Shown here: piece after piece, positions 1 through 64,000 of the stretch
Numbering within the stretch: the first letter of the stretch is position 1
How the letters are laid out: the number at the start of each line of letters is the position of its first letter
Origin: Psychrobacillus vulpis
GTDB taxonomy: Bacteria; Bacillota; Bacilli; Bacillales_A; Planococcaceae
Direction of reading: 5' to 3'
Length of the DNA stretch: 64,000 nt
Assembly: GCF_006861825.1 (NCBI RefSeq)
Contig: NZ_VDGI01000006.1
Coordinates: 62,001 to 126,000 of the forward strand
Position numbers and translations under genes: made by a program
The notes under the pieces: generated by a model
Database searches by the model: none
What the model was told of the DNA's origin: nothing
The model's input: the letters and a program-made list of their open reading frames with translations, nothing else

Positions 1-607
1 GCTCAACTGCTTCTAATTTTTCTGCTTTTACCAACTGTTGTTGCAACTGAGTATTTTTTTCTGCCATTTCAATTGCATAAGAAATCATCGCAACGCCTAT
101 TGGTTGTACGATGAGATAGGCGACTAATAAATCTAATGTAGGTTCAGATGTTTCGGGAAATAGAACAACTGTTAAGATAGCAATACTTGTAAGTAAAGTA
201 GTGCCCGTGGAAAAAAGTACTCGGTACTTGGAAGTTAGTTTTAAAAACCATGGGGAAATAAGCCATATGGAATAACTAATCAAAGAGTAAAATGGGATTG
301 CTAAAAAGAATCCAAAATCTATCCCATGGAATGCGCGTAAGAAAATAACAAATAAGCCTAATATAGGACTTAATCTCATATAGAGACCACCGATTAAAAA
401 TGGAATAAGACGCAAATCTAATACTAATTCATCACTTAAACGATAGGAAAATATGTAGCAAATTGCTAGAGAAATAACAAAATAAAAAAGGGCTGTGAGT
501 TTTAACGAACGCAGGCTATCAGATATTTTAGGATATGAAAAACAAAGAAATAGTAAGATAATTAACAAGGAGAGATTAAACAAAAAATGTACCGTTATGA
601 TTCCCAA
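1..607 (-). CDS. Sensor histidine kinase with LytS-type membrane domain (C-terminus cut off)
   Basis: Only the first ~202 codons are in the window; the gene continues beyond base 1. I read a TTG start at 607 because an AGAGG ribosome site lies six bases upstream. The visible part has about six hydrophobic segments, with the motif DLRLIPFLIGGLY typical of 5TM receptors of the LytS-YhcK type. It ends in a coiled coil (AEKNTQLQQQLVKAEKLEAVE), which normally leads into a HisKA dimerisation domain. The likely role is a membrane sensor kinase phosphorylating an unseen response regulator. The kinase domain is outside the window, so a diguanylate cyclase output is not fully excluded. The coiled-coil wording favours a kinase. 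Confidence 0.7.
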   Translation of the reverse strand, partial: MGIITVHFLFNLSLLIILLFLCFSYPKISDSLRSLKLTALFYFVISLAICYIFSYRLSDELVLDLRLIPFLIGGLYMRLSPILGLFVIFLRAFHGIDFGFFLAIPFYSLISYSIWLISPWFLKLTSKYRVLFSTGTTLLTSIAILTVVLFPETSEPTLDLLVAYLIVQPIGVAMISYAIEMAEKNTQLQQQLVKAEKLEAVE

Positions 608-724
608 GTGTATTCCTCTTCTACTGTTTTAGGTAAATTTTACCTCGTCAAGTATTAAAATACAATACATTTATTAACTATTTAGAATAGTTATACTTAT
701 ATATGTTTTCTCATTCCTGGCTAT

Positions 725-1531
725 TTATTCAATTAGATTGTTCTCATATAACTTTGCAATAATCCTTCTTTTTCGATAGAGCATCTTACCTGCTTCTGCA
801 ATATCGTTTACAGCGGAACGATTAATAAACGCACCAAATACAAGCCCGGCAATTGGGATCATTTGAAAAAGTTTTTTCCAGCCAAATTGATCACGATAGG
901 AGAAAACGACTTCGCGCCATCCTTGCATTTCAGATAGAATCTCTCGTTTAGCTGCTTCGTCCTGTTGATTGAACATGGACAGTTGTGTCAGAATAGCTTG
1001 TTTTCCAACAATGTCTGAAGAGACAAACTGAAGGCATTTCACAATAAATAGACGCTCTTGTTCATCATTCGGATCATAGCCATAACAAATTGCTATGTCC
1101 TGTAAAGTTTTTAACTGAATACCTAATAGGAGAGGGATATCAATTGTTAATGTAAATATTCCTCCGATACCTGTACCAGCTCCTTGTAATGTTGCAATAT
1201 TTTTTCTGTTTTTAGTTAGAATATCTACCGAGTGATCCATTTTAGAGACCGGAAGTTTTTCTACATCCTCTAGTGTTTGGACACCTAACTTAGGATAATA
1301 AGAGGGGACTTTAGATGTGGAGCTTAAATAGCTGCCGCCTGATTGTATATATTGACTGAGCTCGTCTAAAAGGACGCCAATTTTATTTTGAATGAATGTG
1401 GGAGTCCATTTATCAAGAATTTTAAATGGTAAACGCCCAAGCTTTTCCCAAAACATTAAATCATTTTGTTCCTTCTCCCAAATCTCCACTTTTTTCAATT
1501 CTTCTGATAACCATTGTTTAGAATCTAACAC
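725..1531 (-). CDS. EcsC family protein
   Basis: 268 residues starting at GTG 1531, preceded by GAGGAGAG. The central segment (LQGAGTGIGGIFTLTIDIPLLLGIQLKTL) and the C-terminal IPIAGLVFGAFINRSAVNDIAEAGKMLYRKRR match the EcsC family, named after the third gene of the Bacillus ecs operon. Two amphipathic or hydrophobic segments suggest membrane association. There are no ecsAB ABC-transporter genes nearby, so this is a stand-alone paralogue. Biochemical function of the family is unknown; the family call is secure and the role is not. Confidence 0.85.
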   Translation of the reverse strand: MLDSKQWLSEELKKVEIWEKEQNDLMFWEKLGRLPFKILDKWTPTFIQNKIGVLLDELSQYIQSGGSYLSSTSKVPSYYPKLGVQTLEDVEKLPVSKMDHSVDILTKNRKNIATLQGAGTGIGGIFTLTIDIPLLLGIQLKTLQDIAICYGYDPNDEQERLFIVKCLQFVSSDIVGKQAILTQLSMFNQQDEAAKREILSEMQGWREVVFSYRDQFGWKKLFQMIPIAGLVFGAFINRSAVNDIAEAGKMLYRKRRIIAKLYENNLIE

Positions 1532-1786
1532 GTTTATTCTCTCCTCTTTCTTTCATTACTTTTAATACGCATATTGTTTAGGAAAGTTCCATCTCTCTTC
1601 TAAAGGAATGCATATATAGTAGAAAGAGTTCAATAAACGTATTATTAGGTTGGGATCAAATTAATATGGAATTTCGTACAGAGGAAATTTAGAAGCTTGA
1701 TTAATCGAGGGATAAAACGGATCGAATGGTAAGTTAATTTATCCTTCTGTATTCTTTAGATTAAGAAAGAATTTAGAAAAAGACAA

Positions 1787-1817
1787 ATCCCACTGGCATT
1801 CATTTTTGCAGTGGGAT
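1787..1817 (-). terminator. Intrinsic terminator of the sspH cassette
   Basis: Nine-base inverted repeat ATCCCACTG / CAGTGGGAT around a 13-base loop. Read on the minus strand it is followed by a T-rich tract (TTTGTCTTTTTC). It lies just past the SspH stop codon. Confidence 0.75.
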
Positions 1818-1825
1818 CTGTGCTT

Positions 1826-2005
1826 TTAATGTTCCTTTAACTCGTTGACATTTACTTCTGATCTTTCTTCTAACGAATGTCTAAGATGAACAGTTGCCGT
1901 TCTTCCATCCTCATGCAATTTGTCAATCCATACGGAAACACCATTATAACTGACCTCAAATTCGGAAGGAGAAGCTACAATTTCTTGTGCACGTTGATAT
2001 TGCAA
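1826..2005 (-). CDS. sspH: H-type small acid-soluble spore protein
   Basis: 59 residues. The TTG start at 2005 is chosen because GGGAGG sits seven bases upstream. The opening MQYQRAQEIVASP and the ending VNVNELKEH match the SspH family (RAQEI, N-terminal SP, YNGV, C-terminal VNEL). These minor small acid-soluble proteins are made in the forespore. The gene follows a YfhD-like small gene after a two-base gap, so the pair is one transcript, and it is followed by a clear terminator. It was found by reading the minus strand, since the gene is short and has a non-ATG start. Confidence 0.85.
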   Translation of the reverse strand: MQYQRAQEIVASPSEFEVSYNGVSVWIDKLHEDGRTATVHLRHSLEERSEVNVNELKEH

Positions 2006-2007
2006 AT

Positions 2008-2175
2008 TCAGACCTCCCTACAATTCTCTGTTTTCTTCGTTGCATTTTCTCCTAGCTCGGCAAATTCCCGAGCAAATTCCTCTTGAATATCATTAGGTTT
2101 AATTTTTTGATTTTTAGGTGTTTGAGGAAGTGAGTCTTTGTTCTTACTTTTTCCTTGTTTATTGTCTCTACCCAT
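2008..2175 (-). CDS. Small hydrophilic YfhD-like protein, probable spore gene
   Basis: 55 residues from ATG 2175, preceded by AAAGGAG. The opening MGRDNKQGKSKNKDSLPQTP resembles the YfhD family signature (MGR..., KNK, LPQTP) of Bacillus; the acidic middle EEFAREFAELGENA is also compatible. The protein is small, charged and has no membrane segment. It is translationally linked to sspH: its last codons carry the sspH ribosome site. Together with the forespore-type promoter just upstream, this suggests expression late in sporulation. The family assignment is tentative. Confidence 0.6.
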   Translation of the reverse strand: MGRDNKQGKSKNKDSLPQTPKNQKIKPNDIQEEFAREFAELGENATKKTENCREV

Positions 2176-2208
2176 ACTAATTCTCCTTTCTTATTTTCCG
2201 TACCACAT

Positions 2209-2237
2209 TAATATGGCATTGAAATTACATATTAATC
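2209..2237 (-). promoter_or_regulatory. Possible sigma-G/F forespore promoter for the YfhD-like/sspH pair
   Basis: On the minus strand GATTA, 17 bases, then CATATTA. CATATTA fits the sigma-G -10 pattern CATnnTA exactly. GATTA differs at one position from GHATR, and the spacer is one base short of the optimum. The position (34 bases ahead of ATG 2175) and the spore genes below it support the call. Confidence 0.4.
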
Positions 2238-2256
2238 ATGGAAGCATAAAAAGGAA

Positions 2257-2308
2257 TTGACAAACTTTTATATTAATCGTACATTGTATATGAGCATATG
2301 TTCATATA
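2257..2308 (+). promoter_or_regulatory. Sigma-A promoter with ArsR/SmtB operator
   Basis: TTGACA at 2257-2262, a 17-base spacer and TACATT at 2280-2285 form a good sigma-A promoter. Immediately after it, 2287-2308 is a near-perfect dyad (TATATGAGCATATGTTCATATA) of the 12-2-12 type bound by SmtB/CzrA repressors. A repressor there would cover the transcription start. The ArsR-family gene is the second gene of the same transcript, which fits autoregulation. Confidence 0.75.
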
Positions 2309-2328
2309 CTTTCTTAGAGGTGTTTACT

Positions 2329-3372
2329 ATGATTTATGATGTAGTAGTACTAGGGGCAGGTCAAGCTGGTTTATCTATGGGATATTACTTAAAGAATTCC
2401 TCTTTATCGTTTTTAATAATTGATAATAGTGAACGAATAGGAGATGTTTGGAGAAAGAGATATGACTCTTTAACTTTGTTTACTCCAAGTTCTTATAGTT
2501 CATTACATGGATTAGCTATGGAAGGGAATCCTATTGAATTCCCAACAAAAGATGAAATAGCTGATTATCTAGAGCGTTATGCTAATAATTTCAATTTACC
2601 GTTATTACTTAACACTGAAGTCAAAAAGATTCATAAAGAAGATACCATATTCAAAATAACTACTGAATGCGACATCCTAGAAGCCAAAAACGTAGTCATA
2701 GCAACCGGGTCATTTCAATACCCAAGAATACCATCACTTTCGGAAGATATTTCAGAAGAGGTAGTTCAACTACATTCATCTCAATACAAAAATCCCTCTC
2801 AGTTGAAAGAGGGCTCCGTTATAGTTGTTGGGGGCGGAAATTCCGGTTCTCAAATTGCGTCTGAAATTTCACAATCACATGAAACGTATCTTTCAGTTGG
2901 CCAGAATCTTCGTTTTCTTCCGTTAAACCTTGCAAACAAAAGTATTTTTTGGTGGTTTGACAAAATAGGAATACTAAAAGCAAGTAGTTCTTCTTTTATT
3001 GGAAGAAGAATTCAAAATCTAGGCGATCCTATATTTGGATACGACCTAAAAGATAAAGTGAAAAATGGTACGGTTCAGATCAAAAATAGAACAGTTAGTG
3101 TAAAAGGCCATACAATTACATTTGAAGATCAAACATCATTAGATGTTCATAATATTATTTGGGCAACTGGCTTTATACCGGATTACTCATGGATAGATAT
3201 TCCTTCCCTTTATGAAGAAAAGGGGAAATTACAGCATAATCGTGGAATTACAAATATTGATGGACTATACTTTCTCGGGTTACCATGGCAACACAGAAGA
3301 GGCTCTGCTCTCTTATTAGGAGTTGGCAACGATGCAAAGTACTTGTATCAATTTATTATGAGTAAAAACTAG
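2329..3372 (+). CDS. FAD/NAD(P)-dependent flavoprotein monooxygenase (CzcO/ArsO-like)
   Basis: 347 residues from ATG 2329, chosen because GAGG lies nine bases upstream and the protein then begins directly with the FAD-binding fold (MIYDVVVLGAGQAGLSMGYYL, GxGxxG). A second Rossmann motif, VVGGGNSGSQIA, around residues 165-180 binds NAD(P)H, and the late ATG motif (IIWATGF) is present. This is the layout of CzcO/ArsO-type flavin monooxygenases. The ArsR-family gene downstream and the operator upstream suggest metal or metalloid induction. No arsenic or cation exporter is adjacent, so the substrate is unknown. Confidence 0.8.
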   Translation: MIYDVVVLGAGQAGLSMGYYLKNSSLSFLIIDNSERIGDVWRKRYDSLTLFTPSSYSSLHGLAMEGNPIEFPTKDEIADYLERYANNFNLPLLLNTEVKKIHKEDTIFKITTECDILEAKNVVIATGSFQYPRIPSLSEDISEEVVQLHSSQYKNPSQLKEGSVIVVGGGNSGSQIASEISQSHETYLSVGQNLRFLPLNLANKSIFWWFDKIGILKASSSSFIGRRIQNLGDPIFGYDLKDKVKNGTVQIKNRTVSVKGHTITFEDQTSLDVHNIIWATGFIPDYSWIDIPSLYEEKGKLQHNRGITNIDGLYFLGLPWQHRRGSALLLGVGNDAKYLYQFIMSKN

Positions 3373-3390
3373 ACGAAGTGAGGATTTTTT

Positions 3391-3699
3391 ATGAAACAAC
3401 AAGATTATTCCATTTTATCGCCTAATACGGTAGATGAGGCTTCTCGTATTTTCAAAGCATTATCCGATCCAACAAGGATAAAAATATTATTTTTACTATC
3501 TCAAGAAGAATGCTCTGTAAATCATATTGCGGAAGTACTTGAAATGACACAATCAGCCGTTTCCCATCAATTAAGTTTTCTAAGAAATTTGCGACTTGTT
3601 AAATACAGACGTGAAGGGAACACTTTTTTTTACACTTATGATGACGATCATGTAATGACAATTTTAAATCAAGTGTTGTCACATATTGAATGTGAGTAA
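3391..3699 (+). CDS. ArsR/SmtB-family metal-sensing repressor, CzrA-like
   Basis: 102 residues, starting 18 bases after the flavoprotein stop. The winged-helix core KALSDPTRIKILFLLSQEE and the recognition helix TQSAVSHQLSFLR are typical of ArsR repressors. The C-terminal helix carries D85-x-H87-x10-H98-x2-C101. This is the alpha-5 zinc site of CzrA/SmtB (Asp, His, His, His) with the last histidine replaced by cysteine, so a zinc-like divalent ion (Zn, Cd, Co, Ni) is more likely than arsenite as inducer. It most likely represses its own operon through the palindrome at 2287-2308. Metal preference is inference. Confidence 0.85.
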   Translation: MKQQDYSILSPNTVDEASRIFKALSDPTRIKILFLLSQEECSVNHIAEVLEMTQSAVSHQLSFLRNLRLVKYRREGNTFFYTYDDDHVMTILNQVLSHIECE

Positions 3700-3735
3700 T
3701 AATTTATCATCATCATGTGATGTTGTGACTAATTT

Positions 3736-4170
3736 TTATTTTGCTTTATTAAAAAAAGCAACAAGTTGTTTCGGGGTAGGTGATTGAACTTTGTATGAGA
3801 TATTTCTATCTGCGTTATTTTCAACTCGGGGAATAATGGATTCGATAACGTTAAATTTCCAAAAAGAAGGTTTACTTTTCGTACTTTTTTCAGTTGAAGA
3901 GGTCATCATTTTTCTTTGAAAAGAATGAAGTTTTGCCATTAAGAATTTTTCTTTTATTCTAATGAGTATATAGCCTTCATCTTTTTCAGGATTATACTTT
4001 TTCAGAAGAGATTCGCTTATCTCGAACGTATTAGTTTTATTTTGAACTGACGGCGAGATAACGAAAATATTTCCTTTGCGAAATAAGGATGTATTAGATA
4101 CTTGACGAAGACCTAAGTCATTTATGAGAAAATCAAGGTTTACTTGGGATGCTGGACTAGCGACGGACAT
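3736..4170 (-). CDS. Hypothetical protein
   Basis: 144 residues from ATG 4170, chosen because AAAGGAGG lies seven bases upstream; an upstream in-frame ATG has no such site. The protein is basic and soluble, without signal peptide or membrane segment, and I do not recognise a family. The middle contains a lysine/serine-rich stretch (SSTEKSTKSKPSFWKF), which looks like a linker between two small domains. It is convergent with the ArsR operon and stands alone upstream of a long repeat region. Confidence 0.6.
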   Translation of the reverse strand: MSVASPASQVNLDFLINDLGLRQVSNTSLFRKGNIFVISPSVQNKTNTFEISESLLKKYNPEKDEGYILIRIKEKFLMAKLHSFQRKMMTSSTEKSTKSKPSFWKFNVIESIIPRVENNADRNISYKVQSPTPKQLVAFFNKAK

Positions 4171-4357
4171 AATAGTACCTCCTTTATTTGTACATTGATC
4201 AATACTATTAGTATACCCCAACTTGTATATAATAACTTCGTTTTTGGGAATTCTTCCTTAATATAAAGAAAACTACTCGTTTTTGTGTAATTTCAACACG
4301 GCTATTCGGAAAGGATGGCAATGAAAAGTGGAGTTCTGATATTTTTTTAATTAATAT

Positions 4358-4420
4358 TTGCTCCTGCGGTTACTCGTCGCAGAAAAAATCGTTGCTCCTG
4401 CGGTTACTTGTCGCAGAAAA
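4358..4420. repeat. Short direct repeat, two copies (TTGCTCCTGCGGTTACT-type)
   Basis: Two copies of a ~29-base word starting TTGCTCCTGCGGTTACT and ending GTCGCAGAAAA lie 34 bases apart with one mismatch. The same word recurs in the repeat block near 31770-31790, so it belongs to a dispersed family. Confidence 0.8.
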
Positions 4421-4427
4421 TTTGCTA

Positions 4428-4977
4428 CTAGGATTTAGCGCTCTGGCATTCGCTTTCCGCGGGCGAGCGCCGAGCCTCCTCCTTCGCTTCGCTTCGTGCG
4501 GGGTCTCTGCTGTCTCGCTTTCCCGCAGGAGTCTCATGCCTCCGCGCTAGATTCTTTTAATAGGAATTAAAGATTGTAAAAATACCAATTTAGAATTTCT
4601 CAGTGCACTTGATAAAATCGAAGGCACTGGAAAAGCATAACACTCATAAAATTGCTAATAAGCAGTGGCTCTAGGATTTAGCGCTCTGGCATTCGCTTTC
4701 CGCGGGCGAGGCCGAGCCTCCTCCTTCGCTTCGCTTCGTGCGGGGTCTCTGCTATCTCGCTATTCCCGCAGGAGTCTCATGCCTCCGCGCTAGATTCTTT
4801 TAATAGGAATTAAAGATAAAAATACCAATTTAGAATTTCTCAGTGCACTTGATAAAATCGAAGGCACTGGAAAAGCATAACACTCATAAATTTGCTGATA
4901 AGTAGTGGCTCTAGGATTTAGCGCACTGGCATTCGCTTTCCGCGGGCAAGGCCGAGCCCCCTCCTTCGCTTGTGTGT
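4428..4977. repeat. Tandem array of a ~240-bp unit (two full copies plus a truncated third)
   Basis: Units begin with CTAGGATTTAGCGC at 4428, 4671 and 4911, giving periods of 243 and 240 bases. Each unit contains a GC-rich imperfect hairpin element (TTCGCTTTCCGCGGGCGAG ... TCCCGCAGGAGTCTCATGCC) followed by ~120 bases of AT-rich spacer that is also conserved between copies. The third copy breaks off after about 67 bases. Copies are over 95% alike by eye, which implies recent duplication. Confidence 0.85.
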
Positions 4978-5207
4978 ACTGAAAAAGTGCTATTATTCAT
5001 AAGGTTGTTCAATATTCCAATAAATATGAAAATCGTTGAAACGGCTCCCTTTCCGGAAGGCACTGAAAAAGTCACTTTTTTTCAAAAAATAAAAACGAAA
5101 TCCCATAATTCCTTCACTTTTTAGGGTGTTTATGGGGACGTCATGCCAATTTTGATACAAATATACTTCTCAAGTGGTGACTTTATTTTCTGAATTTTGG
5201 TTTTTCA

Positions 5208-5300
5208 GTGGCCTCCCTTTCCGCGGGCGTTGCCTCAGCCTCCTCGCTTCGCTGTGGGTCTTCGACTAACGCTATTCCCGCAGGAGTGTCGCCTTCTTCA
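5208..5300. repeat. Dispersed GC-rich element, second subtype
   Basis: Contains CCCTTTCCGCGGGCGTTGCC, a TCAGCCTCCTCGCTTCGC core and TTCCCGCAGGAGTG. It is related to the elements at 29590 and 61795 in reverse orientation, and is flanked by TTTTTCAGTGGCC. Confidence 0.8.
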
Positions 5301-5449
5301 ACGATTTTCTAGAAATGCAAAAGTATTTAAATAAAATAATAGACAGTTTTTCAGCGCCCTTTCAGAAAGTATGGGTGTTTTTTATTTTCTAAAACTTTTT
5401 TCATAGTTGTAGGTCTAATAGATATGGACGAATGAAATGAGGTGAAATC

Positions 5450-5971
5450 TTGAGTGAAATGAAACTGGTAGAGCAAGCGATTAAAGGTAATGAAGATGCG
5501 TTTTTAGATTTAATTCACTCATATCAAGAGGCACTGTATCGAACAGCAATCTCATATTTGAAAAATGAAGGTGACGCACTAGAGGCTGTCCAGGAAGTGA
5601 CATATAGGGCATATCGCAGTATAAAAACCGTGAAGCAACCTGCGTATTTTAAAACGTGGCTTATTCGGATCATGATGAACTATTGTCAGGATGTCATAAA
5701 GAAAAGTAAGAGGGAAGTGCTCGAAGATAGAATAGTTAGTATGCAAGGAGTAAGTGAAGATTTCACTTACTTGGAGGTCGAAGAAGCTCTTTTAAATTTA
5801 TCTGATTACGAAAGAGAGTTATTGCACTTGAAATACTTTGAAGATGTCAAAATAAAGGACATCGCCGTTATGTGGAATACTCCGGAAGGAACGATTAAAA
5901 CACGACTACATAAGGCGTTGCGAGCACTTAGGCACAATTTTGAAGAGAAAGGGGAGATGAAACGTGTTTGA
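5450..5971 (+). CDS. ECF RNA polymerase sigma factor, SigV-like
   Basis: 173 residues, TTG start at 5450 behind GAGGTGA; an ATG three codons later is the alternative. Region 2 (AFLDLIHSYQEALYRTAISYLKN, EAVQEVTYRAYR) and region 4 (LSDYERELLHLKYFEDVKIKDIA, GTIKTRLHKALRALR) are complete, so it should be active. The next gene overlaps it by eight bases and encodes a one-span DUF4179 protein, the usual anti-sigma partner type for this group. It probably directs RNA polymerase to an envelope-stress regulon. I found no convincing autoregulatory promoter ahead of it. Confidence 0.85.
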   Translation: MSEMKLVEQAIKGNEDAFLDLIHSYQEALYRTAISYLKNEGDALEAVQEVTYRAYRSIKTVKQPAYFKTWLIRIMMNYCQDVIKKSKREVLEDRIVSMQGVSEDFTYLEVEEALLNLSDYERELLHLKYFEDVKIKDIAVMWNTPEGTIKTRLHKALRALRHNFEEKGEMKRV

Positions 5972-7346
5972 GGAGGAAGAAAAGAAATTGGAGCAGAGGA
6001 AGAAATCCATAGATAAAGTCGAAGTACCAAGGGATAAGCTGCATTTTGCAGTACAAAGTGGGTTCGAGAAAGCAAAAAAAGAGAGAGCGTTAAAAAGGAG
6101 TAAGATTAGAAAAAGAAGTACATGGTCGATAGCGATAGCAGCCATCCTTCTCATCTCATTTGTTACATCTATCTCTGTATCTCCTGTATTCGCAAGTAAA
6201 GTTGCTTCGATTCCCGGTCTGGAGAAGATCGTTTCTCTTATAAAGCAAGATAGAGGTTTAACCGCAGCGGTAGAAAATGATTTCTATCAACCTATAAATC
6301 TGTCTCAAGAAAAGAACGGTATTACAGTAACGCTTGATGGAATAATTGCAGACAAAAAGGGAATGGTCATTTTTTATTCAGTTCATTCGAAAGAAGTGGA
6401 TTTGAGCACACTTGAAATAAAGTATCTGGAATTATCCTCAGGAATGACCCCCCGCTATCGTTTTGGTCTAGGTAATAATTATGGTTTGAATTTGACGCCA
6501 AGAGAAGGAACAAACTTTTATAGCGGAGTGAAAACTATAGAAAAAGTAGCTTTTTCAAAGGACCCCTCTTGGGGGATGGGTATAAAAAATGGAGACAAGA
6601 TTGAACATTTTAATATTCCATTCACTTATAAATTAATGGATGTAGAAAATAAAAATATTGTTGTGGATAAAGAAGTTACCATAGAAGGACAACGTTTTAA
6701 AATAAAGCAGCTAATCGTCAATCCGATAAGAACCACTATTAAATTAGAGGAAGATCCTAATAATTCAAAGAAACTTCTTTCAAGAGCATTTGATGAATTA
6801 AAGCTTGTAGATGAAATGGGTAGGACTTGGTCTACTACGCCTGGAAATTCATATAAAGTACTTCCTAAAGGGAACTTGTGGGAAGTCCCGCTTATGGAAA
6901 GTTTTTATTTCCATGATCCGAAGGAATTAACTTTAACCTTTGGAAAAGTAGCAGCAATGGAGAAATCGGAAGCATATGTTTTAATCGATACAGAAACTAA
7001 GGAATTTTTGGAACAGCCTTCAAAATCGATATTCTCCAACTTGCAAGTGAAGGATAATAGAGTCAGTTTTATAGTACAAGTTGATAAGGAATACGATAAG
7101 AATTTAGTTCACTTTAATAAATTTATAGATGCTAATGAAAAAGAATTCTATATAGAGACTGGGGGACTTACGCCAGTTGTTAATAATTATGTGAGAGGTT
7201 CAATGATAACCGTTCCTGAAGTAGGGCAGAAATTCGAATTTGAACTACCCGATAAGTCTTTTACTACTTATACAAATCCAATTCGGTTAGATCTCGAATT
7301 TTACCCATCCTGGATAGAAGAGGATGTACAGATAGAAATTAAATAA
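5964..7346 (+). CDS. DUF4179 membrane protein, probable anti-sigma factor
   Basis: 460 residues from GTG 5964, with GGGGAG seven bases upstream inside the sigma-factor gene. A charged cytoplasmic N-terminus (about residues 1-50) is followed by one membrane span (STWSIAIAAILLISFVTSIS) and a large extracytoplasmic DUF4179 region beginning near residue 75, then a beta-rich C-terminal part. The overlap means translational coupling to the ECF sigma factor. Known members of this arrangement hold the sigma factor at the membrane until a signal releases it; that role is inferred here. A strong terminator follows. Confidence 0.75.
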   Translation: MFEEEEKKLEQRKKSIDKVEVPRDKLHFAVQSGFEKAKKERALKRSKIRKRSTWSIAIAAILLISFVTSISVSPVFASKVASIPGLEKIVSLIKQDRGLTAAVENDFYQPINLSQEKNGITVTLDGIIADKKGMVIFYSVHSKEVDLSTLEIKYLELSSGMTPRYRFGLGNNYGLNLTPREGTNFYSGVKTIEKVAFSKDPSWGMGIKNGDKIEHFNIPFTYKLMDVENKNIVVDKEVTIEGQRFKIKQLIVNPIRTTIKLEEDPNNSKKLLSRAFDELKLVDEMGRTWSTTPGNSYKVLPKGNLWEVPLMESFYFHDPKELTLTFGKVAAMEKSEAYVLIDTETKEFLEQPSKSIFSNLQVKDNRVSFIVQVDKEYDKNLVHFNKFIDANEKEFYIETGGLTPVVNNYVRGSMITVPEVGQKFEFELPDKSFTTYTNPIRLDLEFYPSWIEEDVQIEIK

Positions 7347-7357
7347 TAAAAAGAAGA

Positions 7358-7395
7358 GGTTCTTGAACAATTTTTCGTAGTTCAAGAACCTTCTT
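7358..7395. terminator. Bidirectional terminator between DUF4179 gene and double-IseA gene
   Basis: Perfect 11-base inverted repeat GGTTCTTGAAC / GTTCAAGAACC, followed by TTCTTTT on the plus strand and preceded by an A-rich run that gives Ts on the minus strand. It serves both convergent genes. Confidence 0.85.
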
Positions 7396-7402
7396 TTAAC
7401 GA

Positions 7403-8773
7403 TTAATACATATTAACAATACCTATCTGGTCAATTTTATATTCCATGTATCCGGTAGGTTGTACCGTAAAATATAATTTGTTCTCTCCACTAACTAGGG
7501 GGCCATTATAATTATTATCGACTGTCACTTGAATAGTAGCAATAAATTCTACTTGCATACGGCTTCTGTCAATTTCCTTTAAGTTTGTCATTTCTACTTT
7601 TCTAATTCCTTTTTTGAATTCAGTTACTTGGAATGAAGAGTAGGGAAGGAATTGATTTTGAGCTACCTTTGAATCAACGAGTAAGTTATTGAATAGAATG
7701 GAAATCGGATTTACGTTCCCTGGGATATTTAGGTCTACGTATGGTTCCTTGCTTATTCTCCATCCAGCTTTATCAACATACTGATACTCCACGATATACA
7801 TAAGCTTTTCCTGAGTTTCTCCAAAAGGTACAGTTAGTCGATAACTCATTGTATGCTGATCTTTTTTAATGAATTCAATGCTCGCTTTTTCCCATTCCGC
7901 TAATGAACCACCATCGGCATCCACTTGTGCAAGTTTTCCGTTGTACTCGATGATTCCTCTATTTTTAATAAATTGCTCAGCTGTAGATGAAGTCATCCAT
8001 TGAGTTAAGTAATTCATTAATTCTGCTTTCGTGTCTAATTTGCTTGAAAGGTATCGATAAGTTGAACCTGTATAGGAAAATGTTTTGTATTCATCTTTTC
8101 CATAATCTCCACCAGCCTGAACATAAAGTATGGCTTTGGCGTACTCCGCTGCAAGTTCTACAACCATCTGATTTGTCAAGGCAGTACTTTTTTCTTGTTT
8201 AGGTTCTTTACTAATTTTCCAACCAAGTTTGTTTACATATTGATATTCAACTATGAAATTTTGCTTTTCATTCGTATTCCATACTGGAACTGTTAATCGG
8301 TAATACAGGGTATCTTTTTCGGTTTTTACATACTTAGCAGTTGCTTTTTCCCATTGTAGCAAGGAACCCCCATCTGCTTCCACCTGTGCTAGTTTACCTT
8401 TGTACTCAATAATGCCTCGATTTTTTATAAATTGTTCAGCTTCTGAAGAAACAAGAACTTTTTCTAAGTAAGTCTTTAACTCTTTTTTTGTATCAATGGT
8501 ACTTGATAGGTAGCGGTACGTTTTTTTATTGTAAGAAAAAGTTTGATACTCTCCTTTTTTATATTCCCCTCCACGTTGCACATAATTGGACACTTTATGA
8601 AACTCAATTGCCAGATTAATTGCTTGTTCGGATGTTAACTCCTTTTTTTGTTGTGTGGATTGTGCGGTTTTGGTTTGGTCTTTTGCTGACACTAACGCAT
8701 TTTGTGAAAAAGGAGTACTTAACATAATAGCAGTTAATCCAATAAATAAAAGCTTTTTTCCAACTTTACTCAT
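7403..8773 (-). CDS. Secreted protein with two tandem IseA (DL-endopeptidase inhibitor) domains
   Basis: 456 residues with a signal peptide cleaved near residue 30 (ALVSA-KD). Two homologous domains follow, about residues 45-195 and 200-345, each with TFSY..YRYLSS..DTK.EL, EQFIKNRGIIEY.GKLAQV.ADGGSL and YRLTVP..EYQYV..GW.ISKEP. This pattern matches B. subtilis IseA/YoeB, which inhibits cell-wall DL-endopeptidases and has a single domain. Residues 346-456 form an extra beta-rich C-terminal domain of unknown function. The protein may restrain two autolysins or bind one more tightly; this is inference. It faces the ECF sigma operon across a shared terminator. Confidence 0.8.
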   Translation of the reverse strand: MSKVGKKLLFIGLTAIMLSTPFSQNALVSAKDQTKTAQSTQQKKELTSEQAINLAIEFHKVSNYVQRGGEYKKGEYQTFSYNKKTYRYLSSTIDTKKELKTYLEKVLVSSEAEQFIKNRGIIEYKGKLAQVEADGGSLLQWEKATAKYVKTEKDTLYYRLTVPVWNTNEKQNFIVEYQYVNKLGWKISKEPKQEKSTALTNQMVVELAAEYAKAILYVQAGGDYGKDEYKTFSYTGSTYRYLSSKLDTKAELMNYLTQWMTSSTAEQFIKNRGIIEYNGKLAQVDADGGSLAEWEKASIEFIKKDQHTMSYRLTVPFGETQEKLMYIVEYQYVDKAGWRISKEPYVDLNIPGNVNPISILFNNLLVDSKVAQNQFLPYSSFQVTEFKKGIRKVEMTNLKEIDRSRMQVEFIATIQVTVDNNYNGPLVSGENKLYFTVQPTGYMEYKIDQIGIVNMY

Positions 8774-8897
8774 GTAAAAACCTCCAAAAAGTGTATTACT
8801 TACTATTATTAAACATTCTCCACTAAATTCCTGTTACACCTAAAAATTTTATCACCTCTTATAAATAGTAAATTTCGTCAAAATTTATTCATAAAAA

Positions 8898-8937
8898 AAC
8901 TGCAGCTACTTGTATTTCTACGAGTATTGCTGCAGTT
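8898..8937 (-). terminator. Terminator of the SbsC-like gene
   Basis: AACTGCAGC / GCTGCAGTT inverted repeat, followed on the minus strand by TTTTTTATG. It lies ten bases past the SbsC-like stop codon. Confidence 0.8.
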
Positions 8938-8946
8938 AGTAATATA

Positions 8947-10044
8947 TTATTCTACATCAGATTCATCAGATTCAATGAATGCATCAAGGTATTTCCAGTT
9001 ACCTTCTTCATCTTTTTCTAAAATATAAATATAAGTATGTTCAAGCTCATCTTTTTCGTCAATAGTTGATTTTTCATCATGAATAACTAACGCAGTTCCG
9101 TCTACAATGTACTGAACTTCTAAGCCTAGAGTCTCATATTTAACATCCATGTCTTTGAAAGTTGTTTCCATATTTTCTTTCAGACTATCATAGTCAGGGA
9201 ATTCTTTGCTATATAAGCCCATCAATGCATCTAGATCTTCAGCATTTGCATATTCAGTAGACTTTTTGAAAAACTCGCTAATTTCTTTTTCTTTTGCAAG
9301 GAAGTTCGTGTCTTTTCTAATAATATCATAGTAAGCATAGTATAAATCTGCTGCAGTTTCATCATTTTCAATTACATCAAGTAAGTCGAAAAATCCAACA
9401 ACATGTGTTTCAACAGTTTTTTGATCAGCATTTTTAGTAATCAACTTATCAAGTTCATCTAAGTTCATTTTTGCAGTAATGACATATTTAGTAGATTGAA
9501 GTGCTTTTTCACCAGGTGTTTTGTATTCTTTAAGAATTGCGTCACGTGTAGATTTTCCATATACACGGTATAGTAAAATGGCTTGTTTACGAATCTCACT
9601 AGATAGTTCGTGGTAGCTTTTTTCAGTTACATCTGATGTTGGGTTCTCTGCATATAATGCGTTATATTGATTTGCTTTCTCTACTATTTTCTTACCAGAA
9701 GTAATAGCATCAATATACCCCATTGCGCGAGTATAATGTATTCCAACATTCTCTTCTAAACGTTTTTCTAATATCAATTTATCTTTAACACTTACTTTAG
9801 CGATTTCTTTTTTGGCATTTAAATAAGCATCTTTTGTTAAGTTGAAAATTTTCATGTCTGGATACTTAATTTCTTTTGTTAGCTCATAAGAAATTTGCCA
9901 TTTTAAAGCTCCTGCGTGTTGTTCTGCTGTTTTTACTAAAGATTCTGCTGTAGTGATAGATGCTGCTTCTACGTTAGTAAAAGGTGTCAATGTACTAGCT
10001 CCTATGATTCCAGTTGCTAATATGATAGATAATAATTTCTTCAT
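8947..10044 (-). CDS. Secreted protein with SbsC-like S-layer domain
   Basis: 365 residues, ATG 10044 behind GTAGGAGA, signal peptide cleaved near residue 27 (NVEA-A). Residues ~30-225 are helical and resemble the N-terminal cell-wall-polymer binding part of Geobacillus S-layer protein SbsC, notably EIRKQAILLYRVYGKSTRDAI followed by YVITAKMNLDEL. The last ~120 residues (FFKKSTEYANAEDLDALMGLY... to the WKYLDAFIES end) look like an NTF2-like domain. There is no crystalline S-layer C-terminal array, so it is probably a wall-attached accessory protein rather than an S-layer. Function unknown. Confidence 0.7.
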   Translation of the reverse strand: MKKLLSIILATGIIGASTLTPFTNVEAASITTAESLVKTAEQHAGALKWQISYELTKEIKYPDMKIFNLTKDAYLNAKKEIAKVSVKDKLILEKRLEENVGIHYTRAMGYIDAITSGKKIVEKANQYNALYAENPTSDVTEKSYHELSSEIRKQAILLYRVYGKSTRDAILKEYKTPGEKALQSTKYVITAKMNLDELDKLITKNADQKTVETHVVGFFDLLDVIENDETAADLYYAYYDIIRKDTNFLAKEKEISEFFKKSTEYANAEDLDALMGLYSKEFPDYDSLKENMETTFKDMDVKYETLGLEVQYIVDGTALVIHDEKSTIDEKDELEHTYIYILEKDEEGNWKYLDAFIESDESDVE

Positions 10045-10195
10045 ACATATTCTCCTACAAAATAATTAGTCTTATTAAAAGTTATCTTTCATAAGCCTTA
10101 TTAAGAATATGATATATCGTAAAATTCTACTAGTATTATTATATGGGTATAAGACCATATAATGGTATTATTTTATAAGAGGTGGAAATAAAAAT

Positions 10196-10220
10196 AGAGT
10201 TATCTGGAATAGATAACTCT
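10196..10220 (-). terminator. Terminator of the MazG-like gene
   Basis: AGAGTTATC, seven-base loop, GATAACTCT, then ATTTTTATTT when read on the minus strand. Confidence 0.7.
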
Positions 10221-10228
10221 TTTATGCA

Positions 10229-10540
10229 TTATATTTGCTCAATTTTTGGGGGAAATGGATATTTTAGTTCATTTTTTACCATTTTTTGTCGTGCAGCTTC
10301 TTTTAAATCTATTCCTAATAAATTTGCAAATTGAAGTAGATAAATAAAAACATCTGCTGTCTCATCTATAATCGCTTGTTTGTCCTTTTTGATTGCCTCT
10401 TCTGCAGAAATCCATTGAAAACATTCTAATAGTTCGCTTGCCTCCAAGGAAATGGAGATAGCAAGACTTCTAGCGTCATGATTTCCGCCCCAGTCACGAT
10501 CATCTCGAAATTTGAGTATTTCATCTGTTAATTCTTTCAT
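10229..10540 (-). CDS. MazG-like nucleotide pyrophosphohydrolase
   Basis: 103 residues from ATG 10540 behind TAGGAGGAG. It has the all-alpha NTP-PPase signature: EASELLECFQW supplies the first ExxE and DETADVFIYLLQFANLLGID the second ExxD, together binding Mg2+. Size and the RDWGGNHDARSLAISISLEASEL start fit the RS21-C6/dCTPase branch, which removes non-canonical or excess dNTPs. It is a complete single-domain protein. The methyltransferase upstream is on the same strand, 31 bases away, so they may be cotranscribed. Confidence 0.85.
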   Translation of the reverse strand: MKELTDEILKFRDDRDWGGNHDARSLAISISLEASELLECFQWISAEEAIKKDKQAIIDETADVFIYLLQFANLLGIDLKEAARQKMVKNELKYPFPPKIEQI

Positions 10541-10570
10541 GGTGTTCTCCTCCTAAAAATAGTTTTCTAT

Positions 10571-11416
10571 TTACTTAGCTGCAAATGCATAGGTAGACAT
10601 AGATTTTATCTCATTCCGATTGATTGCAGCTTCTAATAAATATATTTGAGATTGAAACAGTGCTTTAAACTTTGCAGGTAAATTGTCCACTACTAAGAGC
10701 TCTTTTTCATAGTCTAATAATGTTTGTTCAATTTCCCATTTCCCGTCTTGAAGTTGAGAAGAGTCAATAGTGTTTTCGGTTAATATGTTCCACCCAGCGC
10801 TTTTAGCTATAGTTTGAATATCAATTGGCGTGAAGAGTGTACGAATATTAGAAAAGCTGTTTTCTTTAAAGCACTCATATTGAGCTTGTATCAGCACAGA
10901 TAAAAAGTGGGGAAGCTGTTCATTTGTAGTGATTCGTGTATCCCATTCTGCAAAGCATAGCGTTTTTCCGAAATCTTTAATTTTCTTTAAAATTTCAAAG
11001 AGTTCCTCAGGGGATTTGAAGTACCATGAACAATGAGATAACACAATGAAATCAAAAGAATCTTTAGGGAAATTTATGTCAGGTGAAAGTATATTCGTTT
11101 CAAAATCAATTTGTATTCGGTTGCCTAAAGAAGAGTTCTGTAAAAACTGAATTGACTCTCCTAAAGTAACAGGGCTTCCATAGTTAGGTGAAGCAATATC
11201 AATTCCGTGTACGAATCCTTCAGCGCCAACTAAGTGGGCTAATACTGCAGTCGTGTCCCCTTGTCCACAACCAATCTCTAATACTTTGCTTCTTGTTTTA
11301 ATATCCCAAAAGTTAGCTAAATTCAATCGGTGCTCTGTTTGAACTCTTTGTATCGTAGCGTCGTATTCATTTGGTGGCATACATGTCACAATCGTATCTA
11401 CTATATGGTTAATCAC
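10571..11416 (-). CDS. Class I SAM-dependent methyltransferase
   Basis: 281 residues, GTG start at 11416 behind AAGGGG. Motif I (VLEIGCGQGD, about residues 45-54) and an acidic beta-2 end (VHGIDIASP) define the SAM pocket, and DSFDFIVLSHCSWYF is the post-motif acidic/catalytic segment. The C-terminal half is helical and carries no signature I recognise, so the substrate (small molecule more likely than nucleic acid) is unknown. It is followed on the same strand by the MazG-like gene. Confidence 0.8.
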   Translation of the reverse strand: MINHIVDTIVTCMPPNEYDATIQRVQTEHRLNLANFWDIKTRSKVLEIGCGQGDTTAVLAHLVGAEGFVHGIDIASPNYGSPVTLGESIQFLQNSSLGNRIQIDFETNILSPDINFPKDSFDFIVLSHCSWYFKSPEELFEILKKIKDFGKTLCFAEWDTRITTNEQLPHFLSVLIQAQYECFKENSFSNIRTLFTPIDIQTIAKSAGWNILTENTIDSSQLQDGKWEIEQTLLDYEKELLVVDNLPAKFKALFQSQIYLLEAAINRNEIKSMSTYAFAAK

Positions 11417-11541
11417 TGAATCGCCCCTTTAAGAGTATTTTAACACTCGCTGAAATTCCATCATACAAATTGTTAGAAAACATGAAAAATAGTGCTTGAA
11501 AATTAAGATTAAAGGTAGGGACTGATTCTTCAAGTAGACTA

Positions 11542-11579
11542 AAAAGCCATCCTTTTCATATATGAAAAGGATGGCTTTT
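11542..11579. terminator. Perfect 38-base palindromic terminator
   Basis: AAAAGCCATCCTTTTCATA and its exact complement meet without a loop spacer. It gives AAAA/TTTT on both sides, and lies just past the stop of the PAS-GGDEF-EAL gene. Confidence 0.85.
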
Positions 11580-11585
11580 GAGATT

Positions 11586-13727
11586 TCAACTTTTATGAAA
11601 AAATGCATATTTATCTTCTAGTACGAAACTACAATCTGGTACAAGAGGAGATTCTTTAAGACGTGCATCAAATTGATCTAGTGTAGAAGTTAGGTTAACT
11701 AGCTCAACCTCTTCCATTTTATATTCTAACTCATATTGATAAACACCAGTATTCTTTTCTTTCAACCAAACAACGGAACCTTCTAATGTTATGATTTGAT
11801 TTAATATTTTTGTTTTCAAGCCTAAAATAATTTCTTGATTTGCAGCTAATTTAATATTAGATATAAAACGTATTCCTCTTGTCCAAATCTCATAGATTAA
11901 TACTTCAGTTGTACCAAGCTCCACTTTTTTACCTCGTATGTGAGTTAATGTCATAGAGGCGCTTAAAGAATGTTCAAGTTTAATCCTGAAATCTTTTTCA
12001 TGGTCTATAAAATCTTCATCTTCTGTGTTACTTTCTAGTGGCATAATTTTACCTTTTCGCAAAAGTTTTTCAAAATCTGCTGTTGATACCGGTTTTGAGA
12101 ATAAATAACCTTGAATTGTATTACAGTTATAATTCCTTAATACTTGAAGTTGTTCAGACGTTTCTACTCCTTCAGCAACTACTTCCATTTTTAGCTGCTG
12201 TGATAATTGGATAATCATATTTGTTATAAAATTTGAATCGTCTGTTTCGATTTCACTTAAGTCTTTAATGAAAGTACGATCAATTTTAAGTATGTCTATT
12301 AACCCTTTAAACCGTTTCAATGAAGATAGCGAAGAATAGCCTGTACCAAAATCGTCTAAAGCTACTTTGATACCTAATTCTTTTAAGCCACCTAGAACAG
12401 AAAACACTATTTTTTCGTTTTCTAATAAAGACGTCTCTGTTATTTCAACCTCTAAGTATTTCGGTTCTAATTTTGTTTCTTTTAACGTCTCTACAGTGTT
12501 TATAAGTAAGCTGTGTTCTAAAAAACGATTAGCGGAAAGATTAATAGAGACAGGGATTTTTGGTAAATTAGCATCTTGCCATAGCTTGTTTTGAATACAT
12601 GCAGTGCGTTTAACCCAACTTCCAAGTTCTATATCAAGTCCCGTTTCTTCGGCTAGTGAAATAAATTCATCAGGTAGTACAAGTCCCCATTCTGGGTGAT
12701 TCCAGCGAATAAGTGCTTCTGCACCGATAATATCATATGTATTCGGACAAACTTTAGGTTGATAATATAATTCCAATTGATTTAAATCAATTGCGTTCCG
12801 AAGATTGGACTCCAATGAAAATATTTTAAACGTTTGTGCATTCATTGAGGAGGTATAGACTTGAAAGTTATTTTTTCCTAATTCTTTTGCTTTATATAGT
12901 GCGGAATCTGCATTCTTCATAAGTGTGTGACTATCTTCCCCGTCATTTGGATAAATACTAATTCCAATACTAGTAGTTATAAAGAGGTGATAGCCTTCTA
13001 TAAGAAATGGTCCCTCTAGAGCATCTATAATTGTTTTAGAACGTTCTATTACTTGATGCATATAGAAGTTTGGTAGCAATACTCCAAACTCATCTCCACC
13101 CAATCTAGCAAGAATAACATCTTCTCCAAGACATTTTCTCAACCTCTTTGCTATTTGTACGAGTAATTTATCACCTAAAAAATGACCAAGTGTATCGTTA
13201 ATATATTTAAATCGATCCAAATCTAAATACATAACAGCAAGTTTTTGCTGTAATGTCTTGCTAATGATTAAATCCTGTTCCAATTTTTCTTGGAATAACC
13301 TTCTGTTTGGAAGATTTGTTAAAGAATCATAAAAAGCTAGATGTTTATTTAAATCTTCTGCTTTTTTATGGTCTGTAATATCTTTTGCAATTCCAAAAAT
13401 AGCACTAATATGTCCATCATAACTAGTTGGAATCAGTGTTAAATTAATATCAATTAAGCGTCCATCCTGATTTATAAACGCTGTTTCCATATTTTGAGGT
13501 ACTCCAGAGAGTGCTTTATAAAAAGCATCTTTATACGATTGGATGTCTTCCGAATGGAATAACAACTCCGTTGCTTTAAGTTCAGTGTTATTTGAATATC
13601 CAAGAGTTTTGGAGAATACACTATTCCTTTGTTTTACTGTTCCAAAAGTGTCTATTAGATAAACCATTTCTGGGTTATGCTCGTACAAAGAGCGATAAAA
13701 AAAATCAGCATTTGCATTAGATTCCAT
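11586..13727 (-). CDS. PAS-GGDEF-EAL protein with C-terminal PilZ-like domain (c-di-GMP enzyme)
   Basis: 713 residues, cytoplasmic. PAS ~10-120, GGDEF ~125-290 with intact GGDEF at 210-214, EAL ~305-550 with EAL at 337-339 and the further motifs NLSANRF, EITETSLL, DDFGTGYSS, KIDRTF and AEGVET, so phosphodiesterase activity is expected. There is no RxxD inhibitory site five residues before GGDEF. The last ~130 residues (from ~575) look like a PilZ-type beta barrel, but the usual RxxxR is not evident, so c-di-GMP binding is doubtful. The neighbour at 14034 is a second c-di-GMP synthase gene. Confidence 0.85.
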   Translation of the reverse strand: MESNANADFFYRSLYEHNPEMVYLIDTFGTVKQRNSVFSKTLGYSNNTELKATELLFHSEDIQSYKDAFYKALSGVPQNMETAFINQDGRLIDINLTLIPTSYDGHISAIFGIAKDITDHKKAEDLNKHLAFYDSLTNLPNRRLFQEKLEQDLIISKTLQQKLAVMYLDLDRFKYINDTLGHFLGDKLLVQIAKRLRKCLGEDVILARLGGDEFGVLLPNFYMHQVIERSKTIIDALEGPFLIEGYHLFITTSIGISIYPNDGEDSHTLMKNADSALYKAKELGKNNFQVYTSSMNAQTFKIFSLESNLRNAIDLNQLELYYQPKVCPNTYDIIGAEALIRWNHPEWGLVLPDEFISLAEETGLDIELGSWVKRTACIQNKLWQDANLPKIPVSINLSANRFLEHSLLINTVETLKETKLEPKYLEVEITETSLLENEKIVFSVLGGLKELGIKVALDDFGTGYSSLSSLKRFKGLIDILKIDRTFIKDLSEIETDDSNFITNMIIQLSQQLKMEVVAEGVETSEQLQVLRNYNCNTIQGYLFSKPVSTADFEKLLRKGKIMPLESNTEDEDFIDHEKDFRIKLEHSLSASMTLTHIRGKKVELGTTEVLIYEIWTRGIRFISNIKLAANQEIILGLKTKILNQIITLEGSVVWLKEKNTGVYQYELEYKMEEVELVNLTSTLDQFDARLKESPLVPDCSFVLEDKYAFFHKS

Positions 13728-14033
13728 TGTTTTGCTCCTTTCGTATGAACAGAATCTAAATAACCATTCGTATTTATAATAAATAAGTTCTTTTTAACTA
13801 ATTAATTTGAATGATTTGTAAAATTTCGTTCTAAATTTGACCTGCATATACAATAGTATGATATATAATCCAAAAGATATAGTCATTTTGATATTTATTT
13901 TAACATGAATATGTTAAAAATTGATAAAAAAATAAGAATATTTATTTTATTCTAATATTGGTCTGTTGGTAATATTTCTTTAATAAAAAACCATTTGAGA
14001 CGGAGAGCTCAAATGGAGGGAGGAAATCTTTAT
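13728..14033. other. AT-rich spacer between the two c-di-GMP genes
   Basis: About 300 bases, very AT-rich, without a coding frame. The only clear element is the terminator at 13985-14016; the PAS-GGDEF-EAL gene presumably has its promoter here. Confidence 0.6.
13985..14016 (-). terminator. Terminator of the membrane diguanylate cyclase gene
   Basis: CCATTTGAG / CTCAAATGG stem with an eight-base loop, then TTTTTTATTA on the minus strand. Confidence 0.8.
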
Positions 14034-15116
14034 TTATTCTGCAAAATGATAATCATTTTTTCCTTTTTCTTTCACTTGATACATTGCATTGTCTGCTTTA
14101 TTTAATAATGTTAATACATCCTTACCATTTTGAGGGAAGCGAGCAATACCAATGCTGGGAGTTACTAGAACTTCGTCATATAAAAATCGGAAAGGCTTAT
14201 TAAGGGTTTGAATAATTCTTTCAGCTACAGCGATGCAGTCTTGATCTGAAGCTTCTAATAATAAGATTGTAAATTCATCTCCTGCCAATCTTGCGACTAA
14301 ATCATTTTCTCGGACACTGTTCATTAATCGTTGGCTTACATTTTTTAGAAGTTCATCTCCGGCTTCATGACCATGTCTATCATTCACTTGTTTAAAGCCA
14401 TCCAAATCCATGAAAAAAATAGCAAAGCTAGTAGGGGATTCCACATTTAATAGTTGCTCCAGTTTTCCAGTGAAATACCTTCGATTTGGAAGTTCTGTTA
14501 ATTCATCTTGAAAAGCAAGTTGTTTAACAATTTGTTCACGTTTCTTTCTATTTGTTACATCTCTAGCGATGAATTCTCTTGCTGGTAATCCGTTAAATTC
14601 AATATCAATGGATGTGATCTCTAAAACGATAAGTTGTCCGTCCAGTCTTCGAGCGATAATTGGAAGATTAGTAACATTAAGTTGGTTCCTTTTTAAATAT
14701 GCTATGGATAGTTGTTCTGGATTGTAGGAATGAAAATGAATAAGGTCTTCCCAATTTCGGTTTATTAACTCTTCTAAACTAGTAGCACCAATTAATGAAA
14801 CACTTGCTTGATTTGCATAAAGTATGTTTCCATCTCGATGAACAAAAATAGCTTCCGGCACAAGATCAATTAAATGACGATATTGTTCTTCTTTTTCTTT
14901 TGCATTATTAATTATTCTATTTCCACAGTAAAGAGCCCAAACAATCAAAACAATTGCTCCAATAGTAAACCCAGTCTCGAGCATAAATACAACTAGTTTA
15001 TTATCTTTGATAATTAAATACTCTATAAGTTGAAGATCCAAAATTTCTAAAAGAATCACAAACGAGATTAGAGTGAGAATAATCCTAATATTAATTGTTA
15101 GTTTCTTCATATTCAT
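14034..15116 (-). CDS. Membrane PAS-GGDEF diguanylate cyclase
   Basis: 360 residues. Two N-terminal membrane spans (about 10-30 and 42-64), a PAS domain ~75-195 and a GGDEF domain ~200-360. The active-site motif reads AGDEF (278-282), an accepted active variant. The RxxD inhibitory site is present as REND (269-272), exactly five residues upstream, so product inhibition by c-di-GMP is expected. No EAL domain. It therefore looks like a synthase, next to a possible degrader at 11586. A terminator separates the two genes, so they are not one operon. Confidence 0.85.
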   Translation of the reverse strand: MNMKKLTINIRIILTLISFVILLEILDLQLIEYLIIKDNKLVVFMLETGFTIGAIVLIVWALYCGNRIINNAKEKEEQYRHLIDLVPEAIFVHRDGNILYANQASVSLIGATSLEELINRNWEDLIHFHSYNPEQLSIAYLKRNQLNVTNLPIIARRLDGQLIVLEITSIDIEFNGLPAREFIARDVTNRKKREQIVKQLAFQDELTELPNRRYFTGKLEQLLNVESPTSFAIFFMDLDGFKQVNDRHGHEAGDELLKNVSQRLMNSVRENDLVARLAGDEFTILLLEASDQDCIAVAERIIQTLNKPFRFLYDEVLVTPSIGIARFPQNGKDVLTLLNKADNAMYQVKEKGKNDYHFAE

Positions 15117-15247
15117 ACCTCCAGTCTGTGCAAACTCTTACTTTTTAGTATATATTAGTTAGCGTTTAGTAGACTTGTTTTATATGATAGAAATTTTTGG
15201 CATAAATACTATGTTTTGTTGGATAAATTTAAGATAGGTGGATTACA

Positions 15248-15355
15248 GTACTAGATTTGAATTTGAAATCCGCCTTTTTCAGTAGTCAGGCAGCTGCAGA
15301 TTATATGCTCACCCAAAAAGTGGTAAGATTATTAATATAGCTTCCCAAATGGAAG
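15248..15355 (+). pseudogene. Remnant of a short-chain dehydrogenase (KduD-like)
   Basis: Translating 15248-15355 gives VLDLNLKSAFFSSQAAADYM and, after a one-base shift near 15316, SGKIINIASQMEANT followed by TAA. These are the consecutive conserved NLK-AFF-SQAAA and GKIINIAS segments of sugar-type SDR enzymes such as 2-deoxygluconate/gluconate dehydrogenase. Sequence on both sides is not recognisable. It is a ~35-codon fossil with no start codon, lying immediately upstream of an intact but different SDR gene. Confidence 0.7.
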
Positions 15356-15387
15356 CGAATACGTAATTGATCGGAGGAGGGTATTTG

Positions 15388-16152
15388 ATGGAAGGAAAAG
15401 TTTTGTTTATTACTGGAGCTGCACGAGGTATAGGTTTTGATATTGCGAAAGCATTTTCGAAAGCAGGAGCAAATGTTGTGATTTCCGACTTATCTCAAGA
15501 TGCAATCGATGAAGCAGTTGCGCAATTAAGTGGCAATGCAAAAGGAATTATATGTGACGTGACGAAAGAAGCAGACATTCAACGTGCAATTCAATTCACC
15601 GTAGAAACTCACGGACGTATAGATTTTCTAGTTAATAATGCAGGAATGCAGCATGTGTCTATGATTGAAGATTTCCCAACAGAAAAGTTTGAGTTATTAG
15701 TGAAAATTATGCTGACAGCACCTTTTATAGCTATCAAACATGCACTACCTTATATGAAGAAACAACAATTTGGTAGAATTATTAATATGGCATCTATTAA
15801 TGGAGTTATTGGATTTGCAGGAAAAGCAGCGTATAATTCTGCGAAGCACGGTGTTATTGGACTAACAAAAGTTGCGGCACTAGAATCTGCTGCTTATGGC
15901 ATAACAGTGAATGCGATATGCCCTGGCTATGTGGATACCGCACTTGTTCGAAACCAGTTTGAAGATTTAGCTAAAACTCGAGATATACAAGTGGAACAAG
16001 TATTAGAAGAAGTGCTATACCCACTCGTTCCACAAAAGAGACTATTAAACATTGAGGAAATTACAGATTTAGCGATATATGTTGCAAGTGATTCAGCAAA
16101 AGGAATGACAGGACAAGCGCTTATTTTAGATGGCGGTTATACTGCTCAATAA
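15388..16152 (+). CDS. bdhA: 3-hydroxybutyrate dehydrogenase
   Basis: 254 residues. ATG 15388 is chosen because GGAGGAGGG lies seven bases upstream. NAD-binding motif TGAARGIG, structural NNAG, catalytic serine in NMASINGV and YxxxK in YNSAKHG are all present. The C-terminal half (VCPGYVDT-type ICPGYVDTALVRNQ, later KRLL.IEEITDLAIYVAS) fits the 3-hydroxybutyrate dehydrogenase subgroup that interconverts 3-hydroxybutyrate and acetoacetate. This is typical of cells that store PHB or use ketone bodies. The gene stands alone and ends at a hairpin terminator. Confidence 0.8.
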   Translation: MEGKVLFITGAARGIGFDIAKAFSKAGANVVISDLSQDAIDEAVAQLSGNAKGIICDVTKEADIQRAIQFTVETHGRIDFLVNNAGMQHVSMIEDFPTEKFELLVKIMLTAPFIAIKHALPYMKKQQFGRIINMASINGVIGFAGKAAYNSAKHGVIGLTKVAALESAAYGITVNAICPGYVDTALVRNQFEDLAKTRDIQVEQVLEEVLYPLVPQKRLLNIEEITDLAIYVASDSAKGMTGQALILDGGYTAQ

Positions 16153-16165
16153 TATAATGATAGAG

Positions 16166-16206
16166 TGCTCTTGAAGTTTTATTTTCTGGACTTCTAGGGC
16201 ATTTTT
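16166..16206 (+). terminator. Terminator of bdhA
   Basis: TGCTCTTGAAGT / ACTTCTAGGGCA imperfect stem (two mismatches) followed by TTTTT, 14 bases past the stop. Confidence 0.65.
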
Positions 16207-16458
16207 AATATATAAAATAAGCATGTGATGAAGCACGGCATGGTACTTAGGATTAGTGGATTGCTTATTTCTTTCGAAAAAGAATCAGTGGAGAGTAACT
16301 TCACAATTTTAGTCTATTATTTCTTTTGATGCCTATAAGAAGTTCATTTTTTTCTCCCCTTTTTTAGTAAGAAATATGCACCAAGTCGTTCGGTCCTTAA
16401 TAATCTGCCAAAAATATGGTAGACTAGAGCGATATCTATTTTGAAGGACGTGTTTTCA

Positions 16459-17457
16459 ATGGTAGGACGTAATGATCCATGCCCATGCGGTAGCGGAAAG
16501 AAATATAAAAAATGTTGTGAGTCTAAAGAGGCCATTACAATAGAAGAAGTACAAACAGAAGAATTAGAACGTATATTGCAAACATTTTATGATGAGTATC
16601 CTGAACGAAAAGATGTATCAAAGTTTGCTGAGCTTGTGAAATCGTGGAGTGCATCTTTAAGTAATTATTTGGAACATGAAATGGTTGAAGCAATTGCATT
16701 AGATGAATTCTTTTTCCATCATGAACCTGAAATTTGGACTGGCTATTTAGATAAGCAGGAGAAGAGAATTGTTCGCCCTTCCATTTTGAAAGTATTAAAA
16801 GAGTGGAGAAATCCTCGTGTTTTCGTTGGTGAAGTGGTTGGAATAGACGATACATATATGAAGGTAACACATATTTTATCAAACGAAACGATTCAATTAA
16901 GACGTGAGAGTGATAAGCCTGTACCAGTAGGCGTGCATTTATTTTGTTTCATCTTGCCAGATGGTTCTGACAGAGAAAATCATAATTTAGCTATTTCTAG
17001 TTTAATATTCTTCCCTACAGATCAAAATGAAGTATTTAAAAACTTTGTAAAACAATTTGAATCTCAAAGTGAGCTGTCCGCACAAACATATTTAAAAGAG
17101 AATGGGAAAACACTTTGGAGTTTACTTGGAGAAAATGGCTATGAAGGCGGGGAGTATACTCACTTTGAAGCTGGGGTTCTACAAGTTGCTATAGATTTCT
17201 TAGAGAAAAATAATCGAGACTATGAGAAGCTTTTAGAAATAGTAGAGGATTATTTGGTAGAGCAGCAACCGAATGCTCGTAAAGAAGTAGCGATTGCTGC
17301 TGGAGCAATTCGTTTTGGACAAGAAAATGGATTATTTGAACCGTTAGAAATAACAATTAAAGAAATTGCGGAAGAATTTAATGTATCTACTAGCTCTTTA
17401 AATAAGTACTATCATGATCTGAACAATTATTATGAACGTATAAAGGAAACTAAATAG
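16459..17457 (+). CDS. SEC-C motif protein
   Basis: 332 residues. ATG 16459 is preferred over upstream TTG and GTG codons, because the AAGGA site falls between them and because the protein then opens directly with the zinc-binding SEC-C motif RNDPCPCGSGKKYKKCC (CxCx8CC). The rest is mostly helical and acidic (for example EEVQTEELERILQTFYDEYPE), with a likely helix-turn-helix near the end (ITIKEIAEEFNVSTSSLNKYYHDL). SEC-C domains usually contact SecB, ribosomes or other proteins. The terminal HTH makes a regulatory role possible. Exact function unknown. Confidence 0.75.
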   Translation: MVGRNDPCPCGSGKKYKKCCESKEAITIEEVQTEELERILQTFYDEYPERKDVSKFAELVKSWSASLSNYLEHEMVEAIALDEFFFHHEPEIWTGYLDKQEKRIVRPSILKVLKEWRNPRVFVGEVVGIDDTYMKVTHILSNETIQLRRESDKPVPVGVHLFCFILPDGSDRENHNLAISSLIFFPTDQNEVFKNFVKQFESQSELSAQTYLKENGKTLWSLLGENGYEGGEYTHFEAGVLQVAIDFLEKNNRDYEKLLEIVEDYLVEQQPNARKEVAIAAGAIRFGQENGLFEPLEITIKEIAEEFNVSTSSLNKYYHDLNNYYERIKETK

Positions 17458-17461
17458 ATAT

Positions 17462-17500
17462 AAAACGGTAAGTGGAATTAATCCTGCTTACCGTTTTTTA
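17462..17500 (+). terminator. Terminator of the SEC-C gene
   Basis: AAAACGGTAAG / CTTACCGTTTT 11-base stem with T run, five bases past the stop codon. Confidence 0.9.
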
Positions 17501-17620
17501 TTCGGGACATAGTTCCTTCAATAAAAATAAATAAATAGGTCTAAATAACTTCCAAATACTAGTCTTGTTACATGGGTAATAATACTTTATGATAAATTTA
17601 ACATTAGAGGAGTGTTTGGT

Positions 17621-19723
17621 ATGAAAATGTCTAAAAGTATTGCTTTAAAGCTATCTGTATTAATTATTAGTTTATTTTTGATTTTATTTCTTGCTTATAC
17701 CGTAGTAACAAGTGTAATTATACATGACCAGAGTGTGGAAGATTCAGAGAGTTCTACTCTTCAAAATGCACAATTTTCTGCTGCTAAGATGAGCGATCGT
17801 TTTAACAAAACAAATGAGATGTTATTGACGACGAAGGACATTTTTGAAACATTGCAGGCAAAAGGAGAGCTCTCTGCAGCAGAAGTATTAAATGTGATTG
17901 AGACGAATCTAGCAAATAATGAGGATCTAATCGGAGCTGCTGCGGTGTTTGAGAGTGGAGCGATAGAAATAGAAGCTACTATTCCTAAGACACTTCTAGA
18001 CGACGAAAATCGTTTTATACCGTATTTGAATAAAGATGGAAATAATATCTTAACTAGCCCATTAGAAGCATACGAAGAGGAGGGTGATGGAGATTGGTAT
18101 TTAATACCTAAAAAAGAGGGGCGTGCTGTTCTTACAGAACCTTATGATTACAAGATAAATGGTGAGACCGTTTCAATGACAACAATATCAATTCCTTTAG
18201 TTACATCTTCTGGAACATTTTTTGGTGTACTCACCGCGGACTTGTCTATCGACTTTTTAGCAGAACTAGTTAACTCTATTAAACCTGATGGTGGATATGC
18301 TGGGATAATTACAGATAGTGGAATGCTAACAGTAAATAGTTTAGACGAAAAAATAAATGGAACTAATCTACAGGATGCAATTGATTGGAATCCAGTTAAA
18401 AGTACATTGGATGGCGGAAAGCCTGCGAATGTGTATGTTGAGTCGAAGCAGCTTGGTGAACAAGCCTTTAATGCATTCGCACCTATGATGCTTGAGGGCA
18501 TTGAAGATACATGGTCTGTCCAGCTGGTTTATCCAAAATCTAAAATCCTGCAAACATATAATCAAATACTATTATTAACGATAGTCGCTGCAATTGTAAT
18601 GGTAGCATTGATGGCAATTGTGACTGTGTGGTTTATTTATCAGCAATTAAAACCGTTGAAATTTTTACGAGAATCAATTGAAACTGCCGCTGGTGGAGAT
18701 TTGTCTAAAAAAGTGGAAGCAAAATTTATTAAATCGGATGAAATAGGTGCAGTTGCTTTAGCGTACAATAATATGCTTGAGCAAACGAAGGATGCAATTC
18801 ATACTGTATTTGAATCCTCTACACTTCTCAATAAATCGTCTAAACATGTACATGAAGCATTTGATGAAATAGTAGCATCAAGCCAAGAGGTATCTTTGGC
18901 TACAAATGAAATTGCAGAAGGTGCTTCCAAGCAGTCAGAGGATACGGAAGAAACGAATTATCGAATGATTGATTTATCTGATCAAATAGATGCGTTAACT
19001 GCACTGTCTGTTCAAATGGATGAGTTATCAAATAAAACAAATATATCAACACAAATAGGGATGAAGGAAGTAGCAACCTTACGAGAACATAATTTAGCGA
19101 CTAATGAAATGAATGAAAAGGTACAACAACAGATTGAAACACTTACAACGAATATAGAAAATATCAATCAAGTTATTGCATCCATTCAAGGTATAACAGA
19201 ACAAACAAACTTGCTTGCACTTAATGCTAGTATTGAAGCCGCTCGTGCTGGTGAGCATGGGAAAGGTTTTGCGGTAGTAGCGGAAGAAGTAAGAAAGTTG
19301 GCTGAACAGTCTAGAAGTGAAACAGAAGTTATTAAACAAACAGTGGATAGTATTTTGGTAGAATCCAAACAAACCGTTGCAGTTATAGCTTCAAATGTAG
19401 CACTAATGCAAGTTCAAAGTGAATCTGTCCAAAGCACAGATACGGCTTTTAGAGAAAATAATGAACTTTCAAGTGCAATTGCTAAGGTAATTAATGAGTT
19501 AGTCACAGAGCTATCTAATATGGTTGAACATAAAAATCAGGCGATGATGGCGATTCAAAGTATTTCAGCTATATCAGAGGAGACTGCTGCATCAGCCGAA
19601 GAGGTAAGCGCTTCAGCAGTTGATCAGCAAGCTGAGTTAGAGAGAGTAGCAGTTTCTATTGAACAAATGAACAAAATTGCACAAGAACTGCAGGAAGTAG
19701 TCAATCGATTTAAGCTTTCATAA
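17621..19723 (+). CDS. Methyl-accepting chemotaxis protein with Cache-type sensor
   Basis: 700 residues. ATG 17621 is chosen because AGAGGAG sits nine bases away; GTG 17612 would abut it. The first membrane span is residues ~8-30, an extracytoplasmic double-Cache ligand domain covers ~45-305, the second span is ~310-335 ([19 protein letters not shown]), then HAMP and a long signalling coiled coil. The hairpin tip [20 protein letters not shown] is canonical and contacts CheA/CheW. Family knowledge suggests sensing of amino or organic acids, but the ligand cannot be read. No chemotaxis genes are adjacent. Confidence 0.9.
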
Positions 19724-19728
19724 AAAAT

Positions 19729-19770
19729 GGGCTGTCCAAAAGTCTATGAGTAGACTTTTGGAGACAGCCC
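19729..19770. terminator. Bidirectional terminator between chemoreceptor and subtilase
   Basis: Long stem (GGGCTGTC-CAAAAGTCTA paired with TAGACTTTTG-GAGACAGCCC, a single extra base on one arm) flanked by A and T runs, shared by the convergent genes. Confidence 0.9.
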
Positions 19771-19778
19771 TTTCTTAT

Positions 19779-22700
19779 TTAATTTTTATCTTTACCTTTT
19801 GGAGGTTTTGTTTCTTTTACTTCTTGTTTCGTCACGCTAATTTTTTGTGTAGCTTCGTTCCCAACTAAGTCGACTACTTTTAGTTCAAATTCATTTTTGC
19901 CAGGTTCTAGCGGTAACTCAACGTCAACCGTTTGACTATAGCCATTCATTGCGTATGGCTCAGAAACCGGATTATAAAATACTTCGCTGCCATTTAAGTA
20001 TAGACGAATTTCATCGAAATTATCTCCAACATTTACTTGTATTATCGGGTTAGGCTCATCTCCCTTAACATTTTTAGGAAGTGTTTTCTTGACTGCTTCT
20101 ACAGTAGGTTTTTGAGTATCAACGATAACTTTTCTAGTAATGGCCATTTTATTGTCAAATTCATCAATAGCTTCTACGTTTACATCCTGTACACCATTTT
20201 TGAATGTTAATGTGTGTATGAAATTTTTACCATCAAATGAAGTGGCAGGTGTACCATTTACTTTTAATGATTTGATGACAGAGTCATCTTCAACTGTTCC
20301 TTCTACTACTACGTTAGAAGTATTGAAATAGCCGAAATACTCTGGTTTTTGAATATAGATAACCGGTTCCTTTGTTTCCGTTGCACTACCTACAGTAAAA
20401 TCTTTAGAAGTTGAATTGCCAGCAACGTCCCAAACCTTTACAGAAATTTTATCACCTGGCTGAGCTTGCTCTACCACATATGACTCTAGAGAAGCAGCTT
20501 TTGTTACTTCTTGATTATTTACATAAACTTCTACACGATCAATTCCGCCTCCTTGATCACTAGCATTAGCGATAGCTAGTGTCTTCGTTGATGCATTGAA
20601 CTCAATTTCAGCAGTAGGAGCTTTTGTATCCACAATGATTGGGTATTCGATCGATTGCCACTGTGCACCTTCGAAATCGATAGCCCCTCTTAGCTGAATT
20701 TTGTATTGTCCATCAGCTGCAGGCTTTCCATTGATTAAACCATCCCACCCATTTACAAGATTATAAGTATATGGAGATCTGGTTGCTGAATTAATATAGT
20801 GCTTCGTCAAATATTTTTCAGTACGGATTGTGCGTAATTTTTTACCGTTTGCGTCTAATATATTTATCTCAAAGTTTTTAGCATTACGTAATAGAGAATA
20901 TACTGGGATCACTTTATCTAAAGTTCCATCTCCATTTGGAGAAAATGCAAATTTAGATGGATCGAAATCCTCACTGAGTGATGATCCATTAATGAAGTTT
21001 CCTTTTTCATCAGCAAGTGCTTGGAAGCCCCAATACGTCAGATCCTCCCATAAGAACTTATCAAAAATGGACGCGTCGTCCCATGAACCGTTAAATCCGA
21101 AGAAAGGAACAGTCAATGGTACATTTCCTGAAGTATCTTCATTTGGGTCTACTAGAGTAACAAAACCATCGATGAAATAGCCATTAGTGAAATATTCCAT
21201 TAGCCATTGAGAACCAGAAGCGTCCACAGCTACATTAATATTGGATTCTCCTTTAGCTGGAATTGTTACTTTAGCTGGAATAGAAATCGTTGCATCTGTT
21301 TCATCTAATACATACGAACCATAAGCAGTGTTGTTTGGAATCGTAACGAAATTTGCTCCAGCATTTACTGGGCGATCCACTTGTAATTGAACTTTCACAT
21401 CGTACGTTTTTTGTTCGGCACTGAAATTCTTCGCTTTCAATGAAAAGTTAAATTGTCCTCCATTAATTTCTTTCAGCGCTACTTTTGCTTCGCCGGTTGC
21501 AGCATTTGTTACCATTACATCAGTTTCTAGAGCATTAGCAAGCTGCATAATTCCAGCTCCTTGGCGACGTGGTGAAACATACTCGCCAGGTTTAAGTTCT
21601 ACTGGTTTTGCAGTGTTCATCATTAAGTTTTTAGCGAATTTAACACGAGCAGCTCCAGTTAGACCAAATTCGTTATTTACACGTTCCAACACTAGAGTAG
21701 TTCCTCCTGCAACATGTGGAGCTGCCATAGATGTACCACTCATCAAACCATATGAGTTGTCATTTAATGTTGAAAAGATATTTCCACCTGGAGCTGTGAT
21801 TTCAGGTTTGAAATCTAAGTTTGGAGTTGGACCCCAAGAAGTAAAGGAACTCATTTTACCTTTTTCAGGATTTGGAGTATCTATATATTTACCATCAAAA
21901 TTGATAGTAACCACTTTACCTGCGTCAATTCCAGATTTCATTGCAAGTCCGTCAGCTTGGAGTGTAGACATATATGGAATCTTAATCTTAGGATCAGATG
22001 CCATATTAATCGTTCCTGCAGCATTATTATAAACAATAACACCTGCAGCCCCCGCAGCTTGAGCATTTAAACCTTTTTCAACAAAAGAAATGCTGCCACG
22101 AGAAACTAAAGCAAATTTCCCTTTTAAATCTTTGCCCGCGAAGTCTTGAGGAGTACCAAAGCCAGCAAATACAATTTCAAATGAATCTTGTGGAAGTTTA
22201 CTAGGATCTTGATCGTTTGCTAGTAAAAATAATGAACGACCAGACACCGCGCCATCCAATGCATAGTTAAAACTTGCTGCTGTAATAGAATCGTTTTCAA
22301 AGGATGCAACTCCAAAGGAGTCTTCTGATACTGAAGGGGAGCCGGTCAATCCATAATCTTGATTGTCTGCATATGGATACCAAGTTCCTGAACCGAACAT
22401 ATCGGAGTTACCCGCAGAAATAGCTACTAATAAACCATTTTCTTGTGCACGAGTAACAGCTTGTTGTTCTGGACTACTGTTATCTACATAACCAGCTGTA
22501 GAACCAAGAGACATATTTAATACATCTGCCCCAAGCTTAATCGCATCATCCATAGCTTTTACATATATATCTCCAAATGTTGATGGGAAAAGGGGATCAT
22601 TTCCGAATACTTTTAAAGCGAGCAATTGTGCTTCTGGTGCTACACCTTTAATACCACCGTTTTCTTCGTCTCCATTTGCTCCTACAGTACCTGATACGTG

Positions 22701-23498
22701 CATACCATGCATCGAAGCATCTGGACCAAGATCGCGAATCTCTGTGTTGCCGTCCATATAGTTATAGCCAAAAGGTACTTTAGCTGTAAAATATTTTCCT
22801 GGCTCAATGGAACCATCGGTTAATAAAGAACTAACCTCCGAGGAAGTAATATCACCGGAAGAATTGTCAGATAATATCATGTCGCGGTGACTTGGATCTA
22901 TTCCTGTATCGATGACCCCAACGACCATTCCTTCACCTTTGAATGAATATTTTTCCCAAGCCAATTGTGCTTGTACCAGTTCCTTCGAATGAACCATTTG
23001 TGGTTCTATGCTTGGTCGTTCGTATTCAGTTGTTTCATAAACTGCTTTTACACCAGCTAATAAACCAATAGTTGCTACGTCTCTTGCTTCTACTTCAGCA
23101 GAGAATCCATTGAAAACGGCAGTAAATTCTTCTTTAAATTGTATGTTATTAGACACTTGTTTGATTTTATCTTTTATACTTCTTTGATCTGTTTCAATTG
23201 CACTTTCAATCGATTTTCGCTGGGACTTTGGTAAGTCCTTGTATAGAACACCCTTGTTAGTTGCTGTTTCAATTGCCGGTGCTTTTTCTAGTTCTACTAT
23301 TACCCGAACTTTTTCACTTGGATTTTCAGGAACCAACAAATGCTGTGGTACTTTCGGTGTCGATTTTTGTACTTGAATGGATGTAAGCTCTTTCTCTAGT
23401 TGTTTTGCAGCTACAGGAGCAGGTGCACCAAATGAAGCAGTACTAAGTGCTAGTGCAGTAGCAATGACAATTATTTTGCTTTTTCTCTTAATCCCCAA
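19779..23498 (-). CDS. Large secreted subtilisin-like serine protease (S8, Vpr/lactocepin-type)
   Basis: 1239 residues. Signal peptide cleaves near 31 (PVAA-KQ), I9-type propeptide ~60-160, S8 catalytic domain ~190-640 with Asp197 (VIDTGID), His264 (MHGMHVSG) and Ser590 (GTSMAAPH). A PA domain is inserted at ~430-540 (AAGAAGVIVYNNA). Fn3-like and Ig-like beta domains fill the rest, ending in a lysine-rich tail (KPPKGKDKN) without LPXTG, so it is secreted or loosely wall bound. It probably digests extracellular protein. The extended C-terminus is longer than that of B. subtilis Vpr (about 800 residues). Confidence 0.9.
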   Translation of the reverse strand: MGIKRKSKIIVIATALALSTASFGAPAPVAAKQLEKELTSIQVQKSTPKVPQHLLVPENPSEKVRVIVELEKAPAIETATNKGVLYKDLPKSQRKSIESAIETDQRSIKDKIKQVSNNIQFKEEFTAVFNGFSAEVEARDVATIGLLAGVKAVYETTEYERPSIEPQMVHSKELVQAQLAWEKYSFKGEGMVVGVIDTGIDPSHRDMILSDNSSGDITSSEVSSLLTDGSIEPGKYFTAKVPFGYNYMDGNTEIRDLGPDASMHGMHVSGTVGANGDEENGGIKGVAPEAQLLALKVFGNDPLFPSTFGDIYVKAMDDAIKLGADVLNMSLGSTAGYVDNSSPEQQAVTRAQENGLLVAISAGNSDMFGSGTWYPYADNQDYGLTGSPSVSEDSFGVASFENDSITAASFNYALDGAVSGRSLFLLANDQDPSKLPQDSFEIVFAGFGTPQDFAGKDLKGKFALVSRGSISFVEKGLNAQAAGAAGVIVYNNAAGTINMASDPKIKIPYMSTLQADGLAMKSGIDAGKVVTINFDGKYIDTPNPEKGKMSSFTSWGPTPNLDFKPEITAPGGNIFSTLNDNSYGLMSGTSMAAPHVAGGTTLVLERVNNEFGLTGAARVKFAKNLMMNTAKPVELKPGEYVSPRRQGAGIMQLANALETDVMVTNAATGEAKVALKEINGGQFNFSLKAKNFSAEQKTYDVKVQLQVDRPVNAGANFVTIPNNTAYGSYVLDETDATISIPAKVTIPAKGESNINVAVDASGSQWLMEYFTNGYFIDGFVTLVDPNEDTSGNVPLTVPFFGFNGSWDDASIFDKFLWEDLTYWGFQALADEKGNFINGSSLSEDFDPSKFAFSPNGDGTLDKVIPVYSLLRNAKNFEINILDANGKKLRTIRTEKYLTKHYINSATRSPYTYNLVNGWDGLINGKPAADGQYKIQLRGAIDFEGAQWQSIEYPIIVDTKAPTAEIEFNASTKTLAIANASDQGGGIDRVEVYVNNQEVTKAASLESYVVEQAQPGDKISVKVWDVAGNSTSKDFTVGSATETKEPVIYIQKPEYFGYFNTSNVVVEGTVEDDSVIKSLKVNGTPATSFDGKNFIHTLTFKNGVQDVNVEAIDEFDNKMAITRKVIVDTQKPTVEAVKKTLPKNVKGDEPNPIIQVNVGDNFDEIRLYLNGSEVFYNPVSEPYAMNGYSQTVDVELPLEPGKNEFELKVVDLVGNEATQKISVTKQEVKETKPPKGKDKN

Positions 23499-24114
23499 TC
23501 TATTAACCTCCCTAATTGTAGTTCATAAAATGGATGAAGCTTTATATAAATTATAAAGATATCCAAATTTATGTGACAATCAGAAACTTACCATATATTC
23601 TGAAAATTTGAAATATGAGTTGCTAATGGCATATTATAGAATTAAAGAGAAAATGGTTATAATGGTACTTTTTGAAAAAATATATTAGTAGATTAGTTAT
23701 GATTTCGACATATTCTACTTTTAGATAGTTTGAATTATTTTTCAGAGTTACTCAAAAAAAAGCAAATGTACTAATTGGGAAATATGATCAATATAGATTT
23801 ACTTATAAAATTCTTTTAGAATTTTTAGATTTTTAATCCTTATTTAAAGGGATTGGAAGGAGATTAAATTGGTTTTGTTAGTTTAAATTAGGATTCTTTG
23901 TTTCACATTAAGTAAGAGGTAGAATGTCCTGGTTGTTTAGATTCATTTTCTTGTTTTTATTAAAAAGTTAATCCTTTTTCAAAAAAATTCTTAAAGTCGT
24001 TTTTTCGCATTTGAAATAGATAAATGGAATCATTTCGGATAGATAAATGATAAAATATGTCTTATAATGTCTTATTTTTATGGAAATCACCTAGAAGAAA
24101 TGAGTTGATAAATT
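23499..24114. other. 616-bp AT-rich divergent intergenic region
   Basis: Between the divergent subtilase and mprF genes. I see no gene, RNA or strong hairpin. A direct repeat of ATAGATAAATG (near 24017 and 24040) precedes a TATAAT at about 24063, which may be the mprF promoter region. Confidence 0.5.
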
Positions 24115-26691
24115 TTGATACAGTTTTGGAAGACACAATGGTTTTCTCGTGTTCTAAAAATAACCATACCACTTTTAATATTCACTGTTCTTTATATAGA
24201 ATCTAATCAAGCACTGAAAAATTTAGACTTTACACTTCTGAAAGACCATTTTAAAGATCTAGCTTTGTATCAAGTAATAATGATAGTTGTTTTAGGGATT
24301 TTTGCTGTTTCCCCAATGCTATTATATGACTTTGTTCTAAGTCGTCACTTGCGAATGGTGATTCCGGTTAAAAAGAAATTAATATATTCCTGGACTGCCA
24401 ACACTATGTCCAATTTTATTGGCTTTGGTGGAATTGCAGGAATGATGATCCGCACTTTTTTTTACGGGCAATATGGATACGATAAGAAAACACTCGTAAA
24501 AGGAATTGGATTAATTACTTTATTTTATTTATCAGGAATGTCATTGCTTAGCTGGTTCCCATTACTTGGAATTATTCAAACTCCGATTTTTCAAGAAGTA
24601 AAATGGATTCATTTTGCACTGATAGGAATTGCATTGTATTTTCCAATTTTAATCATAAGTATAAGAAAGAATAAAAAAGCTTCCGAGCAAAAACATATTA
24701 ATAGTAAAAATATATTTTTGTTGGCTGTTATTTCTCTATTAGAGTGGATTTTTGCCTTTGTATTAATATATTTTATTTCTGTTTTTTTAGGGGTTTCCGT
24801 TTCTATTCCAAGTATGTTTGCAACTTTTATCGTAGCATCGTTTGCGGGTATCATAAGTATGCTTCCAGGTGGAATAGGATCGTTCGACTTGATGTTTTTA
24901 CTTGGATTGGAAGGGCTCGGTGTACCTACGGAATTTACTTTATTAATCTTGCTATTGTACAGAATTAGTTATTTTATTCTTCCGGCTTTAGTTGGTGCGA
25001 TAATGCTCTTATTTCATTTTTGGGGAGAAATGAATCAAAAATTGAATCGAATCCCATCGATTATATTGCAAAATATTAGTCACTGGATTGTCACTGCCTT
25101 TGTATTATTGGCAGGAATTACACTGTTACTAACTGCAGCGGCACCGACCGCACTTGAGAGAATAAAAGTGCCTAACGAGCTCTTAGCTTTACCTTTAATG
25201 AATCTATCTCACCAATTAACGGTTGGTTTAGGTATTTCTCTATTAATGTTGACGAGAGGGATACAGTATCGGGTGAAATGGGCATATCATTTAACATTAA
25301 TTACTTTAATAGTCGCAGCTGTTTTCTCGTTATCAAAATGGTTTGACTATGAAGATGCAGCTTTTGTTCTTGTCGTTTTCATTGTTCTTCTTTTGTCAAA
25401 AAATCATTTTTATCGTGAAAATTTTGTTCCCACTTGGGGGAAATCAATAGTAGATATTATCGGAATCGGACTAATTTTAGGCTTGTTTATTTTTATTGGG
25501 TATGTCAATTTACCATCCTCCAATATCATCATTCCAGCAAAACTACAGCCATACGTCATAACAGAGTCAACTGATTTATTTCACAGTGCATTAACTGGTA
25601 TTATTCTTGCTTTACTATATATGACTGCTGGTTACTTACTAAATAAACCAAGAAATTTTCCATTTGAAAAGTCTAATTCCTATGAAGATGAAATAAAAGC
25701 CCACCTTGATAAATACGAAGGTACTGCATTATCCCATTTGATCTTCCTTCATGATAAGTATATTTTTTGGAATCAATCAAGAACTGTCATGCTCTCTTTT
25801 CAAAAATATTCCGATAAGTTGATTGTATTAGGGGATTTAATAGGAGAAAAGGCAGATATTCTTCGTGCCATGGAGGAATTCCATGATCGAGCGAATGTAT
25901 ATGGATACACGCCAGTCTATTATCAAGTTACTTCTAAAATGTTCCCTTATCTTCATGAAAACGGTTATGATTTTTTTAAACTAGGAGAAGAAGCTTTTGT
26001 GGATCTTCCTTCTTTTGAATTGTCAGGTAAGAAGATGAAAAATTTACGTGCCAATAAAAATAAACTTGAAAGAGAAGGTTATTGTCTTCAAGTTATACAG
26101 CCTCCTCATTCAGATGCATTTCTTGCTAGTCTAAAACTTATATCAGATGAGTGGCTCGATGGCCGTAAAGAAAAAGGATTCTCTTTAGGCTGGTTTGATG
26201 CTACTTATTTAAAAACTGTTGCGATTGCTTTAGTGGTGGACGGAGAAGGGAAGAGTGTAGCATTTTGTAATATAATGCCTGCTTATGATAATGGGAAAAT
26301 GGTTTCTATAGATCTCATGCGATATGCCGCAAATGCACCAAATGCTACTATGGATTTCTTATTTATCAAACTTTTTGAGTGGTATAAAGAAAAAAAATAC
26401 GAGAAATTTAATCTAGGAATGGCACCTTTGGCAAATGTAGGACTGTCTAAGTATTCATTTTTGACAGAAAAAATTGCTTATCAAATTTTCTTATATGGTC
26501 ATGCAGTATATCATTTTAAAGGTTTGAAAAAGTTTAAAGAAAAATATGCTGATCATTGGGAACCTAAATACTTGGCATTAAGAAAAAAAGCATCGTTACC
26601 AATAACTATGGCTCAAGTTTCCTTACTTATCGCTCGTTCAGGTCCGAACAATAAAAATAAGTGGATGTCTATTTTTTCTAAGTTTTATTGA
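24115..26691 (+). CDS. mprF: Phosphatidylglycerol lysyltransferase / flippase MprF
   Basis: 858 residues, the same length as B. subtilis MprF. The N-terminal ~530 residues hold about 14 membrane spans with the flippase core (NFIGFGGIAGMMIRTFFYGQYG, MLPGGIGSFDLMFLLGLEGLG). The C-terminal ~320 residues are the cytosolic aminoacyl-tRNA-dependent transferase (KNLRANKNKLEREGY, FNLGMAPLANVG). It adds lysine (or alanine) from aminoacyl-tRNA to phosphatidylglycerol and flips the product, reducing surface negative charge and defending against cationic peptides. The start is TTG 24115 with only a weak ribosome site, so it may be a few codons off. Confidence 0.92.
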   Translation: MIQFWKTQWFSRVLKITIPLLIFTVLYIESNQALKNLDFTLLKDHFKDLALYQVIMIVVLGIFAVSPMLLYDFVLSRHLRMVIPVKKKLIYSWTANTMSNFIGFGGIAGMMIRTFFYGQYGYDKKTLVKGIGLITLFYLSGMSLLSWFPLLGIIQTPIFQEVKWIHFALIGIALYFPILIISIRKNKKASEQKHINSKNIFLLAVISLLEWIFAFVLIYFISVFLGVSVSIPSMFATFIVASFAGIISMLPGGIGSFDLMFLLGLEGLGVPTEFTLLILLLYRISYFILPALVGAIMLLFHFWGEMNQKLNRIPSIILQNISHWIVTAFVLLAGITLLLTAAAPTALERIKVPNELLALPLMNLSHQLTVGLGISLLMLTRGIQYRVKWAYHLTLITLIVAAVFSLSKWFDYEDAAFVLVVFIVLLLSKNHFYRENFVPTWGKSIVDIIGIGLILGLFIFIGYVNLPSSNIIIPAKLQPYVITESTDLFHSALTGIILALLYMTAGYLLNKPRNFPFEKSNSYEDEIKAHLDKYEGTALSHLIFLHDKYIFWNQSRTVMLSFQKYSDKLIVLGDLIGEKADILRAMEEFHDRANVYGYTPVYYQVTSKMFPYLHENGYDFFKLGEEAFVDLPSFELSGKKMKNLRANKNKLEREGYCLQVIQPPHSDAFLASLKLISDEWLDGRKEKGFSLGWFDATYLKTVAIALVVDGEGKSVAFCNIMPAYDNGKMVSIDLMRYAANAPNATMDFLFIKLFEWYKEKKYEKFNLGMAPLANVGLSKYSFLTEKIAYQIFLYGHAVYHFKGLKKFKEKYADHWEPKYLALRKKASLPITMAQVSLLIARSGPNNKNKWMSIFSKFY

Positions 26692-26767
26692 AATATTAGG
26701 AAAAAGAGGTTTATGGAGAAAAAAATAGGTTAAACAGAGGATAACAATATTAAAAGGAGCGATAAAT

Positions 26768-26991
26768 ATGAAGAATAAATCATCTGAAAATCGCGAACGG
26801 CAAGATGTTATCGGCCGTATATTGGATAATCCGGATTTGGTGAAAACAAAGAAAGTATTTTCGATAAACACATTGATATGCAAACAGTAGATGCGGTTCC
26901 TGTAGAAGAATTAAATGAAAAGGTAAAAGATGAGAAAGATAAATATACGACAAAATCAACTTCTTCTAGTGAAGAACGATATCCGGATTAA
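26768..26991 (+). pseudogene. Small hydrophilic protein gene, apparently frameshifted
   Basis: ATG 26768 follows a strong AAAAGGAG site and reads MKNKSSENRERQDVIGRILD, but this frame stops at 26890 after 40 codons. A second frame, overlapping near GGATTTGGTGAAAAC (26834-26848), reads KESIFDKHIDMQTVDAVPVE and continues with KVKDEKDKYTTKSTSSSEER to TAA 26991. Together they make a plausible ~73-residue charged protein with one frameshift. It could also be two tiny genes or a sequencing error. Family unknown; it lies between mprF and the YusW lipoprotein. Confidence 0.5.
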
Positions 26992-27089
26992 GCGTTTAGG
27001 GAAAAGTAATGTATCTCCATTTGTTTATGAAATTATCATAATGGATATACCTTAATTAGATCTAAAATTCAGCTTAAGGGGAGATTAAT

Positions 27090-27527
27090 ATGAAAAAATA
27101 CTCTATATACGGAAGTGTATTACTTTCTACAGCATTATTACTAGGGGCTTGTGGAGATAATGATAAGGATAATGTGAAAGATGCACCTGGCCACCATGAA
27201 ATGCAAAATGAATTTGGATTTCAATCTTTTGATTTGGATATAGATACAGCAGACCAAAGAGATGTAATTGATGTATCTTTTGATATGGATGTATCCGAAA
27301 CAGAAGCAGAATATGAAAACAAATTAGAATCGAAAAAATTGACAGGAGATAAAGCATACGATGAGTTGGCACCAATATTTAAAGACCTTGCATTGACTAA
27401 AGATATGAGTAAAGAAGAGGTCATCGAGAAAGTTTCCAAAGCATTTGGAGTAGAAGACTATACAGAATTTGATCTGGAAGTTGAGTTTTCAGACGGTGAC
27501 AATCAAGAATTTAGAGATAAAAAATAG
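27090..27527 (+). CDS. YusW-like lipoprotein
   Basis: 145 residues, ATG 27090 behind AAGGGGAG. A lipoprotein signal ends at LLGAC (Cys21), so the mature protein is lipid-anchored on the outside. The mature part is acidic and matches B. subtilis YusW in length and in its DLALTKDMSKEEVIEKVSKAFG segment. No enzymatic motif is visible and the function of the family is unknown. It is a single gene with its own terminator. Confidence 0.75.
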   Translation: MKKYSIYGSVLLSTALLLGACGDNDKDNVKDAPGHHEMQNEFGFQSFDLDIDTADQRDVIDVSFDMDVSETEAEYENKLESKKLTGDKAYDELAPIFKDLALTKDMSKEEVIEKVSKAFGVEDYTEFDLEVEFSDGDNQEFRDKK

Positions 27528-27537
27528 TTGGTGTATT

Positions 27538-27570
27538 GCCAAGTCATGAAAATAATGACTTGGCTTTTTT
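27538..27570 (+). terminator. Terminator of the YusW-like gene
   Basis: GCCAAGTCAT / ATGACTTGGC with a seven-base loop and TTTTTT, ten bases past the stop. Confidence 0.9.
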
Positions 27571-27657
27571 GTTGCTTAGAAAATTATAATCTGGATTGTG
27601 GATAACTTTCTAAAGTCGATTTCTTACAATTTATCTTACAAATATTTTCATGAAATG

Positions 27658-27708
27658 TTGACAAAGTCCACTAATTTCACTAGAGTATTAGTGGATAAAG
27701 TCCACTAA
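27658..27708 (+). promoter_or_regulatory. Promoter and probable MarR operator
   Basis: TTGACA at 27658-27663, a 17-base spacer and TAGAGT. Across the spacer and -10 lies the inverted repeat TCCACTAAT (27667-27675) / ATTAGTGGA (27687-27695), with a third half-site TCCACTAA at 27701. A MarR dimer there would block RNA polymerase, so the operon is likely autorepressed. Confidence 0.65.
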
Positions 27709-27720
27709 AAGGAGGCAGAA

Positions 27721-28158
27721 ATGAATATAAGTAATGACATGATTGCAGATATACGGCAATTCAATAGATTTTATACGAATATACTTGGTGTATTAGATAA
27801 GCATATATTGGATACTGGATATTCTTTCACTGAGGCACGGGTAATTTTAGAAATCGGTTTGATGGAGCAGTGTATAGCAAACAATTTAGTTGATAAACTG
27901 GAAATTGATCGTAGCTACATGAGTAGGATAATTAACAAGCTAAGTAAAGATGGGCTGGTTATGAAGGAAAACTCGATCTTGGATAACAGAACTAGTCTGA
28001 TACGGTTGACTCCTAAAGGAATTACTTTCTTCAACCAGATTAATGAAAAATCTGATAAACAAATAGTGAGATTATTCGAAGGATTATCACAGAAAGAAAT
28101 AAAAGAGATCCATGCTTCTATGCTGTTCATTCAGAAGAAACTGGATAGTTTGGAGTGA
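27721..28158 (+). CDS. MarR family transcriptional regulator
   Basis: 145 residues, ATG 27721 behind AAAAGGAGG. Winged helix-turn-helix with LEIDRSYMSRIINKLSKDGLV as recognition helix and ILDNRTSLIRLTPKG as the wing, the standard MarR order. It is six bases upstream of a threonine-aldolase-like gene, so the two form an operon. The dyad in the promoter is its likely binding site. The inducing ligand is unknown, but may relate to the amino acid handled by the second gene. Confidence 0.85.
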   Translation: MNISNDMIADIRQFNRFYTNILGVLDKHILDTGYSFTEARVILEIGLMEQCIANNLVDKLEIDRSYMSRIINKLSKDGLVMKENSILDNRTSLIRLTPKGITFFNQINEKSDKQIVRLFEGLSQKEIKEIHASMLFIQKKLDSLE

Positions 28159-28164
28159 ATATAG

Positions 28165-29232
28165 ATGATACGATTTGAAAATGATTATACAGAAGGTGCA
28201 CATAAGCGAATTCTGAAACGATTAATAGAAACAAATGAAGAACAAACACCCGGATATGGGGTAGATGAATACTGTGAAAAAGCGAAAGCTTACATCCAAA
28301 GAGAGTGTGATGCTTCGAATGCAGATATACACTTTTTAGTAGGAGGAACACAAACGAATACAACTATAATAGCTTCAATTTTGCGCCCGCATCAAGGGGC
28401 AGTTGCTGCAATTACTGGTCATATCGCAATACATGAAACTGGAGCAATTGAAGCCACTGGTCATAAAGTACTTACTTTGCCGAGTGATGATGGAAAAATT
28501 CAAGCAAAACAGGTGAAAGAATTATATGACGCTCATTGGAATGATGTTACTCATGAGCATATGGTACAGCCAGGCTTGGTTTATATTTCTAATCCTACAG
28601 AAAATGGAACGACTTATAGTAAAGCCGAATTGGAAGCATTAAGTGAAGTATGTCGAGAATGTCGTTTGCCATTGGTATTGGATGGCGCTAGATTAGGGTA
28701 TGGTTTGGCTTCAATAGACAGCGATTTAACCTTGGCAGATATTGCACGGCTATGTGATGTATTCTATATAGGTGGAACGAAAATTGGTGCAATGTTTGGT
28801 GAAGCAGTAGTCATTATAAATGATGCCTTGAAAAAGGATTTCCGATATATGATTAAGCAAAAAGGAGGTTTACTTGCTAAAGGGAGACTATTGGGTATTC
28901 AATTTGAAACCTTATTTGTAGATGGCTTATACTATGAAATTTCTAAACATGCTGTGGAAATGGCAATGATGATTCGAGAAGCATTTGTTGAAAATGGATT
29001 TTCATTACGATATGATTCTACATCAAATCAGCAGTTTCCGATTTTGACAAATGATGTAATTTTGGAACTAGGCAAAAAGTATTCATTTTCCTTCTGGGAA
29101 AAAGTCGATGCTACACACAGTTCAGTGAGATTTTGTACGAGTTGGGCTACGAAAAAAGAACATGTTGAGATGCTAGTAGAGGATATTAAGGCAACTAAAA
29201 GAGAAAAAAATGGCAACGATAGAGTTATTTAA
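28165..29232 (+). CDS. Low-specificity L-threonine aldolase (PLP beta-eliminating lyase family)
   Basis: 355 residues, complete. It has the fold-type I PLP pattern of threonine aldolases: FVLGGTQTN-like FLVGGTQTNTT near the start, LVLDGARLGYGL with the cofactor-binding Asp, and the Schiff-base lysine in YIGGTKIGAMFGE. Family enzymes split threonine or allo-threonine into glycine and acetaldehyde and accept other beta-hydroxy amino acids. It is cotranscribed with the MarR regulator, which suggests substrate-induced expression. The protein ends in a short basic tail (KATKREKNGND). Confidence 0.85.
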   Translation: MIRFENDYTEGAHKRILKRLIETNEEQTPGYGVDEYCEKAKAYIQRECDASNADIHFLVGGTQTNTTIIASILRPHQGAVAAITGHIAIHETGAIEATGHKVLTLPSDDGKIQAKQVKELYDAHWNDVTHEHMVQPGLVYISNPTENGTTYSKAELEALSEVCRECRLPLVLDGARLGYGLASIDSDLTLADIARLCDVFYIGGTKIGAMFGEAVVIINDALKKDFRYMIKQKGGLLAKGRLLGIQFETLFVDGLYYEISKHAVEMAMMIREAFVENGFSLRYDSTSNQQFPILTNDVILELGKKYSFSFWEKVDATHSSVRFCTSWATKKEHVEMLVEDIKATKREKNGNDRVI

Positions 29233-29343
29233 AAATAAAGTACGGCAGATATTGTTTCGATACAATAACGGTTCTACAAAAAAGATTAAAATTCAACTAT
29301 TGGAATAAGTTTAACTATCTTTTTTTTAATTGAATATGTTAAG

Positions 29344-29383
29344 AGCATGTTTTGACCAATCTTTTTTCAAAACATGCTTTTTC
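29344..29383 (+). terminator. Terminator-like hairpin
   Basis: AGCATGTTTTG / CAAAACATGCT 11-base perfect stem, 13-base loop, then TTTTTCT. It is 110 bases past the threonine-aldolase stop and is its likely terminator. Confidence 0.8.
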
Positions 29384-29589
29384 TATTTGTTTATATATTT
29401 GACTAATTGTCTTTATCCTGTTTTTTTAGAGTGGCACTTGCACATTTGTTCAAAGATAAGAAAGTATAAAAACTTGGTATGTCATGACACAGTACTCATC
29501 GCTGAATGTCTACAATTATCACTATAAAATGCAGAAGAAAGTACTCCGTAAAATCATTACATTCTTAATAAACTAGATGGATGGAGTGA

Positions 29590-29676
29590 AAAGCGGCGAC
29601 TCCTGCGGGATAAGCGTTTGTCGAAGACCCCACAGCGTAGCGAGGAGGCTGAGGCAACGCCCGCGGAAAGCGTCCG
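29590..29676 (+). repeat. Dispersed GC-rich element, second subtype
   Basis: Runs from AAAGCGGCGACTCCTGCGGG through a GACCCCACAGCGTAGCGAGG core to CGCCCGCGGAAAGCG, the same arrangement as at 5208 (reverse) and 61795. The ends can pair (CTCCTGCGGG-type with CCCGCGGA-type) into an imperfect hairpin. Confidence 0.85.
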
Positions 29677-29849
29677 ATTGTAACGGAATCCTTTGACAAA
29701 AGACCATGTGGAATCTTTTGACCAAGTTTTTCTCTTTTTAGAAATAGAGTAAAAGAAGTAGTCATGCTATCTTTGTTTCGTTCACGATTCAAATGATCGT
29801 CATTCTACTTATAAACAGCAGCAATTATGAATAGACCAATATTAGTTGA

Positions 29850-30036
29850 TGGGAGCGAAGACGGCGGCTTCTGCGGGAATAGCAGATGTTTTCTGCGCCG
29901 AAAGCGAAGTGGCAGGTGCATGAGCAGAAGGCCCCGCAGGAAAGACACTGGCCGAACTTTATTTGGCCAGTGTCTTTGCAGTGACGAGGAGACTGAAGCC
30001 ATGCCCGCGAAAAGCGTCCGCTGTAACGGGAATCCA
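29850..30036 (+). repeat. Dispersed GC-rich element carrying an inserted hairpin
   Basis: Same outer arms as the element at 29590 (GGCTTCTGCGGGAATAGC to ATGCCCGCGAAAAGCGTCCG). The centre is extended and contains a perfect 13-base inverted repeat, AAAGACACTGGCC (29941-29953) / GGCCAGTGTCTTT (29965-29977). Confidence 0.8.
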
Positions 30037-30272
30037 CGGTTACTCTTCTTAAAAGGATCGGGCGTTTTTTTGCCCGGTTTTTCTTATTGCTTTTAAAATC
30101 ACAAAATATGGATTTGTAAATAATTTTCTGTAAGCGTATTTATGCCTGGAATTCAGCACAAAAACGCTTTTTTTTCTTGTGGGGTAAATATTGATGTAGT
30201 GATCACAATAGTGTATGATGCATAGTATGATATATAGTGTACATTACACAGTATAAAGAGGTGAGAAAAAGT

Positions 30273-30620
30273 ATGAGTAAATTACTAAGTTCTTTAACGA
30301 TAGAACTAAGACGGGGGACTTTAACTTTAGCTGTATTAAGTCAGCTGCGAACTCCTCAATACGGTTATTCCCTTGTCCAATTATTAGAAAAATCGAATGT
30401 TGCAATAGACCAAAGTACACTATATCCACTGCTTCGTCGTTTAGAAAAACAAGAATTGGTCGTCAGTAGCTGGGACACATCTGAGAGTAGGCCACGCAAG
30501 TACTATGTATTAAGCGAATATGGAATAGAAATCTTCGAAAAGCTGAAAGAAGAGTGGGAGCAGACGACAAGAGAGCTATATACTTTATTGAAAGGAGAGG
30601 AAGAGAATGCATCTAATTGA
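30273..30620 (+). CDS. PadR family transcriptional regulator
   Basis: 115 residues, ATG 30273 behind AGAGGTGAG. The core ELRRGTLTLAVLSQLRTPQYGYSLVQLL and STLYPLLRRLEKQELV is the PadR winged helix, and SRPRKYYVLSEYG is the wing. It overlaps by 14 bases a gene for a HAAS-domain membrane protein, the standard partner of this PadR type. The upstream region around 30205-30250 is rich in overlapping TGTA/TACA-like repeats (for example GTGTACATTACAC) that could be its operator. The signal it senses is unknown. Confidence 0.85.
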   Translation: MSKLLSSLTIELRRGTLTLAVLSQLRTPQYGYSLVQLLEKSNVAIDQSTLYPLLRRLEKQELVVSSWDTSESRPRKYYVLSEYGIEIFEKLKEEWEQTTRELYTLLKGEEENASN

Positions 30621-31605
30621 TGTTTACATTCAGGAAGTAACCCGTAGACTTCCTGAAAAGAATAGGCAGGATATTGCACTTGAGCTACGTTCAACAATTG
30701 AGGATATGCTACCTGAAAACTATACAGAGGTAGAAGTGAAGGAAGCTCTTGGAAAGATGGGAAGTCCAGTTTCGCTTGCTAGTGGTTATTTAGATCGGCC
30801 AATGCATTTAATAGGTCCACGCTACTTTGATGTATATGTAACTTTATTGAAAATGATTGTACCGATTGCAGCTACAATCGCCTTCATTATATTAATTGCA
30901 GAAAACATGTTCTCTTATAATGGGGAAGAAGCTTTGATAAATATAATTCTCACAATTGTTGGGAAAGGTATATGGGAAATTTTAAGCATATCTATTCATA
31001 CTTTCTTTTGGATAACTTTAGTTTTTGCGATAATAGAACGGACAGATACGTCGAAAGAAAAGTTACCTTTAACAACTAGTTTAAAAGAGTGGACTCCAGA
31101 TGATTTGAATAATATTCCGTATATTTTGAAGGGAAAAGAAATCTCTAAGTCATCGATTTTTGGAAGTCTGTTAGGGATTGCAATCTTTACAGCGATTTAT
31201 TTTAATGCGGTTCAATTGATTGGTGTGTATGAAAAAATACAAGGAAAATTACAATTTGTTACACCTACCTTTAATCAGGAAGTGTTACATGCCTATTGGT
31301 TAATTGTCTTAATTGCAATTGGAGTAGAAGTCGCTTTAGTATGCTATAAATTTGTCATCGGTCAATGGACTAGAAAAGTAGCAATAATGAATACGTTACG
31401 ACATGTCGTATCTTCCACTGTGTTTATTTTAATATTCAGTAATACCAATCTCATTAATCCAGATTTCATATCATATTTAGAGAGGTTGTTTAATACTTCT
31501 ATTGAGATAAAAAGTTCAATTATTTTAGGAGTTATATTTTTGTGGATAGTCTCTGTAGTTATAGATGTAATACAAGGTTTTCGAAAAGCAAATATTAGTA
31601 AATAA
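30607..31605 (+). CDS. HAAS-domain integral membrane protein, PadR partner
   Basis: 332 residues. An N-terminal helical domain (VYIQEVTRRLPEKNRQDIALEL, VKEALGKMGSPVSLASGYL, residues ~5-65) matches the HAAS signalling domain common in genes following PadR regulators. Six or so membrane spans follow (~80-330). Translation is coupled to the PadR gene by overlap. It may signal to, or be controlled by, that regulator; no transport or enzyme motif is visible. Confidence 0.75.
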   Translation: MHLIDVYIQEVTRRLPEKNRQDIALELRSTIEDMLPENYTEVEVKEALGKMGSPVSLASGYLDRPMHLIGPRYFDVYVTLLKMIVPIAATIAFIILIAENMFSYNGEEALINIILTIVGKGIWEILSISIHTFFWITLVFAIIERTDTSKEKLPLTTSLKEWTPDDLNNIPYILKGKEISKSSIFGSLLGIAIFTAIYFNAVQLIGVYEKIQGKLQFVTPTFNQEVLHAYWLIVLIAIGVEVALVCYKFVIGQWTRKVAIMNTLRHVVSSTVFILIFSNTNLINPDFISYLERLFNTSIEIKSSIILGVIFLWIVSVVIDVIQGFRKANISK

Positions 31606-31607
31606 GA

Positions 31608-31895
31608 AGAGATGCTTAGTCAGCTCTTCTTTCAGACTGTTGACAAACGCTTTCATTCTTCGTTGCTCCTGCGCAAAGCTCGTCGCAGAAAGTACATGTG
31701 CTTGCACATCGTTGTAAGCTCATGAACTTAAGTTCTATTCGCTTCCGCCTCGGTGCTCCTGCGGTTACTCGTCGCAAAGGGACTTTGCTGGCGCGCCTCG
31801 ACTGACAAGCGTTTTCAAGACAGCCTGAAGTGAGACCTTCGAAATCGTATGTTGTTTTGCACCTTGTAAGAGAGATGCTTAGTCAGCTCTTCTTT
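31608..31895. repeat. GC-rich block (31633-31870) flanked by 25-bp direct repeats
   Basis: AGAGATGCTTAGTCAGCTCT plus TCTTT appears at 31608-31632 and again, identical, at 31871-31895. The block between contains two TGCTCCTGCG...CTCGTCGCA words of the family seen at 4358, and its outer parts pair (TTGACAAACGCTTTC near the left end, GACAAGCGTTTTCAAGACAG near the right). The second direct repeat is followed by TTTTTTT and is now the functional-looking terminator. Confidence 0.8.
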
Positions 31896-31939
31896 TTTTA
31901 TTTGTATTATTACAAAATTATTAAAAAAGTAAGTGAAAA

Positions 31940-31965
31940 GTTATTTTGTATCCATAAGGGGGTAT
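31940..31965 (+). promoter_or_regulatory. Probable sigma-B promoter of the YflT-domain gene
   Basis: GTTATT, 14 bases, GGGTAT. It agrees well with the sigma-B pattern (GTTTAA, 12-15 bases, GGGTAT) and lies 35 bases ahead of ATG 32001 in front of a general-stress gene. Confidence 0.65.
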
Positions 31966-32000
31966 GAAAAGAACAAGCCAAAATAATAGGAGGATACACA

Positions 32001-32780
32001 ATGAATATCGAATCAAATCGACGAATCGAAGTAGCTCGTTCAGAAGAAGAGATGTATGAAAAATTGGAACTCCTGCAGGCACAAGGATACGAAGAAAGAG
32101 ATATCCACTTGATATCAACAGAAAATGCTCATTTATATTCATTAAATCGTCATTCCGATGTTTCCACACATGAAGCAGGTACGTTTGTGGATAAGTTTAA
32201 GTCATGGTTTACTGGTGAAAATGCCATATCGGAGAGTTTAAGGAAATTGGATTTGGATACCCACGAAACTGAACTCATTTCGAATGGGATAGTAAACGGG
32301 AGCATAGTTCTATTTACAGACGTTGTAACTCATGCGGATGATGTTAGTTATGGGACAACCCAATATGAATCTGAATATACGGACACAGTAGGAACAGATG
32401 TCGTTCAGTCAAGATTTAAAGCAACGGAAGAACCGGTAAATGACTTTTCTAAAAAAGAGAGATTCACCCCACGTACAGATAAATTTGTGAATGAAACAAG
32501 TAAGCGTTTCGATGAACCGATAGATCGATTTACACGTGCTGAGTCATTTGCAACGGATCCATACTTAGCAAAAAGTGAAAAGCATAACGGACACACAATG
32601 GAAGAAGAAAAAATGATTCGAGAGCGTCGCCCTACCAATATGGAGGTTGTACAAAACGATAATCAGCGCTCTCCAACATTGGAAGATGAGAAAGAAGGGG
32701 TGACGTTAGAACAATATGAGGAAAGACTAGAAAGAGAGAAAAGGCGAGAACAAGTACCCCCGATGAATAGGCTACACTGA
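32001..32780 (+). CDS. General stress protein with YflT domain and long charged tail
   Basis: 259 residues, ATG 32001 behind AGGAGG. Residues ~1-105 (RRIEVARSEEEMYEKLELLQAQGY, then DIHLIS) form the YflT/GSP17M domain. The remaining ~150 residues are highly charged, low-complexity and probably disordered (DRFTRAESFATDPYLAKSEK, EEYEERLEREKRREQ-type end). A second, minimal YflT protein is encoded at 60509. The sigma-B promoter supports a general stress role; molecular function unknown. Confidence 0.75.
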   Translation: MNIESNRRIEVARSEEEMYEKLELLQAQGYEERDIHLISTENAHLYSLNRHSDVSTHEAGTFVDKFKSWFTGENAISESLRKLDLDTHETELISNGIVNGSIVLFTDVVTHADDVSYGTTQYESEYTDTVGTDVVQSRFKATEEPVNDFSKKERFTPRTDKFVNETSKRFDEPIDRFTRAESFATDPYLAKSEKHNGHTMEEEKMIRERRPTNMEVVQNDNQRSPTLEDEKEGVTLEQYEERLEREKRREQVPPMNRLH

Positions 32781-32798
32781 ACGAAGTGAACTGCCCTG

Positions 32799-32832
32799 CC
32801 CCTTGTAGAATTTATAATCTACAAGGGGTTTT
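32799..32832 (+). terminator. Terminator of the YflT-domain gene
   Basis: CCCCTTGTAGA / TCTACAAGGGG 11-base stem, eight-base loop, then TTTT. Confidence 0.9.
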
Positions 32833-32891
32833 AAGTGTTCCAATGAATATGAGATAATCTATATCGATACATTCGAAATGGAGGAACAAAA

Positions 32892-33803
32892 ATGGACTTT
32901 GTAGCAATAGATTTTGAGACCGCGAATAGTTCACGGTCTAGTGTATGCTCCATCGGAATTGTACAAGTAAAGGATGGGGCAATAAAAGATGAAATACATA
33001 CTTTTATAAATCCTTTAAGTGAATTTCATTATTACAATACTAAAATTCATGGAATCTCAGAAGAGATGGTTGTAAGTGCACCTACATTTGAAGAGTTTTG
33101 GCCTGACTTCAAAGGTTTCATCGAAAATCAAACAATCATCGCACATAATGCTAGTTTTGATATTAGTGTTCTACGTTCATCCCTAAACAATTTTCATGAA
33201 TCTTATCCCGATTTTCAATATGGATGTTCCTATTTAATCGCCAAAAAGGTTTGGCCAAATTTATTCAATCATAAGCTATCAACTGTAGCGAATTATTTAG
33301 GGATTAGTTTAAAGCATCATGACGCTTTGGAAGATGCTCGTGCTTCTGCTTTAATAACGGTAGAGGCGTTGAGAAAAACACGAACGAATTCGATCCAAGA
33401 ATTATTAAACTTACAAAAAATAAAAATAGGTATCCCTACAGCTATTAACAAACAACTAAACCGTACGAAAAAAACTAATGAAGATACTTTAATGCAATCA
33501 CTTGTCTCAGAAATACCAAGACTAAACAAAAAGCATCCATTTTACCGATCTACTATCGTTTTTACAGGGAGAATGGTCTCAATGACAAGAACACAAGCTG
33601 CACAATTAGCAGTTAATTGCGGTGCAATATGTAGCGGTAATGTTGATAGTAATACGAATTTTTTAGTCGTTGGAGATAATGATTTAGTGAAATATGTACA
33701 AGGTATTAAAAGTACGAAAATGAAAAAAGTTGAAGCAATGATTAGTAAAGGAATGCCGATTGAAATTGTAGGAGAACAAGATTTTTTGAGATTAGTTCGT
33801 TAA
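32892..33803 (+). CDS. DEDDh 3'-5' exonuclease with C-terminal BRCT domain
   Basis: 303 residues. The exonuclease part (~1-165) has all motifs of the DnaQ-like DEDDh group: AIDFETANSS, HNASFDISVL and HDALEDARAS. The BRCT part (~215-300) begins with IVFTGRMVSMTRTQAAQL and includes NTNFLVVGDND, as in the ligase/RFC1 type. Such proteins are found in many Bacillales as accessory proofreading or repair exonucleases. A linker of ~50 residues joins the domains. Single gene between two terminators. Confidence 0.88.
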   Translation: MDFVAIDFETANSSRSSVCSIGIVQVKDGAIKDEIHTFINPLSEFHYYNTKIHGISEEMVVSAPTFEEFWPDFKGFIENQTIIAHNASFDISVLRSSLNNFHESYPDFQYGCSYLIAKKVWPNLFNHKLSTVANYLGISLKHHDALEDARASALITVEALRKTRTNSIQELLNLQKIKIGIPTAINKQLNRTKKTNEDTLMQSLVSEIPRLNKKHPFYRSTIVFTGRMVSMTRTQAAQLAVNCGAICSGNVDSNTNFLVVGDNDLVKYVQGIKSTKMKKVEAMISKGMPIEIVGEQDFLRLVR

Positions 33804-33884
33804 AACGACAAGAGATTCAAAGACTCTTTAAACCTTTTATATAAATTTAGTTGAAAAACACTTTGCCACATGTGGGGGAACATC

Positions 33885-35570
33885 ATGAGAATAAAAACAA
33901 GGCTGATTTTGGTTACATCCATTTTATTATTATCTATTATGGTTGTAGGGGGAATTGCTACATGGTCTTTATCAGACGTTATTACTAAAAATAATCATCT
34001 AACCAAACTGATGGAAATGCAAACGATCTCCAAACAAATTCAATATAGACTAGCAGGTCTTTCTAATGACGAAAGAGCGTTATTGCTAACAGGTGATCAA
34101 ACCTATGCAAAGCAAATGGAAGAAAAGTCCGATGATATTAAAGAACAATTCAACAATTTAAGTAAATTATCTAGTAAAGCTTCCGATCAAAACATAATTG
34201 ATGACATAGAAAAAAACTATGAGCAATTTTGGGCTCAAAGTCAATTAGTTATTCAGAATAGTACAATTGATCCTACGAAGTCAGAAGAAATCCATTTTGG
34301 TGAAGAACGTAGAATACGTAAAGAAATTCTAGATCCATCATTTGAGAGTTTCATAGACCAATTAAATCAAGCAACAGATGAAGCTCAGAAAAATATGGAG
34401 TCACACTCAAAGCTAAGTAAAATAGTTTTAATAGCGATATCTGGTGCTGCAATCTTTACTGGAATTACTCTTGGAGGAGTGCTCCTTAAAGCTATTTTAG
34501 TTCCTTTAGGTCATTTAAAAAATCAAATGAATGAAATTGCAAATGGAGATGGGGATTTAACTCAAACAATTCATATAAGAAATAAGGATGAGTTAGGGGA
34601 AGTTGCGAGTTCCTTCAATCAATTCCTCTCCTCTTTGAGAGTAATGATTACGCAAATTAGTAAATCCTCAAGCCAAGCGACGGGAGCTTCAGAAGAATTT
34701 TCTGCTAGTGCTGACCAATCAAAAATTTCTTCCCATCAAATAGCAGAGAATATCCAAAATGTTTCTGAAAGTATGGATGATCAGTCGCAAATATTAAAAG
34801 ATAGTTCCTATGCTGTTGAGCAGTCTCTAGAAAGATTACAAAGTATGACACTGCAAACAACAGAAGTATCTAAAGAAACAAGTGAAGTTAGTTTGCAAGC
34901 CAGTAATGGAGAAGAATCCGTAAGGAAAATAGTTAGTTCTATGCAAGTAATTTATGAATCCGTGTCCAAAGCAGATAATAATATAAACTCATTAGCGGAA
35001 GATGCAGTAAAAATTGGAGAAATTACAACTATTATTAATGAGATTGCAGATCAAACAAATCTTCTTGCATTAAACGCAGCAATTGAAGCAGCAAGAGCAG
35101 GAGAGCATGGAAAAGGGTTTGCAATAGTAGCTGACGAAGTACGTAAATTAGCAGAACAATCGAGCCATTCAGCTAACCAAATTAGAGGACTTATCACTGG
35201 TATTCAAGGGACAACAAATGAAACGGTTCAAACCATTGAAACAGTTAAAATAAATGTGGATAGTGGAATAGATTTAACTACAGCGACAGCTATTCAATTT
35301 AGAGAGATTATCCGTTCTATTTCGAATGTCTCTAGTAAAATACAAGAAATTGCTTTAGCAACGGGGCAACTAACGGGAGATTTCCAAGTGGTTGCAAAAA
35401 AATATGAAGAAGTTAATCTTCTGTTTAAAGATAGTTCTGAAAGCACACATGAAATTGCAGCTGCTACAGAGGAGCAGTTAGCTACTATGGATGAAATTCA
35501 ATCTGCCGCACAATCATTGACAACTATTTCCGACTCCCTTAACGAGATGGTACATAGGTTTAAAATTTAA
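33885..35570 (+). CDS. Methyl-accepting chemotaxis protein, four-helix-bundle sensor
   Basis: 561 residues. ATG 33885 is chosen behind TGTGGGGGAA; an earlier GTG-like start overlaps that site. First span ~8-28, helical extracytoplasmic sensor ~30-185 (4HB_MCP type, [20 protein letters not shown]-like), second span ~188-210, HAMP ~212-265, then the signalling domain with [20 protein letters not shown] at the hairpin tip. Ligand unknown. It is smaller than the Cache-type receptor at 17621, so the two are not recent duplicates. Confidence 0.9.
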
Positions 35571-35582
35571 TATGAGAATAAA

Positions 35583-35620
35583 GACTTCCCGTTCATTTTC
35601 TAAATGGACGGGAAGTTTTT
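35583..35620 (+). terminator. Terminator of the second chemoreceptor gene
   Basis: ACTTCCCGTTCATTT / AAATGGACGGGAAGT stem with one wobble and TTTTTT. Confidence 0.85.
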
Positions 35621-35910
35621 TCGATATATAGGAAATTATGAAATTTCGACTTGTGGGTAAGTTTCTATAAGTACTTTTACGTCCAGACTCCTGCTCGAAC
35701 CTCGTCGCAATTAGACATTGTCGCAGCAAACGGGGCCTGCATCTTTCTTTCCTGTTTTGGAAGTTATCACATCTCAATTCTATTGATAACTTTATACAAG
35801 TAAATCTACTTCTAGACTTCAGTTCTAGCCACTCGTTGTTAGAAACATAATATGATTCTAGAGCAAATCCTCCTCATTTTTTCTAATGGGGGAGTCCCAT
35901 GTAATAATTC
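35621..35910. repeat. Intergenic region with a decayed repeat element
   Basis: 35681-35750 contains CTCCTGCTCGAACCTCGTCGCA and TTGTCGCAGCAAACGGGGCC, resembling the repeats at 4358 and 31660 but degraded. The rest is AT-rich, with TCCTCC/GGGGGAG near 35866-35893 forming a hairpin (TCCTCCTCATTTTTTC...GGGGGA) downstream of the collagen-like gene. Confidence 0.55.
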
Positions 35911-36606
<696 letters not shown>

Positions 36607-36676
36607 CTAGCAACTGGTGAATTAGACGTTAGTCAGTGGTGCTGAAACTTATACAGGGCAAAAATAACAGCCCATA

Positions 36677-38341
36677 TTACATTTCGACGGGAGCTTTTAT
36701 CCCGAGTAACCTAAGGGCTTCCTCAAGTACAATAACAACACACTGAACAATTGAAACACGGTAAGAAGTATAACTAGAATCTTTCATAACCTGAACATTT
36801 CCATAAAAAGAATTAAATGATTGTGCTAAATCTATAGCATATTTGGCTACTAATGATGGATCATATTCTATGGCTGCACGTTGAATGACGAAAGGAAATT
36901 GTTGTAGTGATTTAATAACATCCCATTCATAGTCGTTAACGACTGTGACTTGGAAGGTATCTACGCTTTTAACCTTTCTTAAAATAGAGCATGCTCTTGC
37001 GTATGAATATTGAACGTATGGCCCAGTTTCTCCTTCTGTTTGGAGCATTTTTTTTAAATCAAATTCAATATCATGCTTTCGATGTTGTTTTAAATCACTA
37101 AAAATAATTGCTCCAACACCGACCACTTTAGAAACTTCTTTTTTATTCGTTAATTGAGGATTTTTTTCTTCGATTGTTGTCTCTGCTAATTGAATTGCCT
37201 CATTTAATACCTCTTCTAATAAAACAATCTTTCCTTTACGAGTCGAAAGCTTCTTACCCTCTTTTAAAATTAAACCAAATGGAATATGCTGAATAGTTTC
37301 AGACCATTCATACCCCATATTGCCTAAAACTTTCTTAATTTGAGCAAAGTGCAAACTTTGTTCATTTCCAACTACATACAAAGATTTAGCAAAATCATAT
37401 GTTTGTTTTCGATTAATAGCTGCCGTAATATCTCTTGTAGCATACAAAGTCGCTCCGTCGGATTTTTTTATGAGGCAGGGAGGTATATTTTCTCCTACTT
37501 CTACTACAAGCGCACCATCAGATTCTATTAATAGATTTTTGTCTAATAACTCCTGAACGATCGAATCCATTTTGTCGTTATAATATGCTTCACCTTGAAA
37601 TGAATCAAAAGATACCCCAAGCAAATCATATATTTTTTGAAATTCATTTAACGATTCTGATCGAAACCATTTCCAAAGTTCTAATGCTTCCGGATGACCG
37701 TCTTCTAACGATTTAAAAGCAGCTCTTCCTTTGTCATTTAGAGAGTCGTCATTTTCAGCTTCTTCATGAAAACGAATATAAAGATTTAATAATGTTTGAA
37801 TAGGGGCTTCTTGAACTTTCTTTTCATCTCCCCATAAACGATAAGCTACTAGTAGTTTTCCAAATTGCGTGCCCCAGTCACCAAGGTGATTGATTTTAAT
37901 AGGTTGATACCCGTTTTTCTCAAGTAATAAAGAAATTGAATTTCCAATTACAGTAGATCTCAAATGCCCCATGGAAAATGGCTTTGCAATATTAGGTGAT
38001 GACATGTCAATCGTTACTACTCCACCAGCCCCTAAATTGGAAGAACCGTATTGTTTCCCTTGATTGTGGATGGTAGTTAATGTGGAATAAGCAAATGTAG
38101 ATCTTTTCATAAATAAATTTACGTATCCATTTACAGCTTCCACTTTTTCAATGTATTCACTGTGAATATTTCCAGCAAGTTCCTGTGCAATTACATTGGG
38201 AGATTTTCTTAGCTTTTTAGCAAAGGGAAAGCAAGGAAGGGCGAAGTCACCTAAGTGAGCATAAGCAGGTATTTCAATCATGTTTTCTTCAATCAACTCA
38301 GATGTGAAGTTTTGCAGAATGTCTAATACTTTCATTTTCAT
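36677..38341 (-). CDS. argS: Arginine--tRNA ligase
   Basis: 554 residues, close to B. subtilis ArgS (556). ATG 38341 is chosen because AGGAGG lies eight bases upstream; longer readings run into the T-box terminator. The class I signatures are present: the HIGH-like FSMGHLRST within SSPNIAKPFSMGHLR and the KMSKS equivalent KKLSTRKGKIV, plus the C-terminal DALR anticodon-binding domain (ETGPYVQYSYARACSIL). It charges tRNA-Arg with arginine. Expression is controlled by an Arg T-box leader. T-box control of ArgS is found where a second argS copy exists in some Bacillus; whether that holds here is unknown. Confidence 0.93.
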   Translation of the reverse strand: MKMKVLDILQNFTSELIEENMIEIPAYAHLGDFALPCFPFAKKLRKSPNVIAQELAGNIHSEYIEKVEAVNGYVNLFMKRSTFAYSTLTTIHNQGKQYGSSNLGAGGVVTIDMSSPNIAKPFSMGHLRSTVIGNSISLLLEKNGYQPIKINHLGDWGTQFGKLLVAYRLWGDEKKVQEAPIQTLLNLYIRFHEEAENDDSLNDKGRAAFKSLEDGHPEALELWKWFRSESLNEFQKIYDLLGVSFDSFQGEAYYNDKMDSIVQELLDKNLLIESDGALVVEVGENIPPCLIKKSDGATLYATRDITAAINRKQTYDFAKSLYVVGNEQSLHFAQIKKVLGNMGYEWSETIQHIPFGLILKEGKKLSTRKGKIVLLEEVLNEAIQLAETTIEEKNPQLTNKKEVSKVVGVGAIIFSDLKQHRKHDIEFDLKKMLQTEGETGPYVQYSYARACSILRKVKSVDTFQVTVVNDYEWDVIKSLQQFPFVIQRAAIEYDPSLVAKYAIDLAQSFNSFYGNVQVMKDSSYTSYRVSIVQCVVIVLEEALRLLGIKAPVEM

Positions 38342-38344
38342 TTG

Positions 38345-38735
38345 AATTCCTCCTAAAAATAAAAAAGCCCTCGTCTCATTAAAAATGAGACGAAAGCTTA
38401 ACTTCCGCGGTACCACTCAATTTGCCTATTTCGGCCACTTTCTCTATAACGGTGAGTCTCCGGCTTTTTTTACTATATAAGTGTAAACTTTTCTATATAG
38501 TATATGTCCAGCTCCAGACGCCATCTGCTCGAGGTCAAATGCCTGTTTCTTGCGGTGGCTGAGGGAACTGCCTCCTCAGAAACCGGCATTTGCTTGTCGC
38601 AGCAAGGCGGCGTCTGCCGCTTTTCTAACAAGCATCTCCAAAGTGCGTTTCACAACTCTTCATAACTAGGCTCACACCATCCCTAGCTCGCTTTGTATTT
38701 CGATATTGTTACTCTCTTCATCTAAGATATTGTAT
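38345..38735 (-). promoter_or_regulatory. T-box riboswitch (Arg, specifier CGC) interrupted by a dispersed repeat
   Basis: On the minus strand Stem I is readable: GAAGAGAGTAAC (K-turn, 38708-38719), AAAGCGAGCTAGGGATGGTG and GAGCCTAG (apical part), then specifier CGC (38645-38647) followed by ACTTTGGAG. The T-box AGTGGTACCGCGG ends at 38405-38417, preceded by the Stem III region CACCGTTATAGAG...GGCAAATTGAG. The terminator CGTCTCA / TGAGACG with TTTTTT lies at 38362-38393. Uncharged tRNA-Arg should stabilise the antiterminator and permit argS transcription. Between Stem I and Stem III sits a GC-rich repeat (38508-38625). Confidence 0.85.
38508..38625. repeat. Dispersed GC-rich hairpin element inside the T-box leader
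   Basis: Begins GTCCAGCTCCAGACGCC and ends GGCGTCTGCCGCTTTTC. The arms CCAGACGCC/GGCGTCTG and CAAATGCCTGTTTCT/AGAAACCGGCATTTG pair, giving a ~115-base self-contained hairpin. Its ends (GTCCAGCTCCAG..., GAAAAGCGG) resemble a repeat family widespread in Bacillales intergenic regions; that comparison is from memory. Confidence 0.8.
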
Positions 38736-38738
38736 TTG

Positions 38739-38767
38739 AATTTATCAAATTGCAGAGAAGAAGTCAA
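38739..38767 (-). promoter_or_regulatory. Sigma-A promoter of the argS leader
   Basis: TTGACT, 17 bases, TAAATT on the minus strand, about 15-20 bases ahead of the first Stem I bases. This supports the whole 400-base leader, repeat included, being transcribed. Confidence 0.7.
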
Positions 38768-38885
38768 ATTGTTTTGATATTTTTTCACGACAGTTGGTTA
38801 TTGCATTCTAACAAAAAGAACTTGTAAGTAGATCGTAAAAAGTTCTCGAGGGTTTTATTAAAAAGAAAATATTTGAAATAAGTAG

Positions 38886-38913
38886 TTGCAATTATCAGAA
38901 AGTACTGTATACT
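38886..38913 (+). promoter_or_regulatory. Promoter of the ABC transporter/HAD operon
   Basis: TTGCAA, 16 bases, TATACT. Transcription would start near 38920 and produce a ~125-base leader before the GTG at 39045. Confidence 0.6.
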
Positions 38914-38931
38914 AAAATTTAGTTAAATAAC

Positions 38932-39013
38932 TAGGCAGAGACTATGAGATGAAAGCCTGAGTGTAAGCCCTTACATTGGAAGGGTTACATTTGGCATTCG
39001 TCTCTATTTTTTT
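38932..39013 (+). promoter_or_regulatory. Leader with GlpP-type motif and terminator hairpin
   Basis: The motif TAGGCAGAGACTATGAGATGA (38932-38952) resembles TAGGGTCAGAGATAAAGAGAAGA (44355-44377) ahead of glpD. It is followed by a large hairpin (GATGAAAGCC with GGCATTCGTC; inner TGTAAGCCCTT with AAGGGTTACA) and seven Ts. The 5' AGAGAC of the motif can also pair with GTCTCT before the Ts. This looks like an antitermination leader; GlpP control is inferred from the shared motif. Confidence 0.6.
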
Positions 39014-39044
39014 GTCCATTAACTATAATATGAGGGGGATTCAT

Positions 39045-40073
39045 GTGAGAAAAATTTCTGGTTTGGCTGCAAGTGTTTTACTAGCGGCGGGAATGTTAGC
39101 AGGATGTGCCGGAGGAACTTCGGAAGGAGAAAATGGCAAGGGAAGCAGAATTACGCTTTACTCACCGGAAACACCGGATTTTACAAAAGAGTTAGCAATG
39201 AAGTATGAAGAACTTAATGATGAAAAAGTAGATGTGCATTATGCTGGGACAAACGTTCTAGTAAATCAAATGCTTGCAGAGAAAGATAATCCAAAAGCCG
39301 ACGTTTGGTATGGTGGAGGAGGAATACTTCCATTTGAGGCTGCGGTTGAGCGTGGAATTTTGAGTAACTATATCCCGGATTTTGCAGCAGATTGGGACAT
39401 TGTAGAAAATGGAATTAAAATGAAACATGAAGACGGGAAGTATGTAGGAGTTGAAATCTTCGTATTAGGTTTCTCGTATAACCCAGAACTTGTTTCTGAA
39501 GCAGAAGCACCAAAGACATGGGAAGATTTGCTTGACCCTAAATGGGAAGGAAAAATTCAGTTTCCTAACCCAGCAGCATCAGGTACAGCCACTTTAATGG
39601 TAATGGATCAAATGATGCGAAAAGGTGAAGACGAAGCTTGGAAATACTTTGAGAAACTTGTAAAACAAGCGAATTCAATGCCTGACTCAGGTTCTGCTCC
39701 TACTAAAGGAGTGGCAATGGGAGAAGCACATATCGGCATTGGTTTTGACTTTATGGCATACGAACAAAAAAACAAAGGGGAGAGTGTAGATTTTATCGTA
39801 CCTGATAAAACTCCAGTACTTGTAAACCCTGTTACATTAATCGAAGGTGGACCAAACGCAGAAGGGGGTAAAAAGTTTATGGACTTCTTACTTTCTGAAG
39901 ATGCTCAACAAATTATGGCAGACTGGTACCATATACCAATTAATCCTAATGTAGAATCTAAAACACCTTTAACGCTAGAAAAAGTTAAAGCACACGCAGT
40001 TGATCTTGATATCGACTGGGTTAATGAAAACTATGATCGTGTTCGTAATGAGTGGAAAGCTAAATTTCAATAA
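39045..40073 (+). CDS. ABC transporter substrate-binding lipoprotein (AfuA/FbpA family)
   Basis: 342 residues. GTG 39045 is chosen because GAGGGGG lies just upstream; the earlier ATG precedes that site. Lipoprotein signal ending LAGC (Cys about 20). The mature protein (ITLYSPETPDFTKELAMKYEE, YAGTNVLVNQMLAEKDNPKADV, SGTATLMVMDQMM, VDFIVPDKTPVLVNPVTLIEGGPNAEGG) belongs to the Fe(III)/phosphonate/sugar-phosphate binding family 1. No iron-binding double-tyrosine motif is obvious, so an organic phosphate is more likely than iron. First gene of a four-gene operon that ends near glpP. Confidence 0.8.
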   Translation: MRKISGLAASVLLAAGMLAGCAGGTSEGENGKGSRITLYSPETPDFTKELAMKYEELNDEKVDVHYAGTNVLVNQMLAEKDNPKADVWYGGGGILPFEAAVERGILSNYIPDFAADWDIVENGIKMKHEDGKYVGVEIFVLGFSYNPELVSEAEAPKTWEDLLDPKWEGKIQFPNPAASGTATLMVMDQMMRKGEDEAWKYFEKLVKQANSMPDSGSAPTKGVAMGEAHIGIGFDFMAYEQKNKGESVDFIVPDKTPVLVNPVTLIEGGPNAEGGKKFMDFLLSEDAQQIMADWYHIPINPNVESKTPLTLEKVKAHAVDLDIDWVNENYDRVRNEWKAKFQ

Positions 40074-40089
40074 ATAAGGGTGAAAATCA

Positions 40090-41220
40090 ATGGGATCAGT
40101 AATAATCAATAATATGACTAAAAAGTTTGGGGAATTTACTGCACTTCATGATATTAACCTAGAAATTGAGGAGGGCGAATTCTTCGCTCTTCTCGGTCCT
40201 TCGGGATGTGGGAAGACTACAACAATGCGTTGTATAGCTGGGTTTGAAAATCCTACATCTGGGAAAATTTACATAGGAAATAATGAAGTAGAAAATATTC
40301 CCGCAAATAAACGAAATTGTGGAATGGTTTTTCAAAGTTATGCTTTGTTCCCACATATGAATGTCTTCGACAATGTTGCTTATAGTCTTAATATTAAGGA
40401 ATTGAATTCTAGTAATCCAGTAAAGCAGTTAGCGATTTATGCACGCCTCTTAAATAATAGATTAGGGAAGCATCCGAAAGCAATTCAGGAAAAAGTTATG
40501 GAGATACTTAAGTATGTAGAACTGGATAAGCATGCTGATCGCTTAACAAGCGAATTATCAGGAGGACAGCAACAACGTGTTGCTCTAGCGAGAGCATTAG
40601 TTATGGAACCGGCTGTACTACTGATGGATGAGCCTCTATCAAATTTGGATCAAAAGCTTCGACATTCTATGAGGAATACAATTCGTACTATTCAACAAGA
40701 TCTCGGAATTACGACAATTTTTGTTACGCATGACCAAGAAGAAGCTATGAGTATGGCAGATAGAATAGCAGTAATGGATAAAGGGCATATTGTTCAAATT
40801 GGGACACCAACAGATTTGTATAGTAATCCGTCCACTCCCTTCATTGCTGATTTTGTAGGTACCTCTAATATTCTTAGTGGAACTGTCGCTGGAGAAGAGA
40901 ATGGACTTGTAATTGTGAAAGGTGATGGATTTGTTCTTAGGTCTGCTAACAAGGCTTTGAAAGATGAATTAAATGTAATTATCAGACCTGAGCATGTAAA
41001 GGTAGAAGCGGTTGACAGTATTATTGACGATAAGAAAACTAATGTAATTGAAGGTACTGTTATCATGTCTACCTATTTGGGTTCGATTGTTCGATATGAC
41101 GTCCAAGTGGGTTCATACCAGCTTATTGTAGATACGACATACTCATCTGGATCTAATATATTTGAAGAAGGAAGGAAGGTAAAGCTGACGGTAGAGCATG
41201 AAAGGGTACTATTAATATGA
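40090..41220 (+). CDS. ABC transporter ATP-binding protein (Afu/Pot type with TOBE domain)
   Basis: 376 residues. Walker A GPSGCGKTT, Q-loop FQSYALFPH, signature LSGGQQQR, Walker B LLMDEPLSNLD and the switch histidine TIFVTHDQEEA are complete. A C-terminal TOBE-type domain begins near residue 275. An ~35-residue insertion before the signature (NPVKQLAIYARLLNNRLGKH) is typical of the aminoethylphosphonate/spermidine-like branch. Its stop overlaps the start of the permease gene (ATGA), implying tight coupling. Confidence 0.88.
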   Translation: MGSVIINNMTKKFGEFTALHDINLEIEEGEFFALLGPSGCGKTTTMRCIAGFENPTSGKIYIGNNEVENIPANKRNCGMVFQSYALFPHMNVFDNVAYSLNIKELNSSNPVKQLAIYARLLNNRLGKHPKAIQEKVMEILKYVELDKHADRLTSELSGGQQQRVALARALVMEPAVLLMDEPLSNLDQKLRHSMRNTIRTIQQDLGITTIFVTHDQEEAMSMADRIAVMDKGHIVQIGTPTDLYSNPSTPFIADFVGTSNILSGTVAGEENGLVIVKGDGFVLRSANKALKDELNVIIRPEHVKVEAVDSIIDDKKTNVIEGTVIMSTYLGSIVRYDVQVGSYQLIVDTTYSSGSNIFEEGRKVKLTVEHERVLLI

Positions 41221-42920
41221 AGAAACTTAAAAACAGTTTTAATGGATTATCGGTTGTCAAAATATTAATTTATGCATTCTTCGGTCTTTTCATGTTACTT
41301 CCTTTATTTTCTGTTTTCCTTGTTAGCTTTACAGGGCAGCCCATTAATATCTTAGGTTCTCTAACTGATCCAGCAATACTAAGTTCAACGATAGAGAAAT
41401 TTAAAGGTGCATCATTAGAAAATTATAAACAAGTATTCTCAAATGCAGGCTACTTAGACGGATTAAAGAACAGCCTATTATTAGGTTTCCTTGTAACTTT
41501 GATTGTAATAGTAATTTGCGTTCCTATGGCATATGGAATTGCTAGGACAAAGATGCCGTTTAAAAAAACGATTTCTGCATTGTGTATGGTACCTCTTATT
41601 GTACCAACATTCATCTCTGCTTACGCATTTATCATTATGTTTGGCCGTTCAGGATGGGTTACTGAAATTTACAATGTTTTGGGAGGGGAAGGAATGCTCC
41701 TAAATCCGTACTCCATGGCGGGTGTAGTAACGGTGCAAGTATTCTTTTTCTTCCCCTATGCTTTGTGGACGCTTGTGGCTGCTTTTAAAATAAGCGATGT
41801 CAGTTTAGAAGAGGCTTCTCAGAACTTAGGAGCAAAGAACTGGTTTACATTCATCTTTGTGACTTTTCCATTAGCTCTTCCTGGAATAATTTCGAGTGCG
41901 CTCCTTATTTTCACTGTCAGTTTCTCGGATTTTGGAACACCGATAGTTTTAGCTCCAAAAGAGCTGAACTTATTAGTAGTTGAAGCGTATCGTGAAATTG
42001 CCGGTTTCTTCAATTGGGGCGGCGCCGCTATCTTGACTGTTGTTATGGTAATTGTAGCTGCATTCTTCTTTTGGCTTCAACATTTGTTTACAAAAGGGAA
42101 AAACTACGGGTCAGTTTCAGGTAAACCAAAACAGCAAAAGTTAATCGAGAACAAGACTCTAACAAGAATACTTTCTGGATATTCTTTCTTAGTCGTTTTG
42201 GTTCCTCTTTTTGCAATGCTTTCGGTAGCGCTACAATCTGTTGCGACTACTTGGGGGAAGGATTTATTGCCAAATGGTTACACGTTGGACCATTACAAGA
42301 CAATTTTTACAACTTCGATGGGGAACATACAAAACAGTATTATGCTGGCAACAGGGGCTTTAGTTTTAAGTGTAATCATTGCTACATTTGTTTCCTATTT
42401 TGTTGTTAGACAAAATTCTTCTAAACTAGATTTTATGGCATCAATTCCTCTAGTTGTTCCTGGAATAGCTTTTGGTATTGCTTTAATACAAACTTTTAAT
42501 ACTGCACCACTTCATTTAACAGGCACGGCTGTTCTGCTTATTATTGCATATACAATTCGTAGGCTTCCTTATATGGTGCGTTCGACGATGGGGGCGATGA
42601 GAGCAATCAAACAAGATATAGAAGAAGCTGCAATTAATTTAGGTGCGACACCACTTACGGCCGCTATTACGATTATTGGCCCTCTTATGCTTCCAGGAAT
42701 TGCTGCAGGATCGATACTAGTTTTCATAACGGTCATTAAAGAAGCTAGTGTCTCTATTTTACTTGCACCACCGGAATGGGCACCTATGAGTTTGGCTATC
42801 TTTCATAATATTTTGCGTGCAGAGTATTATTCTGCGGCAGCAATGTCTATTGTTTTAATAGTTTTGGTTCTGTTATTACAAGGAGCTGCTAATTTATTGT
42901 CCCGTAAGCAAAAGTTATAA
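41217..42920 (+). CDS. ABC transporter permease, two permease domains fused
   Basis: 567 residues with about 12 membrane spans. Two copies of the binding-protein-dependent permease module are fused, each with its EAA loop (EEASQNLGA near 200, EEAAINLGATP near 480) contacting the ATPase. The single-gene fused form is standard in the FbpB/AfuB family. Four-base overlap with the ATPase gene. With the preceding two genes it makes a complete importer. Confidence 0.88.
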   Translation: MKKLKNSFNGLSVVKILIYAFFGLFMLLPLFSVFLVSFTGQPINILGSLTDPAILSSTIEKFKGASLENYKQVFSNAGYLDGLKNSLLLGFLVTLIVIVICVPMAYGIARTKMPFKKTISALCMVPLIVPTFISAYAFIIMFGRSGWVTEIYNVLGGEGMLLNPYSMAGVVTVQVFFFFPYALWTLVAAFKISDVSLEEASQNLGAKNWFTFIFVTFPLALPGIISSALLIFTVSFSDFGTPIVLAPKELNLLVVEAYREIAGFFNWGGAAILTVVMVIVAAFFFWLQHLFTKGKNYGSVSGKPKQQKLIENKTLTRILSGYSFLVVLVPLFAMLSVALQSVATTWGKDLLPNGYTLDHYKTIFTTSMGNIQNSIMLATGALVLSVIIATFVSYFVVRQNSSKLDFMASIPLVVPGIAFGIALIQTFNTAPLHLTGTAVLLIIAYTIRRLPYMVRSTMGAMRAIKQDIEEAAINLGATPLTAAITIIGPLMLPGIAAGSILVFITVIKEASVSILLAPPEWAPMSLAIFHNILRAEYYSAAAMSIVLIVLVLLLQGAANLLSRKQKL

Positions 42921-42939
42921 ATTTATTGGAGTGAAGAGT

Positions 42940-43713
42940 TTGAAAGGATTTATATTTGACCTCGATGGCACAATTTATGTTGATAATGAGATAATTCCAG
43001 GGGTACCTGATGCCATAAAGAGTCTAAAAGAACGTGGCGATAAAGTGGTATTTCTTACTAATAAGTCAATTGCGAGTAGGAAAGATTACGTTGAAAAATT
43101 GAACAATTTAGATATCCATGTAGAGCTAAATGAAATAATAAATTCTAATTATATAACTGCTCATTACTTAAAGTCGGTTATGAAGCCTGATGATGCAGTT
43201 TATGTAATTGGGGAAGCACCATTATTTGAAGAACTTTCTGATGAGAATATTAAGTTGGCGGATATATCCGCCAACGCTTCTCATGTAGTTCTAGGATGGG
43301 ATAGGAATTTTACTTATGATAAGCTGAATGATGCTTTTCAGGCTTGGAGGAATGGAGCAAAAATAATTGCTACAAACCCAGATAGAACTTGTCCGGTTCG
43401 AGAGGGAGAAATCCCAGATTGTGGTGCAATGATTGGAGCAATTGAAGGAGCAACTGGAGAGCCGGTGAATTTGATCACAGGTAAACCATCATCCATGATG
43501 GCAGAGTATGTCTTAGAAAAAGTATTAGGAATGCAAGCTTCTGATTGCTACATGGTGGGAGATAGATTGGAAACAGATATTAAAATGGCCAATGAAGCAG
43601 GTATACAATCTGTTTTAGTCATGACAGGTATTACAAATCCAGAAATGCTAAAACAGACAACGTATCAACCAAAATATGTACTGGAGAGTGTAAAGGATAT
43701 AGGTAATTTATAA
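42940..43713 (+). CDS. HAD-IIA phosphatase, NagD-like
   Basis: 257 residues. TTG 42940 is chosen because GGAGTGA lies six bases upstream. Motif I FDLDGTIYVD, motif II FLTNKS, motif III lysine in TGKPSS and motif IV VGDRLETDI are all intact, so it should be an active Asp-nucleophile phosphatase. The cap type and length match NagD and the glycerol-phosphate/4-nitrophenylphosphatase group. It is the last gene of the ABC operon. Its stop codon overlaps the convergent glpP stop, TTATAA serving both. It may dephosphorylate the imported compound. Confidence 0.85.
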   Translation: MKGFIFDLDGTIYVDNEIIPGVPDAIKSLKERGDKVVFLTNKSIASRKDYVEKLNNLDIHVELNEIINSNYITAHYLKSVMKPDDAVYVIGEAPLFEELSDENIKLADISANASHVVLGWDRNFTYDKLNDAFQAWRNGAKIIATNPDRTCPVREGEIPDCGAMIGAIEGATGEPVNLITGKPSSMMAEYVLEKVLGMQASDCYMVGDRLETDIKMANEAGIQSVLVMTGITNPEMLKQTTYQPKYVLESVKDIGNL

Positions 43714-44271
43714 ATCAAAGTTCCACATTTCTGGATTCCCGGATGAAACGGCAAGTGCCCCAGATTTGAGTGCTTGATGAACTTCAGAAATGTCATCTAT
43801 CAATCCTCCGGCGATAATAGGAAATTCTAGTTCGGTGGAAAGTTGGTCTATAATTTTTGGCATGATTCCTGGTAAAACTTCAACGGCATTAGGTCGGCAG
43901 GAATTCACCATTTCTATACCTTTGGAAACAGCGCTACGATCAAGTAAGAAAATACGTTGAATTGTCTTAAGTCCGATCTCATTTGCAATTTTGACTATAT
44001 GACTTTTAGTAGTAATGATACCTGTGGGCTTCCAGTTCTCTGCCACGAAGGTTAAAGCATTTTTTGAATTGGAAATGCCGTCGATAAAATCAAGATGGAC
44101 AAAAACATATTTTCCAGCTTTTTTGAGTTGACTAATGTAATTGGTAATGGTCATTAGATTACCAGTAAGGAGGAAAACGATGTTTGCTTTACTTTCTAAG
44201 GCATATTTTAAATCTTCCTCGTTTGTAACAGATGCTATCATTTGCGATTCTACCATATCGACTAAGCTCAC
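43708..44271 (-). CDS. glpP: Glycerol-3-phosphate responsive antiterminator
   Basis: 187 residues, GTG 44271 behind GGAAGGATG. Motifs ANIVFLLTGNL, FVHLDFIDGISN, TKSHIVKIANEIGLKTIQR and RPNAVEVLPGIMPKII match GlpP of B. subtilis (about 192 residues). GlpP binds glycerol-3-phosphate and the leader RNA of glp genes, preventing termination. It is divergent from glpD, whose leader has the target hairpin, and convergent with the HAD gene, with which it shares six bases. Confidence 0.92.
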   Translation of the reverse strand: MSLVDMVESQMIASVTNEEDLKYALESKANIVFLLTGNLMTITNYISQLKKAGKYVFVHLDFIDGISNSKNALTFVAENWKPTGIITTKSHIVKIANEIGLKTIQRIFLLDRSAVSKGIEMVNSCRPNAVEVLPGIMPKIIDQLSTELEFPIIAGGLIDDISEVHQALKSGALAVSSGNPEMWNFDL

Positions 44272-44354
44272 TAAAATTCATCCTTCCTACTTGTAAGAAT
44301 TGTTAATACTTCATTATTGTAGCATAGATTAAATATTCAGAAGAGAAAAATTAA

Positions 44355-44424
44355 TAGGGTCAGAGATAAAGAGAAGAGACCATTACAATCCCTGCATTAA
44401 GCAGGGTTATTGTAATGGTCTTTT
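44355..44424 (+). promoter_or_regulatory. glpD leader: GlpP-type motif and terminator
   Basis: Motif TAGGGTCAGAGATAAAGAGA (44355-44374) is followed by a near-perfect hairpin, GACCATTACAAT (44378-44389) / ATTGTAATGGTC (44409-44420), with an inner CCTGC/GCAGG and four Ts. glp genes of B. subtilis are controlled by GlpP at such leaders, so this is the expected control site. Confidence 0.8.
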
Positions 44425-44444
44425 AATGTGAAGGAGTTTTTAAT

Positions 44445-46085
44445 ATGAAAAATTTTTCATTTGAAGAAAGAAATACGACATTATCACAAATTGAAGGAGA
44501 ACACTATGATGTTATTGTAATTGGGGGAGGGATTACGGGTACCGGTATTTCTCTTGATAGTGTGACTAGAGGGATGAAGACGCTTGTTATAGAAATGCAA
44601 GATTTTGCTGCAGGAACTTCAAGTAGATCGACTAAACTTGTTCATGGAGGTCTAAGGTATTTAAAGCAATTGGAAGTGAAGATGGTAGCAGATGTGGGAA
44701 AAGAAAGAGAAGTTGTATATTTAAATGCACCACATGTAACGCATCCTGAATGGATGTTACTCCCAATTTATCGTAACGGAACTTTCGGGAAATATTCAAC
44801 CTCATTAGGTCTTAAAGTCTATGATTTCTTAGCTGGAGTAAAGAGATATGAAAGAAGAAAGATGCTATCTATAAAAGAAACGATAGAAAAAGAACCACTA
44901 CTTAAAAAGGATGGACTTATAGGAGGGGGATACTATGTTGAATATAGAACTGATGATGCTAGGCTGACAATTGAAGTAGCAAAGAAAGCGAGTCAAAAAG
45001 GAGCTGCACTGCTTAATTATACAAAAGCGAAATCCTTTATTTATTCTGATGATGGTAAAATTTGTGGAGTCTTCATAAAGGATGTTCTGACGGGAGATAC
45101 ATATCAGGTGTATGGGAAAAAAATTGTTAACGCGTCAGGGCCATGGGTGGAAAACTTGATCGGGTTAGATAAAAAAATAATTGGTAAAAGCCTACAACAC
45201 ACAAAGGGGATACATATAGTAATTGATGAGTCTAGATTTCCGTTAAGGCAAGCGGTTTATTTTGATACTCCAGATGGTCGTATGGTTTTTGCTATTCCTA
45301 GGGATGGAAAAACATATATCGGCACAACAGATACAATTTTTGAAAACGACCTTACCTATCCAAAGGTAGATATTGAAGACAAGAAGTATTTATTAGAGTG
45401 TATCAATTTTGTGTTTCCTGAAACGAAACTAGAAATGAGTGATATTGAGTCAACTTGGGCTGGTGTAAGACCATTGATTCGTGAAATTGGAAAAGGACCT
45501 TCTGAAATTTCAAGAAAAGATGAGATTTGGATATCTAATACAGGTCTTATCACAATTGCGGGAGGTAAATTGACTGGTTATCGTAAGATGGCAGAAACAG
45601 TTACAGATTTACTAAGTAAAGAATTAGAGGCTAGTGGAGTTAAAGTAGGGAAATCAGTTACAAAAAAGATGAGACTATCGGGTGGTGACTTCAAAAACCC
45701 AGAGGATTATTCAAACTTTATCGTTGCCAAAGGAAATGTATTATCCAAGCTTGGTATTCCAATCGATGAAGCAATGAACATTTCAGCTGTATATGGTACA
45801 AATACAGATATACTCATTGAACTCGCTGATGAAGTTTTAAAAGAAACGGCTTTACCTTTGGCGATAAAGTTAATACTTCATTATTCAATAAAACACGAAA
45901 TGACTTTGACTGCCGTTGACTTTTTCTTACGTAGAACAGGGAAAATTCTTTTTGATATACATTGGGTTCATACATGGAAATCTGAAGTTATTAACTATAT
46001 GGCGCTAATGATGGAGTGGGATGAAAAGAGGAAAGAAATAATAAGGGAAGATCTTGAACTGAGAATTCATGAAGCAGCACATTGA
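44445..46085 (+). CDS. glpD: Aerobic glycerol-3-phosphate dehydrogenase
   Basis: 546 residues, ATG 44445 behind AAGGAG. FAD-binding motif VIGGGITGTGISLD, then RSTKLVHGGLRYLKQ, GPWVENL and the C-terminal GGKLTGYRKMAE repeat define GlpD, a membrane-associated flavoenzyme that oxidises glycerol-3-phosphate to dihydroxyacetone phosphate and reduces quinone. The C-terminal helical domain is complete. glpK and glpF are not nearby, so only part of the glycerol pathway is in this window. Its leader is under GlpP-type control, and the convergent/divergent glpP lies just upstream. Confidence 0.95.
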   Translation: MKNFSFEERNTTLSQIEGEHYDVIVIGGGITGTGISLDSVTRGMKTLVIEMQDFAAGTSSRSTKLVHGGLRYLKQLEVKMVADVGKEREVVYLNAPHVTHPEWMLLPIYRNGTFGKYSTSLGLKVYDFLAGVKRYERRKMLSIKETIEKEPLLKKDGLIGGGYYVEYRTDDARLTIEVAKKASQKGAALLNYTKAKSFIYSDDGKICGVFIKDVLTGDTYQVYGKKIVNASGPWVENLIGLDKKIIGKSLQHTKGIHIVIDESRFPLRQAVYFDTPDGRMVFAIPRDGKTYIGTTDTIFENDLTYPKVDIEDKKYLLECINFVFPETKLEMSDIESTWAGVRPLIREIGKGPSEISRKDEIWISNTGLITIAGGKLTGYRKMAETVTDLLSKELEASGVKVGKSVTKKMRLSGGDFKNPEDYSNFIVAKGNVLSKLGIPIDEAMNISAVYGTNTDILIELADEVLKETALPLAIKLILHYSIKHEMTLTAVDFFLRRTGKILFDIHWVHTWKSEVINYMALMMEWDEKRKEIIREDLELRIHEAAH

Positions 46086-46134
46086 GCATATCTTGGTGCC
46101 AGGCACTTGTAATATAACTGTAATACTATTAAAA

Positions 46135-46175
46135 AAACTACCTGAAAATGTATGGAACATTTTCAGGTAGTTTTT
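46135..46175. terminator. Bidirectional terminator between glpD and the hypothetical gene
   Basis: AAACTACCTGAAAATGT / ACATTTTCAGGTAGTTT perfect long stem with a short loop, with A runs and T runs on both sides. Confidence 0.9.
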
Positions 46176-46623
46176 AATTTGTAACTGCAGCTACAATATT
46201 AACCAATTTTGAAGTAGACTTATTGTTTTCCAGTGGCTGTTCTTGAATAATCCAGTTAATTGAAAGAAGTTGTTTCAAAGAAGAAAGCTGTTGCTCATCG
46301 ATTTCTAAACACTCTATCCCGTTTTCGTGGAGCTGATAATCGCGATCATCAATTTTTTCGAACTTCAATTTCAATAAGTTTTTAAGTCCGTTCATCGTAA
46401 TGAACTTCACTGAGTAACCGTCCATTAAAATGGACTTAAATTTAGTTTGGTCTTCTTCAAACAATGTGATTAGTACACTGAATCTATTATTTGGATATTC
46501 ATTTTCCCACGTTCGAAGATCTTTTTGTTCCAGTTTTGTAAGAATTTCATCATTTGAAATGCCATTGCTTCGTAGGGTTTCTATCAAAAAAGCATCCATC
46601 ATCGAAATTTTGTTGTTCTCCAT
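46174..46623 (-). CDS. Hypothetical protein
   Basis: 149 residues. ATG 46623 is preferred (GGGGGA eight bases upstream) over an earlier ATG that abuts the site. Acidic, soluble, no signal peptide. The start SMMDAFLIETLRSNGISNDEILTKLEQ looks like a helical, DnaA/YqzF-type HTH-like domain, but I recognise no family. The C-terminal half alternates charged and beta-prone residues. It lies between two terminators and is a single gene. Confidence 0.6.
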   Translation of the reverse strand: MENNKISMMDAFLIETLRSNGISNDEILTKLEQKDLRTWENEYPNNRFSVLITLFEEDQTKFKSILMDGYSVKFITMNGLKNLLKLKFEKIDDRDYQLHENGIECLEIDEQQLSSLKQLLSINWIIQEQPLENNKSTSKLVNIVAAVTN

Positions 46624-46711
46624 TCTCATAATCCCCCAAATAAAAAGTAAATACATGATAAGTAATTATAACAAAAATTCTCAATTGTCCAGTTCTTTTT
46701 ACAAGAATAAT

Positions 46712-46753
46712 TAAAATACTTCGACTAAGCATTTGCTTAATCGAAGTATTTTT
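46712..46753. terminator. Terminator of the nuclease gene
   Basis: AATACTTCGAcTAAGCA / TGCTTAATCGAAGTATT inverted repeat (one mismatch) flanked by A/T runs; it ends the minus-strand nuclease gene just past its stop. Confidence 0.85.
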
Positions 46754-46755
46754 GG

Positions 46756-49700
46756 TTACTTATTAATTTTCTTGAATTTCCACTTCTTCGATTTGGTATC
46801 GTAGTAAGCACCTTCAACTGTAGGTTTCTTACCTTCTGTAACGATAATGAAGTAGTCTTTGAATCCTGTTGTTATTTGATTCTGTTTGCTATCAAGGAAA
46901 GATATATCTTTCAATTTAAGATTATCTTTAATTTTATCTTTGTTTTTTTCCTTCAATAGACCCGATGGCACATGGTAATCTAGGTGAAGTGTAAATTCCC
47001 CACTTGAAGCGAGTGTATTAAAGTTATTAGCAGTGATCGTGAATGTTCCAGTAACAAGTGTAATCACGACATCTTTGTTAGCTGTGTCGATTTTCTTTGT
47101 AGCTTCTTCTGTGAAACGAATATATACATTTCCAGCGTCATGCAGTACAGAACCATCTACAGTAATAACAGATTTAGAAGTATCTACCTCATCTGCGGTA
47201 ATAACTGCTTCACCATCTTTGACAGTTTGAACAGTTACGTTAATCGTTACTGTATTGTCGCCATATGTTGCGGTTATTGTTGTTTTTCCAGCTGCTTTTG
47301 CAGTAATAACGCCCTTTTCAACAGAAACGATTTTCGAATCAAAGCCACTATAAGTAGCTTCTTCTGTTACATCTTTCGTTAAAGTTGTACCGTCTTGTTT
47401 CGTAGCAGTTTCTGTTAATGTAATTTGCTCTGATTGACCTGTTTTTAATTCTAGAGATGTTTTATTAGCTTGTAGAGTGTAAGTTTCTAGTTCGTTAAAC
47501 TCTACTTGGACTAAAACTGGATCGTGATCAGATGCACGGCCGTGAATGTCCATATAGTTCGCATTAATGTGAATCATGTCTACAGCAGTTTTGTCTGCTA
47601 AGTTATTTGTTACTAAAATATGGTCTAAAACTTGGTTGTTTCCTTGATAGTAATAAGAAAAACGTTCACCAGCAGGTACTTTTTCAACCATATTTGTTAA
47701 TATACCGCCTTTTAATGCAGAGAGTGTTGGTGTGAACTCGAAATCATTCATATCACCAGCGACGATTACTTTTAAATCTGGATCTTTAGCTTGTCCAGCT
47801 TTAATGAAGTTATTGATCATCGTTGCCAACTCAATTCGCTCAGCTTCCGAACCTAAGAACGGCGGCTGATTTTTTCCAAATAAAGGTTGATCTCCACCTT
47901 TGGAATTTAAATGCGCTCCTATAACGATTACTTTTTCCCCTTGGAAATCAAATTGAGCCGCAAGAGGTTTACGTGTATTAGGCTGTGGTAAGTCTAGAAT
48001 ACGACCTGGATTTAAAGTTAAACTACCATTTTCATCCCAAGCTACTTTATCGGTCGAGCCACCTTTTGTTCCTTCAACTAAAGTGACACGGTTTGGATTG
48101 TATAAGTATCCAACTCGGATATTTCCTCCAGGTTGCCCGCCATCTTGATTATATTCAGGTGAAATGTCTGTCCATTTGTATACTGGACCACCTGCTGAAA
48201 CGATTGCTGCAATTAAGTGTTCATAACTCGCAGATGCATCCGTATTTCCAGAAGCTGTTGGCCCATCATTATCTTGAACTTCTACTAATGTAATAATGTC
48301 AGGAGATTTCATATTCTCCACGAATGATTTTGCAATTTTTTCTACTTTTGCATCGGGTGTATTTTCTTTATTTGTCGAGAAGTTTTCAACGTTGTACGAA
48401 GCCACTGTCAGTTTATCTTCAGTAGGTTCAATATTCGTTACGACCATTGGTTTCTCAATACGAGTGATTGGAGGAAGAGAAGACTCTTCTGCCCATAACT
48501 TGAAGTTTCCAAATCCGAAGCCCATCACACCAATAATGTTCCCTGAATAATAGTCACCAGATTTAGCATTATAATTTTCGTTATTTATATCTACTAAAAT
48601 TCTTTCAGGGTTGTAGTCATTAGGAGAAATACTAACACCACCTAAAATGTTGAATGTTGTATTGGTAGAATTACCAGCAACAACGACTACTTCACCATAT
48701 TCTTGAGGTCCAACTACTTTTGCATTTGGAACTGCGAGTCGCATTAATTCGACAGATTCCCAAAAATCGATCCCATCTTCCTGTGGATCAAATGAAGTTA
48801 ATCTATCATTGTCAATTAGTTCAGTTGGCGGGAAAATCTCTTCACCGATTACTAATGGAGCAGGAAGCGTTGCTGTTCCAGTTTTTGTAGCAGCTGTCGC
48901 GCGAATTCTTGTGATTGGTAAATCATTTACTTTCATATCCGAATAGCCTTCGTAATACCATTCCTCCACAGTTCCTGTAACTGATACTAAATCACCAACT
49001 TTAAGTCCATTTGAAGCTTTATTAACAATGATTGCTTCTGAAGTTGTATTGTCGTTATCAGGATTAATGTCTTGAATGACAAAGTTTGCTGAGTTATACA
49101 AGTGAGTCACGACACCTGTGATGTTTTGTACATTTGTACCTTCATAAGGAGAGAAGTGTCCTTTTCCTTGAATGTCGCGAATTGCAAGGTCATTTGACTT
49201 CAATACATCGTACACGAAAGTGAATACATCAGAAGTAGTGTCACTAACAGCAATTGCTTTAATTGTTGTACTTTTTGTTAGCTTGATAGGAGCAGTGTAT
49301 TGTGTACTTTCCAATTTTGGTGTAGTTCCATCTAAAGTATAATGGATAGTCGCACCTTCAATTGGTGTCATTAATGAGACTTCTGTTCCTTCAGAAATAG
49401 TCCCTGGGAAAATATCTGTGTAAACTGCTGGTTTATTTACTAAGTCAAAGCTCTCTAAACCGAGCGTTTTCACTTGATAGGTTATATTGAATTTTGAAGC
49501 GATACCAGATACATGAACTATGTCGCCTTCTTTGTATTGCTTCAAGAATGAATTGTAATCTAAACCGTTTCGATTATCGTTACGTATAATAACAGATTCA
49601 CCATTTGAATGTGTCGCCGTGAATTCAAATGTCCCAAAATCATTCGATTTTACTAGATTCGTAATGGTGACGTTGTTTAATTGAATACGTTCACCTTGCG

Positions 49701-50493
49701 TCTCTTCATTTACTCCAGCGGGTGTGATTTCTTGGGCTGTTGGAAGTATATTACCTGAAGAGATTTTAGTGATTTTTGTCGGTTGGATTTGAATTTCACC
49801 ACTATATGGACTTACTTTACCCTCTAGTTCCACAATGTCGCAAGGATTTACATCTGCTGAGGTAGTAAAAACGTAGATTCCTGCCGTTTCATCTTGAATG
49901 TAGAAAGCTTTTCCACCCCAAAATCCAGTGCCTGTTGTTACCGTTCCTTTCACTTTCACTAATTTATTTACATCTGTTATGGCACGAGCTGCAGCGATAT
50001 TTTCTAGTTCTTCTACTTCAGGAGGTGTAGGCACTTCACCATTAGAAATAATCGTGAACGCACTTGCACTTCTTAGTCCTGGAACACTGAAATAAGGAGA
50101 AAGAGAACCAGTTATTGTTACCTCACCTTTAAATAATGTTGGGTTGTCCACTAAATTTAAGCCGGCACGTACTGCACCGGTTGGTAATTGTACCGGTAAT
50201 ATTTTCGAAGCATCGGTCTCGTTAGGGGAATCTGCGAGGCCAATGTTTGTAGCAACAGTGAAAGGTGCTTCTTGATCGTAAGAAGTTCCAGAGCTTGCTG
50301 TGCCTACGATAAAACCTTGAACTGTTGCTGTACCAGTATTATTTGCGATAGCGTCTGCAACTGATATCGGTTCTGTTGCTTGTGCTTTTGGTGCGGCGAT
50401 AAATGGTACAAACATGGATAGTACTAGAATGAGAGAGAGTGCTATTTTACTGAAAGCATGATTCCAAATTCGATCTTTTGTCATCCAATTCAC
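46756..50493 (-). CDS. Large secreted endonuclease/exonuclease/phosphatase-family nuclease (YhcR-like architecture)
   Basis: 1245 residues. Signal peptide ~1-39 (AQATEP). Then a DUF6359-like N-terminal domain, one or more OB-fold domains (~165-290, ~440-540), a chitobiase C-terminal-like module (~355-430) and the EEP nuclease domain ~680-1000, with LTVASYNVENFS, ITLVEVQ, GAHLNSKGG, VIVAGDMNDFEF and ASDHDPVLVQV supplying the catalytic residues. A Big2-type Ig domain (~1010-1090) and a lysine-rich tail follow. It degrades extracellular nucleic acids; no sortase motif. It may work with the divergent cytosolic nucleotidase at 50786 in nucleotide scavenging (inference). Confidence 0.85.
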   Translation of the reverse strand: MNWMTKDRIWNHAFSKIALSLILVLSMFVPFIAAPKAQATEPISVADAIANNTGTATVQGFIVGTASSGTSYDQEAPFTVATNIGLADSPNETDASKILPVQLPTGAVRAGLNLVDNPTLFKGEVTITGSLSPYFSVPGLRSASAFTIISNGEVPTPPEVEELENIAAARAITDVNKLVKVKGTVTTGTGFWGGKAFYIQDETAGIYVFTTSADVNPCDIVELEGKVSPYSGEIQIQPTKITKISSGNILPTAQEITPAGVNEETQGERIQLNNVTITNLVKSNDFGTFEFTATHSNGESVIIRNDNRNGLDYNSFLKQYKEGDIVHVSGIASKFNITYQVKTLGLESFDLVNKPAVYTDIFPGTISEGTEVSLMTPIEGATIHYTLDGTTPKLESTQYTAPIKLTKSTTIKAIAVSDTTSDVFTFVYDVLKSNDLAIRDIQGKGHFSPYEGTNVQNITGVVTHLYNSANFVIQDINPDNDNTTSEAIIVNKASNGLKVGDLVSVTGTVEEWYYEGYSDMKVNDLPITRIRATAATKTGTATLPAPLVIGEEIFPPTELIDNDRLTSFDPQEDGIDFWESVELMRLAVPNAKVVGPQEYGEVVVVAGNSTNTTFNILGGVSISPNDYNPERILVDINNENYNAKSGDYYSGNIIGVMGFGFGNFKLWAEESSLPPITRIEKPMVVTNIEPTEDKLTVASYNVENFSTNKENTPDAKVEKIAKSFVENMKSPDIITLVEVQDNDGPTASGNTDASASYEHLIAAIVSAGGPVYKWTDISPEYNQDGGQPGGNIRVGYLYNPNRVTLVEGTKGGSTDKVAWDENGSLTLNPGRILDLPQPNTRKPLAAQFDFQGEKVIVIGAHLNSKGGDQPLFGKNQPPFLGSEAERIELATMINNFIKAGQAKDPDLKVIVAGDMNDFEFTPTLSALKGGILTNMVEKVPAGERFSYYYQGNNQVLDHILVTNNLADKTAVDMIHINANYMDIHGRASDHDPVLVQVEFNELETYTLQANKTSLELKTGQSEQITLTETATKQDGTTLTKDVTEEATYSGFDSKIVSVEKGVITAKAAGKTTITATYGDNTVTINVTVQTVKDGEAVITADEVDTSKSVITVDGSVLHDAGNVYIRFTEEATKKIDTANKDVVITLVTGTFTITANNFNTLASSGEFTLHLDYHVPSGLLKEKNKDKIKDNLKLKDISFLDSKQNQITTGFKDYFIIVTEGKKPTVEGAYYDTKSKKWKFKKINK

Positions 50494-50785
50494 TCCTTGG
50501 TATATTATTGTTTTGCTCCTAGATTATAGCAAAACAAAATTATTAAAATAATAAGATATTGTAAAGTTTAAAAAATTTAAATAAAAACAGGAAGGAAGTA
50601 ATTGATTGAAGTGAGTATGCTGTGAAAATGTAATTATAGGAAGGTATAACTAAAGTGGTGTCTATTTTTAAAAAAAATTATTAAAAGTATTACAAGTGCC
50701 AGTCACCAGTAACTATGTTACTGGTGACTGGCACTTGTAATGTTTTTAGTATAAAATGGAAGTTAATTTGGCCAGGGGGGATAAA
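50494..50785. other. Divergent intergenic region with a 51-base palindrome
   Basis: Between the nuclease and nucleotidase genes. Apart from AT-rich sequence it contains a perfect palindrome at 50690-50740 and an RBS for the nucleotidase. No promoter stands out. Confidence 0.6.
50690..50740. repeat. 51-base perfect palindrome
   Basis: TTACAAGTGCCAGTCACCAG continues AAC-tat-GTTACTGG and its complement, a 24-base stem with a three-base loop. It is followed by TGTTTTTAG. A single arm with 18 of 20 identical bases occurs at about 46094-46113 (TGGTGCCAGGCACTTGTAAT), beside the glpD terminator. It is too far from the nuclease gene to be its terminator, and it precedes the nucleotidase start. Confidence 0.85.
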
Positions 50786-52180
50786 ATGAGATTACGGATA
50801 TTACATACGAATGATGTGCACAGCAACTTTGATAATTTCTCTAAAGTTGCAACACTGATTAAGCAATATAAAGATGAAGATACGATCATTTTGGACGGTG
50901 GTGATTTCGCTGATTTCAAAAGCATTGAGTTACAAGGAACAAGGGGATTAGCCGCAATTGAATTACTAGAAGCTATTGGTTACGACGCACTTACTATTGG
51001 AAACAATGAGATGTTTAATGGAGTAGATACGCTCGAGTATATGGCGAGTAATAGTCCTTTTCCTTTCATCAGTAATAACTTATTTAAAAAGGATAACTCG
51101 ACAATTAATGGAGTATTTCCTAGTGCAATTTTAGAGAAGAACGGTCTTAGAATTCTTATCACCGGGTCTTCACCGAATATGGGAGAATTCAATGACGGTC
51201 TTGGGATTTATATGACGGATTATAAAGAAGGCATCCTAAATGAAATTAAAAGAAACGAAGGAAAATACGATATTTGTATCCTTCTAAGTCATGTTGGTAC
51301 CTTTGCAGACGAGCCTCTTGCTATGGAAATACCAGAACTCGATATTATTATTTCAGCACATGATCATAAACTCTTTAACGAGGCTAAATTGGTAAACAAT
51401 ACAATAATGAATAGTGCAGGAAATTACGGTGAGCATTTAGGGATACTAGAGATTGAAATTATCGATGGTAAAGTAAAGCTGATTCATTCTGCTACGCTTT
51501 CTTCCATGGAAGTTGAAAAAGATGAACAGATTTTATCTTTATTAAAAATAAGTAAGGAAAAAGCGGTTAAAGTATTGAGTAAGCCGCTTTATGAACTCTC
51601 ACGACCACTATGGCATGATGTAATCGAAGAAAATCCAATAACGAATTTAATTGCAGATGGATTAAAAGATATGCTGAATTGTGACATAGGGCTAATTAAT
51701 AGTGGTATTTGCAATGCAGGTGCATTCAATGAAATGACAAATAAAAAGTTAATCGAAATCTGCCCATCTCCATTAAATCCAACATCTTTTGAATTACAAG
51801 GAAAATATATTAAAGAAGCCATTGAACAATCCTTAGACGCACAAGCTTGCTTGGCAGATGGAAGAGGACCTGGATTTCGAGGGAAATTTGTTGGTAGATT
51901 ACATATAGCAGGAGCAGAAATTTTGCACGATAGTAAACATGTTCATACGGTGTATATAAAAGGACAACCGTTACAAGATGATACGTGGTATACGGTGGCA
52001 AGCTCTGATTATTTACAAAGAGGATCTGGGTACGGGAGCCTTGCGAACAATCGAAATGAAAAGTATCTTGCAGAAGAAATAAAAGATGTGATCCGTTTAT
52101 ATGCCGATAAACAGGAGTTTGTAGAGAAAGCATATTTAAATAGATGGAAAGAAGCGGCTAAAGTGGGGGGAGTATGTTGA
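50786..52180 (+). CDS. YunD-like metallophosphatase/5'-nucleotidase, cytosolic
   Basis: 464 residues, ATG 50786 behind AGGGGGG. It has the metallophosphatase motifs LHTNDVHSNF, DGGDFADF, GNNEMFNG, LLSHVG and ISAHDHK, then the C-terminal 5'-nucleotidase domain (NPITNLIADGLK, INSGICNAG, SPLNPTSFELQGK, ARTLASSDYLQRGSG-like VASSDYLQRG). No signal peptide, unlike secreted UshA. The catalytic GNHE motif reads GNNE, as I recall for the YunD group, so the mechanism may differ. It overlaps by seven bases the P1 peptidase gene. Confidence 0.75.
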   Translation: MRLRILHTNDVHSNFDNFSKVATLIKQYKDEDTIILDGGDFADFKSIELQGTRGLAAIELLEAIGYDALTIGNNEMFNGVDTLEYMASNSPFPFISNNLFKKDNSTINGVFPSAILEKNGLRILITGSSPNMGEFNDGLGIYMTDYKEGILNEIKRNEGKYDICILLSHVGTFADEPLAMEIPELDIIISAHDHKLFNEAKLVNNTIMNSAGNYGEHLGILEIEIIDGKVKLIHSATLSSMEVEKDEQILSLLKISKEKAVKVLSKPLYELSRPLWHDVIEENPITNLIADGLKDMLNCDIGLINSGICNAGAFNEMTNKKLIEICPSPLNPTSFELQGKYIKEAIEQSLDAQACLADGRGPGFRGKFVGRLHIAGAEILHDSKHVHTVYIKGQPLQDDTWYTVASSDYLQRGSGYGSLANNRNEKYLAEEIKDVIRLYADKQEFVEKAYLNRWKEAAKVGGVC

Positions 52181-53241
52181 AACAAAAAGGACCGATGAAA
52201 ATCAGGAAAAGAGGGATTGAGGTAGGTCGTCTCCAAGTTGGAAATAAGAACTGCATTACAGACGTAGAAGGTGTTCGAGTAGGTCATGTTACACTAGATA
52301 GCCCTCTTGGTGAAGGGGAGTATGCATGCACCGGTGTGACAGCTATTTTGCCTCATGGAGATAATTTGTTTCAACAAAAAGTGGTTGGTGCAAGTTATGT
52401 ATTAAATGGATTTGGTAAAACGACGGGTCTTGTACAAGTGGATGAATTAGGCTTAATCGAATCTCCAATCATGCTAACAAATACGTTTGCTATTCCAGCT
52501 GTTACGCAAGGCACATTAGAGTATATGTTAGATTCTAATCCAGAAATAGGAGAATCTACGGGAACAATTAATTTAGTTGTCGGGGAATGCAATGATAGTA
52601 GGTTGAACTCGATTCGTAAACTTCCTATTCAACCAGCTCATGCAAGAGAATGCATAGAAAAAGCTTCCAATGAGACTTCAGAGGAAGGGGCTGTAGGAGC
52701 AGGAAAAGGAATGATTTGTTTTGGTTACAAAGGAGGAATAGGTTCTTCTTCGCGTCTTGTAAGAGAAGAAGAAAGTGGAACTACTTATACAATCGGCTGC
52801 CTAGTCCTAAGTAATTTTGGAAGAAAAGAAGATTTTCAATGCTCTCAATACAATGTAGAGGGGAAGATGGATGTCCCAACTTTTCCAAAGCCGGCTGATG
52901 GGTCCATCATTATTGTATTGGCTACGGATGCTCCGCTTAGTAATAGGCAGTTAAAACGTGTGGCTAAAAGGTGCGGAATTGGACTAGGTAGAACAGGTAG
53001 TCACTTTAGTAATGGCAGCGGAGATATTGTCATTGCTTTTTCCACAGCCCATAAAATTCCACATGTTTCAGAGGGAAGTATTGAAACTAGAATACAATTG
53101 AGGGATGATCATCCCATTATGAACGAACTTTTTCTTGGAGCTGCAGAAGTTACAGAAGAATCTATATTAAATTCCTTATCTCAAGCTGTAACTACAAAAG
53201 GACGTATGGAGAATATTGCGCATGCTTATCCATTTGAATAG
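52174..53241 (+). CDS. P1 family (S58) aminopeptidase / amidase
   Basis: 355 residues, ATG 52174 behind GGGGGGAG and overlapping the nucleotidase gene by seven bases. The family pattern is clear: ITDVEGVRVGHVTL, YACTGVTAILPHG, VVGECNDS, VGAGKGMICFGYKGGIGSSSR and the region around TIGCLVLSNFG, where P1 peptidases self-cleave to expose a Ser/Thr nucleophile. Enzymes of this type remove N-terminal D- or L-amino acids or beta-amino acids. Fused context with a nucleotidase is a common but unexplained pairing; no export signal. Confidence 0.82.
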   Translation: MLKQKGPMKIRKRGIEVGRLQVGNKNCITDVEGVRVGHVTLDSPLGEGEYACTGVTAILPHGDNLFQQKVVGASYVLNGFGKTTGLVQVDELGLIESPIMLTNTFAIPAVTQGTLEYMLDSNPEIGESTGTINLVVGECNDSRLNSIRKLPIQPAHARECIEKASNETSEEGAVGAGKGMICFGYKGGIGSSSRLVREEESGTTYTIGCLVLSNFGRKEDFQCSQYNVEGKMDVPTFPKPADGSIIIVLATDAPLSNRQLKRVAKRCGIGLGRTGSHFSNGSGDIVIAFSTAHKIPHVSEGSIETRIQLRDDHPIMNELFLGAAEVTEESILNSLSQAVTTKGRMENIAHAYPFE

Positions 53242-53279
53242 TTATATGGAGTTAAATTTCTGTATAACAAAAATCATTC

Positions 53280-53307
53280 TTGTAATTAATCGTGACTATG
53301 ATACGAT
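53280..53307 (+). promoter_or_regulatory. Promoter of the thiamin-salvage operon
   Basis: TTGTAA, 16 bases, TACGAT, about 28 bases ahead of the riboswitch P1 stem. Moderate match only. Confidence 0.5.
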
Positions 53308-53335
53308 TTAGATGCATTTGTAATTGAATAAATGA

Positions 53336-53422
53336 CTGCTAGGGGAGCCTTTTTAGGCTGAGACACATCTTGGATGTAAACCCTTTGAACCTGATCTAGT
53401 TAATACTAGCGGAGGGAAGCAG
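53336..53422 (+). promoter_or_regulatory. TPP riboswitch (THI element)
   Basis: The conserved core is present: P1 CTGCT...AGCAG, GGGGAGCC with AGGCTGAGA, and ACCCTTTGAACCTGATCTAG followed by TTAATACTAGCGGAGGGA. It binds thiamin pyrophosphate. A terminator (CCGCTTTCC / GGAGAGCGG with TTTTTT, 53469-53498) follows, so TPP should switch transcription of the thiamin-salvage genes off. Confidence 0.95.
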
Positions 53423-53468
53423 CTGGAACCCTACTATCGTGTGTTTAGTTTAACTATGTAGAAAACAG

Positions 53469-53498
53469 CCGCTTTCCGTTTATGGAGAGCGGTTTTTT
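53469..53498 (+). terminator. Riboswitch-controlled terminator
   Basis: Stem CCGCTTTCC / GGAGAGCGG with one G-U pair, then TTTTTTG. It sits between the riboswitch and the first gene. Confidence 0.85.
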
Positions 53499-53532
53499 GT
53501 TTTCAAAAATATAAATTGGAAGGGGAAAAGGA

Positions 53533-54810
53533 ATGAAGAAGGAAATAGAAAATCGAATTTCTAAAGCAGTAGATGAGCGTAAAGAGGAACTATTACAGTT
53601 ACTTGCAGATTTAGTTAGTTTTCCGACAGTTAGTCCCCCTGCTAGAAACACAGGTGAAGTGCAAAATTATATTGCAAATTTTTTAGAGGTACACCAATTT
53701 GAGACGGATAGTTGGGATGTGTTTCCGAAAGATCCGAATGTAGTAGGGATAAAAAGAGGTACTGATGGGCTACATTATCACAGTTTAATAATAAATGGAC
53801 ATATTGATGTTGCTGAAGTTGGAGATGAGAGCGCATGGACCGTGCCAGTATTCAAGCTAACAAATAAAGATGGATTTGTATTTGGCAGAGGAACCTCTGA
53901 CATGAAAGGTGCAGTAGCTGCAACATTGTTTGCAGCAAAACTATTAAAAGAGTTAAATATTGAATTAAAAGGTGACTTGCAAATTCAGTCTGTTATTGGA
54001 GAAGAAGCAGGAGAAGCGGGAACTCTTTCTTGTTTGGAGAAAGGCTATACTGCTGATTTTGCACTTGTAGTAGATGGAAGTAACCGTCAAATTCACGGTC
54101 AAGGTGGAGTTATAACGGGCTGGATAACTATTAAAAGTAAAGAAGTTTTCCATGATGCAATGAGGATGAAAATGTTGCATGCAGGTGGGTTAATAAAAGG
54201 AGCAAGCGCCATAGAAAAAATGATGAAAATTATTGCCGGCCTTCAAGATTTGGAGAGACATTGGGCTGTTACTAAACAGTATCCAGGATTTGCACCTGGA
54301 ACAACCACGATTAATCCAGCGGTTATTGAAGGTGGCAGACACGCCGCTTTTATAGCAGATGAATGCAGACTTTGGGTTACAGTACACTTTTATCCGAATG
54401 AAACGTATGAATCAGTGACAGCTGAAATAGAAGAACATTTAAATCAAGTCGCAATGTCTGATCTTTGGTTAAGAGAAAACCCACTCCAATATCGTTGGGG
54501 TGGAAAATCTATGATTGAGGAACGTGGCGAAATATTTCCAGCATTAAAGATGGATGCGGAACAGGCAGCGGTTCAATTACTTGCGGAGTGCCATCAGCAA
54601 ATAGACAAAAATCCAGTCATAATCGGGATGTCCAAATCTGTGACTGATGCAGGTTGGCTAGGAGCAGCGGGTATTCCAACTGTTATTTATGGCCCAGGAA
54701 AACTGGAAGAAGCACACTCTGTTGATGAAAAACTAAATATAGAGGAATTACTCTCGTTTACTAAAACTCTGTTGTTATTCATTTCTCAATGGTGTAACAC
54801 AAAAAAATAA
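53533..54810 (+). CDS. M20 deacylase, YlmB-like formylaminopyrimidine deformylase
   Basis: 425 residues, ATG 53533 behind GGAAGGGGAAAAGGA. Metallopeptidase M20 motifs are intact: NGHIDVAEVG, RGTSDMKG, GEEAGEAG, and the dimerisation domain in the middle. Position between a TPP riboswitch and tenA points to B. subtilis YlmB, which deformylates N-formyl-4-amino-5-aminomethyl-2-methylpyrimidine in thiamin salvage. Acetylornithine deacetylase is the nearest alternative, but there are no arginine genes here. Confidence 0.8.
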   Translation: MKKEIENRISKAVDERKEELLQLLADLVSFPTVSPPARNTGEVQNYIANFLEVHQFETDSWDVFPKDPNVVGIKRGTDGLHYHSLIINGHIDVAEVGDESAWTVPVFKLTNKDGFVFGRGTSDMKGAVAATLFAAKLLKELNIELKGDLQIQSVIGEEAGEAGTLSCLEKGYTADFALVVDGSNRQIHGQGGVITGWITIKSKEVFHDAMRMKMLHAGGLIKGASAIEKMMKIIAGLQDLERHWAVTKQYPGFAPGTTTINPAVIEGGRHAAFIADECRLWVTVHFYPNETYESVTAEIEEHLNQVAMSDLWLRENPLQYRWGGKSMIEERGEIFPALKMDAEQAAVQLLAECHQQIDKNPVIIGMSKSVTDAGWLGAAGIPTVIYGPGKLEEAHSVDEKLNIEELLSFTKTLLLFISQWCNTKK

Positions 54811-54838
54811 AAAACTATTATTTTGGGAGGTAAGTCGT

Positions 54839-55522
54839 ATGTCTTCTACAAAAAAATTCAGTGATCGATTATTTGAAAATATAAAACCAATTTGGGCTAA
54901 AAATCATCAACATCCGTTTGTGCAAGAGTTAGGGAAAGGTACTTTAGCAGAGGAAAAGTTTATACATTACATGAAGCAGGACTACGTCTATTTACTGGAC
55001 TATTCCAAGTTATTTGCGGTAGGGGTTCAAAAATCACTCGATTTAGAAATGATGACAAATTTTTCGAAAACTCTTCACGACACACTACATTTTGAAATGG
55101 ATTTACATCGTGCGTTTGCTGCTGAATTTGGAGTAACTCCAGAAGAACTGGAATCCACCAAACCTACACCTATAAATTTGGCTTATACACGTTATATGTT
55201 AAACGTTGCTCAAAATGGTTCGCTAGTAGAGTTAGTTTCTTGTTTACTTCCTTGTGCATGGGATTACTGGGAAATAGGAAAATTATTGCGTGAACAATAT
55301 GGGGATAACTTGTCTACAAATAAATATGCAAAATGGATTGAAACATATGATTCCGAAGAATTCGCAGAAGGTGCAAAGTGGTTAATACAACTAATGGATC
55401 AACTAACAGAAGGGAAGCCCGAATGGGAGCTTGAACGAATCGAAGAACACTTTCAAATGACATCTAAGTTCGAGTATTTATTTTGGGAAATGAACTATCA
55501 ACTAGAAGAGTGGCCAATTTAA
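54839..55522 (+). CDS. tenA: Thiaminase II / aminopyrimidine aminohydrolase
   Basis: 227 residues, ATG 54839 behind GGGAGG. All-helical TenA fold, with the catalytic cysteine in SCLLPCAWDYWEIG and a conserved Glu in YLFWEMNY near the end. It converts aminomethylpyrimidine to hydroxymethylpyrimidine (HMP), so YlmB and TenA recycle degraded thiamin. Second gene of the TPP-controlled operon. Confidence 0.95.
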   Translation: MSSTKKFSDRLFENIKPIWAKNHQHPFVQELGKGTLAEEKFIHYMKQDYVYLLDYSKLFAVGVQKSLDLEMMTNFSKTLHDTLHFEMDLHRAFAAEFGVTPEELESTKPTPINLAYTRYMLNVAQNGSLVELVSCLLPCAWDYWEIGKLLREQYGDNLSTNKYAKWIETYDSEEFAEGAKWLIQLMDQLTEGKPEWELERIEEHFQMTSKFEYLFWEMNYQLEEWPI

Positions 55523-55544
55523 TAGTGAAGGCGAGATAGAAAAA

Positions 55545-56054
55545 ATGAATAAAACTAGGAAGTTAACAATAACATCGCTCATTGTTGCCATAACAACATT
55601 ATCTAGCCATCTCATATTTATCCCAGTTGGATTTGCGAAAATATTTCCTATACAACATTTTGCTAACGTATTTTTGGCGGTTTTACTAGGACCATGGTAT
55701 GCGGTTGCGGGTGCATTAATCGTTTCTACTTTACGAAATCTGTTAGGTACTGGATCTATTTTTGCTTATCCAGGAAGTGTGATTGGTGCACTCTTAGCGG
55801 GTATCTTTTATATGAAAACGAAGAAAATTGTGTATGCATTTGTTGGAGAGGTTATTGGTACAGGTATTATTGGAGCAGTTACCACTTATCCAATAGGAGT
55901 TCTCTTATTTGGAAAAGAGCTAACGGTATTTGGATTTGTACCAGCCTTTATGATTAGTTCATTTACAGGTTCGTTATTGGCAATTGGTCTTTTAAAGGTG
56001 ATGATGAAAAATAGAGTTATAGAGGGATTAGTTGAAAAGAGTGTTCATAAATAG
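55545..56054 (+). CDS. thiW: Thiamin precursor ECF-type S component ThiW
   Basis: 169 residues, five or six membrane spans, ATG 55545. The pattern (SSHLIFIPVGFAKIFPIQHFANV, GPWYAVAGALIVSTLRNLLGTGSIFAYPGS) matches ThiW, the substrate-binding component of an energy-coupling-factor importer for a thiamin precursor, probably thiazole. The ATPase and T components (EcfAA'T) are not in this window and are usually shared. Third gene of the operon; a weak ribosome site (GAAGGCGAG) is seen. Confidence 0.85.
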   Translation: MNKTRKLTITSLIVAITTLSSHLIFIPVGFAKIFPIQHFANVFLAVLLGPWYAVAGALIVSTLRNLLGTGSIFAYPGSVIGALLAGIFYMKTKKIVYAFVGEVIGTGIIGAVTTYPIGVLLFGKELTVFGFVPAFMISSFTGSLLAIGLLKVMMKNRVIEGLVEKSVHK

Positions 56055-56118
56055 TATTGACTCAAGAGTTACATAAAATAATAGCTTGTCTAGTGAGTGG
56101 CTTTTTCTGTACTCATTT

Positions 56119-56440
56119 CAACTACTTGATTCAATACGTAGAGGAAAAAGCTACGAGACTCCTGCGGAAAAACGGAGCAACCAAGACCCCGCACGAGCGC
56201 AGCGAGGAGGAGGCTTGGTGATTCGTCCGCGGAAAGCGAGTGGCTTTTTCCATACACAATTAGTATTATTCCATTTTATTAAAATAGACTTAATTATCCC
56301 TAGCTGATCGTGTTCATTTGTATATTTTTGGACATCATCGCATAACAACTACTTGATTCAATACGTAGAGGAAAAAGCAGCGAGACTCCTGCGGAAAAGC
56401 GAAGCGTCCAAGATCCCGCACGAGCCAGCGATGGCACTGA
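56119..56440. repeat. Tandem pair of GC-rich elements with 227-base period
   Basis: CAACTACTTGATTCAATACG continues TAGAGGAAAAAGC..CGAGACTCCTGCGG and occurs at 56119 and again at 56346. The first copy is full length (to GCGAGTGGCTTTTTCC at about 56250); the second is truncated at about 56440 by a GGCACTGAAAAA fragment. Confidence 0.85.
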
Positions 56441-56491
56441 AAAACTAGAAATTCGTATTTTTGTAGGAACTATTTGTTGATTTTAATTAAA

Positions 56492-56551
56492 AGAATTTAG
56501 CGCGACGCATGAGACTCCGGCGGGAAAGCGAATGCCAAAGCGCTAAATTCT
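56492..56551. repeat. Mini-element with 12-base perfect terminal inverted repeats
   Basis: AGAATTTAGCGC (56492-56503) and GCGCTAAATTCT (56540-56551) flank only 36 bases, which include CATGAGACTCCGGCGGGAAA and GCGAATGCC. It is an internally deleted version of the tandem unit near 4428. Confidence 0.8.
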
Positions 56552-56595
56552 CTTAGCGACTATTTGATAGAAAATTTATTAGAATGACACTTTTC

Positions 56596-56660
56596 AATGC
56601 CTCCAAGCGAGTAGACTGAGGCAATGCCCGCGGAAAGGGAGCCGTTTCACCGATTTTTTT
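56596..56660. repeat. Partial GC-rich element
   Basis: AATGCCTCCAAGCGAGTAGA through ATGCCCGCGGAAAGGGAGCC, the second half of the second-subtype element. Confidence 0.7.
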
Positions 56661-56734
56661 ATTAACTAATTTGATTATCTGAACGTTGTTTTTCACATTA
56701 TCGAAACTTTTTATTCGTTTACGATACAACTGAA

Positions 56735-58879
56735 TTATTTCTCGTTTGCAAAATCTAATTTCAATTTACCTTCTACAAATGATAGGCTAGCATTAAACGA
56801 TTGGCCGTTTTCTGCAACAAATCCTTTTATGACATTTGTTTTGCCTTTTGTACAAAGAAGTTTAATCTGACTTGGTGTAATCTTCTTCTTTAAAAAGAAG
56901 CCATTAAATGTTTGTGTGCACCCATTTTTATAATTCGTACAGCCATAAAAGTTTTTTCTAGCAATTATAAAACCTTGTTTACATTTTGGACATGGCGCAA
57001 TAGGTTCTTGTTTATACTTAGAACTAGTTGCTTTAGAAGGGACAAGTTTTATATCAATGTTTTTCGTTTTTAATTGATTTGGAACTTCTTGGAGCAAGCT
57101 GTGAATAAACTTTGCAATACTTCCAAGAAATCGTTCCCCAGAACCGTCTCCATTACCTATTTTCCGTAAATAAGTTTCCCATTTCGCAGTCATCGATGGA
57201 CTTGCAAGTAAATTACCTTCAATTGCTTGGCAAAGAACACGTCCTTTATCCGTAATTGATACGATATTTTTCGTTACATCAATATAACCATGACGTTTAA
57301 TCGTTTCTATAATTCCGCTTCGAGTTGCTTCCGTTCCAAGACCTTCTACTTCTTTTAAAATGTCTGTTTCATTTTTGTCTTCCACAAGTTTTCCACAAGT
57401 CTTCATCATGGCAATTAGTTGGCCTTCTGTATAAGGTTTTGGAGGAAGTGTTTTTCCTTCTTTAATTCCAATATTACTTTCTACTTTTTCCTGTTCACGT
57501 AAAGGGGGGAGTGTAGACTCTTCTTTTTCTTTATCAGTAGTGGTGCGACTGAACAAAGCTTTCCAGCCTTTATCCCGTTCTGTTTTGCCAATAGTGAAAA
57601 AAGGTAATCCATTTACGTCAGTTGTTACTTTTGTTTCTGTGTATAAATAATCCGTATGAAACATACTAAGTGTCGTGCGAACAACTTCTTCATAAAGATT
57701 TCTTTCCATAATAGAGAGTCTAGAAAGGACACTTTGAGATGGAATCTTTTTTGTCGGTATAATTGCGTAATGCTCCTGAACCTTCGAACTATCGACGTAA
57801 CGCTTTTTAGGAGAGAGCGATGCGACAGAGAAGGAGTGGCCAATTAGCTGTTGATAATCGGTTACTTGTGCAGCAAGATAGGAGAACTCACTAGGCGTAA
57901 TGTAACGGGAATCCGTACGAGGATACGTGACAAGCTTCTTTTCATATAGTACTTGCATCGTCTTCAATACATTCGCAGGGCTCATTTTCCATAACCGATT
58001 TGCAGTTGCTTGCAATGTCGATAGCGAATGGAGCTGTGGCGGTGGCATCCGTTTTTCAATCTTATCTACAGAAGTAATAACTCCGGGCGAATTTGGTTGG
58101 ATAGTGTGTTTTGCAAGAAGTTCTTGAATGATTTCCCTTTTAGGCTCTTTCGCTTTCGCTTTTCCCTTATAAGTTCCTTGCTCTGCAGTAAAGTTTGCTT
58201 CAATTTCAAAGAATGGCTCCGAAACAAATTGTTCTATCTCCATTTGTCGTTGATAAATCAGATAGATAGTAGGTGATTGCACACGCCCAATCGGAAAGAC
58301 TTCTCGAATACCTTGTGATTGCAATAGAAGAGAATACAACCTGGAGCCATTCATTCCAACAAGCCAATCACTAATTTGCCGGGCTTTTGCTTCTTCATAT
58401 AATAGTAAATCTTTGCGATTATCATGTAAATTAGCGAATCCTTTTCGAACTTCCTCTATTTCTAGTGAATTTATCCACAATCGTTTAATCGTTTGGACTC
58501 TTGCACCAGTTTGATTGTATATACTATAGAAGATATTCGAACCTTCGCGATCTACGTCACATGCATTGATAACTGTATCCGTCCCTTTAATAAGCTTTTT
58601 CACAACGGTAAACTGCTTGAACTTTCCTTTTGCAACTTGGAATTCGTACCGAGCTGGTAAAATTGGCAAACTGTTCAGTGACCACTTGTCCCATTTCGAA
58701 TCATATGCTTTTGGTTCCTTTAACTCTACAAGATGTCCAATTCCCCAAGTTATATAGGCTCCTTCTGGAAAGATTGGACAAGGGATGATTTCTAAATAAC
58801 CTTCATGTCTTTTTACAGTAAAAGCATCGGCATACGCTTTTGCCTGGCTTGGCTTTTCAGCTAAGATAACTGGTTTCAT
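56735..58879 (-). CDS. topB: DNA topoisomerase III
   Basis: 714 residues, ATG 58879 behind AGAGGTG. Toprim domain at the start (VILAEKPSQAKAYADAF, NACDVDREGSNIFY), the type IA core and the catalytic tyrosine in LVTYPRTDSRYI, then a C-terminal zinc-binding tail (APCPKCKQGFIIARKNFYGC). The length fits the bacterial TopB (about 727 in B. subtilis). It decatenates and relaxes DNA by cutting single strands. It carries no toxin or mobile-element context, so it is probably chromosomal housekeeping. Confidence 0.95.
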   Translation of the reverse strand: MKPVILAEKPSQAKAYADAFTVKRHEGYLEIIPCPIFPEGAYITWGIGHLVELKEPKAYDSKWDKWSLNSLPILPARYEFQVAKGKFKQFTVVKKLIKGTDTVINACDVDREGSNIFYSIYNQTGARVQTIKRLWINSLEIEEVRKGFANLHDNRKDLLLYEEAKARQISDWLVGMNGSRLYSLLLQSQGIREVFPIGRVQSPTIYLIYQRQMEIEQFVSEPFFEIEANFTAEQGTYKGKAKAKEPKREIIQELLAKHTIQPNSPGVITSVDKIEKRMPPPQLHSLSTLQATANRLWKMSPANVLKTMQVLYEKKLVTYPRTDSRYITPSEFSYLAAQVTDYQQLIGHSFSVASLSPKKRYVDSSKVQEHYAIIPTKKIPSQSVLSRLSIMERNLYEEVVRTTLSMFHTDYLYTETKVTTDVNGLPFFTIGKTERDKGWKALFSRTTTDKEKEESTLPPLREQEKVESNIGIKEGKTLPPKPYTEGQLIAMMKTCGKLVEDKNETDILKEVEGLGTEATRSGIIETIKRHGYIDVTKNIVSITDKGRVLCQAIEGNLLASPSMTAKWETYLRKIGNGDGSGERFLGSIAKFIHSLLQEVPNQLKTKNIDIKLVPSKATSSKYKQEPIAPCPKCKQGFIIARKNFYGCTNYKNGCTQTFNGFFLKKKITPSQIKLLCTKGKTNVIKGFVAENGQSFNASLSFVEGKLKLDFANEK

Positions 58880-59032
58880 AACAACACCTCTTTCGTACAT
58901 CCGATAAAACGCTTGTTCTGATTATAGTGTATCAGATTTTAACGAAATCGAAGAGTATTTAAAAAAAGTCCAGCTTTCACTTAACTTTTTATATCTAAAA
59001 TATTTTGGTGACAAGTATACCAGCTGATAGTT

Positions 59033-59710
59033 TCATAGTTCAGGATCTAGTTGTCCTTTTGCATTACTGTTATGCATCACTTTAGCATGACTTTTATTTA
59101 GCTTTTGTTGAATAAATAACTCTGCAATGATAATATTTGGCACCCAAGCTAACCATGCGATAATAGCATAACTAAGTTCGAAATTCTCTATACCAAACAG
59201 CAATACAAACAAAGGTAACCAAATTCTCAATGTGACAGCTGCAAAGGTTAACGAGTAATTTCTTATCATCCACTTTTGATGGTCAAGAATTTTCTTCTCT
59301 TTAACTCTAGCAAGAGCTTGATATGCAGATATCAACCAAAATATAGATAATAGGGTAAAACCAAGCTTTCCAGCTAATCCACCTGTAGCATGCAATGCTA
59401 GATAAAAGCCTGAAATACTACCGAATAAAATACCAATTAAATAAATTTTTCCTAAATTTTTATGAAGATTAAAATTCTTTTCTCTAAAATTTGTAGATAA
59501 TGTATAAGGACCAATTACTAATGCCACTACACTTGCTGCAACATGAATAAATAGCATGATATACCAGAACGTACTCAACTTTGAGAGAAACATAAGTTTC
59601 ATTTGAACAAACCCTGCTTGATTTGCATCCATAATAAAATATTGGGAAATTGAATAACCAGCGACTCCAATCGCTAAAACAGTAAAGACAAACCAAATTT
59701 TTTTATTCAT
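59033..59710 (-). CDS. DUF2306 membrane protein
   Basis: 225 residues with six or seven hydrophobic segments. The histidines and loops around MLFIHVAASVVALVIGPYTL, NLHKNLGKIYLIGI and LDHQKWMIRNYSLTFAAVTLR are characteristic of DUF2306, a cytochrome b-like fold. It lies 22 bases below a TetR gene, so both are in one operon and the TetR protein likely regulates it. Function unknown. Confidence 0.8.
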   Translation of the reverse strand: MNKKIWFVFTVLAIGVAGYSISQYFIMDANQAGFVQMKLMFLSKLSTFWYIMLFIHVAASVVALVIGPYTLSTNFREKNFNLHKNLGKIYLIGILFGSISGFYLALHATGGLAGKLGFTLLSIFWLISAYQALARVKEKKILDHQKWMIRNYSLTFAAVTLRIWLPLFVLLFGIENFELSYAIIAWLAWVPNIIIAELFIQQKLNKSHAKVMHNSNAKGQLDPEL

Positions 59711-59731
59711 AATTCTATCTCCTTCTGAAGT

Positions 59732-60343
59732 TTAGATTTTGAGTCCCTGAATAATTGTTTGGATATGAAATTGAATTAGTCGATCTTGTTCCCCCCAATT
59801 AAATTGTGGGAAAGCAATTAATAGAGATGTAAGACCGTGCAAACTTGCCCAAATCGTATTGCTTACATAAATATCAGGTTGTTCCAACTCATAGTTATTC
59901 ACGACAAAAGCATTTTCCTGAATTAAATCTTTTACAACTTCGTTTAGTAAAAGAAATCCATTGTACCTATTACTATGTGTTATTAAAAGTGTGTTCATTT
60001 CCATATTCATCGTGAAAATGATGTTATAGTAATCTGGTTGTTTCAAACCAAAATGTATGTAGGCTTCACACATTTTAAAAAGCCTAACTTCATATGAATT
60101 GTTAAGAGAACTATCATATGCGAGCTTTAGGTCATCATAAAATAGGTTATATCCTTCTTCTAATAAATTTAGTAAAATTTCTTCTTTATTTTTAAAGTAA
60201 ATATAAATTGCAGTAGGTGAATACCCAATCTTATTTGCTATTTTCCTCATGGACACATTTTGATAACCTTCTTCTAAAAATAAATGACGCGCAGCGTTTA
60301 TAATTTCTTTTTTTATTTCCGAAGACTCCTTCTTTCGTCGCAC
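59732..60343 (-). CDS. TetR family transcriptional regulator
   Basis: 203 residues. The GTG at 60343 is preferred since AAGGAG lies eight bases upstream; a GTG three codons earlier lies inside the site. HTH KIANKIGYSPTAIYIYFKNKEEIL is classical TetR. The C-terminal ligand domain (MCEAYIHFGLKQPDYYNIIF, ASLHGLTSLLIAFPQF) fits the WHG/TetR_C_13 type. Two palindromes in its own promoter are its probable operators. It is cotranscribed with the DUF2306 membrane protein. Ligand unknown. Confidence 0.85.
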   Translation of the reverse strand: MRRKKESSEIKKEIINAARHLFLEEGYQNVSMRKIANKIGYSPTAIYIYFKNKEEILLNLLEEGYNLFYDDLKLAYDSSLNNSYEVRLFKMCEAYIHFGLKQPDYYNIIFTMNMEMNTLLITHSNRYNGFLLLNEVVKDLIQENAFVVNNYELEQPDIYVSNTIWASLHGLTSLLIAFPQFNWGEQDRLIQFHIQTIIQGLKI

Positions 60344-60361
60344 ATAAATCACTCCTTATTT

Positions 60362-60418
60362 AAGTTAACAGCGTTAACTTAACACTGTTAATATAGTGTG
60401 TATTGGAAATAATGTCAA
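60362..60418 (-). promoter_or_regulatory. Strong promoter overlapped by two TetR-type palindromes
   Basis: On the minus strand TTGACA (60413-60418), 17 bases, TATATT (60390-60395). Palindrome 1: AAGTTAAC-AGC-GTTAACTT (60362-60380). Palindrome 2: TTAAC-ACT-GTTAA (60379-60391), 14 bases away centre to centre and touching the -10. Repressor dimers on both would shut off transcription. Confidence 0.85.
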
Positions 60419-60463
60419 TTAATTTATTTTTTTGGGCGTAAAATTATTTTGAAATATAAATAA

Positions 60464-60498
60464 AAAATCCCATTCCGCTAAGTAGGGAATGGGATTTG
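60464..60498 (-). terminator. Terminator of the YflT gene
   Basis: AAATCCCATTCC / GGAATGGGATTT perfect stem, loop of nine, then TTTA-type tail on the minus strand. Confidence 0.9.
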
Positions 60499-60508
60499 CT
60501 AAACGTAT

Positions 60509-60832
60509 TTATTTTTTATGTGCGATTATTATCAACTTACCTTGATCGAGTTCCTGTTCAGCAGCTGCTGCTTCTTCTTTCGATAAACCAGTTGCTTCCA
60601 TTTTGCTTCGGAGTTTGTCTCCACGCGACGTGAACATATTTTTCATCGATTCAAGGAAGCCTTGTTCTATCATACCAACATCCTTCGTATCTAATGCGTC
60701 GTTAATATCGTCTGCTCTCTCTTTGAAGTGTGCGAAAATATGAATATGGTCTCGTGAATATCCCTGAGTTTCTAATTTCTCAATTTCTTGCTTCGCTTGT
60801 ACGGCATTTTCTACAGTTAATTTGACTGTCAT
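60509..60832 (-). CDS. General stress protein, YflT (GSP17M) family
   Basis: 107 residues, ATG 60832 behind TGGAGGG. VQAKQEIEKLETQGYSRDHIHIFAH and GMIEQGFLESMKNMFTSRGDKLRSKM match the YflT domain along its whole length. B. subtilis YflT is a sigma-B regulon member of unknown mechanism. A near-consensus sigma-B promoter precedes this gene, which confirms the regulon assignment by sequence. A larger YflT protein is encoded at 32001. Confidence 0.85.
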   Translation of the reverse strand: MTVKLTVENAVQAKQEIEKLETQGYSRDHIHIFAHFKERADDINDALDTKDVGMIEQGFLESMKNMFTSRGDKLRSKMEATGLSKEEAAAAEQELDQGKLIIIAHKK

Positions 60833-60866
60833 TAAAAATCCCTCCAGTTTTGTGATACAACTATCT

Positions 60867-60891
60867 TTACCCGCAATGAAATGATTTAAAC
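60867..60891 (-). promoter_or_regulatory. Sigma-B promoter of the YflT gene
   Basis: GTTTAA, 13 bases, GGGTAA on the minus strand; only the last base departs from consensus (GTTTAA...GGGTAT). It lies about 35 bases ahead of ATG 60832. Confidence 0.85.
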
Positions 60892-60943
60892 AAAATGAGT
60901 CAGTAAAGAATTACAAAGTGTGAAAGAATAGGGTGAGTTTGTT

Positions 60944-61474
60944 ATGCTTAAAAGAAAAAGAATGGAAGTTGTTCATATGGAAAGTAAAGTAGAACAAATA
61001 GCAAGCTTTAAGGCTACAATGGGAAATTATCCTACAGGTGTTACTGTTGTAACAGCGTTCAATCAAAAAGGGGAACCAATGGGACTGACAGTAAACTCCT
61101 TTGCATCGGTTTCTTTAGAACCATTGCTAATTTTGTGGTCTATTGATAAACGAGTATTTTCTTATGACGAATTTTTAAAGGTAGACAAATTTACTGTGAA
61201 CATTCTAGCTGCTGATCAAGGAGATCTATGTACTTTATTTTCCAGCAAAGTAGAAGATCGGTTCAGTCAATGTGAATGGAAGAAGTCAGAACTTAATTTA
61301 CCAGTGCTCTCTAATACTTTAGCAACTTTACAATGTAGGGTATTTAGCCAAATAGATGCTGGTGATCACACGACGATGATTGGTGAAGTTCTACATATTC
61401 AGAATAACGATAAGGAACCTTTGTTGTACCATCGTAGAACGATTGGAGCTATACCAGAAGAGTTTTATAATTAA
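60944..61474 (+). CDS. Flavin reductase family protein
   Basis: 176 residues from ATG 60944 (GGGTGAG seven bases upstream); ATG 60977 is possible and gives a 165-residue protein closer to typical family starts. The flavin-reductase-like split barrel is clear: MGNYPTGVTVVTAF, MGLTVNSFASVSLEPLLILWSI and DAGDHTTMIGEVLHI, ending LLYHRRTIGAI. Such enzymes supply reduced FMN/FAD to a partner oxygenase or reduce flavin/iron chelates. No partner monooxygenase is adjacent. Confidence 0.85.
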   Translation: MLKRKRMEVVHMESKVEQIASFKATMGNYPTGVTVVTAFNQKGEPMGLTVNSFASVSLEPLLILWSIDKRVFSYDEFLKVDKFTVNILAADQGDLCTLFSSKVEDRFSQCEWKKSELNLPVLSNTLATLQCRVFSQIDAGDHTTMIGEVLHIQNNDKEPLLYHRRTIGAIPEEFYN

Positions 61475-61654
61475 TTAAATACTTCAAAAAAAGATGTACT
61501 TCAAATTGGACTTCCTTTCAGTATGTAGATAAAGTAAGATTTCGAAGGTGCCATTTCAGACTATAGACAAACTCAAAGACATTTAAGTTTATCTGCAGTT
61601 TTTTATTTTGCATTGTCAACTTTTTGAATTCATTGATTGATTTTCTAGCATCGT

Positions 61655-62270
61655 AATCTGTTCATTGTAGAGGAGGGCAATGACTCCTGTGGGAGTTGCT
61701 TGAGTCTTGGACAATGGAGGGGGAATAGAGAGGGTACTGAAAAATTGTCTGTTTTTTAAGATAAATACTTTTTTTATTTCTAGAAATTCGTTGAAAAAGG
61801 CGACACTCCTGCGAGAATAGCGTTAGTCGAAGACCCCGCAGCAAAGCGAGGCCGCTGAAAAACTCTATTACGAATTTATTCATGATAAATATTTGATGTG
61901 ACTATATTGCACACTATAGGATTTAGTACGGCGGCGTGAGACTCCTGTGGGAAAGCGAGACAGCCGAGACCCCGCACGAAGCGTAGCGCAGGAGGAGGCT
62001 CGGCGCTCGCCCACGGAAAGGGAACAGAGCCGTGATAAATCCAGTTTGAAAGTCTTTTTTGCGGAGCTTTCCGGGAGAGCAGATATTTATCAAAAAAATT
62101 ATGAGAAATTCAGTTTTTCAGTGGCCTCCGGAAAGGGAGCCGTTTCAACGATTTTCTTATTAATTGGACTACTGGATAACCCATCTGGCATGGTCGATTT
62201 TATAGATGCCCTCGAGTATAGAGCCCGAAGCGGTTCAAGCAACGCCAGCGGAAAGCTCCGGAAAACCTAA
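61655..62270. repeat. Cluster of at least five GC-rich element copies and fragments
   Basis: Fragments at ~61670-61720, a second-subtype copy at 61795-61866 (GGCGACACTCCTGCGAGAAT...), a first-subtype copy at 61930-62025 (GTGAGACTCCTGTGGGAAAG...), and fragments near 62120-62155 and 62215-62265. Copies are more mutated here than near 4428, so they look older. Confidence 0.75.
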
Positions 62271-62334
62271 TATACCCCTTTATAGAAATAAAAAGACTGT
62301 AGAAAATTGTTTTTTGAGAGTTTATCTACAGTAT

Positions 62335-62366
62335 GAAAGGATGTCCAATAAAAATGACATCCTTTC
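62335..62366. terminator. Terminator of the phosphoesterase gene
   Basis: GAAAGGATGTC / GACATCCTTTC stem of 11 with a ten-base loop, 11 bases beyond the minus-strand gene end. Confidence 0.7.
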
Positions 62367-62376
62367 AGAACCACTT

Positions 62377-63114
62377 TCATTCACCAATATAAAATAGCTT
62401 AAACATGATTTCTCTTTGTGGTACATTGAACGTTTCAAACCTTTTTAAGAATGAGGCTTTGTCATAAGTAACGTGGTGTAAACTAATAATTGGTTTAGCA
62501 TTTGAGAAATCAATAATTCCATAAGGTGCAGTGTCTCCTTTGGATACACCAAGTGATCCTGGATTCAAATATATTTGACGTTCGTTTTGAAAAAAGTGCT
62601 CTGGATGATGATGTCCAAAAAAAATAATATGTGCAGGATAGTTACCAAACATTTTTTCCATGTTCTCCAATGTTGGATCTAAAATGGTAAAAAAAGGTTT
62701 ATCTTTAATGTGTACATTACGTTTTTCTTCTTCCATGTGATAGTGTATTCCTACCATACGAGTACCGTTTATAGTTTTTTCAATCACTCGTGGCAGTTCT
62801 TTTAACTTATTGATGTTTTCTGTGGATAATTGTTTTGCAACCCATACATGGTGTTCACGTGTATGCTTATAGTCATCTGGATGTCCTTCTCCATCAATAA
62901 GTGACAAGATTGCTTCATCATGATTTCCAGTAATCATCTGAACATCTTGCCGTGAAAAGAGTAAATCGAGTACTTCGTTCGTATCTGGTCCCATTGCAAT
63001 CATATCTCCCAGACACCAAATTTCTTCTATATCTCCGAGGTCATCAATTTCTTGAAGTACCGCTTTTAGTGCTAACTCGTTACCGTGAACATCCGTAATG
63101 ATAGCGTATTTCAC
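62377..63114 (-). CDS. Metallophosphoesterase (YfcE/MJ0936-like)
   Basis: 245 residues. Motifs AIITDVHGN, CLGDMIAMGP, ITGNHDEAI, GIHYHM and FFGHHHPEHF give the two-metal active site, and the NPGSLGVSKGD end is typical of the YfcE-like group of phosphodiesterases that act on model substrates such as bis-pNPP. Natural substrate unknown. It is the downstream gene of a TVP38-type membrane protein gene, 40 bases away on the same strand. Confidence 0.85.
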   Translation of the reverse strand: MKYAIITDVHGNELALKAVLQEIDDLGDIEEIWCLGDMIAMGPDTNEVLDLLFSRQDVQMITGNHDEAILSLIDGEGHPDDYKHTREHHVWVAKQLSTENINKLKELPRVIEKTINGTRMVGIHYHMEEEKRNVHIKDKPFFTILDPTLENMEKMFGNYPAHIIFFGHHHPEHFFQNERQIYLNPGSLGVSKGDTAPYGIIDFSNAKPIISLHHVTYDKASFLKRFETFNVPQREIMFKLFYIGE

Positions 63115-63154
63115 CTATCCTTCACTCCTAAATTCTATTCATTAAATGAGAAAG

Positions 63155-63844
63155 CTAATCCAAGGTATCTGCCTTGATAGAGGAAGCTTTTCTTTTATTT
63201 CTTACCATTTTAAATAAATAATAAATTAAAACTCCTCCTAAAACGACGATCCAAATAACGTATTCATTCAAATCAGCTTTTAAAATTCCTGCTGGTATGA
63301 GGGCAAGTAGAAAAAAATAAAGGAAATTTCCGATTGCGGTAGCAAGAAGGAAGTTTTTCAATTGAACAGTACTAAGGCCTGCAAGTATATTAACAATGCT
63401 AGTTGGTACAAAAGGAAAAATCCTTGCTTGAAATACATAAGCGAAACCATTCTTATTTACTTTTTCGATTAACTTATCGCTAAATTTTTCGATAATGACG
63501 TCTTGAAAAATGTATCGAGCTCCGTAAAATACAATAGTGGAAGATAGGATACTTGTTATCCAACTCCATAAAAAACCATTAACAAAACCAAATAACGAAA
63601 TGTTAATAGTAATAACTAATATGAGTGGAAAAACCGTAAATGAATTTTGAATAAGCATAACGAAAAACATGAAAAGAAAAGAATAGATCATATTATTTTT
63701 TAAAAATGTACGAATTGCTTTTACATCTCGATCAAGGAGTAACATAATAAGTTCTTGATTAAATATAAAAAATAAAACGAGAAATAGAAGCACACTCCAT
63801 AGAAACCATTGCTTTTTCGTGAAAGAATTAATAACTGTTTTCAT
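63155..63844 (-). CDS. TVP38/TMEM64 family membrane protein (VTT domain)
   Basis: 229 residues, ATG 63844, about six membrane segments. The VTT/DedA-like core is seen in PLILVITINISLFGFVNGFLWSWI, GARYIFQDV and ARIFPFVPTSIVNILAGLS, and the tail is basic (RNKRKASSIK). Members act as lipid scramblases or membrane-homeostasis proteins; this role is inferred by homology. It is probably cotranscribed with the phosphoesterase. Confidence 0.85.
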   Translation of the reverse strand: MKTVINSFTKKQWFLWSVLLFLVLFFIFNQELIMLLLDRDVKAIRTFLKNNMIYSFLFMFFVMLIQNSFTVFPLILVITINISLFGFVNGFLWSWITSILSSTIVFYGARYIFQDVIIEKFSDKLIEKVNKNGFAYVFQARIFPFVPTSIVNILAGLSTVQLKNFLLATAIGNFLYFFLLALIPAGILKADLNEYVIWIVVLGGVLIYYLFKMVRNKRKASSIKADTLD

Positions 63845-63959
63845 TAGCCACCGTGCTTTCTAATAGTTCTATACTTATTATTAATCAATCTAAGCATTTT
63901 GTAAAAAATAAACTAAATTGTTATTCTATTAATAAAACATGGGAAATGGAGGGAGTATT

Positions 63960-64000
63960 TTGAATTCAACTAAAACAATCATTGAGAAGTTAAATCTTAC
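63960..64000 (+). CDS. Start of an unidentified gene (cut off by window end)
   Basis: TTG 63960 follows GGAGGGAG at a good distance and reads MNSTKTIIEKLNLT to the window edge. The opening resembles small Bacillales proteins beginning IIEKLNL, but thirteen codons are not enough to name it. Confidence 0.4.
   Translation, partial: MNSTKTIIEKLNL

Follow-up and report, generated by a model that had tools for sequence, protein, structure and literature searches.

The leader of argS2 in Psychrobacillus vulpis raises the question of how an extra segment of about 156 nt, which matches a dispersed repeat, came to lie within a T-box riboswitch, and whether the switch around it would still work. The locus was examined within a 64,000-nt stretch of the genome, here called the window (positions 62,001 to 126,000 of contig NZ_VDGI01000006.1). 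The first-pass annotation of the window had described an argS T-box, otherwise complete, that was split by a dispersed repeat, and had suggested running a T-box covariance model on the minus strand. That model (Rfam RF00230) matched minus strand positions 38733-38383 at 96 bits (gathering score 93, E = 8.4e-20); the alignment was complete (model positions 1-219) with a span of 351 nt, of which 151 nt stand as an extra segment opposite nine model positions in the Stem II loop. BLAST returned 17 matches in the same genome, the query itself included, and the description was thus borne out in both its halves. The parts of the leader are collected in Table 1. Its antiterminator and terminator form a competing pair, the K-turn at the base of Stem I is covered by the overall Rfam alignment alone, and the TTGAC of the promoter-like site is also visible by eye in the leaders of relatives.

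Table 1. Features of the argS2 leader and gene in the window.
Feature	Position	Strand	Basis
Promoter-like TTGACT (38767-38762), 17 nt, TAAATT (38744-38739)	38739-38767	minus	Site search: 1 found, 0.9 expected by shuffles; weak alone
Specifier CGC (Arg)	38645-38647	minus	Codon fits downstream argS2
Stem II base, 5' strand GCUU	38630-38633	minus	Rfam alignment and leader alignment
GC-rich structured repeat, 123-nt core unit	38505-38627	minus	R1 match at 125.8 bits (partly circular, this copy being one of the 11 that built R1) and BLAST
AT-rich hairpin TACTATATA...TATATAGTA, tail of the element	38471-38502	minus	BLAST rows and predicted fold
Stem II base, 3' strand AAGC	38463-38466	minus	Rfam alignment and leader alignment
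Stem IIA/B with F-box CCGUUA, sequence CCGGAGACTCACCGTTA	38447-38463	minus	Rfam alignment and direct reading
Stem III	38422-38438	minus	Rfam alignment and direct reading
T-box sequence TGGTACCGCGG / UGGUACCGCGG (antiterminator)	38405-38415	minus	Rfam alignment and direct reading
Intrinsic terminator, 16 pairs then T run	38361-38399	minus	Terminator search
argS2, second arginyl-tRNA synthetase, 554 aa	36677-38341, ATG at 38341	minus	Directly downstream of leader

A further, distant argS (26-32% identity) is carried on contig C12 of the same genome, which makes argS2 a second copy; in B. cereus ATCC 10987, according to the available part of PMC2494555, one of three argS genes is T-box-regulated. 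Genes for tRNA-Arg(acg) were detected in the P. vulpis genome. Pairing of the CGC specifier with this tRNA would presumably need inosine at position 34. The T-box bulge UGGU (window 38412-38415) is common to all eight Psychrobacillus argS2 leaders, and the discriminator base is G in both tRNA-Arg(acg) genes that were read (L189 and L190), with which UGGU makes only a G-U wobble and no standard pair; as the bulge is the same in the seven relatives, this mismatch does not stem from the insert. Leaving aside the pairing of bulge and discriminator, the sequence features tested mark the argS2 leader as a T-box except for the S-turn of Stem II, which is typical of the class and not universal.

The insert had been assigned to the linker between Stem I and Stem III, a placement that has to be given up: both the Rfam alignment and the leaders of relatives put it in the loop of Stem II, with the clamp GCUU/AAGC kept. 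The same comparisons also dismissed a reading of the segment as a normal Stem II. The repeat itself had been recognised correctly, but its extent of about 118 bp (38508-38625) is corrected here to a core of 123 nt at 38627-38505, and the TACTATATA hairpin that had been listed separately turned out to be the tail of the same element (38502-38471). Several BLAST matches extend into this AT-rich tail, and its start can be recognised by eye in six of the 17 aligned rows from the own genome, the window included; at the level of sequence, the GC-rich hairpin and the AT-rich one belong to a single element. The best other copy in the own genome shares 88% identity across query bases 13-154 (E = 3.4e-45), far beyond chance, and the nearest copy overall, in G009, is 91% identical (E = 2.7e-47). 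Over the insert there was no match to the Bacillaceae-1 RNA (RF01690) at its gathering score, no promoter-like site was found on either strand, and terminator-like sites were absent from the sense strand, with a weak one on the opposite strand; a plasmid search gave no match. The insert is known from one genome, that of the one strain of the species covered by the analysis.

At the site of insertion, AAAAGC flanks the insert on both sides, and TAGAAAAGC is common to the 5' end of the element and the short Stem II of relatives, so that the two origins are indistinguishable and a target duplication would be masked. The shared TAGAAAAGC may have guided the insertion. By eye, the ends of the element share GCGCC/GGCGC. 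The label "mobile-like" given to the repeat agrees with its copy number and spread, while the target duplication that such a label would lead one to seek is not demonstrable at this site.

A covariance model of the repeat, R1, was built on 11 copies including that of the window. It found 30 matches in the own genome at E 0.001 and 31 at E 0.01, and matches in all 19 Psychrobacillus genomes covered, from 3 in G008 to 117 in G011. Under stricter filters the repeat was present in 88 of 151 genomes sampled across the family and in 12 of 19 genera, the own genus included. In G011, G012 (103 matches) and G002 the copies are arrayed head to tail, recurring about every 125 bp, and truncated copies are found besides these arrays. 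Among 56 distinct matches, 94.5% of cells pair and 29 of 32 base pairs have changed on both sides, values that none of 500 shuffles reached, while slid versions of the structure pair in 34-46% of cells; an alignment fitted to a structure favours pairing and related rows inflate such counts, yet the gap is still large. The window copy retains 30 of the 32 pairs, and 33 of the 56 matches retain more. At gathering scores, Rfam placed no family on the repeat unit save the surrounding T-box.

By coordinate comparison, one of the 31 own-genome R1 matches lies inside a T-box, among 29 T-boxes listed of the 31 in that genome, and an Rfam scan of 20 of the 30 own-genome copy loci gave a T-box match at the window locus only. 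Copies on the opposite strand lie directly 3' of T-box terminators at L132/L162 in G012 (where, by reading, the T-box precedes a cysE-like gene), L163 in G009 and L137 in G016. T-box leaders sometimes adjoin the repeat, and the window is the sole case found in which the repeat sits inside the sensing part; further repeat-bearing T-boxes could be missed, since Rfam scores fall when an insert is long. Fragments were also seen by eye at the ends of L174, L179, L181, L185 and L188, beyond the T-box terminators and on the opposite strand. RF01690 matches were found inside or beside copies of the repeat at L250 (1545-1611), L163 (301-367) and both L133 and L151 (1647-1713), and for this reason the RF01690 family may be a nesting repeat in its own right, dispersed like this one. 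The argS2 leader's span of 351 nt is the longest among the T-box matches listed of 156 in six genomes, followed by 317 and 300 nt. These two unusually long T-boxes, L158 (G000:C1:283669-283985) and L159 (G009:C1:3583637-3583936), held no repeat copy visible by eye, and the gene after them begins with what we take to be the start of a methionyl-tRNA synthetase. Three similar tandem T-boxes were seen at L184 (G000:C1:281130-281893).

Among the 19 Psychrobacillus genomes searched, seven further ones carry argS2 at 77-82% protein identity, and the argS2 leaders of P. soli, P. lasiicapitis and other named Psychrobacillus are the same as those compared here. In G014 the gene is in two pieces (L034/L037, L092), with a frameshift around query residues 325-329. 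The comparison with relatives' argS leaders proposed by the first-pass annotation gave a clear result: all seven are T-boxes above threshold (100.4-113.2 bits), and the full insert is absent from every one of them. The distance from specifier to F-box is 201 nt in the window as against 38, 45, 45, 46, 47, 69 and 74 nt in the relatives. Seven of the eight leaders, that of the window included, open Stem II with GCUU and close it with AAGC, G008 being the one that differs; likewise CCGGAGACTCACCGTTA of Stem IIA/B is identical in seven, again with the window, and one base off in G008. Trees of argS2, rebuilt without the frameshifted G014 row and without two Sporosarcina rows with stops, leave the branching of the window gene among two Psychrobacillus groups unsettled.

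The S-turn motif GAA...AGTA is found in none of these eight leaders. It is present in all nine distant-type argS leaders of other Psychrobacillus genomes, in all three from Paenisporosarcina, in 11 of 16 from the Sporosarcina group, and in 18 of 19 measured leaders of other genera, a count for which 9 of 28 such leaders were dropped for having no recognised anchor and L089, probably mis-cut, was scored as lacking the motif. A pattern match in G003 vanished under tighter spacing. The change from a GCUUUUUUGAAUGAAGUAGAAAAG-like stem to GCUUUUUAGAAAAGC looks, in sequence, like a simple loss of the S-turn, and, since the motif is absent from all eight argS2 leaders, the insertion site was probably already relaxed beforehand. 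The suggestion that the insert had harmed Stem II or IIA/B is not upheld, IIA/B being unchanged and the S-turn being absent from insert-free relatives as well. The S-turn stabilises the codon-anticodon pair, and glycine T-boxes without Stem II are explained by a strong pair, as set out in the part of PMC7583486 available to us. By analogy, Arg T-boxes may also be able to do without an S-turn, and its loss would perhaps be tolerable here because CGC and its anticodon are GC-rich, as in the glycine T-boxes; many other CGC leaders retain the S-turn.

We consider it probable that the locus is a transcriptional argS2 T-box with a dispersed structured repeat in its Stem II loop, tolerated in a permissive arm, and that the switch works as predicted from its parts. 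A T-box that is complete and above its gathering score despite the insert counts for a tolerated insertion. Loss of the S-turn would have made the Stem II arm a permissive landing site, into the loop of which one copy of the repeat would then have inserted. The repeat would project as an oversized, self-contained arm, and uncharged tRNA-Arg would still pair with the CGC specifier and the T-box bulge and so select the antiterminator. The insert is predicted to fold on itself, as had been supposed (-62.7 kcal/mol on its own, z = -5.3), with about 50.5 expected pairs within it in the ensemble and 4.4 that reach the rest of the leader. The minimum-energy pairs outside the insert are identical with and without it, and the minimum-energy fold is in neither case the canonical T-box fold.

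A switch damaged or shifted by the insert, its arm hindering the docking of Stems I and II or delaying transcription, with argS2 left silent, always on or under weak control, seems to us unlikely. In other T-boxes Stem II helps the tRNA to bind, according to the part of PMC7583486 available, the score of the window T-box is the lowest of the eight (a long gap in itself costs score), and imposing a set of canonical helices requires 7.9 kcal/mol with the insert and 5.7 without, a penalty 2.2 kcal/mol greater; all three would fit such damage. The flanking switch, however, is without visible decay: over alignments of 153 and 125 columns flanking the insert, the window has two private differences (substitutions or gaps at columns invariant in the other leaders), as against 7 in G008, 4 in G016, 1 in G005, 9 in G009, 5 in G003, 8 in G010 and 3 in G014, the counts for G005 and G014 being lowered by the close likeness of their two leaders. 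So few differences argue against decay of the flanking switch, unless the insertion is very young, which would leave the same trace; a Stem II lacking the S-turn is, moreover, shared with the seven insert-free relatives and thus counts against damage. The opposite idea, that the repeat was exapted and that the giant Stem II does something useful, such as pausing transcription, offering a site to an RNase, protecting the leader or making a further contact with tRNA, strikes us as improbable. It would accord with the fold kept across copies by both-side changes and, in 30 pairs, by the window copy, and with a longer Stem II in two more relatives, G009 and G003. That covariation nevertheless spans copies at unrelated sites and is uninformative on the argS2 site, most matches (33 of 56) retain more pairs than the window copy does, and none of the seven relatives has the full insert at the site. 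It is very improbable that the insert is a separate gene for a small or structured RNA whose overlap with the leader is coincidental: covariation this strong and units of even length, about 123 nt, would suit such a gene, whereas the many copies, the tandem arrays and the truncated copies suit a dispersed repeat better, and the unit has neither an Rfam match at gathering scores nor a promoter-like site on either strand.

The age of the insertion bears on the same choice. We give little credence to an old event in the ancestor of several Psychrobacillus species, of which the other leaders would be deletion products, even if the argS2 trees do not settle the branching of the window gene and two relatives offer some likeness to the element. 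In the 38-nt Stem II of G009, 17 of 18 bases match the 5' end of the element, starting at its first base; in this comparison of seven stems against 21 copies, a single shuffle out of 400 did equally well. For the short Stem II of G010 the uncorrected p was 0.03, by way of TAGAAAAGC, and the remaining stems gave 0.13 (G014) to 1.0, so that G003, G005, G014, G016 and G008 are without a significant match, which speaks against common descent from a full insert. Short Stem IIs with TAGAAAAGC had been tried as remnants of the element, and are accounted for by the Paenisporosarcina S-turn strand AGUAGAAAAG; the 43-nt Stem II of G003, tried as a remnant of the AT-rich tail, was equalled by 174 of 400 shuffles (p = 0.435). 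At 91% and 88% in DNA, the copies nearest to that of the window exceed the 77-82% identity of the argS2 proteins, which fits a fairly recent spread of the repeat and tells against an old insertion. Returning to the tolerated insertion that we favour, the Stem II of G009 resembles a short piece from the 5' end of the element, and this match means that the element may have struck this site in two species. A wider version of the proposal, which we put forward tentatively as a possibility short of an even chance, is that the argS T-box Stem II, once freed of the S-turn contact, is a place where insertions and expansions recur (the repeat here, a fragment in G009, an unrelated expansion in G003), with the GCUU/AAGC clamp holding all of these out and the switch still working.

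Compared with transcriptional T-boxes of RF00230, the argS2 leader has the same order of elements, specifier, UGGN bulge, terminator and downstream aminoacyl-tRNA synthetase, and differs in a Stem II that lacks the S-turn and carries a dispersed repeat of about 156 nt in its loop. The statement that T-box linkers are normally short, made in the first-pass annotation, was too strong: in the available part of PMC7583486 the Stem II region varies from about 10 to 200 nt and insertions occur in every T-box domain. Stem II is the variable part in those T-boxes as in ours, which is unlike them in holding a copy of a genome-wide repeat. The repeats bcr1-bcr18 of the Bacillus cereus group, as described in the accessible part of PMC3446304, are likewise short, intergenic, present in many copies and often transcribed in UTRs; bcr1 is called B. 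cereus-group-specific by a title cited there, whereas the present repeat occurs in Psychrobacillus and across its family, and the likeness is one of description only. Judging from the parts accessible, "mobile attenuators" (PMC2965389) and BOX elements with possible T-box motifs (PMC10969869) are also dispersed elements which come to lie in attenuation leaders; these bring a terminator or motif with them, whereas the argS2 repeat entered an existing switch and is free of terminator-like sites on its sense strand.

In the open-licence literature, searched mostly by titles and the starts of abstracts, we found no paper describing a dispersed repeat within a T-box and none pertinent on argS T-boxes or on repeats in riboswitches; by title, none of the papers listed on repeats in Lysinibacillus, Sporosarcina or Planococcaceae concerned the repeat of the argS2 insert. 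What is new here is the identity of the insert and the set of orthologues without it, insertions in Stem II as such being already known. The locus amounts to an experiment of nature on the amount of foreign RNA that the Stem II arm of a well-studied riboswitch can carry, and the eight orthologous leaders make the role of Stem II variation directly testable. If the wider proposal on recurrent insertion is true, a T-box would naturally accept a foreign RNA module of 150 nt in this arm; if the switch works, a Stem II that is very short or some ten times longer would be tolerated, at least with a GC-rich specifier. The case illustrates how regulatory RNAs can grow by taking up dispersed repeats, and it draws attention to a strongly covarying repeat family without an Rfam match at gathering scores. 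Elsewhere in the window, a TPP riboswitch was found on the plus strand at 53331-53434 (82.6 bits).
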